IMG/VR virus record: IMGVR_UViG_3300049445_000157
Span: 1 to 29,794 of that record
Origin: a virus
Length of the DNA: 29,794 nucleotides
Reading direction: 5' to 3' (one strand)
This document shows positions 1 to 29,794 of the stretch, one piece after another. The first letter of the stretch is position 1; the number at the start of each line of letters is the position of its first letter. Below the pieces are notes generated by a model that worked only from the letters and a program-made list of their open reading frames with translations, was not told the DNA's origin and made no database searches. Made by a program: the position numbers and the translations under genes.

Positions 1-267
1 GTGTTGCGTCCCACCGTTCGCGCCGCCGACAGCCGCGTCGATGCTAGTAATGTTTAGGTCGAAGAATGCGGCGACGGGAGAGCCACCGAGGATTTGAGTA
101 ACGCTAATCGGCGCGTCGGTTGCAGTGATCGTAGTTTGCGTGCCGGCGACATTGGCAACGGCGTTGATCGGCGTGCCGCCCGTTTGACCAAAGGTCAGGA
201 TCACGTCGGCGGAAGCCGGCGACGCAATGGCAAGCGCGGTTGCGGCGAGCAGGATCGAGCGGATCAT
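1..267 (-). CDS. Partial secreted protein with signal peptide, PEP-CTERM-like (runs off left edge)
   Basis: The frame opens at ATG 267 and stays open to the window edge, giving 89 codons. It begins MIRSILLAATALAIASPASA, a textbook Sec signal peptide: positive N-terminus, hydrophobic core and an A-S-A cleavage site. The mature part starts DVILTFGQTGGTP and is rich in Thr, Ala, Gly and Asn, with ITATDAPISVTQI and AAFFDLNITSID segments. That style resembles exported alphaproteobacterial proteins with PEP-CTERM anchors, but the C-terminus lies outside the window, so no anchor can be shown. Its ATG overlaps the HNH stop as ATGA, and GAGG lies 5 nt upstream, so it is cotranslated with phage genes. 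A secreted protein here is a moron candidate. Reading frame and signal peptide are firm; family assignment is weak. Confidence 0.7.
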   Translation of the reverse strand, partial: MIRSILLAATALAIASPASADVILTFGQTGGTPINAVANVAGTQTTITATDAPISVTQILGGSPVAAFFDLNITSIDAAVGGANGGTQH

Positions 268-584
268 TTTAGCCTCGTTGGATTGCCGAAGCCGCCATCG
301 ACGGCGGCAGTCTTTCGATCGTGGCACGGCTTGGTCATCGCCTGGAGATTGTCCCAAGCGTAAAGCAAAGCGTCGTCGCCGTGGTGTGGCAGTTTATGGT
401 CAACGACCGTCGCAACGCGACCGCAACCACACTCACACAACGGATGCGTCGCGAGATACGCAATCCGCAATTTGTCCCAGCGTCGCTTCGTGTAGTGCCG
501 CACCTTGCTCTGATCGTATGCGCGACGACGATCGACCTGTGATTGCCAGCCGACCGGTTGATGGACCGGCGCGCGCGTTGCCAT
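264..584 (-). CDS. HNH endonuclease, phage packaging type
   Basis: This 106-residue protein carries a compact HNH motif in its C-terminal half. It has CECGCG (Cys pair), then VVDHKLP (first His of the beta-beta-alpha-metal fold), then WDNLQAMTKPCHDRKTA (the N-H and second Cys region). The N-terminal half is basic with an RRAYDQSK...YTKRRW segment, usual for phage HNH nucleases encoded just before small terminase. Such enzymes (HK97 gp74 type) nick DNA and assist terminase in packaging. The start is ATG 584, overlapping the upstream stop as TAATG. The stop overlaps the next gene as ATGA. Small terminase would be expected downstream, but a secreted protein follows instead. Confidence 0.88.
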   Translation of the reverse strand: MATRAPVHQPVGWQSQVDRRRAYDQSKVRHYTKRRWDKLRIAYLATHPLCECGCGRVATVVDHKLPHHGDDALLYAWDNLQAMTKPCHDRKTAAVDGGFGNPTRLK

Positions 585-898
585 TAGCCGAAGCGCTCAG
601 TCTCGCGCGCAAGCCCGGCGCGCTTCATGGTCTGGTCGATCTCGGCGACGATATCGAGCGGCAAGCGGCCGACCAGCAGGCACTCGGAAGCGTCGAGCGG
701 AACCGCATCGAGCGTCTGAACCATCGCGACGCAACCGGCGAGATCGATACGGACATGCGAGCGATGGCGCGGGCCATGCTGCGCGACAACCGGCAGCGCC
801 AGCGGATCGGTATAGCGGCCTCGCGGATAGGTCCAGATTACCCACGTTCGGCCAGCGGATGCGACGATGGCGCCGCGCTCGAAGTGTTCTCGTTTCAT
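584..898 (-). CDS. PemK/MazF-fold-like protein without visible antitoxin
   Basis: This 104-residue protein begins MKREHFERGAIVASAG, matching the basic start and first strand of PemK/MazF proteins. A middle ALPVVAQ strand follows, then VRIDLAGCVAMVQTLDAVPL and the C-terminal pattern VGRLPLDIVAEIDQTMKRAGL, which resembles the G-x-L...V..V...L end of that fold. The usual R-P and T-S active-site features of mRNA interferases are not clear, so it may be a non-toxic derivative or a DNA-associated phage protein. No antitoxin-like gene adjoins it. The ATG at 898 was chosen because upstream codons look non-coding. It ends in a TAATG overlap with the HNH gene. Confidence 0.5.
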   Translation of the reverse strand: MKREHFERGAIVASAGRTWVIWTYPRGRYTDPLALPVVAQHGPRHRSHVRIDLAGCVAMVQTLDAVPLDASECLLVGRLPLDIVAEIDQTMKRAGLARETERFG

Positions 899-1011
899 GG
901 GATGGATTGGCGATCGCTGGCCGGCGCGTTGCACGCAACGGCTGCGAGGATAGCGGATTCGCTACCACCGATTGGAAGCCGCAGCAACAATGTTGCGCGG
1001 GATCGCGTGAG

Positions 1012-1209
1012 CTAGGCCCCTGGAAACCGTTCCTCCGGGTGGGCCTCTAGCCACACCATGAACCGCTCATAGCAATCGTTGCATACCAAGTCGGTCGGCT
1101 CGTCGCGCGGCACTTCTGGCATATTCGCGCGATACTCGGCTTGGGCCTCGGCGTCGGACCAGCCTTTCTCGTAGACGCCGCCGCAGTTGGCGCATGTGAA
1201 CTCGCCCAT
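1012..1209 (-). CDS. Small zinc-ribbon protein (65 aa)
   Basis: The protein starts MGEFTCANCGG and later has LVCNDCYERF, two CxxC pairs about 40 residues apart that form a likely zinc ribbon. An acidic spacer (EAQAEYRANMPEVPRDEPTD) separates them. The start is ATG 1209 because a perfect AGGAGG lies 5 nt upstream; an in-frame GTG at 1215 would sit inside that site. It is the first gene after the control region at 1216-1449. Function is unknown; zinc-ribbon peptides in phages often contact DNA or polymerase. Confidence 0.75.
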   Translation of the reverse strand: MGEFTCANCGGVYEKGWSDAEAQAEYRANMPEVPRDEPTDLVCNDCYERFMVWLEAHPEERFPGA

Positions 1210-1260
1210 GACCACCTCCTACTGGCAATTGCCACAATCAAGCGACATTTTTCCTATGAT

Positions 1261-1293
1261 GTCACGCCTCGCTAACCGGAGGTCACGACTCGC
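1261..1293. repeat. Two direct repeats 21 bp apart
   Basis: GTCACGCCTCGC at 1261-1272 recurs as GTCACGACTCGC at 1282-1293 with one mismatch. The 21-bp centre distance is two helical turns, so a bound protein would occupy the same DNA face twice, as activators or iteron binders do. Confidence 0.55.
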
Positions 1294-1342
1294 CTTCGTT
1301 CGCGATTCTCCCCCGGACGGAATGACGGTCAGAATGTCCGGG

Positions 1343-1374
1343 TTGCTCAAAAGTCGGCCGGCGGTTTTGAGCAA
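1343..1374. repeat. Perfect 10-bp inverted repeat
   Basis: TTGCTCAAAA at 1343-1352 pairs perfectly with TTTTGAGCAA at 1365-1374 across a 12-nt GC-rich spacer. The A and T tracts flank the spacer on both strands, so it could be an operator or a weak bidirectional terminator. Function is not assigned. Confidence 0.6.
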
Positions 1375-1398
1375 TGTTGCCAAAATGCCACATGCCCC

Positions 1399-1430
1399 GC
1401 GCCGGCCCCTAGAGGGGTGCTAGACGGCGC
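1399..1430 (-). terminator. Hairpin after the sigma-like regulator gene
   Basis: GCGCCG at 1399-1404 pairs with CGGCGC at 1425-1430, enclosing CCCC-TAGA-GGGG at 1406-1417. It lies 20 nt past the stop of the minus-strand regulator gene. There is no good U tract on that strand, so factor-independent termination is uncertain. Confidence 0.35.
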
Positions 1431-1449
1431 CGAGCGTCCCGCCGCTCCG

Positions 1450-1932
1450 CTACCCGTCCGGACCGCCTTCGCGCCGCGTAGCCCAGGCGCGGGCCAGCGC
1501 GCGGAGGGCGCGAACCGTCCAGGCTTCCGCCGTGTGGTTGCTCCGGCCGCACCGCCGGCCGATCTCCGGCCAGGATAGGTCCTCGACGACGCAAGCGACG
1601 CAGAGCGCGGTTGCCAGCCGGCCGATCCGCCGCTCGACGGCGGTCAGCGTGGCGAGCGTGTCGACCAAGCCGAGCATGCGGTCGTGCGCGTCAGCGCCGC
1701 CGCTGATCCGGCCGGCAAGCTCGCCGCCACCCGACGCCTGCCAGCGGTCATACGCCGCGCGATACTCGACCGCCGCTTGCCAGACCTCGAGATTGATCCG
1801 GCCGGCGGACCGGAGCGCGTCGAGCCGCGTCCGCACGCGCCAGCCTTGCCGGAAGGTCGCCGCATCGACGCGCGGTGGCTCGATCTCGGCGACATGCTGG
1901 AGCCGGTCGAGCGACGGCGCGTTGCTGGTCAT
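1450..1932 (-). CDS. Sigma-region-4-like HTH protein, candidate late-gene regulator
   Basis: This 160-residue protein ends in a clear helix-turn-helix: LSWPEIGRRCGRSNHTAEAW followed by TVRALRALARAWATR. It looks like sigma factor region 4 or phage Q-like late activators. The preceding part has a basic GWRVRTRLDALRSAG segment and an YRAAYDRWQ helix. Its place at the end of the replication operon, just before a structured non-coding region, is where lambdoid phages keep their late regulator. The start is ATG 1932, overlapping the upstream stop as ATGA. The HTH is clear; the late-regulator role is inference from position. Confidence 0.7.
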   Translation of the reverse strand: MTSNAPSLDRLQHVAEIEPPRVDAATFRQGWRVRTRLDALRSAGRINLEVWQAAVEYRAAYDRWQASGGGELAGRISGGADAHDRMLGLVDTLATLTAVERRIGRLATALCVACVVEDLSWPEIGRRCGRSNHTAEAWTVRALRALARAWATRREGGPDG

Positions 1933-2117
1933 GGCCGACGGCGCGGCAACCGCGCGAGATTGTCGGCCAGCCCTTCCAGCGCGCGGGTAATGGCGATCCG
2001 CTCCAGTGGGCACAGGTGGCGACCAAGTTCCGAAGCGATCTCGCACACCGCGACCTCGATCGCGAGCATGCGCGGATCGATCGAGCCGCCGTAAGCGTCG
2101 CCGGGGCTTGCGCTCAT
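1929..2117 (-). CDS. Small hypothetical protein (62 aa)
   Basis: It starts MSASPGDAYGGSIDPRMLAI and continues as one amphipathic helical stretch, CEIASELGRHLCPLERIAITRALEGLADNL. The ATG at 2117 overlaps the upstream stop and the stop overlaps the next ATG, both as ATGA, so it sits in a chain of coupled genes. I do not recognise the family. Confidence 0.65.
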   Translation of the reverse strand: MSASPGDAYGGSIDPRMLAIEVAVCEIASELGRHLCPLERIAITRALEGLADNLARLPRRRP

Positions 2118-2299
2118 CGCCGCACCTTGGTCACCAGCCAAGCGCGAACGCGGTTGCACAGGCCGCACGAGCGGCGTTGCGGCGGCGGTGGCGTACGCTG
2201 GAGCTGGGCGGTGGGCCCACGCCACGCGCTAGGCGGCGTCGGGACCGACAGGCGCGGCGCGTAGTTCGGCGGACGCGGGGGGCGCTGGCTGATTGGCAT
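2114..2299 (-). CDS. Small proline-rich CxxC protein (61 aa)
   Basis: The protein begins MPISQRPPRPPNYAPRLSVP and ends with a basic segment around SCGLCNRVRAWLV, which contains one CxxC pair. The start is ATG 2299 because GGGAGG lies about 10 nt upstream; a TTG at 2341 is the alternative. It overlaps the end of the preceding gene by 71 bp and ends in ATGA with the next. A single CxxC could bind metal as a dimer. Function unknown. Confidence 0.55.
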   Translation of the reverse strand: MPISQRPPRPPNYAPRLSVPTPPSAWRGPTAQLQRTPPPPQRRSCGLCNRVRAWLVTKVRR

Positions 2300-2783
2300 C
2301 GGTGCGTTTCCTCCCATTGGGCAGCGGGTTGATCCGGTCAAGCTGTTCCGGCGAGAGATAGCTCGGCTTCGGCGTGCGTGCGGTCCGCCACTCCTCGACC
2401 GGCTGCGCGCCGGCTCGCAATGCGGCGATCGTCTCGGCGACGACGCGCGTCACATGCTCGATCTCCTCCGGCGTCGGCTCGCCGCGTTGCCGGATTGGCG
2501 GCGGCGGCGGTAGCGCGGGCAATGCCGGTCGATTGGCGCGCCACCAGTCGCCGAGCCACGCCGCAAGCTCGCCGTAGGTCGGGAAGCCCTTGACCGCCTG
2601 GGCGGCGACGTATTCGAGCGACGCGGTGGTAAAGGCGGCGTCGGGGAAGCGCTCGAGGAGCATCGGCACGTATGCCGCGAGCTTCATCTCGGCTTCCTGA
2701 CGGCTAATGCTGACGGCGGACAAGATGCCGAGCGATTGGCACCACTGACGCACCACCGGGACGTGGGTTCGCTTGGTCTGCAT
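2229..2783 (-). CDS. Phage replication-associated protein, possible helicase-loader type
   Basis: The 184-residue product has an N-terminal helical domain: VVRQWCQSLGILSAVSISRQEAEMKL, then YVPMLLERFPDAAFTTASLEYVA and FPTYGELAAWLGDWWRANRP. The FPTY...L..WWR ending is typical of small proteins encoded just after a phage replication initiator. A proline-rich linker and a charged tail follow. The start is ATG 2783 with AGGAG 10 nt upstream, giving an 80-bp overlap with the preceding gene; ATG 2687 with AGGAAG is the alternative. The link to replication rests on context and domain style, not on a catalytic motif; there is no Walker box. Confidence 0.6.
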   Translation of the reverse strand: MQTKRTHVPVVRQWCQSLGILSAVSISRQEAEMKLAAYVPMLLERFPDAAFTTASLEYVAAQAVKGFPTYGELAAWLGDWWRANRPALPALPPPPPIRQRGEPTPEEIEHVTRVVAETIAALRAGAQPVEEWRTARTPKPSYLSPEQLDRINPLPNGRKRTDANQPAPPASAELRAAPVGPDAA

Positions 2784-3327
2784 GATCGACGGTCTCCTGC
2801 ATGTCACCGGCCGCGCTATCGGTGAAGCCGTTCCGGCTTTCCTTCCCCCCATTCATTCCAGCGCGACCGCGCGCCCCCCTTGGGGGGCTACGGGGGGACT
2901 CTTTCTGCGATTCTTTTGTCTGAGATTCGTGCGATGGCAAACTGGACTCGTTTGCCATAGCAAAATCGTGCCGATATCGAGCTTGCGCGCCGCTTTGACC
3001 CGCCTTGGAGCGAATGCTCGCGAGCTTCCCATCGGACTCCATGCGGCGGCTCATGAGACACCCGCAAGCACCTCGGTGAGCGACTCCTTTGCGCTCCAAT
3101 TCGGCGATCAGGCGCCCGAGATGCCCCTGCTTGCAGCGCACCAGCTTTGCCAGTTCGGCGATCGAGGGCGCCTTGCCGTTGACCGTGACGTGGCCATATG
3201 GCGTCCCCTGCGCGGCAATACAGAGCAGGCGCATCCAGACTCCTTGCGCGGCGAGGCTGCACAGAGCGAGCGCGGGATCGTCCGCCCAATCGCTCCAATA
3301 GAATTTTCCCCACCGCAGCTTGTTCAC
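2704..3327 (-). CDS. Phage replication initiator-like protein
   Basis: This 207-residue protein opens with KLRWGKFYWSDWADDPALAL, then CSLAAQGVWMRLLCIAAQGTPYGHVTVNGK. That is the winged-helix head of DUF1376/O-like phage replication proteins. A second helical unit (IAELAKLVRCKQGHLGRLIAELERKGV) reads as the recognition part, followed by a low-complexity Ser/Lys-rich tail. The start is GTG 3327, supported by GGGAGGGG about 6 nt upstream; an ATG two bases upstream is out of frame. Its partner is the next gene. The probable role is origin recognition and recruitment of host replication factors. Confidence 0.65.
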   Translation of the reverse strand: MNKLRWGKFYWSDWADDPALALCSLAAQGVWMRLLCIAAQGTPYGHVTVNGKAPSIAELAKLVRCKQGHLGRLIAELERKGVAHRGACGCLMSRRMESDGKLASIRSKAGQSGAQARYRHDFAMANESSLPSHESQTKESQKESPRSPPRGARGRAGMNGGKESRNGFTDSAAGDMQETVDHADQANPRPGGASVVPIARHLVRRQH

Positions 3328-3348
3328 ATTGTCCCCTCCCGGCGTCAG

Positions 3349-3945
3349 TCATTGAAAAGCTGGACCCCTGTCCATTAGCTCTAGTTGCATTGCGCTGAAT
3401 CGTCGGAAGTTGGCGTGCCGTTCCAGGTCGGCATACGGCGTCCAGATAACCCAACTGCTATTGCGCTGGCGTCGCTTTGTTTGCTCGCGCTTGTCGTAAA
3501 GCTGCCAGCGACGGAGGCCGCTTTCCATTCGCTCGTTAAGCATGGCCTTCCACGCCGGCAGACGACCAACGACACCAGAATCGTATGACAAACAATAGAT
3601 GCCGATTAGATCGGCGTTGCAGGTAAGACCCCAGCCGCGTTTAGAATTGATGCGATCCGGCGTGCCGTCGGGCATAAGAACGCGATTTGAGTAAACCTCA
3701 AATGGAGCGTCGTGGGATTTTTCCAGAAACTTCATTTCAAGCACGTATGAACCGAATTGATCGACGCTTACTAGCGCATCACCGGCAGTCTTTTGCAGCA
3801 ACAAGGCAAGTCCGCTTTTAGCGATCCACACCCAGCGCCCATCATAAGACTCCTGCGTTAACCAAGGCGCCAGACGTTGTTTTCCGCGCTCCTCGATCCG
3901 TCGCGCCTGATCGAATGCGTTCGGAAGGCGGACAATGTTTGTCAT
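3349..3945 (-). CDS. Hypothetical phage protein, possible PD-(D/E)XK nuclease fold
   Basis: In this 198-residue protein the segment ALVSVDQFGSYVLEMKFLEK has D62 followed by E70-M-K72, the spacing of a PD-(D/E)XK core. FEVYSNR and GWGLTCNADLIGIYCL follow, a pattern also seen in phage nucleases of that fold. The C-terminus is basic and Trp-rich (SSWVIWTPYADLERH). It starts at ATG 3945, overlapping the methyltransferase stop as ATGA. Local GC content is lower than its neighbours. The nuclease idea is suggestive only. Together with the VRR-NUC gene it could supply the exonuclease absent beside recT. Confidence 0.5.
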   Translation of the reverse strand: MTNIVRLPNAFDQARRIEERGKQRLAPWLTQESYDGRWVWIAKSGLALLLQKTAGDALVSVDQFGSYVLEMKFLEKSHDAPFEVYSNRVLMPDGTPDRINSKRGWGLTCNADLIGIYCLSYDSGVVGRLPAWKAMLNERMESGLRRWQLYDKREQTKRRQRNSSWVIWTPYADLERHANFRRFSAMQLELMDRGPAFQ

Positions 3946-4937
3946 TGTGCCGCGTCCGCAAGCTGATTGCCCCAGCCGGTCCAGCCATCGCGCGCTTCGC
4001 GCTGGAATAGTTCAAGCTTCGGCAATGTTGGATACCAGCGCTCGATTAGTTCATAGAACGCGACCGGTTTTTCGCTATGCCTACCACGATCAGCAAAGAT
4101 GACCGACGACTCGCGATCCTCGGGCAATGGCGGCGGAAGCTCGCCCCGCTTCGCGATCAGCAATAGCTCGTGCTGCGACCGCGCATGGTAGCCCATGCCG
4201 ATCTTGTCCTTTACCCAGACGACGTTCGTCCGATAGGTGAAGCCCCAGGCGGCAATGACGGCGAGACATTCGGCGAGCTTCGGCGCGGTCGCCCACATAT
4301 AGAGCAACGCATCGTCGGCGGCGATCTGAGCGATCGGCAAAGCGCAGATGTCGTCGAGCTGCATCGTCGGATATTGATTCTCGATCGAGCGATTGCTGCC
4401 GCCCATTGGGGGATTCTCATATCGCCAAGGCGGGTCGGCGAGCAGCAAGGGAAACTGACCAGACGGAAGCGACATGCCGGCAATCTGATGTTGCTGTCGC
4501 CGCTTCGCGATCTCGGCGCGAAGCTCGCGCACCGTAGCACGCTGTTTCTCCGTCCAGTCTAATAGCGCGTCTGCGTGCTCTTGATTCGCAATTCCAGACA
4601 CTTCCCGATGGAAGCTCCAACTTAACATGTCGCGACGTCGCGACACGTCGGCGAAACGTTTAGCAACCCATCCCGCATCGCGGCAGGTTTCGTATGTTGG
4701 ACCATGCCAACTATCGCTTTGCACAATCGCAAGCCGATCGCCGAAGTGATGCTCGCCGAATGCCCACCAGTCGCCGATCCACCACAGCACGGCGCCTTCG
4801 ATCTGGCCTAACATTTCGCCGGCTTTGCGCCAGTCGTCGAACGTGCATGCCTTCGGGATCGACCACGATACGCGAGTAACCTTGCCGGCAAGGCCCAACT
4901 TGCTGCCGACGCCGACAAGCGTCCCGCGCGTCGTCAT
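3942..4937 (-). CDS. MT-A70 family DNA adenine N6-methyltransferase with extra N-terminal domain
   Basis: The protein has 331 residues. The C-terminal half is an MT-A70 methyltransferase: LLLADPPWRYENPP puts the catalytic DPPW at residues 168-171, followed by ENQYPTM, DALLYMWATAPKL, WGFTYRTNVVWVKDKIGMGYHAR and the HSEKPVAFYELIERW end. It transfers methyl from S-adenosylmethionine to adenine N6. Residues 30-120 (WWIGDWWAFGEHHFGDR ... RRRDMLSWSFHREV) form a separate helical domain that I cannot name. The start is ATG 4937, overlapping the VRR-NUC stop as ATGA; longer frames to 5270 are read-through of that gene. No cognate restriction enzyme is seen, so it probably protects or marks phage DNA. 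Confidence 0.88.
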   Translation of the reverse strand: MTTRGTLVGVGSKLGLAGKVTRVSWSIPKACTFDDWRKAGEMLGQIEGAVLWWIGDWWAFGEHHFGDRLAIVQSDSWHGPTYETCRDAGWVAKRFADVSRRRDMLSWSFHREVSGIANQEHADALLDWTEKQRATVRELRAEIAKRRQQHQIAGMSLPSGQFPLLLADPPWRYENPPMGGSNRSIENQYPTMQLDDICALPIAQIAADDALLYMWATAPKLAECLAVIAAWGFTYRTNVVWVKDKIGMGYHARSQHELLLIAKRGELPPPLPEDRESSVIFADRGRHSEKPVAFYELIERWYPTLPKLELFQREARDGWTGWGNQLADAAQ

Positions 4938-5440
4938 GCTGCGATCCTCCCCCGTAACGGCACTTGCCAAGCCGCGAGCGCGTCGAGCACGGCGACGACG
5001 GTCTCGCAGACCGCGATCCGCATCCCCGCCGCTTCCAGCCGTGGGAATTCCTCGCGCTGGCCCTCGACGTAGCGGCGCGCGCCGGTCCGCCGGTTGACCA
5101 CCCACCGCGCGATGCTCAACCGCTCGCCGGGGCGCTTTAGCTCGATGCCGTGTGTCGCGCCGCAGTGCAGCACGAGAATGTCGGGCCAGTTGCGCTTGAG
5201 ACCGAGCCGCGCGAGCTTGACCGCGTAGCGCGCCGGCAACGGGACGTGGCCCGCCGGGAACGTCGTCCAACGGGCCGGCGGCATCAGGAGCCGGTCGAGC
5301 GCTTCGGCGACGGCCGCATGCAGATCATTCTCGGGCGGGATAGCCGCGGTCAACCGGAACGGGGCGCGACGTTTGTCCGTAATCGTACAGTTTTTTAACG
5401 GGGCGGCGTCGGTCGTACGCAATAATGGCGCGCGGCCCAC
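4934..5440 (-). CDS. VRR-NUC family nuclease
   Basis: In this 168-residue protein, PPENDLHAAVAEALDRLL supplies the N-terminal Glu, NWPDILVL supplies P86-D87, and GIELKRPG supplies E100-L-K102. This is the PD-(D/E)XK triad of VRR-NUC nucleases. A Gln and a Cys-containing helix near the end (GQREEFPRLEAAGMRIAVCET) match the family. Phage members act on branched or recombination DNA. The start is taken as GTG 5440, 9 nt after the regulator's stop. The N-terminal 30 residues are atypical, so a later start is possible. Confidence 0.78.
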   Translation of the reverse strand: MGRAPLLRTTDAAPLKNCTITDKRRAPFRLTAAIPPENDLHAAVAEALDRLLMPPARWTTFPAGHVPLPARYAVKLARLGLKRNWPDILVLHCGATHGIELKRPGERLSIARWVVNRRTGARRYVEGQREEFPRLEAAGMRIAVCETVVAVLDALAAWQVPLRGRIAA

Positions 5441-5449
5441 GACGCGGCC

Positions 5450-5695
5450 CTACGCTACAGATCGGACGGGGCGGGTTCCTACACGATAGCGGCTATCGCG
5501 CGGCAGACCGGCGCGAAGCTCCTCGATGGTAATGTCGCCCAGCCCCCGCGCGGCGGCGAGATCGAGCAGCAACGGCCAGAACGACGGCGGGATACCGTTG
5601 GAGCGCCAGCGCGAGATCGCGCTATCGCTCCGTCCGGTTAGGAGGGACAGCGCGGTGTTGCCGCCGAAAGCATCGATGATGCGGTCGTGTCTCAT
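5450..5695 (-). CDS. YdaS/Cro-like transcriptional regulator (81 aa)
   Basis: IIDAFGGNTALSLLTGRSDSAISRW followed by RSNGIPPSFWPLLLDLA is the YdaS/Cro-like helix-turn-helix, occupying residues 6-55. Such proteins sit divergent to the repressor gene in lambdoid phages. The ATG at 5695 has no Shine-Dalgarno: the sequence before it on this strand reads GCTATACCCCC, so a TATA-like -10 box ends only a few bases upstream. Transcription may therefore start at or near the ATG, giving a leaderless message. The gene leads the whole replication operon. The XRE gene on the other strand may be the opposing partner. Confidence 0.78.
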   Translation of the reverse strand: MRHDRIIDAFGGNTALSLLTGRSDSAISRWRSNGIPPSFWPLLLDLAAARGLGDITIEELRAGLPRDSRYRVGTRPVRSVA

Positions 5696-5875
5696 GGGGG
5701 TATAGCGCAGGCTACGCCAAAGCTTGCACGGCGTGCAAGTCTAGCGGTCTTGCGGCGATCGGCGTCTAATGCGACCATGCACAGGCAAGGGGCGTTCCCT
5801 TGCGACCAAGATAAGACGCCCGCCCGCCTAGTCTGGGGCGCGCTTTTGTTTGCCGGTTGGTTTGAAGGTTGTGCA
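5696..5875. promoter_or_regulatory. Divergent lysogeny control region
   Basis: This 180-bp gap separates two divergent HTH regulator genes, the standard place for a phage genetic switch. It holds the 17-bp operator at 5723-5739 and a perfect 7-bp inverted repeat at 5785-5803 (GCAAGGG / CCCTTGC, 5-nt loop). A TATA-like box just before the minus-strand ATG is also present. No other coding capacity is convincing. Confidence 0.65.
5723..5739. promoter_or_regulatory. Operator O1, perfect 17-bp dyad
   Basis: CTTGCACGGCGTGCAAG is a perfect palindrome about its central base, the size and form of lambda-type repressor operators. It lies 16 bp before the minus-strand leader region and 137 bp before the XRE gene. 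Three near-copies occur elsewhere in the window. Confidence 0.68.
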
Positions 5876-6337
5876 ATGCCGCAGCGACAGCCCACTGACT
5901 CGTCGTTGGTAATGGAGGGGTTCGGCGAGCGGCTGCGCCACTTGCGTCAGGCGTACGAGGAGCGCGACGGTCCGCGCGGTCATACGCGCGCGCAATGGGC
6001 GAAGCGGCTCCAGGTCTCGCCGGCAATGTATGGTCGGTGGGAAGCCGGTAGAAACCTACCGCGCTTCGAGGATTTGCTTAGGATTTCCCAGCTTTTCCGC
6101 GTCGATCCGAATTATTTGGTCGCAGGGCTTTTGTCGGCACACTTACGGCCTTGGCTCGTGCGCGCTTTGCGGGAGGCGAATCCTCGTATCTTACTTGAGG
6201 CGGATTGGTGGAAAAATCGATCCGAAGCCTTTGTGCAAGCAGATCAAGAACTAGCGGACGCGGCACGGTCGAACACATTACCGGAACCTCCCACTTCATT
6301 TCCACCAAAACGCAAGACGCCAAAGCGTCCGAAGTAA
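5876..6337 (+). CDS. XRE-family repressor-like regulator (153 aa)
   Basis: Residues 15-83 form an XRE helix-turn-helix: FGERLRHLRQAYEERDGPRG, then AQWAKRLQVSPAMYGRWEAG, then RNLPRFEDLLRISQLFRVDP. The loop between the first two helices is longer than usual. The remainder is helical, with a Pro/Lys-rich end (PPKRKTPKRPK). There is no LexA-type S24 peptidase domain, so SOS self-cleavage is unlikely; induction must use another route. The start is ATG 5876 with GAAGG 7 nt upstream; ATG 5912 is possible. It is the best candidate to bind the 17-bp dyads, but the YdaS-like protein could do so too. Confidence 0.8.
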   Translation: MPQRQPTDSSLVMEGFGERLRHLRQAYEERDGPRGHTRAQWAKRLQVSPAMYGRWEAGRNLPRFEDLLRISQLFRVDPNYLVAGLLSAHLRPWLVRALREANPRILLEADWWKNRSEAFVQADQELADAARSNTLPEPPTSFPPKRKTPKRPK

Positions 6338-6358
6338 GCCAGACAAGCCTGCGACTTA

Positions 6359-6385
6359 GTTGTAACAGGTTCGTTACCTGTCAAC
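6359..6385. repeat. Inverted repeat between regulator and early operon
   Basis: ACAGGT at 6365-6370 pairs with ACCTGT at 6376-6381 around TCGTT, with GTTG/CAAC extending the stem. There is no T run, so it is either a second type of operator or a factor-dependent stop for the XRE gene. Confidence 0.5.
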
Positions 6386-6390
6386 CGTCG

Positions 6391-6441
6391 CTTGCACGCT
6401 ATGTCGCGCGGCATGTAGCGAGTGCTTGCACGTCATGCAAG
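6391..6441. promoter_or_regulatory. Operators O2 (half-site and full dyad) before the recT operon
   Basis: CTTGCACGTCATGCAAG at 6425-6441 differs from the O1 palindrome at two positions. A half-site CTTGCACG starts at 6391, 34 bp (about three turns) upstream. Bases after both full copies also match (CTTGCA...GCAAGTCT). The full dyad is 46 bp before the first early gene and probably overlaps its promoter. No exact -35/-10 pair can be claimed. Confidence 0.62.
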
Positions 6442-6487
6442 TCTGGCCTAGCGTCCGTCGCTTCCGAGATCAGCGGAGGCGCGACAT

Positions 6488-7027
6488 ATGTCGGACGACA
6501 GCGCACCACGGGTTCCCTCAGCATGGCAGTTAGAGCGCGCGGTGTCGGCATGGCAGCAGTTGCGCCAGATATACGCCGCCGATCCGTCGCTCGCCGACGA
6601 TGAGGAAGCGATTAGCGCGGCGTTCGCCGACGCCGAGATCACCCGCCCCGAGGTCCTGCTAGAGCGCGCGATCGACGCCGCCGTATGGTGCGACCGGCGC
6701 GAGATCGAGGCCGACGACCTTCGCCGCGAGATGATCGCCCGACGCGACCGGTATCGCGCGCGCGCCGAGACGATCCGCGTGATAATCGAGCAACTGTTGA
6801 CCGCGCTCGATATGAAATCGCACCGCGCCAAGCTCGCGCGCGCCGGCATGGTCATGGGCCGTCCCTCTGTCGTCATTACCGACGAAGGCTTGGTGCCCGA
6901 TCAGTACTTCCGGACCGAACGTGTGCTTATGAAAACGCCGCTCGGCGACGACCTCGAACAAGGCGTCGTGGTTCCCGGCGCGGTGTTGTCGAACCCGGCG
7001 CCATACCTCCAGATCAGGAAGCTCTGA
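6488..7027 (+). CDS. Siphovirus Gp157-like protein
   Basis: The product has 179 residues. After a helical start, AISAAFADAEITRPEVLLER leads into a long charged coiled-coil stretch (REIEADDLRREMIARRDRYRARAETIRVIIEQLL). The conserved-type tail is SHRAKLARAGMVMGRPSVVITDEGLVPDQYFRTER...LLGDDL..G...PGAVL. That matches the Gp157 family, which is often next to recT or erf genes and is thought to accompany single-strand annealing or resist host interference. The start is ATG 6488 with GGAGG 8 nt upstream. It heads the early plus-strand operon and stops 3 nt before the recT ATG. Confidence 0.82.
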   Translation: MSDDSAPRVPSAWQLERAVSAWQQLRQIYAADPSLADDEEAISAAFADAEITRPEVLLERAIDAAVWCDRREIEADDLRREMIARRDRYRARAETIRVIIEQLLTALDMKSHRAKLARAGMVMGRPSVVITDEGLVPDQYFRTERVLMKTPLGDDLEQGVVVPGAVLSNPAPYLQIRKL

Positions 7028-7030
7028 CAC

Positions 7031-8260
7031 ATGGCCCAGCAAGCTCGCGAGCGGCAAGCGATAACGATCGCGCCGCGCTATACCAAGCCGGAGATTTTTG
7101 CCGGCACCGACGTAGCGTGGCGGTCGCTCTGCGAGTGCTATCCCAACGCCGAGACGCCGGAAGTTCTCATGGCGGTGATGGAATACTGCGCGGTCCGCCG
7201 GCTCGATCCCTACAAGCGGCCGGTGCATGTCGTTCCGATGTGGAACGCCAAGCTACGGCGCCGCGTCCAGGTCGTCATGCAGGGAATCAACGAGATCGAA
7301 ATTACCGCGTCGCGGACCGGCGCCTGGGCGGGCATGGACATGCCGAAGTGGTCCGACGATCTCGGCCCCGCCGGCTTGGTCGAGCGGACCTTTCGCGGCA
7401 CGATCGACAACGACGACGGCTCGACGACCAAGATTGAAAAGACGTTGCGCTTTCCGCTCTGGTGCGCGGTAACCGTCTATCGGCTGGTCGGCGGCGAAAA
7501 GCGCGCCTTCACCGAGCAGCTATTTTGGGAAGAGTGCTACGCGACGGCCGGCTTCAAGTCGGAAGTGCCGAACGAACGCTGGGCCAAGGCGCCGCGTCAG
7601 ATGCTCCACAAGTGCGTCAAAGCCGCCGTGTTGCGCGCGGCGTTTCCCGAGGAAGGTCTCGGCTATACCGCCGAGGAGATGGAGGACCGGCCGACCGATA
7701 CCGGCGGCGTGACGATCGAGGGCAAGATTGACCACGGCGATCCTGGCCTGACCGACCGCGACCGGCAGGCCGATCAGGTTTATCCGCCGCCGCCGAAGCC
7801 GCCGGCCGACGCTACGGCGGGTCTCGCCGCGCTTGAGGATCAGAATGCCTCGCGCTGGATCAAGAGCGTCCAGACGCTCCTGGCGACCGTAGCGACCGAG
7901 GCCGAAGTGATCGCGATCAACAACCATCCGCGCGTGCGCACCGCGCTCGAAAAGGCGCCGCAATTGGTCCGCGAGAACATTCGGGACTGGATCAACGAAG
8001 CGCGCATCCGAACGGTGGTGGTCGAGGAACCGCCGATCGAGGAGAAAGATTGGACGATCCCGAGCGGCGACGACTGGCCGGATGATCCGATCCGCGAACT
8101 GCTCGCCGAGATCGAGGCGATGGACGCGGACGGTCTCGACGTGCTGTCGGTCAGCGCGTCGTGGAAGGTCAAAACGCGCGATCTGTTTCCGCTCGATCTC
8201 GATCGGGTGAACGAAGCGATTGCGGACCGGCGCCGGCTATTGAAGGGAGGCAAGACATGA
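7031..8260 (+). CDS. recT: Phage recombination protein Bet/RecT family, with C-terminal extension
   Basis: The protein has 409 residues. The Bet core is seen in VLMAVMEYCAVRRLDPYKRP, VHVVPMWNAKLRRRVQVVMQ, GINEIEITASRTGAWAG, then FPLWCAVTVYRLVGGEKRAF and RWAKAPRQMLHKCVKAAVLR with AFPEEGLGYTAEEM. These proteins anneal single strands during homologous recombination. A Pro-rich linker follows at about residues 240-265, and then a C-terminal domain (SRWIKSVQTLLATVATEAEV...VRENIRDWINEA) that many alphaproteobacterial phage copies carry. No exonuclease partner gene is adjacent. AGGAAG precedes the ATG, and the stop overlaps the next gene as ATGA. Confidence 0.93.
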   Translation: MAQQARERQAITIAPRYTKPEIFAGTDVAWRSLCECYPNAETPEVLMAVMEYCAVRRLDPYKRPVHVVPMWNAKLRRRVQVVMQGINEIEITASRTGAWAGMDMPKWSDDLGPAGLVERTFRGTIDNDDGSTTKIEKTLRFPLWCAVTVYRLVGGEKRAFTEQLFWEECYATAGFKSEVPNERWAKAPRQMLHKCVKAAVLRAAFPEEGLGYTAEEMEDRPTDTGGVTIEGKIDHGDPGLTDRDRQADQVYPPPPKPPADATAGLAALEDQNASRWIKSVQTLLATVATEAEVIAINNHPRVRTALEKAPQLVRENIRDWINEARIRTVVVEEPPIEEKDWTIPSGDDWPDDPIRELLAEIEAMDADGLDVLSVSASWKVKTRDLFPLDLDRVNEAIADRRRLLKGGKT

Positions 8261-8463
8261 CCACGCGGCACAAGCCTGACCACGAGATTCAATTGATGTT
8301 GCGCGTGTTGCGCGATCTCCAAGCGTTGCCCAAAGCGGGACGGCATCGCGTGCTGGCCTATTGGAACGCGCGCGCCGACGACATGCCGGAGACCAGCAGC
8401 AAGCAGGGCGAACAGCAACTCGATATCGAGGACACGCTATTGCCGGCGAAGGCGGCAGCATGA
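8257..8463 (+). CDS. Small hypothetical protein (68 aa)
   Basis: It reads MTTRHKPDHEIQLMLRVLRD, then LQALPKAGRHRVLAYWNARAD and a polar tail. The core is two helices, of the kind encoded beside recT. The start at 8257 overlaps the recT stop and the stop overlaps the next gene, both as ATGA. Family not recognised. Confidence 0.7.
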   Translation: MTTRHKPDHEIQLMLRVLRDLQALPKAGRHRVLAYWNARADDMPETSSKQGEQQLDIEDTLLPAKAAA

Positions 8464-8804
8464 TTAGCGCGCGCGAATTCAACCGGATCGAAAAGGCGCG
8501 CGAGATCGAGCTTCGTCCGCCGCCGCCGGCCACGTCGCCGCCCGCGTCGCGCAAGACGCGGACGCTCGCCGAGATCGGCGCGGACGCCGGTAGCGCGGTC
8601 GCGACCGTTCCCCGGTTGCTCGACGCGGATCGGATCGCCGAGCTTTTGCAGGTCACGCGCCGGCACGTAAACCATCTGGTGCACATCGGCGAATTCCCCA
8701 AGCCGGTCCTGGTCGGAACGCAACGGCGCTGGCTCGCGAGCGATTACAACGCGTACGTTGCCAAGCTGCGCGAGAAACAAGCGAAGCGGCGCCGCCATGC
8801 CTGA
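8460..8804 (+). CDS. AlpA/excisionase-like winged-helix DNA-binding protein (114 aa)
   Basis: The C-terminal half is a MerR/AlpA-type wHTH: LLDADRIAELLQVTRRHVNH, LVHIGEFPKPVLVGTQRRWL and ASDYNAYVAKLREKQAKRRR. The FPKPV..G...RW...D motif is the hallmark of AlpA and excisionase proteins. Residues 1-55 are disordered (Pro/Ala/Arg). With an integrase 2.8 kb downstream it is the best excisionase candidate, although AlpA proteins can also be transcription activators. It starts at ATG 8460 in an ATGA overlap. Confidence 0.78.
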   Translation: MISAREFNRIEKAREIELRPPPPATSPPASRKTRTLAEIGADAGSAVATVPRLLDADRIAELLQVTRRHVNHLVHIGEFPKPVLVGTQRRWLASDYNAYVAKLREKQAKRRRHA

Positions 8805-9003
8805 CCTGTTCTCGCTCGACGACATGATTCAAGAGGTCCGTCGCGAACTGCGGATGCGCGCGACGCTGTATCCCAAGTGGAAGGCCGACGCCGGCCGCAA
8901 CAAGCGCAACCAGATCGACCGGCAATGGGACGTGATGGAGGCGGTGCTCAAATTTTTGGAGGGACACAATGAGCGACCAACAGCCACGATGGATCGAGAA
9001 TAG
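8797..9003 (+). CDS. Small hypothetical protein (68 aa)
   Basis: MPDLFSLDDMIQEVRRELRM continues as RATLYPKWKADAGRNKRNQI and DRQWDVMEAVLKFLEGH. It is mostly helical and conserved in style with small phage proteins that carry LYPKWV...AD..I...E.ILK signatures. The start at 8797 overlaps the upstream stop in ATGCCTGA. It overlaps the next gene by 35 bp. Function unknown. Confidence 0.72.
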   Translation: MPDLFSLDDMIQEVRRELRMRATLYPKWKADAGRNKRNQIDRQWDVMEAVLKFLEGHNERPTATMDRE

Positions 9004-9196
9004 GCGCTGCGACGGTCTCGCGATCGTCTCAGGGATCGAGGGGCTTATTATCATGCCGGCCGGCGAGCGGTTGCCGGTTGACCTATGCCCGTGCTGCGGC
9101 AAGGCATTCGCGCAGGACGATCGCGGCGCGCGCGCGGCGCGGCTAGTCGCCGATCTCATGTTCCCGCTAGTCGGGGCGCCGAAACATGCAGATTAA
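8969..9196 (+). CDS. Small Cys-motif protein (75 aa)
   Basis: The protein contains VDLCPCCGKAF, a CPCCGK knuckle, after RWIENRRCDGLAIVSGIEGL. The start at ATG 8969 is fixed by GGAGG 7 nt upstream, inside the end of the previous gene. A single CxCC knuckle suggests metal binding. Function unknown. Confidence 0.7.
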   Translation: MSDQQPRWIENRRCDGLAIVSGIEGLIIMPAGERLPVDLCPCCGKAFAQDDRGARAARLVADLMFPLVGAPKHAD

Positions 9197-9494
9197 CGCG
9201 CTGCGCGGACGCGATGGCATGTATGCGCTGATGGAAGCTTGGCGACATGCCGGCCAAGAATTCGAGCTGGGCGTTATGGTCGCGACGCCGGTCGAGAGTG
9301 CCGAAGGTTACCACCTGTTGTTTACGATCGGCGAGACAACGGCGGCAATGACGCTCGCCGAGACCAAGTGGCTCGCCGATAGCCTGATCGAAAAGACGGG
9401 CGCCTTCGGACCGCTTGGGCGCGATCTCCAAAGCTTCGGCCGGATGATGCTGGCGATCCTCGCGGAAGCGCCCGGCCCGCATGGGGTCCACTGA
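9186..9494 (+). CDS. Hypothetical protein (102 aa)
   Basis: It has a mixed alpha/beta pattern: EFELGVMVATPVESAEGYHL, LFTIGETTAAMTLAETKWLA, DSLIEKTGAFGPLGRDLQSF. The TKWLADSL segment resembles small conserved phage proteins of early operons, but I cannot name a family. It overlaps the previous gene by 11 bp. Confidence 0.65.
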   Translation: MQINALRGRDGMYALMEAWRHAGQEFELGVMVATPVESAEGYHLLFTIGETTAAMTLAETKWLADSLIEKTGAFGPLGRDLQSFGRMMLAILAEAPGPHGVH

Positions 9495-9498
9495 TGGG

Positions 9499-9588
9499 GT
9501 GTATCGGCTGCTTGGTCTGGTCGCGCTGATCGCGGTGACCTGGACCGCCGTCGCGTTGCTCGCGATCGAGATCGTGGGGGTGCTGTGA
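9499..9588 (+). CDS. Very small single-helix membrane peptide (29 aa)
   Basis: The GTG frame reads VYRLLGLVALIAVTWTAVAL then LAIEIVGVL, essentially one transmembrane helix. Its stop overlaps the next gene's GTG as GTGA, the same coupling used throughout this operon, which argues against chance. No strong Shine-Dalgarno is seen. It could be a regulatory or membrane-protection peptide. Confidence 0.42.
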   Translation: MYRLLGLVALIAVTWTAVALLAIEIVGVL

Positions 9589-9842
9589 CGCTCCGGCGTT
9601 GCGCCTGCGGCCGCAAGGCGATGACCTTCGCTCCGGGTGGCGAACCGATCCACGCGCCGGGCCATGTCCTGGTCGATCGCGGTAGCCGAGCTCAGGCATG
9701 GTGCCGCGCCTGCGCGGAGGCCCGTGGCTGGCTTGTCGCGCCGGAACGTCCGTCCGTAGCGGTCGCTTGCGCGACGCCGCGTAGCCACCGGAAAACCGGC
9801 ATAGCGAAGCGATCAGGGAGGAAGGGCAATGCGCGATCTTAG
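9585..9842 (+). CDS. Small Cys-rich protein (85 aa)
   Basis: RRCACGRKAM and WCRACAEARGW supply CxC and CxxC pairs about 35 residues apart, a likely zinc site. The C-terminus is basic. The GTG start at 9585 overlaps the stop of the tiny membrane ORF, and the end overlaps the next gene by 14 bp. Function unknown. Confidence 0.6.
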   Translation: MTLRRCACGRKAMTFAPGGEPIHAPGHVLVDRGSRAQAWCRACAEARGWLVAPERPSVAVACATPRSHRKTGIAKRSGRKGNARS

Positions 9843-10284
9843 ATTGCTCGACGCGCATCGGTTACGTGGGCGCGAGGTCATCGAATTTTACGGCTGGGAG
9901 GGCGATGATACCTGCGGCGCCTTCATGCTTCGATCGTCGATCGACGGCGGCGACTTGGTGGTGATCGCAAGCAACGGCGAGGGCTGGGATCACGTCTCGG
10001 TCTCGCGGCGCAACCGTTGTCCGAACTGGACGGAGATGGAGCAAGTCAAGCGGCTATTTTTCCGCGACGACGAAACTGCCATGCAGCTACACGTTCCGCC
10101 GTCCGATTACGTCAACGCTCACCCCTATACGCTCCACCTCTGGCGACCGCTCGATCAGGAGATACCGCGTCCGCCGAGTGTCATGGTCGGGATCGGAAGC
10201 TCGCCGCTAAAGTCGGCGCAGGACGCGCGGTTAATGCATCGCAAGGCGCTTGCGGAAGTGCGCGAGCGAAAGGGGCGACCATGA
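9829..10284 (+). CDS. DUF7694-like phage protein (151 aa)
   Basis: The segment GWDHVSVSRRNRCPNWTEME, then QVKRLFFRDDETAMQLHVPP, then YVNAHPYTLHLWRP is the signature of a widespread small phage protein family (HVSVS...P.W.EM..VK..FF...E.AMQ.H....YVN.HP..LHLWRP). Its biochemical role is not known to me. The start at ATG 9829 follows an AGGGAGGAAGGG stretch, an unusually strong ribosome site. It ends in ATGA with the next gene. Confidence 0.75.
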   Translation: MRDLRLLDAHRLRGREVIEFYGWEGDDTCGAFMLRSSIDGGDLVVIASNGEGWDHVSVSRRNRCPNWTEMEQVKRLFFRDDETAMQLHVPPSDYVNAHPYTLHLWRPLDQEIPRPPSVMVGIGSSPLKSAQDARLMHRKALAEVRERKGRP

Positions 10285-10508
10285 AAGAGCAAGAGGCTAT
10301 CGCGAAGGCTATGGCGGCACTCGAAGCGGCCGAAAAGCAATTCACGACCTACGCGGAGCATCACAAGCTACAAGCAAACGCCGCTTATGCCACCAAGATC
10401 GAGCGAGAAAGGCGCCTAGCGCAAGCCTCCACCAACTACGGATATGCGGTCCTGTGTGGAGACGCGCTGGAACACCTAAAGCTTGCGGTGGAAGTGCGCG
10501 AGCGATGA
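10281..10508 (+). CDS. Small coiled-coil hypothetical protein (75 aa)
   Basis: MKEQEAIAKAMAALEAAEKQ followed by a charged helical run (YATKIERERRLAQASTNYGY) suggests a coiled coil. Start and stop are both ATGA overlaps with neighbours. Family not recognised. Confidence 0.68.
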   Translation: MKEQEAIAKAMAALEAAEKQFTTYAEHHKLQANAAYATKIERERRLAQASTNYGYAVLCGDALEHLKLAVEVRER

Positions 10509-10750
10509 TCGCGACCGAGCCAGACGATATCGACGACATGCTAAACGCGATGCTTCGGGAGACCGACTGCGATCGCTCCGGCGACCTATCCGACAAGCTT
10601 GTTAAAGCGTCGATGACCTACTCGCGCGGCGAGATCGTCGTTGCGCTGGCGATTACGCTCGCGGCGCTGGTCGATCAATGTCCGTCGCCGCCGCTTATGC
10701 TCGACCTTGCGGTGCGGCTGGCCGAGCGTTTTTTGGAAGTCGGCGAGTAG
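10505..10750 (+). CDS. Small acidic helical protein (81 aa), last gene before the CRISPR array
   Basis: It reads MIATEPDDIDDMLNAMLRET through GEIVVALAITLAALVDQCPS to AVRLAERFLEVGE. The middle is hydrophobic but reads as a packed helix rather than a sure membrane segment. The start is an ATGA overlap at 10505. The TAG at 10748-10750 lies inside the degenerate first CRISPR repeat, so the array abuts the end of the early operon directly. Confidence 0.66.
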   Translation: MIATEPDDIDDMLNAMLRETDCDRSGDLSDKLVKASMTYSRGEIVVALAITLAALVDQCPSPPLMLDLAVRLAERFLEVGE

Positions 10751-10956
10751 ATGCCCCGCATGGCGGGGAACGCCCGGTCCCTGGTCTCGCCAAATCGAGC
10801 GGCGGCGGTTCATCCCCGCATGCGCGGGGAACGCCGAGGCAACCGGCCCTTGCGCGGCTTGTGCAGCGGTTCATCCCCGCATGCGCGGGGAACGCAGCGC
10901 CAGCAACATCCGGGCCGGCGTCTGCACCGGTTCATCCCCGCATGCGCGGGGAACGC
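10745..10956 (-). CRISPR. Mini CRISPR array, type I-E-like, three intact repeats, one degenerate repeat, three 32-bp spacers
   Basis: Three identical 29-bp repeats lie at 10806-10834, 10867-10895 and 10928-10956. Each begins CGGTTCAT, contains CCCCGCATGCGCGGGG (6-bp stem, 4-nt loop) and ends AACGC. A fourth, degenerate copy at 10745-10773 keeps CCCCGC-ATG-GCGGGG-AACGC but has lost the CGGTT end. Spacers at 10774-10805, 10835-10866 and 10896-10927 are all exactly 32 bp and unrelated to one another. Repeat and spacer lengths are those of type I-E. In the usual I-E orientation (repeat ending GATGAACCG) the array reads on the minus strand, so the degenerate copy is at the trailer end and the leader would lie to the right. 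No cas gene is present, so function would need host Cas proteins. Confidence 0.93.
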
Positions 10957-10992
10957 CCGGCGAGAAACGCCCTTCGTATCTACTAGCGGCCG

Positions 10993-11009
10993 GTTGCAAT
11001 CCATGCAAG
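10993..11009. promoter_or_regulatory. Operator O3 beside the CRISPR leader
   Basis: GTTGCAATCCATGCAAG; its reverse complement CTTGCATGGATTGCAAC matches O4 at 15 of 17 positions. It starts 37 bp from the last repeat, where a leader promoter reading into the array would sit. Flanking GGCC(GG) bases extend the symmetry. Confidence 0.5.
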
Positions 11010-11032
11010 CCGGCCAGCCCACCTATGCGCGG

Positions 11033-11257
11033 TCGCATGAAAACTCGCATGGTTGAATCATGCGGTCGGCGTAACCGCTTGAAAACGCGCGATTATCCTA
11101 CGGAACCGGCATTGTTGACCACAACGCGGCCTGCACCACCTAGCGCTACCTAGCCGGGAGATTAGCTAGACAATCCAGGCGTTTACGCGGTATGGCCTTG
11201 CATGGAATGCAAGCGACGACCAGGATAGGATATTCTGGATCGCATGTTTTTCGCATG
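11033..11257. repeat. Two pairs of TCGCATG direct repeats
   Basis: TCGCATG occurs at 11033-11039 and 11045-11051 (12-bp step), then again at 11240-11246 and 11251-11257 (11-bp step). One-turn spacing in two separate pairs suggests cooperative protein binding. The second pair lies just before the Shine-Dalgarno of the gene at 11272. Confidence 0.5.
11197..11213. promoter_or_regulatory. Operator O4 before the lone gene
   Basis: CTTGCATGGAATGCAAG has 7-bp perfect arms around three central bases and the same frame as O1. It lies 58 bp before the ATG at 11272, with a TAGGATATT box 13 bp further on that could be a -10 element. Repressor bound here would cover the -35 side. Confidence 0.58.
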
Positions 11258-11271
11258 AAAGGGAACCGACT

Positions 11272-11514
11272 ATGACAACCTCAACCGCCTTCAAGCCGGC
11301 CGCGATCTCGGCGGACATGATAACCGAGACCGGGCCGCATACGTTCGTCGTCGATGCGTCCGATCTCCGCTGGCCGGCCGGTATCGAGTGGCCGGCGACG
11401 ATCGAGACGACGATGGGCAACGGCTTGCGCTTCCAACTTTGGTCCGCGAGCCGCGACCATGCGACCTATCGCCAAGCGAACGGCATCATCGTCGTAAGCG
11501 TATTCAACGACTGA
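11272..11514 (+). CDS. Lone hypothetical protein (80 aa) with own control region and terminator
   Basis: The protein reads MTTSTAFKPAAISADMITET, then GPHTFVVDASDLRWPAGIEW, then TTMGNGLRFQLWSASRDHAT and ends GIIVVSVFND. It is slightly acidic and beta-rich, without Cys motifs or membrane segments, and I do not recognise it. AAGGGA lies 9 nt before the ATG. It is a single-gene transcription unit: an operator-like dyad upstream and an intrinsic terminator 11 bp after the stop. Beside a CRISPR array, this could be a lysogeny-expressed moron, an array accessory or an anti-CRISPR; nothing in the sequence chooses between these. Confidence 0.72.
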   Translation: MTTSTAFKPAAISADMITETGPHTFVVDASDLRWPAGIEWPATIETTMGNGLRFQLWSASRDHATYRQANGIIVVSVFND

Positions 11515-11524
11515 CCGACAAGCG

Positions 11525-11562
11525 AACGGCGCCCCCAGCCACGGAGGCGCCGTTTTCGTTTT
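11525..11562 (+). terminator. Intrinsic terminator
   Basis: AACGGCGCC at 11525-11533 pairs perfectly with GGCGCCGTT at 11546-11554, followed by TTCGTTTT. It isolates the lone gene from the integrase operon. Confidence 0.85.
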
Positions 11563-11588
11563 AACCGATGCAAGGGAAGTTCGACCAA

Positions 11589-12926
11589 ATGACCACTACC
11601 ACCCACAACCGTCCGCAGCAAGCCGGCAAGCTTGCGAGCGGCGCGGATATCAAGACGGCGAAGCCGGGCGCCAAGCTGCGGTTCGGCAACGGCCTATATC
11701 TGCTGGTCTCGCCGACCGGAACCAAGTCCTGGCAGGTTCACTACCATGTCGCCGGCCGGCACCAAGCGACGATCGTCGGTCGCTGGCCCGATCTCGGGAT
11801 CGTCGAGGCCAAGGCGGCGCGCGAAGCGATCCGGCAGACCGTCCGAGCCGGCGACGATCCGGCGCACGAGCGGACGGAGAAACGGACCGCGCGGATCGAG
11901 GCGAACGCGGCAACCGTCCGCGTCGTCGCCGAGCGATGGATCGAGATCGCGCAAGAGGCGCGCGGCTGGTCGGCGAACTATACCGCCCAGACCGCGCAAC
12001 GGCTCGCGAACCATGTCCTGCCGGTTATCGGCGAGCGGCCGATCGGCCGGGTGACGACGCATGAGATCGAGGCGCTGATCGGCGGCTTGCTAAAGCGGTT
12101 GCGCTCGCAAGCCGTCCACGTCCGCCAGCATATGCAACTGCTGTTCGACTATGCGCTGCGGCATGATCTCGTGACCGTCAATCCGGTTCGTAAGATTGCC
12201 GCCGACCTACCGAAGCGCGTTGCCGGCGATCCGCGCGAAGTTAGCCAAGCGCATGTCGAGACGATCGCGGAAGCGCGGACCGTTCTTGCGGCAATGGAAG
12301 CGACGCCTTGCTCGCCGTTCGCCGCGCTCGCGCATCGGCTGATTGCGTTGACCGCCGTCCGCAAGCTCGAAGGCGTCGAGGCGCAATGGTCGGAAGTCTC
12401 GGAAGGCGCGGACGGTATGACCTGGACGATTCCGGCCGCGCGGATGAAAGGCCGGCGCGGTCAAAAGCGCGAGCATGTCATCCCGCTATCGCCGCAAGCC
12501 GCCGACGTGTTCCGCGCCGCGCGGACGCTCGCGGTCTCGCTCGGCGTCAATTCGCCGAGCGTGTTCCCTGGTCGCGGCAATCGCGGCAACCTCGAGCGAT
12601 CCGGCTTGAACGACGTGATGCGTCGCGCGCTCGCGTCGGTCGATCTCGCCGGCCGGCATACCGTCCACGGCTGGCGGGCGACGTTTTCGACGATCTGCAA
12701 CGAAGCCGATCCGGGCGCGTATCGCGTGATCGACGTGATGCTCGCGCATAAGGCGTTCGGCGCGGTCGAGAGCCGATACAACAAAGCGACTTTTCTCGCC
12801 GAGCGGCGTCGCATGGCAACCGCGTGGGCGGATCAATTGCTCGACGGCGCGCCGAGCGCTTTCGAGATCGCCGGTCTCGACGAGCCGACAACGAGCAACG
12901 TCGTGCAATTGAGGGAGGCGGCGTGA
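11589..12926 (+). CDS. int: Tyrosine recombinase / phage integrase, P4-like
   Basis: The product has 445 residues. The N-terminal DUF4102-like domain has KLRFGNGLYLLVSPTGTKSW and VGRWPDLGIVEAKAAREAIR. A SAM-like core-binding domain covers roughly residues 110-210. The catalytic domain shows TAVRKLEGVEAQW (R258), KREHVIPLS (H296), VHGWRATF (H360-x-x-R363), MLAHKAFGAVESRYNK (H387 and nucleophile Y397). It catalyses site-specific integration and excision, typically at tRNA genes. ATG 11589 is preferred because GGGAAG lies before it; ATG 11568 is in the T tract after the terminator and has no ribosome site. Its TGATG overlap couples it to three more small genes and an HTH gene. Confidence 0.93.
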   Translation: MTTTTHNRPQQAGKLASGADIKTAKPGAKLRFGNGLYLLVSPTGTKSWQVHYHVAGRHQATIVGRWPDLGIVEAKAAREAIRQTVRAGDDPAHERTEKRTARIEANAATVRVVAERWIEIAQEARGWSANYTAQTAQRLANHVLPVIGERPIGRVTTHEIEALIGGLLKRLRSQAVHVRQHMQLLFDYALRHDLVTVNPVRKIAADLPKRVAGDPREVSQAHVETIAEARTVLAAMEATPCSPFAALAHRLIALTAVRKLEGVEAQWSEVSEGADGMTWTIPAARMKGRRGQKREHVIPLSPQAADVFRAARTLAVSLGVNSPSVFPGRGNRGNLERSGLNDVMRRALASVDLAGRHTVHGWRATFSTICNEADPGAYRVIDVMLAHKAFGAVESRYNKATFLAERRRMATAWADQLLDGAPSAFEIAGLDEPTTSNVVQLREAA

Positions 12927-13159
12927 TGGCGATACCGGTCGGCGCGGCGGTGCGTCATCGCCTTACGGGCGCAATGGGGCGGGTCGTCAAAGGCCCGCGT
13001 CGCGCAAGTCGCGGTATGCGGTGGGTTCTTTGGGACGGCTTCGGCGGCGTGCAACCGAGCGCGCCGCGTCTAAGCGCGTCGGCTGTCCTGATTTATGTCG
13101 CGCAGCGCTACTCGACGGCGAAGCTTTGGGAAGATCAGCACGGAAAGGGGACGGCATAA
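12926..13159 (+). CDS. Small hypothetical protein (77 aa)
   Basis: MAIPVGAAVRHRLTGAMGRV, VKGPRRASRGMRWVLWDGFG and a polar end form a short beta-rich SH3-like pattern (G..V.....G..G.V). It is translationally coupled to int by TGATG and to the next gene by TAATG. Function unknown. Confidence 0.68.
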   Translation: MAIPVGAAVRHRLTGAMGRVVKGPRRASRGMRWVLWDGFGGVQPSAPRLSASAVLIYVAQRYSTAKLWEDQHGKGTA

Positions 13160-13419
13160 TGGCGAACTACAAACAAGCCGGCGATCTTGTCCCCGGCGAT
13201 GTCTATGTCGCGCGCAATCGTTATCGGGGACGGCGCGATCAGACCTATCGAGTAATCGGAATAAGGCCGGGTCACGCCTCGACCATTATCAACGTGGCGG
13301 TCGAGAGTACGGACGGAAACAAGTTCCGCCGCACGGTCAGTTTCTTCAAGGTCAATCGCGTCGAGATGGTGGATTCAAGAGGCTTGCACTTTGTGCGGCT
13401 CGCTGGGGAGGAGTGCTGA
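13159..13419 (+). CDS. Small beta-rich hypothetical protein (86 aa)
   Basis: It reads MANYKQAGDLVPGDVYVARN, then RYRGRRDQTYRVIGIRPGHA and VSFFKVNRVEMVDSRGLHFV. Basic residues alternate with strands, which fits a small nucleic-acid-binding barrel, but no family is recognised. The start overlaps the upstream stop as TAATG. Confidence 0.66.
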   Translation: MANYKQAGDLVPGDVYVARNRYRGRRDQTYRVIGIRPGHASTIINVAVESTDGNKFRRTVSFFKVNRVEMVDSRGLHFVRLAGEEC

Positions 13420-13421
13420 CC

Positions 13422-13709
13422 ATGTGGTTACCGGCAAACATAATCGCCGAAGTCGAGCGCGTCGCGCGGATTTACTATGTCGCGGTCAACGATACCAAGC
13501 TCTGGAACGACCACCGTCGCGACGGCGAGCTTCGGCTGTTGACCGGCTGGTGTTGGAGCGCGCGCAACGGTCGCGCGTTCCGCCAAGGCTTCAAGACGCA
13601 AACGGTCGCCTATCGCGATGCTTGGTATGCGCTGGTGAAGGAAAGCGAGGCGCCGCCGATCGCGCGGCCTCGATTGCGCGTCGTCGCGGATAAGGGGAGG
13701 GCCGCTTGA
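13422..13709 (+). CDS. Small basic hypothetical protein (95 aa)
   Basis: The sequence is Trp/Arg-rich: LWNDHRRDGELRLLTGWCWS, ARNGRAFRQGFKTQTVAYRD, AWYALVKESEAPP. GGGGAGGAG lies upstream of ATG 13422, a strong ribosome site. The stop overlaps the next gene as TGATG. Function unknown. Confidence 0.66.
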   Translation: MWLPANIIAEVERVARIYYVAVNDTKLWNDHRRDGELRLLTGWCWSARNGRAFRQGFKTQTVAYRDAWYALVKESEAPPIARPRLRVVADKGRAA

Positions 13710-14170
13710 TGGCGCGCACCATAGCGAAGCCGGCAACGCGCGTGGAGATCGCGACCTTTGGTCATATCGCGGCGGCGTTGCGCGCGTTCCTGAAACAACG
13801 CGATATGTCGGCGCCCGACTTATCGGTAGCGCTCGGTCTCGGTCGCGGCAGCGCGACGGTTTACAAGTGGCTGAGTGGCAAAGGCGGGCCGGCGCCGAAG
13901 TGGCGCGCCAAGCTCGCGAAGGTGACCGGCATACTGGCGCGCAAGCCGGGCGATCCGGCGCCGGCTCCGTCGCAAGCGGTCGCGGTCATACCGGCGGCGG
14001 CGACCAAGCTCGCGCCGGCTCGCGTCGGCGACGTGCTTTCCTTCGTCGTCTCGGGAGACGGCATGGCGCGGATCAAGCTCGACGCCACCTTGCCGCTCGC
14101 GACCGCAACGCCGCTTTTCCGTATGCTACTCGACGCGGGGATCGTGTTCGGCGGCGAGCCGGCCGACTAG
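13709..14170 (+). CDS. HTH-containing regulator-like protein (153 aa), last gene of int operon
   Basis: Residues 14-65 form an HTH: IAAALRAFLKQRDMSAPDLS, VALGLGRGSATVYKWLSGKG, PAPKWRAKLAKVTGI. A Pro/Ala linker follows, then a short C-terminal domain (VLSFVVSGDGMARIKLDATL...PLFRMLLDAGIVFG) that may mediate dimerisation. It starts at ATG 13709 in a TGATG overlap. Third HTH regulator of the phage; its target is unknown. Confidence 0.72.
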   Translation: MARTIAKPATRVEIATFGHIAAALRAFLKQRDMSAPDLSVALGLGRGSATVYKWLSGKGGPAPKWRAKLAKVTGILARKPGDPAPAPSQAVAVIPAAATKLAPARVGDVLSFVVSGDGMARIKLDATLPLATATPLFRMLLDAGIVFGGEPAD

Positions 14171-14178
14171 CCGGCGCG

Positions 14179-14259
14179 GGAGCGGGCCTAGACGGCGCGG
14201 AGCGGCCGGGGCGCCATAGTCCTAGCCGGAGCCGCGTAGCCAGCGCCTAGGCCCGCTCC
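14179..14259. repeat. Long inverted repeat after the int operon, CTAG-rich
   Basis: GGAGCGGGCCTAG at 14179-14191 pairs perfectly (13 bp) with CTAGGCCCGCTCC at 14247-14259. The 55-bp interior has further GGCGC/GCGCC and CCGGAGCCG symmetry. CTAG, rare in most proteobacterial DNA, occurs five times between 14167 and 14262. It could be an attP core region, a factor-binding site or a structured RNA 3' end. Confidence 0.55.
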
Positions 14260-14274
14260 TAGCCTGACGACGAC

Positions 14275-14298
14275 GGGGGCGCTTCGGCGCCCCTTTTC
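14275..14298 (+). terminator. Intrinsic terminator of int operon, facing late operon
   Basis: GGGGCGC at 14276-14282, TTCG tetraloop, GCGCCCC at 14287-14293, then TTTT. Strong for plus-strand transcripts. The minus strand lacks a T run. The late-operon stop codon begins 2 bp beyond it. Confidence 0.88.
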
Positions 14299-14299
14299 G

Positions 14300-14548
14300 T
14301 TATGGTCGGCCGCTCGGCGCGAGCAGGCATTTCTCGACGATCCGCGTCAGTAGCGCGTTGCGCGCTTCCGAGTTGTGATCGACGACCCAGGCGACCACGC
14401 CGAGAAACATGACATTCATAACGAGCAGCAGCAGGAAGGCGGGCGGGAGGACGCGAATCAACCTCTCGGAGATCGAGACAAGGACGCTGCCGCCGTTGCG
14501 TCGTCCGTTGCCGTTGTGCGGCGACGAAGGCGGTTGCGCTTCGGACAT
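14300..14548 (-). CDS. Small membrane protein, holin-like candidate (82 aa)
   Basis: After a polar N-terminus (MSEAQPPSSPHNGNGRRNGG) there is one strong transmembrane segment, LPPAFLLLLVMNVMFLGVVA, then a charged helix ending EKCLLAPSGRP. It is the last gene of the late operon, after the tailspike, which is where a holin may sit. No endolysin gene is next to it, and a single transmembrane segment would make a class III-type holin. The start ATG 14548 avoids overlap with the upstream gene. A holin role is a guess. Confidence 0.6.
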   Translation of the reverse strand: MSEAQPPSSPHNGNGRRNGGSVLVSISERLIRVLPPAFLLLLVMNVMFLGVVAWVVDHNSEARNALLTRIVEKCLLAPSGRP

Positions 14549-14567
14549 CAAGCGAGTTGGGGCGGCG

Positions 14568-15596
14568 TCAGATATAAACCCCGAAGGTTGCGGCATCAGC
14601 CGTGCCCGCTACGCTGCCGGGGAGAACGACTGATGCGGTGACAATGGTCGAGTTCGTGGTGACATTATACCGCTTGCCGGTCGCAGCGCCGGAATAAGCC
14701 GCACCATAGGTAGCGAGCACCGAACCCGTCTGCGCGTATGCGAAGGCGCCAGAGAAATCCGGAGTGCCTGTGATCGCGACCGGAGAATTGACGTTGGCGA
14801 GATAGCCGCCAAGTGCCGCGATCATGTGAAATTGCCCGCCGCCCATAATCCGATAAGGGTTGCCGCCCGATTGGATGACGCCGCCGCCGATCGCCTGCAT
14901 CTGCGCGTACGAACATGCACCGAAGTCTACATTGCCAAAAACGATATTGCCCCCGGTCGCGGCGACGAGGCCCATACCCATATTCTGATATGAGCTAGGA
15001 TTACCGGCCGCTTGCAGCGTCACGCCGGTTACGAAAACGTCGGCACCATCGGCAGCCGTGATGCAGGACTGCGTGCCAGATGGCGCAAACACCACGTTAT
15101 TTGGCAGCGCGACGTTCCCTTGCAGCACCACGCTATTGTTAATACCTAGCCCTAACGGTCGCCCCGAGCACAGGATCGGATCGGTGTATGTGCCATCGGC
15201 GAATTGCAGATACAGATTGTGCCCGCCTAGATCGACAAGCAGTGCCTTATTCCATGCCGCTTGTCCGGTCCTGAGCGCGGTTGCCTGCGTCAAACCATCA
15301 TGCGTGTCGTCGCCGGTTGGGCTGATGTAAAGATACTCATCTTGTGTCAGCTTGAAGCGCAGCATCTGGCGGAGCGCGGCGAGCACCTGATTATTGTTGG
15401 TCTTATCGAGCGTCATACCAGCCGCTTCGACCAGCGCGCAGAATTCCTCTTGCAGCGCATTCATAAACTCATATCGCACGATGGTCGCGAGGAAGCCGCC
15501 GCTCCCCGGTGAGCCGCCGGTGAAGTAGCCGGGCGATCCCGGCGCGCGTGGCGCGGGTAGCGTCGGGACTGCGGTCGGATCGTCTATGCGGTGCAT
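14568..15596 (-). CDS. Tailspike / tail fibre with beta-helix
   Basis: The product has 342 residues. The N-terminus (TGGSPGSGGFLATIVRYEFM NALQEEFCALV, then TNNQVLAALRQM) is the virion-attachment helical domain of phage fibres. YLYISPTGDDTHDGLTQATA, LRTGQAAWN and LQFADGTYTDP begin a right-handed beta-helix of the pectate-lyase type, followed by Gly/Asn/Val-rich rungs to the end. Such spikes bind and may cleave surface polysaccharide; no catalytic residues can be named. The start is ATG 15596 with AAAGGA upstream. It lies immediately after the S74 fibre. Confidence 0.82.
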   Translation of the reverse strand: MHRIDDPTAVPTLPAPRAPGSPGYFTGGSPGSGGFLATIVRYEFMNALQEEFCALVEAAGMTLDKTNNNQVLAALRQMLRFKLTQDEYLYISPTGDDTHDGLTQATALRTGQAAWNKALLVDLGGHNLYLQFADGTYTDPILCSGRPLGLGINNSVVLQGNVALPNNVVFAPSGTQSCITAADGADVFVTGVTLQAAGNPSSYQNMGMGLVAATGGNIVFGNVDFGACSYAQMQAIGGGVIQSGGNPYRIMGGGQFHMIAALGGYLANVNSPVAITGTPDFSGAFAYAQTGSVLATYGAAYSGAATGKRYNVTTNSTIVTASVVLPGSVAGTADAATFGVYI

Positions 15597-15609
15597 GTCA
15601 GATTTCCTT

Positions 15610-16815
15610 TTAGCCCGGTATCGGGTGGGTTGCTTCCAGCGCCTCAATCCGCGCCATCGCCTCTTGCAGCGCCCGCGTAACCGACGCCAGCACGGTCCAG
15701 GGGTTAGGCGACTGGATCAGCCCCGGCGCGTCCTTCTCGCCGCTGGCCGCGTCGGCAATCAACGCCGCCTGTAGCTCATGAGCCACGAACCCCCAGCGTT
15801 CCACGTCGTCCCCCACGATAAACGGCCCGGCATCGGCCTCCCTGACCATCTCAGCCGGCGTGTAGTTCTGAAGCCGATAGCTGACCGGCCGCAGTGCCCG
15901 CACGGCCTCCCAGAGCGACGGCAGCGGCACCACATCGCGCTTGATGCGATAGTCCGACGTAACAGTAATAACGCCAGCATTAACGCCGCCAATCCAAACA
16001 ACGAGCGATGGCGTCCACTGGAATGCGATCTGCTGCGCCCCAAACTTATTATATATGACCCCATTACTATTGGTGGAGAAAACGCCATTGGCGGTAACAT
16101 TACCACTTGCGCTTACAGAACCAACAGTCGCCAAATTACCACCGAAGTCGAGCGTCATAGTGTTGGCAACAGAATTCATGGTCCAACTGAGTGTTCCGGT
16201 AGTATTGTCAAACACCATCGAGTAGACGCCATCGCGCCACGCAAGAAAGCGATAGTTAGCACTTATTCCCAGGTAGAAATCGGTCGCTGCCGGAGTGCCT
16301 ACATTGACTTGCAGGGCCGATACTGCCCCGGTTGCCGTGACGTTACCGTTTACCGTGCCCCCCGCGAGCGGGAGGAAACCGCCACTGACCCATGACTGAA
16401 ATGCGACAACGCCAACGCTGGTGGCGTCCACGCGTGCGGTTATCGCTGGACTGGCCCAGTTAAATCCGATGGCGTTGGCGCCGCCTTCATAGTACGTCCC
16501 TTTGGTGGCGCTTAGGTTGCTGGTCGCTGTGCCAGTCACCGTCAGGTTGCCGGTGATCGTGCCCCCGGCCAGCGGCAGATAGCTCCCCACGGTCCCCTGC
16601 ACATAGGCGGTAGTGGCGATGCTGGTGTCGTTGTCGTTCGGGCTAGGCGTCGGCGCGGTCGGGTTGCCGGTCAGAGCCGGCGACGCGAGCGGCGCATACG
16701 GACCAGCGGCCTGAAGCGCGCCGATCTCGTCGTGCGCGTGCTGGAAGTTATCGCGCACGCTTTGCGTCGTCGGGGTGTTTGGGATCGGATAGGTAGGGTT
16801 GATGTTGGAAACCAT
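15610..16815 (-). CDS. Tail fibre with C-terminal intramolecular chaperone (peptidase S74)
   Basis: The product has 401 residues. The fibre shaft contains repeats of the kind YLPLAGGTITGNLTVTG and FLPLAGGTVNGNVTATG. The C-terminus is an S74 chaperone: VTSDYRIKRDVVPLPSLWEA with S287-D288 and K292, then VRALRPVSYRL, WGFVAHELQAAL and a coiled-coil end (LQEAMARIEALEA). S74 domains help trimerise the fibre and then cleave themselves off at the conserved serine. Local AT content in the shaft is higher than nearby genes, as in exchangeable fibre genes. The start overlaps the upstream stop as TAATG. Confidence 0.88.
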   Translation of the reverse strand: MVSNINPTYPIPNTPTTQSVRDNFQHAHDEIGALQAAGPYAPLASPALTGNPTAPTPSPNDNDTSIATTAYVQGTVGSYLPLAGGTITGNLTVTGTATSNLSATKGTYYEGGANAIGFNWASPAITARVDATSVGVVAFQSWVSGGFLPLAGGTVNGNVTATGAVSALQVNVGTPAATDFYLGISANYRFLAWRDGVYSMVFDNTTGTLSWTMNSVANTMTLDFGGNLATVGSVSASGNVTANGVFSTNSNGVIYNKFGAQQIAFQWTPSLVVWIGGVNAGVITVTSDYRIKRDVVPLPSLWEAVRALRPVSYRLQNYTPAEMVREADAGPFIVGDDVERWGFVAHELQAALIADAASGEKDAPGLIQSPNPWTVLASVTRALQEAMARIEALEATHPIPG

Positions 16816-17501
16816 TACGGGGGCACTCCCAGGCCGTCCCAGATTGCGGTTGTCGTGTCGGTGTCCCAGAGCGCGACCGTCGTGTCGGCGTCCCAGACCG
16901 CAGTGGGATCGACGTATTCAAAGATCGGGATCGTATGGGCTGGCGCATATTCGCGGATCAAGCATTCGAGTTGCGCGTTGCCCCAGACCACGAGCGGTTC
17001 CTCGACGTGCGATACCTCGGGCCGAAAGTAAACGTATGTCTCGGTCACCGAAGTGACCGTCCATACATAATCCCAAACCGCGTCATTAAGCGGATCCTCC
17101 GCGCGGTTGATGTCAACGCGGAAGGCGGCATTTTGCTCGATGGTGATCTGGTAACCGTTCGCGGCGGCAAGCTCGATAAAATAAGCGATGGACTGTCCGC
17201 CGCGCATCGAGAACTTGGCGCATACGGCTGCCTGCCGCTGCTGGATCGTGCCGAGCGGCGCGCAATCCGGCAGGCCGAGCGTCGCTTCCCATTCCGGCAG
17301 CATCTCGGCGGACACGGAGCACGGGAACGTCTCGGCGATAACCTCGCCGGCTCGCATATGCAACCGCGCCCAGGTCGGCATCAGCGTCAGGAGATCGGCG
17401 GCTTGCAACGTCCCCCAGCCGCGATGCCAGACGCGACCGCGCGGCAGGAGCCGTTGAAACTGCCAGAGGTAATCGATCGCGGACGCGCTCGGGATCGGCA
17501 T
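16815..17501 (-). CDS. Mu gp48-like tail/baseplate protein (DUF2313, YmfQ)
   Basis: The 228-residue protein has the family's LLPRGRVWHRGWGTLQAADL start and AETFPCSVSAEMLPEWEATL, GLPDCAPLGTIQQRQAAVCA, KFSMRGGQSIAYFIELAAAN core, with a C-terminal LECLIREYAPAHT. In Mu the homologue lies between baseplate J and the fibres, as here. The last 25 residues are a 9-residue repeat (AVWDADTTV, ALWDTDTTT, AIWDG), an add-on. It is separated from baseplate J by 1 nt. Confidence 0.87.
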   Translation of the reverse strand: MPIPSASAIDYLWQFQRLLPRGRVWHRGWGTLQAADLLTLMPTWARLHMRAGEVIAETFPCSVSAEMLPEWEATLGLPDCAPLGTIQQRQAAVCAKFSMRGGQSIAYFIELAAANGYQITIEQNAAFRVDINRAEDPLNDAVWDYVWTVTSVTETYVYFRPEVSHVEEPLVVWGNAQLECLIREYAPAHTIPIFEYVDPTAVWDADTTVALWDTDTTTAIWDGLGVPP

Positions 17502-17502
17502 G

Positions 17503-18606
17503 TCAGGCGACCGTCAACGCGCCCATGATCGGTAGTGCACCGGCCGGCGCGGTAATCGGCGCGGTCGGCGAGATGATATCGAAACGGACCACACCCGGCG
17601 TCGCCGAGATCGCTTCATATAGTTGCGACGGATAGACCGTGCCGCCGACTTCGCCGATCACCAGGAACGCATCGACCAGCGACGCCGTAATCGCGGCCTC
17701 GGTCTCGACGTTGAGCGGATCGAGCGAACCGAGCGTGATATCGATTGCGAGCGGCGCCGGAGCCGCGACGAACACCAGCGCGGTCACCGGCTGGATCGGC
17801 CAGATATGATCCGCGACGGTAAGCTGATCGCCGGTCGCGACGGTCGCGCGCGTCTCCTCGGTCGCGACGCCATCGGTGCCTTGCGGAAAGCCGCCGTGCT
17901 CGGCGTTCGCAATATCGAACATCGGATAAACCTGGACGCTACCACCGCCGGATTGGACCCAGGCGCGGGTTACACCAGGCACCTCTAGTGCCCACTCGAC
18001 GTAATCCGACGCCGAGCCGCCTTGCGGCGGTTGCGCGTAGCGGAACAGCATGCGCGTCCGCAGTTCGTCTTGGGTCTCCTGGTCGCTACCACCGGTCAAC
18101 GGCGAGACGGTTACGCCGCCCGAATTGATCCCCGGCACAGGCGCGGCGATCGAGATCGCGACGCCGGTATCGGCATTCGTCGCGGCGCCGTTGATAGCGG
18201 CGACGATCGGCACGACCAGGACGCCGGTCGGATCAACCGTGCCATCGGCAGTCGTCGTGTAGGGCACACCGTCCTGGCGGGTTAGCGGCGCGCCGGATGG
18301 CAACACGAGACCGGCGGTGCCTGTAAACTGCGCGGCGCCGGTCGCGGGTGTGCTGTCCTTTTGATAAACGCCGATCAACGCCGCCCAGGCGAACAGGTAT
18401 TCGTCGGTTGCGGTAAACGGAACCGACTCGCGCGCGATCCAGTCGAGATACCCATAGACGCTATACGCTAGCCCCGACATGCACCACGCGAGCACACGCA
18501 GCACCGCGTTGCGTAGCAAGCCGTCGAGACCGGGAACGCCGGAGGTCGTAATGTCCTGGATCGCGGTGTTGCGCAGCGCGGTCAAAGTCGGTCGAGCGAA
18601 GGGCAT
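17503..18606 (-). CDS. Baseplate J-like protein (Mu gp47)
   Basis: The product has 367 residues. It begins MPFARPTLTALRNTAIQDIT and shows the family core AAQFTGTAGLVLPSGAPLTR, VPIVAAINGAATNADTGVAI, SGGVTVSPLTGGSDQETQDE and LRTRMLFRYAQPPQGGSASD followed by YVEWALEVPGVTRAW. Baseplate J forms the wedge ring that connects the tube end to the fibres. Flanked by gp46- and gp48-like genes in the Mu order. Confidence 0.93.
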   Translation of the reverse strand: MPFARPTLTALRNTAIQDITTSGVPGLDGLLRNAVLRVLAWCMSGLAYSVYGYLDWIARESVPFTATDEYLFAWAALIGVYQKDSTPATGAAQFTGTAGLVLPSGAPLTRQDGVPYTTTADGTVDPTGVLVVPIVAAINGAATNADTGVAISIAAPVPGINSGGVTVSPLTGGSDQETQDELRTRMLFRYAQPPQGGSASDYVEWALEVPGVTRAWVQSGGGSVQVYPMFDIANAEHGGFPQGTDGVATEETRATVATGDQLTVADHIWPIQPVTALVFVAAPAPLAIDITLGSLDPLNVETEAAITASLVDAFLVIGEVGGTVYPSQLYEAISATPGVVRFDIISPTAPITAPAGALPIMGALTVA

Positions 18607-18607
18607 G

Positions 18608-19201
18608 CTACCTCACCATTGCGCGGGCGCGTTGCATCGGCGGTGGCGGCACTTGCACAGGCGACGCGAGCACGGCGAGAGATTGCCACGCCCAGCCGAA
18701 GGTAAAGCGCGTTACCGAGCCGTCAGGCTTGACGATCGCGATTCCGATCCCGAGCAAGGTCGAGCCGATCGCGGCGCCGAGCCATGCCGTGTTCACGACG
18801 ATCTCTTTCGCGACACCATCATCGACCAGCCATTGCAACGCCTCGGCGGCGTAGCGTTGCGCGAGACCGAGCGTGTCGCGGGTTTTCTTGGCGCGCTCCA
18901 ATTGCCAGAGGTTCGAGCCGAGCGGTTGATCGTTATACGGATCGGCCCACCAGCCGCGCCGGTCGCTCGATCCGTCAGTCGGCACGAAGTCGGGCGTCGC
19001 GAGCTTGTCGGTGAACAGCGAGACCAAGCACGCCGTTTCGAGGTCCTGTCCGGTCTGGAGATCGCCGGCCGCAAGCGTCCAGTCACCTTGCGCGTTGAGA
19101 TTGTCCCAGAGGATCCAAACGTCGCCCGCGCCAGTCGCGGCCGGCAGCGGTCCATCGGCGATCGGAACCGGCAAGCCGGCGGCTTCAATCCAGCCCGTCA
19201 T
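18608..19201 (-). CDS. Mu gp46-like baseplate protein
   Basis: The 197-residue protein contains [40 protein letters not shown] and [32 protein letters not shown], the gp46 pattern. This protein is the gpW/gp25-type wedge partner. The start ATG 19201 overlaps the spike gene's stop as ATGA; upstream frame sequence is read-through of the spike gene. Confidence 0.86.
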
Positions 19202-20424
19202 GCTCGCGCCTCGAGCGCGGCGACACGCGCGGTGAGCTCGGCGATCGTCGCGAGCATTGCGTCGAGCGCGCTGGTCGTCTCGGCGTCGGCGGCGAGCGCG
19301 TAACCGTCCCACTGCGACGCGCCGATCGGCGGCACCCAGATTTTGCCATCGGTGCCGAGCCGCGCGGCATTGTTCGCGTCGGTGCTGACCGCCGTAGGCC
19401 CGGCCGGTCCCTGTGGTCCCACCGGGCCTTGTGGCCCGGTCGCTCCAGCCGCTCCGGCCGCTCCGGCAGGGCCTTGGGGGCCGGTCGCGCCGGCAGGCCC
19501 AACCGGACCGGGAACGACGCTATCGGCTCCGGCGGGGCCTTGCGCGCCTGTGGCGCCTGGGGTTCCGGGCGAGCCTTGTGATCCGGTCGGACCGGCGGGG
19601 CCTGGGACGGTTGAATCGGCTCCGGCGGGGCCAGCCGGTCCGGTCAAGCCGATCGGTCCCTGCGCTCCGGCCGCTCCGGCTGGCCCCTGGGGGCCTTGCG
19701 CGCCGGTAGGCCCAACCGGTCCTGGCACCGTCGAAGCGGCTCCGGCGGGGCCTTGGGGGCCTTGCGGACCGGGTGTCGTCGAGGCCGCGCCGGTCGCGCC
19801 GGTATCGCCCTTCGGACCGGCGGGGCCTGCCGGTCCAGCCGGCCCCTGTGGTCCCGCCGGCCCCTCCGGCCCAGGCGGTCCCGCCGCGCCGCCGCCGCCC
19901 TCGCCGCGGTTCGCGTCGCAATAGTTCTTGGTCACGACCTCGTTGGGATCGACCGGCTCATACGCCATTGTTTGCCGGCCCTCGACGTGGACCAGCGGCG
20001 TCGTCACGAGCACATTGTCGGAAGCGTTGACCTCGACTTTCGGGACGGTCGTCGTGTGCTTTCCGCTCGCGGTAACCGAGACGTTGCCGCCGTTGGCGAG
20101 CTTTAGGACGCTCTGGCTGTCGCTGTTGTCATACAGCGCGACCTCGCCCGGATTGAGATTCCGCAAGCGGTGCTGCTGATTGCCGGTCGCGACGATGACG
20201 CCATTCGACCGGTCGCCGCTCGCGAAGGATGCGATTGCGTCCGATCCCGGTATCGCATGCGACGCGAGACCGTAAATCTGGAGCACCGGCATCGCGTCGA
20301 TGACTTCGTTCGGAAAGCCCCGGACCTGTGCGCGATGAACCGGACCACTATCGTCGGTCGCGGTTATTTTCATTGTCCCGACCGCCATCCTCGCCCGGCG
20401 ATACAGCCGATCGGCGACACTCAT
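19198..20424 (-). CDS. Mu gp45-like baseplate spike with collagen-like domain
   Basis: The product has 408 residues. Residues 1-150 are a gp45/gpV-type central spike: [60 protein letters not shown] and [20 protein letters not shown]. Residues 182-344 are Gly-X-Y collagen-like repeats broken four times by near-identical ASTTP/ASTVP/DSTVP/DSVVP pieces. The C-terminus (residues 384-408) is a heptad coiled coil, [20 protein letters not shown]. Both spike and collagen are trimeric, so the fusion is geometrically sensible, but a long collagen arm on the membrane-piercing spike is unusual. The start ATG 20424 overlaps the hub stop as ATGA. Confidence 0.86.
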
Positions 20425-21647
20425 GTCGCGACCGTCGCGGTCGAGGGCGTGAAGGTCGTCGGCGGCGAAGCGTCGGCGTTCGGCTTGGTCGGGTTGTTCT
20501 TGTTGATGTCGTCTTGCGTCACCAGGACGTTGGGCGAGGTCGGCTCGACGCTGAACGCCTCCGGGGGCCACAGCCCCAGGTGGGCATGCTGTCCGCTTTC
20601 ATCGCGCAGATAGGTGACGGTGCCGATTAGCCAGTCGCGATGCTTGAGCTTCAGCGCTTCGGCGTCGATCGGCGCGAGCTTGTTCGGCTCCCAGAGCTTG
20701 CCGGAAGCGTCGCGCCAAGCGTCACAGGTGACGGTGAAATTGAAGCTCTGGCCCCAGCGACGGTTCTTTTCCCAGATCGCGCGCTTGCCGGCGAGCGGCG
20801 TGCCCAGCACGAACTGTTCCGAGATCACATAAAGCTTGCGGAAGCGCGGCACTTCGTCGTCACGGACGATCTCGCCGACGCCCGGCATATTAACGCCCGC
20901 GTCGGTGCCGAGTGCCATCATCGAGATCAGGTGGCCCTCATACTCGGAATAGCGTTGATCCATCGAGAACATGACATCGGCCGTCTCGACGTTATCGCCG
21001 ATCCGAAAGCCCGATCCCATCGCTTCGGTGCCGACCTTTGCGAGCATGATCGAGCCATCCGGCATATCGTAAACGATCATTTCCGAATAGCGCGTAATGC
21101 GGTCGATGATCTCCCAGACGGTCTCGCCGAGATTGATATTGAATTGCGGCACCTGGATGCCGTCGCCGGCCGTGCTCTGGACATCGACGTGATACGGCGC
21201 GGCGAGCTTGCGGACGATATCGAGCGTCGTGCCGTTGACTACTTGCATCCCTTCCTTGCTTTCGCTTCCGGCCGATGTGCCCTCGACCAGTGCCGAGCAA
21301 TCAACCAAGTCCTCCGACTTGCTCCGGCCCTCGACGCGGATCGTATGCTGCGACGCGGAGATCGAGGACGTGTAGCGATCGACATAGCCGGTCAACACGA
21401 GATCGGCGCCGATCTTAACCGTGCAAGGCTGGCCGGGCTTGAGGTCGATGTCGGCGGCGTTCGGATAGCGCTCGGTCGCCTCGATCGAGAACGAAGCCGG
21501 GATCGCGGCGAGCGGTCGCGTGACCGAGACCCGCTGCCAGCCGGTAACGGTCTGATTGCCCACGGTCAGGCTCAACACGTCGGTCGAGCCGGGTGGCGGG
21601 CCATGCGAGACGACGCCGTGCGCGATCGCGCCGCTTGTGTCGTTCAT
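20421..21647 (-). CDS. Baseplate hub protein (Mu gp44 / P2 gpD-like)
   Basis: The product has 408 residues. [20 protein letters not shown], then [40 protein letters not shown] and [20 protein letters not shown] are the gp44 beta domains. [20 protein letters not shown] marks the middle domain, as in T4 gp27-like hubs. It joins the tail tube to the spike. It is coupled by ATGA on both sides and lies in Mu order between the circularisation gene and the spike. Confidence 0.92.
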
Positions 21648-22210
21648 TGGTTCAGCGCCGGAAAGCTAGTCGGCATAAACAGCGGATGCGGCGGATCGGC
21701 GGACGCAACAAGGCCCGGCTCGCGCGGCGTATCCTGGTAGAGCGTCCAGGCTTCGGCGAGCGATGGCATAGGCTGGCGGGTCTCGATCTCGACCAGCCAT
21801 GCGAGACCGGCACCGCGCACCGCGAGATCGAGCGCGACCGCCGCGCGGAGATCGCGGAGGGCCTGATAGGTCGCGTCGCGGCCGGCGTCGCCGGCACGGG
21901 TCGCTTCGGCGTCTAGCGCGTCGCATACGGCGTTGCGGACCGCCATCGCGTCTTGGTAGCTGACCGGGCCATATGCCTGCGTAGCCCCCGCCAAGGCCGC
22001 GCAAGCGGCACACCGGAGATTGCTCGCGATTGCGTCAGACGCGGCGCGCGCGTTGATCGCGAGCGGACCGGTCCCGCCGATCGGTGGCGGCATCCAGCCG
22101 GCGAGTGGAAGCAGGAGCCGGATCGCGTCGGCGGGATCGTTGGCGGACGCCGCGACCGCGTTCGCGAGATCGACCGAGGCGGCGGCGAAAGCGTCCGATT
22201 CCTTGCTCAC
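21644..22210 (-). CDS. DNA circularisation protein, C-terminal half (Mu gp43-like) as separate gene
   Basis: This 188-residue protein has VSYQDAMAVRNAVCDALDAE, TYQALRDLRAAVALDLAVRG, then LAEAWTLYQDTPREPGLVAS and HPLFMPTSFPAL. That is the C-terminal pattern of Mu gp43 proteins, in which an N-terminal DNA_circ_N domain is normally fused. Here the two halves are separate genes joined by an ATGA overlap. The likely role is tail/baseplate assembly near the tube tip. Confidence 0.75.
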   Translation of the reverse strand: MSKESDAFAAASVDLANAVAASANDPADAIRLLLPLAGWMPPPIGGTGPLAINARAASDAIASNLRCAACAALAGATQAYGPVSYQDAMAVRNAVCDALDAEATRAGDAGRDATYQALRDLRAAVALDLAVRGAGLAWLVEIETRQPMPSLAEAWTLYQDTPREPGLVASADPPHPLFMPTSFPALNQ

Positions 22211-23088
22211 AGAAAGCTCGCCAGATGGTTGACCAGGGAGCCGGTCGAGTAGACCAGCGAGCGCGCTGTTGTCGCGGCGCCGAGAACGCCGTTGATCGTC
22301 GCGGTTACCGGCTGGAGCGTCGAGCGGCTTCCGGTCGCGTAGCGTCCGAAGAAACCGGTCAGGCCGCGCACGCTGTTGAATATCCGACCGGCGTCGCCGA
22401 CCAGACCGGTCGCCATCCCGACATAGTGGCCGACCGTCGAGATCGCTTCGTGCGCGACGTTGCCGACACTCGATAGCGTCGAGCCGAGATCGCCGGCCGA
22501 GGCGATATTGAGCTTGCCAACGGCGGCGAGCACGTTCTGTCCGGTCGCGGTCGCGGTGCTCGGATAGAGCACGTCGCCCGCAACGATAAAGGTGAACTGA
22601 AGCTCGACGACGCGACCGCGCTCGCGGCGATCGGCGCAGCCGAATTCAAGCAACACGCACTGGATCGAGCCGAGCGTCGGATGGACCAGCGTCCCGGCGC
22701 CGGCCTGCTCGCAGGCTTGCAGCATAGCGTCGCGCTGTTGATAGCAATCGTCGCCGACAATGAACGCCTGGATGGTGAACCGGCGCGGAAGCTTGCCTAG
22801 GTCCTCTGCCCAGGCGTCGTCGCGATAGGGATATTCGTGGATCGCAACGCGCCTTCCGGCGGCGGTATCGCCGGCATCGAGGACGAAGCCGACGCCGCGC
22901 CACGAGCCGGGCTGTAGCTGTTGGAACCACGAACCGGAAGCCCAGGACTGGCCCGAGGTATCGAAGGTCTGCGAGCCGCCGAAGCTCTGGCCGATCCGCG
23001 CGACATCGTTGACCAACGAGCCGGTCGCACCGACGACGCGATTAACGCCGGAGATCGCGCCGGCAATCGGACCGAGGAAGCCGCTCAT
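22207..23088 (-). CDS. DNA circularisation protein N-terminal domain (Mu gp43-like)
   Basis: The product has 293 residues. The domain is seen in GSWRGVGFVLDAGDTAAGRR, VAIHEYPYRDDAWAEDLGKL, PRRFTIQAFIVGDDCYQQRD and AMLQACEQAGAGTLVHPTLG followed by a VVELQFTFIVA strand. Mu N/gp43 proteins carry this domain and are tail proteins needed for genome circularisation in some annotations. After about residue 175 the sequence becomes low-complexity Ala/Val/Gly and ends without the usual C-terminal domain, which is in the next gene. Confidence 0.85.
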   Translation of the reverse strand: MSGFLGPIAGAISGVNRVVGATGSLVNDVARIGQSFGGSQTFDTSGQSWASGSWFQQLQPGSWRGVGFVLDAGDTAAGRRVAIHEYPYRDDAWAEDLGKLPRRFTIQAFIVGDDCYQQRDAMLQACEQAGAGTLVHPTLGSIQCVLLEFGCADRRERGRVVELQFTFIVAGDVLYPSTATATGQNVLAAVGKLNIASAGDLGSTLSSVGNVAHEAISTVGHYVGMATGLVGDAGRIFNSVRGLTGFFGRYATGSRSTLQPVTATINGVLGAATTARSLVYSTGSLVNHLASFL

Positions 23089-25451
23089 ATGTCCGCCATG
23101 TTCTGATGCTCGACGCGGACCGGCGCGACGTTGACCGCGCCCGATCCGCTCGCGGTTACCGCGCTATTCGGCGGCGGGTTCTTGTGCGTTATGTTGACAT
23201 CGACCGCGCCGTTCGGCGCCTGTGGCGGCGGAACGGTTACCGGTGGCGCGGCGGCGACTGGCGCGCCCTTTAGCTTGTCTTGCAAGCCGGAAGCCCACTT
23301 GCCGGGATTGGCAGAGGTCCAGGTCGGTCCGAGGGCTGCGCCAATCGCCGACGCTTTGCTCGGGTCTTTGAGGTCCGCGCCAAGGTCGCGGCCTGTGCGT
23401 TGCCGGTAGTCGTGTTGCGCGAGCCACCACGCCGCCTTGTCCTGGCTCGCGGGCGTAAAGTCGGAAACGCCGGCCCCCTTTGACGCCGCCGCCCATGTTG
23501 CGGGTTGGAATTGATAGCGTCCCGCCGCGTGCGAGATACCGGCCGGCCCCATCTTGCCTGCCCACTCGGGAAATTTCGACGTATCGGAAAAGTGCCCGCC
23601 GCCATAAAGGATCGACGCATCGCCGCCACTTTCGCCGCCCGCGATATTGGCAAGCAACGCGCGACCTTCCGGCGTTACGTCTGACGATATCGCGCCGGGA
23701 GATAGCGCGCCCGGCGTACGTCCGCCCGGTCCGATGTTCGGCGACGGACCGCCGGCCGGTGGAGCGGGAACGCGGAACGAAGCCTGCTGGAAGCCGCCAC
23801 CGCCACCGCCGCCGACACCGCCGCCACCGCCGCCTATGCCGGTGATGTGGTCCCAAGCGTCCTCGAAGCCTTTGGCAACGGCGCGCGCCATGCTGTCCCA
23901 GAATTCGCTCGGTCCGATCGCCGCGACGCCGCCGCCGCCACCGCCGACACCGCCGAGCGGACCGCCGCCATAGGATGCGCGCGTAACGCCGCCGGGAAGA
24001 TAGCCGCCGGTCGCGGATTGCTTCTGGATCGCTCCTGGCGGACGCGCCCAGGCGCCGCCGGGGGCGCCCCCTTGCGGTAGATACTGCTGCGGCGCCGGTA
24101 TAGCCGGCTGCGTCGGATAGCTTGGAGTCTCGCCGGGCTTCGGAAGGTCGTTCGGATCGTGTTTGCCAGTCCACCAGTCGGACATGGTTTTCGATACGCG
24201 ATCAAAGCTCTTGCCTACGCTGTCGGCGAGTTCGGCGCCGGCCTGTTTGATCTCCGACCAGTGGCGGACGATCTCGACCGACAACCAGATGACAAGGCCC
24301 AAAGCGCCCAATAGGCCAATGCCGGCCGCGCCGCCGACGCCGACGACGCCGAATGCTTCGGTAACAGCGCCGATCGATGACACGATACCGCCGGCCCATT
24401 TGAGCGCGAACAATCCGGCGATGACCTCGACGCCGGTTTTGATCGTATCGAGGTTGTTACTGACCCACACCAACGAGTCGGCAACGGATTTGACGCTCGC
24501 GACGAATGCTTTTCCCGTCTCTGGGTTGTTCAGCCAAGCGGCGAAGCGGCTTACCAATTGATCGATTGCGCCGAGGATCGCGGGCGTGTTCTGTTCGACG
24601 AATGCCGCGAATTTTTCTAGTAGAGGCCCGAGATGCGTCGCGACCATTGCGCTAATCTGTTGCCCCAGGCGGTCGAAATCGACGCCGAGCTTGCCTTGCG
24701 CTTCGCCGAAGCGCTGGAGACTCGCCTTCTGTTCGTCCGTTAAATCTTTGTATCGTTTAACATCGTTGAACCAATCGCCGAAACTGCGGCTCGACTGGCG
24801 GAACGTCTCGACCAGCTTGTCGCCCGACGATCCCAGGAGCGCGTTCGCGGCGGCAGCGCGGTCGGCGGGATCAGGCATCGCGGCAATCTTTTCGAGCAAT
24901 TCCGGCATCAGATCGGCGGCGGATCGGATTTGTCCATTCGCGTCGCGCAGATTGACCTTGAGCTTATTCGCCCATTGCCCGGTAACGGCGGCGTTCGCGC
25001 CTCCCCTGTTAAAGTCGGCAAGATTGTCGTGCAGCCCCTTCAGGCTGTCGCGCATGGTCGCGGCGTTGCCCCCGGCGAGCCGCGTCGCGTCCTCGAATTG
25101 CTGAAGTTTTTGCGTCGTCGTGCCGATGTTGTCGGCGGCGGCGACAAGCTCATGCGACCAGTCGGCATAGGTTGACACGAGCTTGACCATGCCCGCGATC
25201 GACGCGGCGCCGACGATCGCGCCCATCACGGGAACGATCGCGGTCAACGTGCGCAGCACGGTTCCCGCCGCCTTGCCGATCCACTCGAAGCCGGTCGCGA
25301 CCTTGCGGAGTCCCGAGACATCAACGAAGCGCGTAACCGAACGTTGCATGCGCTCCATCGGCGCGCGCATTTGCGCGACGCGACGGTTGATCGCGTCGAT
25401 CTGCTTGGTCGCATTATCGACGACCGTATAGGTTACGGAATAACCGGCCAT
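23085..25451 (-). CDS. Tail tape measure protein with lysozyme domain
   Basis: The product has 788 residues. N-terminal coiled coil (NATKQIDAINRRVAQMRAPM) leads to tape-measure helices and hydrophobic segments around residues 350-400 (GLLGALGLVIWLSVEIV). Poly-Gly/Pro linkers follow at about 430-590. Residues 595-730 are a lambda-R/GH104-like lysozyme: LLANIAGGESGGDASILYGG with likely catalytic E607, then ISHAAGRYQFQPATWAAASK and FTPASQDKAAWWLAQHDYRQ. The domain would cut peptidoglycan during DNA entry. Gene length sets tail length. It starts at ATG 25451 in a TAATG overlap with the frameshifted chaperone frame. Confidence 0.9.
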   Translation of the reverse strand: MAGYSVTYTVVDNATKQIDAINRRVAQMRAPMERMQRSVTRFVDVSGLRKVATGFEWIGKAAGTVLRTLTAIVPVMGAIVGAASIAGMVKLVSTYADWSHELVAAADNIGTTTQKLQQFEDATRLAGGNAATMRDSLKGLHDNLADFNRGGANAAVTGQWANKLKVNLRDANGQIRSAADLMPELLEKIAAMPDPADRAAAANALLGSSGDKLVETFRQSSRSFGDWFNDVKRYKDLTDEQKASLQRFGEAQGKLGVDFDRLGQQISAMVATHLGPLLEKFAAFVEQNTPAILGAIDQLVSRFAAWLNNPETGKAFVASVKSVADSLVWVSNNLDTIKTGVEVIAGLFALKWAGGIVSSIGAVTEAFGVVGVGGAAGIGLLGALGLVIWLSVEIVRHWSEIKQAGAELADSVGKSFDRVSKTMSDWWTGKHDPNDLPKPGETPSYPTQPAIPAPQQYLPQGGAPGGAWARPPGAIQKQSATGGYLPGGVTRASYGGGPLGGVGGGGGGVAAIGPSEFWDSMARAVAKGFEDAWDHITGIGGGGGGVGGGGGGGFQQASFRVPAPPAGGPSPNIGPGGRTPGALSPGAISSDVTPEGRALLANIAGGESGGDASILYGGGHFSDTSKFPEWAGKMGPAGISHAAGRYQFQPATWAAASKGAGVSDFTPASQDKAAWWLAQHDYRQRTGRDLGADLKDPSKASAIGAALGPTWTSANPGKWASGLQDKLKGAPVAAAPPVTVPPPQAPNGAVDVNITHKNPPPNSAVTASGSGAVNVAPVRVEHQNMADI

Positions 25452-25929
25452 TATCCCCTGGCCTGCTCGGTCGCTTCGCGCTCGCGGTCAGCGATCCGGT
25501 GCGACTGTTCGGCCCACCAGATCAATTGCGTTCCGGTCAGGCCCCAGGCGTCGTGCGGTCCCCAGCCCCAGAAGCGCGTCAGGTCGGCGATCAGGTCGCG
25601 CCATCCTTGCGGGAACGATCGAGCAAGTCGGCCAAAAAATCGAAAGCCTCGTTTAGTTGCGAGAATTTCAATTCGAGCACGACCTCGCGCGGCACCTGTG
25701 CGACCGAGGCGACAAGCGCGATCTGGTAGCGGCGCATCGTGTAGGCTGTCGGGCTGGTGGTATTTAGTTCGATCTCGGCGCGCTCCAATTGCTTCGCGGT
25801 CGGCTCCTCCAGGTGGAGCGACGTGAAGCGTTTTTTCTGAAAGGTCACGTCGATGTCCATATCGAGCGTGCGCGGCTCCGGCTCCGGCGAGCCGAGCTCA
25901 CCGAAGTCATCGGTCGTTAGCGCGTCCAT
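25451..25929 (-). CDS. Tail assembly chaperone, long form by -1 frameshift (GpE-like extension)
   Basis: Residues 1-97 are those of the short chaperone. A -1 shift on T TTT TTG at 25639-25633 then enters a frame of 62 codons ending at TAA 25453-25451: FFGRLARSFPQGWRDLIADL, TRFWGWGPHDAWGLTGTQLI, WWAEQSHRIADREREATEQA RG. The W..GWGP...W.L....L.WW motif is the GpE/gpG-T extension. The extension lacks a good start of its own and abuts the tape measure gene. Predicted length is 159 residues. Confidence 0.8.
25591..25929 (-). CDS. Tail assembly chaperone, short form (Mu gp41-like)
   Basis: The product has 112 residues: DIDVTFQKKRFTSLHLEEPT, AKQLERAEIELNTTSPTAYT, MRRYQIALVASVAQVPREVV and LELKFSQLNEAFDFLADLLD. 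This is the phage tail assembly protein family, encoded before the tape measure gene. It binds and keeps the tape measure soluble while the tube polymerises. It starts 3 bp after the tube gene stop. See the frameshift entry for the long form. Confidence 0.88.
   Translation of the reverse strand: MDALTTDDFGELGSPEPEPRTLDMDIDVTFQKKRFTSLHLEEPTAKQLERAEIELNTTSPTAYTMRRYQIALVASVAQVPREVVLELKFSQLNEAFDFLADLLDRSRKDGAT
25633..25639 (-). promoter_or_regulatory. Programmed -1 ribosomal frameshift site T TTT TTG
   Basis: The zero-frame codons are GAT TTT TTG (residues D97, F98, L99), so the heptamer TTTTTTG is correctly phased as X XXY YYZ. Slippage places TTT TTT GGC and enters the GpE-like frame without a stop before 25451. 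Confidence 0.8.
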
Positions 25930-25932
25930 CGG

Positions 25933-26298
25933 TTATGCCTCCGATACGTCGATACCGTCGAACCGGACCTGGAATGTGCCTTCTGCCGAGCGGACCTCGA
26001 GCGCGGCGGTGTTCCACATATTCGCCCCGCCGACGACCTTACCGTTCGCAAGCGTCACCATGACCTCGACGCAGCGCATGTCGTTGAAGTCGCCGACACT
26101 GATCTCGCCGCTATCGCGTAGCGTCGCCTCGATAAAGCCCTGGATCGGCACTTCCGAGAAACCGTGGACGCTGTCGAGACCGACCAAGGTCTCGCGCTTC
26201 CATTTTGCCGGCGACCACGTAACGTCGGACACCACCATATAGGCGTTGCCATCGATCGTAAGGCCGGTGATACCGGCCAGCCTTTCGCATGCAGCCAT
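25933..26298 (-). CDS. Tail tube protein (Mu gp40-like)
   Basis: The product has 121 residues. ITGLTIDGNAYMVVSDVTWS, WKRETLVGLDSVHGFSEVPI, GFIEATLRDSGEISVGDFND and VMVTLANGKVVGGANMWNTA form the beta-barrel signature of Mu-type tail tubes. Hexameric rings stack to form the tube inside the sheath. The start ATG 26298 has AGGGGG upstream and follows the sheath stop by 10 bp. Confidence 0.9.
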   Translation of the reverse strand: MAACERLAGITGLTIDGNAYMVVSDVTWSPAKWKRETLVGLDSVHGFSEVPIQGFIEATLRDSGEISVGDFNDMRCVEVMVTLANGKVVGGANMWNTAALEVRSAEGTFQVRFDGIDVSEA

Positions 26299-26308
26299 TG
26301 CCGCCCCC

Positions 26309-27781
26309 TTATGACTTACGGAATTGAAGCAGGATCGCGATCTGGCGAAGCTGATTGACCAGATCGACCGGCGCGAGGATTTTGACCAAGCCGTTGCCGG
26401 CATTCTCGACGATCACGTTCTGCGCGAACGTGCGACTGTTCTGGACATAGCCGGCGGCTTCTATCGCGCGATACTCGTTGATAACCGACGCGCGGATCAT
26501 CGGCGCGTTGACGCAGTTCGATCCGGCGAGTATTTGCGTCGTGTCGCTCACCAGTTTTTTCCGCGCATAGCGCGTCAGGAGATAGTTAGAAAGATCGCGC
26601 GCCACGAACATCAACCCATACATGGTTTCAACGTCGAGGTAGCTGTTGTCGGTCGCGCCGGCCGCGTTCTTTTGGTAGGTCGTGCACATCCGCTCGACGA
26701 TTACGGTTCCGTCGTCGCCGGTCCGGAAGGTGCTCATGCCGTCATACAGCAGCGTGTTGCGCTCGCCGAGCGTCCAGCGCGACGTGATCGGCGGGGCCTT
26801 GAGCGTCGTGTTGATATACTGAAGCGGCAAGCCGGGATCGACGCGCAAGCTCGCCGCCGACGCGGCGCCCATCTCGGTCGCCCATATCCAAGGCGGATCG
26901 GGCGAGTCGTTGAACGCGGCGATCGACATATGCTGATCGTTGCGCGCGGTTCCGAAGGTCGTGCATTCGCCGAGCGTGCCACGATACGCCGAGAACGCGC
27001 CGCCATAGATCATCTGTTCCCACGACCAGCGCCCGACATCATCGGCTAGAAAGCCCTTGAGCGCGTCGAGGTTCGACGTGTCGGTGTAGGGCGTAATGAT
27101 GAAGTCAAACGGCTGATCGGATAGGTTCGCGAGCGCGCCGGCAATGCCCGGATTGCCGGTTCCGCCGGCCATCGGCGTTATGGTCAAGGTCACGCCGGGG
27201 ACAGCGAATTCGCCGCCGGCCGACCCGAGATAATTCGTCCGCACGTCGATGCCGTTGAACACTTCGCCCTTGCCGATCGAGGTCAAGGTGACGACGGCGG
27301 CGGCGGCAACCGCCGTGACCTCGATCCCTTCGGTCGCGGTAATCGCGGCGGCGAGATTTGTCGCGATGACCGTCGCGGCATCGCCGCTCGATACCAGCGA
27401 GCGGACGCGGAAACCGCCGACATAGACGTTCAGCGTTCCCGATTGCGTCGCGGGGCCGGTAACCGTAATCGTTCCGGTCGCGACGACGGCGGCAGCGTCG
27501 TCCTCGATCGGCAGGATGTAAAGTGGTCCGAACGGATCGCGGTCGAGATACCGGCTTCCCATGTTGTAAAGCATCGAGCCTTTGCCGCAGAGCGTCAGGA
27601 GTTGCGCTTTGCTTTCGATCAACGCCGGCTCGTTGCTAACGGCGGTGCCGGTAATGGTGATCTGACCGATCAGCAACGTATTCTGTAGCACCGTCGCCGA
27701 GTTCGCTTGCGACGGGTCCATCTCGACATAGACGCCGGGAACCCGGTTGCTGGTCGGATAGTAGGTAAAATTGATCGCCAT
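26309..27781 (-). CDS. Contractile tail sheath protein (Mu gpL-like)
   Basis: The product has 490 residues. INFTYYPTSNRVPGVYVEMD and LQNTLLIGQITITGTAVSNE form the N-terminal sheath start. GGTGNPGIAGALANLSDQPF, DFIITPYTDTSNLDALKGFL and GERNTLLYDGMSTFRTGDDG VIVERMCTTYQ belong to the conserved core. The C-terminal part (VIVENAGNGLVKILAPVDLV NQLRQIAILLQFRKS) makes the inter-subunit beta-augmentation arm. It defines the virion as contractile-tailed and follows the Mu gpL rather than P2 FI pattern. Confidence 0.95.
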   Translation of the reverse strand: MAINFTYYPTSNRVPGVYVEMDPSQANSATVLQNTLLIGQITITGTAVSNEPALIESKAQLLTLCGKGSMLYNMGSRYLDRDPFGPLYILPIEDDAAAVVATGTITVTGPATQSGTLNVYVGGFRVRSLVSSGDAATVIATNLAAAITATEGIEVTAVAAAAVVTLTSIGKGEVFNGIDVRTNYLGSAGGEFAVPGVTLTITPMAGGTGNPGIAGALANLSDQPFDFIITPYTDTSNLDALKGFLADDVGRWSWEQMIYGGAFSAYRGTLGECTTFGTARNDQHMSIAAFNDSPDPPWIWATEMGAASAASLRVDPGLPLQYINTTLKAPPITSRWTLGERNTLLYDGMSTFRTGDDGTVIVERMCTTYQKNAAGATDNSYLDVETMYGLMFVARDLSNYLLTRYARKKLVSDTTQILAGSNCVNAPMIRASVINEYRAIEAAGYVQNSRTFAQNVIVENAGNGLVKILAPVDLVNQLRQIAILLQFRKS

Positions 27782-27784
27782 CGG

Positions 27785-27991
27785 TTAGCCCTCCCCTTTG
27801 TGCGCGGCCGGTTCGTGCCGGCGGTGCGTCGTCCGTTGCGGGTCCATTGCTCCCTCAACGATTACGTCGCGGTCGCGGACGCGCCGGAGCCAGAACGGAT
27901 CGCTATCGTTGACCTCGCGACCATCGGCCGGAAGCAACGCCATCGAATGTGGATCGCGCACGGTCCGACCGGGCGCAGGCTTTACGAACAT
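27785..27991 (-). CDS. DUF2635 protein (Mu gp38-like, 68 aa)
   Basis: MFVKPAPGRTVRDPHSMALL then PADGREVNDSDPFWLRRVRD RDVIV matches the DUF2635 pattern exactly in length and order. The gene is always just before the sheath gene in Mu-like phages, as here. A basic tail (RRHEPAAHKGEG) follows. The true start is ATG 27991, 2 bp after the preceding stop. Molecular role unknown. Confidence 0.88.
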   Translation of the reverse strand: MFVKPAPGRTVRDPHSMALLPADGREVNDSDPFWLRRVRDRDVIVEGAMDPQRTTHRRHEPAAHKGEG

Positions 27992-27993
27992 TG

Positions 27994-28605
27994 TCAGTCC
28001 TCCGTTGAGCTTGGTTGCGGCCACGGCCCGTCGGTTGCGGGCGGATAGGGCGGATCGCCGGTCGGCACGACGACGACGGCGGCGGGATCGGAACCGGGCA
28101 CACCGACCGCGCCGGGCGCATGGAAGATATCGACCTCGACATGCGCGAGCGGAACCGATAGCGGCTGAACGCCGTCCGCGTCGGTTAACTGCCAGTCGAT
28201 GTTGAATTCCCACTGGTAGAACAGCCGCGCGCGATCGAGATCGAGATAGCGCGCGCCGGCAAACGACGTGCCACGAACCATGCGGCACTCGCCGATTTCA
28301 AGGTTGAGCACCGAGGCGAATATCTGCGCCTCGATCGTCTCAAAGCTCATCGTCGGGTCCTGACCGCGCCGGTCGCGTTGCGCGTCAAGCTCGACCGCGA
28401 TCCCGACTTGCTTGTGAACGATCTGAATCAAGCCGTTCCAGACTTGGTTCGGCTCGGCTTCCTGGCCGAGCGGCAAGACATACGCCGCCGGCAACGCCAT
28501 CGACGTGTTGTAAGCTTTCAGTCCCGCATAGAATTCCGCCGAGCCGCCGACGCGACCGCCGAAGATCGGCGCGTTGCTCCGTAGCTGCGAGATGAAGGCG
28601 CCCAT
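27994..28605 (-). CDS. Tail terminator-like protein (Mu gp37-like)
   Basis: MGAFISQLRSNAPIFGGRVG, GSAEFYAGLKAYNTSMALPA, AYVLPLGQEAEPNQVWNGLI and QIVHKQVGIAVELDAQRDRR are typical of the gpU/gp37 cap that stops tube growth. A Pro-rich, acidic tail is extra. ATG 28605 matches where homologues start. GTG 28632 would overlap the previous stop as GTGA and remains possible. Confidence 0.78.
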   Translation of the reverse strand: MGAFISQLRSNAPIFGGRVGGSAEFYAGLKAYNTSMALPAAYVLPLGQEAEPNQVWNGLIQIVHKQVGIAVELDAQRDRRGQDPTMSFETIEAQIFASVLNLEIGECRMVRGTSFAGARYLDLDRARLFYQWEFNIDWQLTDADGVQPLSVPLAHVEVDIFHAPGAVGVPGSDPAAVVVVPTGDPPYPPATDGPWPQPSSTED

Positions 28606-28628
28606 GATGGTTACGCCGCCGTTGCCGC

Positions 28629-29141
28629 TCACTTCGGCTTGGTTTCTTTCCAGGTCAACGCATGCTCCAGCGCCAAACGGACACGGCGATCAAGCTCGGG
28701 CGCCTGTTGCGCCATGACGCGATCGAGGAACGGGCGCGGCTCGAGGACGCGCTTGGTATAGACGCCCTTGGCGCGCATATGCCGGCCGGTCCGCCGGTTG
28801 ACCGGCCGCGCCAATGACCGGCCGGGATTGCCGCCGCCTTTCGCGCCGGCTTCGAGGAACAGCGCATAGAATTGCCGCGCGCGGACCGCAAAGCCTTCGC
28901 TCGACTTGAAAACGAACGTCTTGAGACTGCCCCGGAGATCGCCGGAGAGTCGAGCGGGCGGCTGGCCCGGCGCCGACGCGCGATGCGCGCCATATTGCCG
29001 GCCGGAGCCGTTGCTTTGCGCGATCAGCCGGCCCGCCTTGTTTTTAATATCGTTGCCGGCCGCGCGCATGAGCTTGCCGAGCTCACGCTTGTCGAGCGCG
29101 ACTTGCCCCCAATGGGTGACGGTTAGCTTTAGGTCGCTCAC
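28629..29141 (-). CDS. HK97 gp10-like / tail completion protein
   Basis: The product has 170 residues. VALDKRELGKLMRAAGNDIK, NKAGRLIAQSNGSGRQYGAH, APGQPPARLSGDLRGSLKTF and RQFYALFLEAGAKGGGNPGR with EPRPFLDRVMAQ form the gp10 family pattern (APG.PP..L.G.L..S; Y...LE.G; RPFL). It acts at the head-tail joint. The start is GTG 29141, overlapping the small membrane gene stop as GTGA; frames open further upstream are read-through. Confidence 0.82.
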   Translation of the reverse strand: MSDLKLTVTHWGQVALDKRELGKLMRAAGNDIKNKAGRLIAQSNGSGRQYGAHRASAPGQPPARLSGDLRGSLKTFVFKSSEGFAVRARQFYALFLEAGAKGGGNPGRSLARPVNRRTGRHMRAKGVYTKRVLEPRPFLDRVMAQQAPELDRRVRLALEHALTWKETKPK

Positions 29142-29305
29142 CACCACCCCCAGCGCGGTCCGCCGAGCGCGCCGAGCAGCACCAGGATCAAGAGCACCAC
29201 GAGAATAACGCCGACCGGCGAGCCGGGGCCGACATAGCCGGCATGCCAGCCATAGCCGCCGCCCATCAGGAGGACGATCAACAGGACGATCAGGAGCAAG
29301 GTCAT
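29138..29305 (-). CDS. Small membrane protein, DUF3309-like (55 aa)
   Basis: The frame reads MTLLLIVLLIVLLMGGGYGW, HAGYVGPGSPVGVILVVLLI, LVLLGALGGPRWGWW. Two Leu/Val helices are joined by a Gly/Tyr turn, which is the DUF3309 layout. ATGA and GTGA overlaps with both neighbours support it as real. A membrane peptide within the head-tail connector cluster is odd; function unknown. Confidence 0.75.
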   Translation of the reverse strand: MTLLLIVLLIVLLMGGGYGWHAGYVGPGSPVGVILVVLLILVLLGALGGPRWGWW

Positions 29306-29778
29306 AGCGGATTGATCCCCGGCGGGGCTGCGGCCGCGCCGTCATAGGGTTCCGTCAGAAGTGCGTTGCGCGTTCCGTCGCCGTCGTCGGGCGTCGTGCG
29401 GCTATGCTCTAGCTCACACTCCATCCGAATGAAGCGAAGCCGACCGCCGATCTCGGTCGAGCGGCGGACGCGGAATAGCTCGGTCCGCAAGCCGGTGCCG
29501 TCTGGCCGGATCCTCGACCGCGCGACGACATCGATCGTCGCCGGATAGTCCTGCCAGCGGATATCGATCATATGCGTCACCGGCCCGTCGATCTGCGTTG
29601 ACTGGTAGAGCGTCGAGGGCCGGCTCGGCTGGATGTTCGCCCAGACGGTCGCGAGCGGAACCAAGGTTTCGGCGAGCGCGAGATCGTCGGCCGGCGACTG
29701 GTCGCGGCGATAGAGCGTAACCCGCCAGCGCAAGGCGCCTAGCGTCGCCGCGTAGCCGCCGGAGGGATCGTCAGGCAT
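29302..29778 (-). CDS. Head closure / head-tail joining protein-like
   Basis: The product has 158 residues. LGALRWRVTLYRRDQSPADD, LVPLATVWANIQPSRPSTLY, THMIDIRWQDYPATIDVVAR and ELFRVRRSTEIGGRLRFIRM ECELE follow the SPP1 gp16 / phage head-tail joining family: a small beta-barrel that caps the connector. It is preceded by the tail of another gene and followed by the membrane peptide gene in ATGA overlap. Confidence 0.72.
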   Translation of the reverse strand: MPDDPSGGYAATLGALRWRVTLYRRDQSPADDLALAETLVPLATVWANIQPSRPSTLYQSTQIDGPVTHMIDIRWQDYPATIDVVARSRIRPDGTGLRTELFRVRRSTEIGGRLRFIRMECELEHSRTTPDDGDGTRNALLTEPYDGAAAAPPGINPL

Positions 29779-29794
29779 GGTTGAGCCGTCCGCC
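29771..29794 (-). CDS. Possible 3' end of upstream head gene (partial)
   Basis: A frame open from the window edge ends GGRLNHA-stop at 29771, overlapping the next ATG as ATGCCTGA. That overlap is like others in this operon and a connector gene is expected here, but only seven codons are visible. Confidence 0.35.
   Translation of the reverse strand, partial: GGRLNHA

Follow-up and report, generated by a model that had tools for sequence, protein, structure and literature searches.

A Cas-less type I-E CRISPR mini-array in the early region of a metagenomic phage

Can a phage with no recognized cas genes use a short CRISPR array of its own, and for what? This question is raised by positions 10745–10956 of IMG/VR record IMGVR_UViG_3300049445_000157, a bacterial virus known from metagenome alone. 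The window analyzed here is the entire record, 29,794 bases. It encodes tail sheath, tape measure, baseplate, integrase, RecT, a Mu Gam-like protein and a repressor, and this set of genes points to a temperate myophage. No genes for a terminase large subunit, portal or capsid were seen in the record, which is therefore probably a fragment.

Architecture and type of the array

Direct reading of the sequence bore out the preliminary description of the locus as three identical 29-bp I-E repeats, one degenerate terminal repeat and three 32-bp spacers. The array and its neighbors, from left to right, are as follows.

7031–8260, plus strand: RecT-like single-strand annealing protein (phrog_2449, E = 4e-44), left of the array
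10505–10750, plus strand: final open reading frame of the phage early operon, 81 amino acids, no family; stop codon within the degenerate repeat
10745–10773, minus strand: degenerate leader-distal repeat, GAGTAGATGCCCCGCATGGCGGGGAACGC; 6-pair stem retained, handle gone
10774–10805, minus strand: spacer 3, 32 bp, crRNA sense CCGCCGCTCGATTTGGCGAGACCAGGGACCGG; protospacer not found
10806–10834, minus strand: third intact repeat, same sequence as the first
10835–10866, minus strand: spacer 2, 32 bp, crRNA sense CTGCACAAGCCGCGCAAGGGCCGGTTGCCTCG; protospacer not found
10867–10895, minus strand: second intact repeat, same sequence as the first
10896–10927, minus strand: spacer 1, 32 bp, crRNA sense GTGCAGACGCCGGCCCGGATGTTGCTGGCGCT; protospacer not found
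10928–10956, minus strand: first, leader-proximal intact repeat, crRNA sense GCGTTCCCCGCGCATGCGGGGATGAACCG; hairpin of 7 pairs
10957–11271, unstranded: short non-leader stretch, then a conserved intergenic block with inverted repeats and GCATG motifs
11568–12926, plus strand: tyrosine integrase (phrog_1, E = 1.2e-45), right of the array

The intact repeats (plus-strand sequence CGGTTCATCCCCGCATGCGCGGGGAACGC) are 29/29 identical among themselves, and with all three spacers at exactly 32 bp the array has a period of 61 bp. The crRNA-sense strand is the minus strand, with a predicted 5′ handle AUGAACCG. The degenerate repeat, which has lost one base from the loop region and the 8-nt handle and keeps its 6-pair stem, therefore sits at the leader-distal end, the usual place for such a unit in an array. 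The final eight bases of the crRNA-sense repeat, ATGAACCG, correspond to the 5′ handle. The type I-E handle of E. coli is ATAAACCG, from which the array handle differs by one base. By our own arithmetic from the base composition of the window, the expected number of exactly repeated 29-mer pairs is ~1e-8, so that origin of the array by chance is negligible. A 24-bp core of the repeat is present at three places in the record, against none for the reversed control pattern; comparison of the window with Rfam gave no match.

The 29-bp repeat contains the GC-rich hairpin CCCCGC-N4-GCGGGG of type I-E, and the regular spacers (3/3 of 32 bp) have the ~32-bp length of this type. Comparison of the repeat with bacterial CRISPR loci agreed with the I-E-like character noted in the preliminary description. 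When 28 bp of the repeat was scanned in 84,980 species genomes, a single genome matched, that of Bordetella ansorpii, in which a chromosomal array (NZ_FKIF01000002.1) contains the complete 29-bp repeat (29/29). This genome carries Cse1 and the Cas6e family (PF08798); ~5 kb from its Cse1 gene lies another array, whose repeat is a two-mismatch variant. At ≤3 mismatches the repeat was found in 5/398 Pseudomonadota genomes sampled, B. ansorpii counted. Being shared with a bacterium that has Cse1 and Cas6e and with a few other Pseudomonadota, it is a normal I-E repeat. The matching B. ansorpii array resembles the phage array in its 29-bp repeat, 61-bp period and degenerate terminal repeat, but has 12 intact repeats, an AT-rich leader, cas genes on the chromosome and other spacers; the three phage spacers had no match at ≤3 mismatches in the whole B. 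ansorpii record. Judged by its sequence, the locus is a type I-E array, and B. ansorpii supports this type, not the identity of the host.

The phage context of the array

Phage genes flank the array as had been described, with recT to its left and the tyrosine integrase gene to its right. The early operon is tightly packed as far as 10750 and ends within the terminal repeat; on the other side, a conserved intergenic block begins ~30 bp past the array end. This block (~10985 to 11280) is common to four related loci (L005, L006, L007 and L016) and partially present in a fifth (L008). It contains the inverted repeats CGGTTGCAATCCATGCAAG / CTTGCATGGAATGCAAGCG, repeated GCATG motifs and TTGTTGACCACAA, and is a candidate attP with integrase arm sites, operator or divergent promoter region. 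A tRNA marking an attachment site was sought in the window and none was found. With phage genes and the conserved phage block on both sides, this short array lies on a viral genome.

A host array joined onto a phage contig by chimeric assembly or a binning error is conceivable for a metagenomic IMG/VR fragment, the more so as the exact repeat occurs in no other IMG/VR record. However, phage sequence directly adjoins the array on both sides in a synteny conserved with L005, L006, L007 and L016, and no host gene was recognized in the stretch around it; we regard such an artifact as highly improbable.

A RecT search of IMG/VR returned 13 related loci with a common early gene order, 10 of which include the integrase (40–72% identity). 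In 12 related records that share the synteny, neither such an array nor a single unit of the repeat was found, which makes the array accessory cargo; the slot it occupies is variable and may lie close to the phage attachment site. The DUF7694 gene (PF24746, 9829–10284) is 95% identical to one in another phage (L017), whose integrase shares only 44% identity with that of the window, a disparity that suggests a recent swap of cargo in the early region. Two of the related loci, L005 and L007, lie on one 83-kb contig (IMG/VR 3300046536_000173), where the recT-to-integrase region of this phage family is thus present twice, perhaps as tandem prophages or a concatemer. Elsewhere in the window, the listed frame of a DNA methyltransferase (3942–5270, minus strand) overlaps a gene at 4934–5440 (minus strand) by ~340 bases; its family matches begin only at residue 236, so that the true start is probably well within the listed frame.

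Comparison of 20 early and integrase-region proteins with PADLOC gave no cas family match, and Cse1 was sought in the record and is absent. The element is Cas-less as it stands in the record, which is probably a fragment, so a cas gene could conceivably lie in the missing part. No anti-CRISPR or Aca gene was recognized beside the array in comparisons made without a dedicated acr library. As for the host, relatives of RecT in 398 Pseudomonadota genomes were remote matches only, identity to the tail sheath did not exceed 42%, the conserved gene at 4934–5440 had no match in 369 genomes of one class, and the integrase reached ~35% identity at most among phages and plasmids. On these results we propose no host, and Bordetella is not put forward as one.

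Leader, spacers and alternative readings

AT content is 40% over the 100 nt ahead of the first repeat, compared to 64–72% in Bordetella, and an AT-rich leader beside the first repeat was looked for and not found. Such a leader is an accessory feature: spacer acquisition depends on it and crRNA function does not. Its absence weakens the case for spacer gain and makes the addition of new spacers in place unlikely, and leaves the type I-E assignment unaffected. The leaders of mini-array phages differ from host leaders, and their spacer gain is presumably limited to recombination (PMC7099407). A weak leftward sigma-70-like site is present at 11121–11092 (minus strand), ~135 bp upstream of the first repeat, and is the one site scoring 9/12, where 0.4 is expected by chance.

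Searches of phage, plasmid and IMG/VR records with the spacers, the check to which the preliminary description had turned for their targets, came back empty. No protospacer was found for any of the three in 50,697 phage records (INPHARED) or in 72,556 plasmid records (PLSDB; listed matches all at E ≥ 2), and exact-pattern scans of IMG/VR, with patterns tolerant at every sixth base, gave no match; nor did scans of IMG/VR with PAM plus seed patterns for spacers 1 and 2. At ≤3 mismatches, the whole records of 12 relatives had no match to the three spacers, and in the window itself the array alone matched. Partial matches in the relatives and the phage's own genome were, at best, at the level of shuffled spacers. 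For spacer 1, a 23/32 match in the integrase gene of one relative (L009) was rejected because 15/150 shuffled spacers did equally well, and self-targeting or regulatory use of the array was rejected because own-genome matches were no better than those of shuffles. Environmental spacers are mostly without a known target, and the missing protospacers are therefore weak evidence against targeting.

The lack of both a leader and protospacers is also what a captured passenger would display, that is, a fragment of a host array gained by recombination, unexpressed and kept for no function. The array was not found in the relatives and its capture is thus possibly recent, which alone could still account for the identity of its repeats. 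Against this reading, the three repeats are still 29/29 identical, their spacing is still exact at 32 bp, and no further host sequence came with them, the operon ending in the terminal repeat and the phage block starting ~30 bp beyond the other end. We consider a functionless passenger unlikely.

Spacers for which no target was found would equally fit an RNA anti-CRISPR-like decoy, in which repeat RNAs occupy host Cas6e/Cas7 and blunt I-E immunity against the phage, the spacers being incidental. The known elements of this sort, Racrs, are likewise CRISPR-repeat-like RNA elements on phages without cas genes and include type I-E examples, but they are solitary repeat units, whereas the phage array has four repeat units with regular spacers (PMC10651486). 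Evidence against a decoy comes from the number of intact repeats (three), their exact spacing by 32 bp and the trailer repeat, and from the failure to recognize, without a dedicated acr library, an anti-CRISPR or Aca gene beside the array; this reading seems to us rather unlikely. A multi-repeat variant, with active repeats whose regular spacing yields several decoy crRNAs that lock Cascade on sequences absent from the cell, is quite doubtful.

Related arrays and the proposed role

The preliminary description had ranked the locus as the strongest candidate in the window for an undescribed system, a view that the literature and the viral databases do not sustain. Cas-less viral mini-arrays, their borrowing of host Cas proteins and superinfection exclusion have been described (PMC6858448) and reviewed (PMC11656645). 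Their role in inter-virus targeting is published, as are the mechanism of host-Cas borrowing and experimental precedent for it (PMC6858448, PMC11656645 and PMC7099407), and arrays in Clostridioides difficile prophages have long been known (PMC6079278). The mini-arrays of the archaeal viruses SPV1 and SPV2 are, like this one, short, intergenic and without cas genes, with a cellular-type repeat, but they have host-like leaders and spacers matching related viruses (PMC6858448), whereas the phage array has no recognizable leader and no spacer match. The reviewed mini-array phages share with it the lack of cas genes, few spacers, no host-like leader and a mostly temperate lifestyle (PMC11656645 and PMC7099407). 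A mini-array has been defined as having one or two spacers, slightly fewer than the three present here, and most mini-array spacers target related viruses (PMC11656645), while for these three no match was found in the collections searched. The C. difficile arrays also lie inside prophages, are used in trans by host Cas proteins and have a suggested anti-competitor role, but are of subtype I-B, highly expressed and in a known host (PMC6079278), where the phage array is I-E.

The repeat class itself is not confined to this record. With a relaxed loop, the repeat occurs in 41 other IMG/VR records at 1 to 9 exact units each, and Cse1 is absent from 40/41. The sole Cse1 carrier (IMG/VR 3300025534_000213, 191 kb; gene G797, 7093–8511) is a large phage with a complete I-E system or else a piece of host sequence. 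In the stretches compared, the 41 records had at most scattered weak matches to the window proteins, and pooled spacers of the other phage-borne arrays had no match in INPHARED. Five nearly identical phages (L056, L058, L061, L071 and L072) carry a spacer identical over 32–33 bases to the start region of one of their own genes. In L071, the array lies at 8098–8368 and the spacer matches its own genome 33/33 at 9798–9830, ~1.5 kb away; the target covers the ribosome-binding site and start codon of the gene. The triplet flanking the target is TGA, and A replaces G as the last repeat base; apparently the −1 base was copied along with the spacer. An otherwise nearly identical phage (L081) carries the target without that array at that place. 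Together, the self-match and this sister phage indicate that phage DNA can be a source of spacers for arrays of this sort; the self-matching spacer possibly reflects self-regulation or acquisition from a sister phage.

For the window array, we consider the best explanation, at a probability of roughly 60%, to be a Cas-less I-E mini-array that lends guides to host Cascade against rival mobile DNA. The array would be transcribed leftward from the conserved intergenic block, and host Cas6e would cleave the transcript at the identical hairpins. The crRNAs bearing the AUGAACCG handle would be loaded into host Cascade, which together with host Cas3 may destroy the DNA of other incoming phages or plasmids, chiefly in lysogeny. 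This role is favored by the 29/32 periodicity, identical repeats, degenerate trailer repeat and I-E hairpin fold; by a repeat identical to that of the I-E-bearing B. ansorpii in a record with no cas gene found; by the position of the array, flush between the phage operon and the conserved block and not found in 12 relatives; and by the 40/41 same-class records without Cse1, the phage-matching spacer of the L071 group and the published mechanism and experimental precedent. It is disfavored by the lack of protospacers in the collections searched and of an AT-rich leader, and by the weak candidate promoter. Of the earlier proposal that a phage-borne array aims host Cascade at competitors, the I-E-like, Cas-less array stands as part of the phage and bears the repeat of an I-E-bearing bacterium; for the aim at competitors, no spacer supplied a protospacer.

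The locus is a real, well-bounded, phage-borne Cas-less I-E mini-array and a new example of an already described kind. Few bacterial examples of the class have been tested; here the array is intact, its limits are clear, and sister phages without it are available for comparison. If the proposal is right, a temperate phage of a little-known metagenomic family would feed guides to the I-E system of its host and so decide which phages enter.

Follow-up and report, generated by a model that had tools for sequence, protein, structure and literature searches.

The window, which is the whole stretch of DNA analysed here – a 29.8-kb viral record that is incomplete – comes, going by its gene content, from a temperate phage. 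The genes that concern us are the following:

5450-5695, minus strand: Cro-like small regulator, heading a leftward operon (phrog_409, phrog_8008)
5876-6337, plus strand: XRE/CI-like repressor candidate (PF13560 1.7e-11, PF01381 7.8e-10)
8454-8804, plus strand: excisionase-like HTH protein, a candidate directionality factor (phrog_66 2.2e-08)
10507-10750, plus strand: last early gene, whose stop codon falls inside the degenerate terminal repeat of a CRISPR array
11272-11514, plus strand: 80-aa ORF in the slot preceding int, without a match in family searches
11589-12926, plus strand: tyrosine integrase with an arm-binding domain (PF13356, PF22022, PF00589)

Scans of genome contigs based on the integrase and on the repressor yielded no prophage relative. 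The CRISPR array is placed after the last early gene, which has its stop at 10750, and ahead of the integrase cassette. It has three identical repeats of 29 bp and a fourth, degenerate one at a spacing of 61, which enclose three 32-bp spacers. The minus strand gives the repeat as GCGTTCCCCGCGCATGCGGGGATGAACCG. The parts of the array and its flank, all given on the minus strand, are:

10745-10773: degenerate terminal (trailer-end) repeat GCGTTCCCCGCCATGCGGGGCATCTACTC, in register, with the next repeat 61 bp away
10774-10805: spacer 3, the oldest (top phage-library match E=3)
10806-10834: type I-E-like repeat, identical copy
10835-10866: spacer 2 (top phage-library match E=0.9)
10867-10895: type I-E-like repeat, identical copy
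10896-10927: spacer 1, leader-proximal (top phage-library match E=3)
10928-10956: type I-E-like repeat, leader-proximal, identical copy
10957-10993: 37-bp leader-proximal segment, not conserved among relatives in the alignment

The minus-strand reading is the usual orientation for type I-E repeats and, together with the degenerate copy at the far end, it places the leader side at 10957 onwards. The initial annotation had placed the leader there from the repeat polarity and the degenerate left repeat, and both lines of evidence agree with it. A host-type leader is doubtful: the conserved attP module is just 37 bp away from the array, and 10957-11120 gave no clear IHF-type site (the best, near 11080, has 1 mismatch). 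An Rfam scan of 10600-11300 returned no match. On the other side, across 10507-10956, an early operon transcribed on the plus strand has its last stop codon inside the array's terminal repeat, so that read-through RNA would be antisense to the array.

What the array might do can be framed by known cases: it may be a targeting mini-array (as in PMC6858448), a decoy (PMC10651486) or a relic. It is a short, regular repeat–spacer array without cas genes – none was found in the ten ORFs scanned against PADLOC, from an incomplete 29.8-kb record – as in virus-borne mini-CRISPRs. The spacers gave nothing significant in phage records (best E=0.9) and no protospacer within 7 mismatches in the fetched relatives. 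The exact repeat was absent from every other viral contig searched, the nearest repeats, with 1 mismatch, occurring in 2 of 385 genomes of the class sampled. The lack of cas matches among the ten ORFs and of spacer targets in the searches, the shortness of the array, its decayed terminal repeat and, weakly, a faint trace of a repeat at the corresponding place in one relative (L010) would all fit an RNA-type anti-CRISPR (a Racr-like decoy) or an inactive relic better than an array used for targeting. We regard this alternative as possible though not probable, as three perfect repeats and standard 32-bp spacers give the look of an ordinary array. The Racrs in PMC10651486, moreover, are mostly solitary repeat units, a single repeat-like unit behind a promoter, as opposed to three intact repeats in register with a weak promoter.

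Immediately beyond the leader-proximal segment lies a dyad, here called op3, described in the initial annotation as a 17-bp member of a phage operator family situated 37 bp from the array. The distance is exact, with op3 beginning precisely 37 bp past the last repeat; the size needs correcting to 15 bp with 5-bp arms, the outermost pair (10993 G / 11009 G) being mismatched, unlike in the three related sites of the window (op1, op2 and op4), which read CTTGCA..TGCAAG. The family assignment itself is borne out, as the same exact motif sits at the switch operators: the window holds exactly four copies of TTGCAN5TGCAA (at 5724, 6426, 10994 and 11198), where dinucleotide shuffles give an expected 0.01. 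Four sites at regulatory places, set against that expectation, mark op3 as truly belonging to the operator set of the phage. These sites and the surrounding attP elements, none assigned to a strand, are:

5724-5738: op1 TTGCACGGCGTGCAA, between the divergent regulators (leftward TTGCAC-N18-TAGCCT)
6426-6440: op2 TTGCACGTCATGCAA, preceding the gam-like/RecT operon (TTGCAC-N17-TAGCGT)
10994-11008: op3 TTGCAATCCATGCAA, a perfect TTGCA-N5-TGCAA at the left edge of the attP module
11034-11051: left arm-type repeats CGCATGaaaactCGCATG, at +40 and +52 from op3
11065-11108: approximate attP core region, homologous to a ~38-bp identical stretch in contig G002; boundaries inferred
11198-11212: op4 TTGCATGGAATGCAA, preceding the gene cassette ahead of int
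11241-11257: right arm-type repeats CGCATGtttttCGCATG, from the alignment of att regions

The slot between op4 and int (11272-11514 in the window) holds different small genes in each relative, and is thus a variable cargo position.

Relatives of the phage family were gathered by searches with the repressor and the integrase. In eight distinct ones, both att operators are of the TTGCA type: L010, the two phages of G002, L034, L036, L041, G010 (apparently circular, because its contig ends overlap) and L066 (whose op4 is one base off). A perfect op3 occupies the same attP-relative place in the window and in all eight of these relatives with a sequenced att region. No array was found in the stretches read from the eight; in the alignment, conservation begins at op3, and the sequence leftward of it cannot be aligned. 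As op3 is present independently of the array, it most simply predates it; as the relatives share the site without the array, the site belongs to the integration region, and any control of the array would be secondary. A search of viral contigs for the repeat end combined with the operator gave 7 matches, to be discarded as 5 coincidences in coding sequence and 2 that represent one array-less relative.

In L010, repeat-like fragments GCGGGGAAC and GGTTCAAAATCCCCGCGCGCGCG are seen on the reverse complement at ~11330-11375, where the window has its array – perhaps a decayed repeat unit, with weak statistics. Across the relatives, the search for such relics upstream of op3 was unconvincing (best p ~0.01-0.04 among ~24 tests).

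The geometry of the module is regular. The left CGCATG repeats stand at +40/+52 from op3 in 11 of 12 phages, the fixed position looked for in an attP element, and the right CGCATG pair follows op4 at about 43 and 54 bp, so that an operator with an arm-repeat pair occurs twice, flanking the core. The op3–op4 distance is either 203-205 or 215-217 bp, two classes set about one helical turn apart. The probable core is drawn from one contig, G002 (L018/L020; IMGVR_UViG_3300046536_000173, 83 kb), on which its position rests: two different family members lie there head to tail, ~41 kb apart, and share an identical stretch of ~38 bp between the left arm repeats and op4. The arrangement on this contig resembles tandem prophages or a cointegrate. 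As read in these sequences, the set of sites, their fixed geometry and the absence of the array from relatives are matters of observation.

Whether op3 is read by the immunity repressor can be approached through phages in which the specificity of the operators has changed. In three of them (L042/L063, L043/L062 and L064), op1, op2 and op4 have become TTGCCN5GGCAA; the recognition helix of the XRE protein, which has conserved residues throughout the TTGCA class, and the helix of the Cro-like protein both differ in this TTGCC class. There op4 tracks the repressor but op3 has not switched, reading TTCCAATCCATGCAA in L063, TTGCAACTCATGCAA in L062 and CGCCGAACTATGCAA in L064; one of the three keeps the full TTGCA dyad, one has a damaged left half and one has lost that half, and only ATGCAA is constant. 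Another protein, for example integrase or excisionase, may therefore read op3. The centre of op3, more conserved than those of op1 and op2, likewise counts against the repressor reading. L062, L063 and L064 form a natural specificity-switch series in which op1 is present in two copies, and L062 and L064 also carry TTGCCTTTTCCGCAA 32 bp before op4.

These observations lend some weight to the idea that op3 is an integrase, excisionase or other attP-arm site that merely overlaps the operator motif and is no repressor site at all. The fixed spacing between op3 and the arm repeats fits such a site, as does the behaviour of the TTGCC class, where the ATGCAA right half persists, the left half decays and the specificity never switches. 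We nonetheless hold this to be a minority prospect, because the ten-base identity with the op1/op2/op4 motif in 9 of 9 TTGCA-class phages (the window included) is hard to explain without a shared protein. On this comparison, it is more likely that an att-related constraint acts on the right half of op3 and that the full operator is maintained mainly in the TTGCA class.

Promoter architecture separates op3 from op1 and op2 as well. At op1 (leftward) and op2 (rightward), half of the operator serves as a -35-like element: all 14 cases have TANNNT at N17/18, where the background is 0.8%. No TANNNT was found at N17/18 of op3 in either direction in any of the 6 phages examined, the window included, so that op3 lacks the promoter overlap seen at op1 and op2. 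A role for op3 as the operator of a rightward transcript through attP was rejected, since no relative has a -10 there.

This bears directly on the possibility that op3 is the operator of an array promoter, so that crRNA would be made in the lytic cycle and shut off in the lysogen. It could do so by occluding a -35 element or by standing as a roadblock in the path of transcription from the attP core. The array-ward (minus) strand shows TTGCAT-N17-TAGTAG at op3 in the window only. The background for TA at N17/18 is 4.6%, and TAGTAG lacks the final T found in all 14 op1/op2 promoters. A second candidate lies further upstream:

11092-11121, minus strand: sigma-70-like match TGGTCA-N18-GATAAT, a consensus match only, overlapping the core

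No other sigma-70-like match precedes the array on the array's strand, and a transcript from this one (11121-11092) would cross op3; the match also overlaps the att core, however, so that integration would alter it. With op3 itself probably older than the array, we find an array-promoter operator doubtful. Judged from sequence, op3 has no good promoter directly under it, and control of the array by roadblock or occlusion is possible. The initial annotation had proposed that, if repressor binds the site, array transcription is tied to the lysogeny switch; that the site exists to control the array found no support, given that array-less relatives keep op3, that no -10 accompanies it and that it does not co-vary with repressor specificity.

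The explanation that we prefer, with slightly better than even confidence, is that op3 is one of four immunity-repressor operators, built into the left arm of attP, and that a cas-less mini-array landed beside it later. The XRE protein (5876-6337), perhaps together with the Cro-like protein (5450-5695), would read op1 to op4. Bound at op3 in the left attP arm and at op4 by the promoter of the int cassette, the repressor would act on integration and excision as well as on int expression. In the prophage state, op3 and op4 would part to opposite ends, leaving the array just inside one of them. We infer repressor binding, the attP role and any effect on the array from the arrangement of the sites. 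The mini-array would have been inserted afterwards, past the last early gene and short of attP, and op3 would be its neighbour by position only. If the array is transcribed on the minus strand, polymerase has to initiate within the attP arm and op3 or pass through them, and a bound repressor could block it incidentally.

A stronger version, in which the array is under the lysogeny repressor through the attP-embedded operator – its crRNAs kept silent during lysogeny and released once the phage is induced or infects, its control region rearranged by integration – strikes us as unlikely. The link between array and repressor is a possibility raised by the position of the array and not one selected by the evidence; an operator adjoining an array is not by itself evidence of control. 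Should op3 silence the array, the phage would offer a clear example of CRISPR wiring to the lysis–lysogeny switch. Even without array control, a conserved, phased pair of repressor-type operators flanking attP suggests a coupling, in this phage family, between the immunity repressor and the integration machinery.

Several known systems share parts of this arrangement. In lambda-type CI/Cro switches, divergent regulators share dyads that overlap the early promoters, with operators in triplets; the window phage has the divergent regulators and the shared dyads over early promoters, but its operators there are single, and two more flank attP. Prophages of Clostridioides difficile carry CRISPR arrays, of a subtype that differs from that of the window array. 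In the parts of PMC6079278 consulted, these arrays are not reported to be under phage-repressor control.

Virus-borne mini-CRISPR arrays are known from archaeal viruses and phages (PMC6858448; reviewed in PMC11656645), and the window array shares with them its shortness, the lack of cas genes and presumably the use of host Cas proteins; it differs in adjoining the attP of a temperate phage and in that searches gave no spacer targets. With RNA anti-CRISPRs and solitary repeat units (PMC10651486), it has in common the presence of repeat units in a cas-less phage, but its three intact repeats, normal spacers and lack of a clear promoter set it apart. Type I-E-like palindromic repeats, intergenic and possibly mini-arrays or solitary repeat units, were also seen in Streptomyces phage Piccadilly (L077, ~1380-1700), in a search that matched 16 Streptomyces phage records.

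The dual use of regulator sites has a precedent in phage 186, whose Apl binds both the switch region and att (PMC7498355). As there, one type of site is found in the window at the early-promoter region and at the attachment site; in contrast to the direct-repeat sites of Apl, those of the window are spaced dyads suited to an XRE/CI-like dimer, and the window phage has a separate excisionase-like gene (8454-8804).
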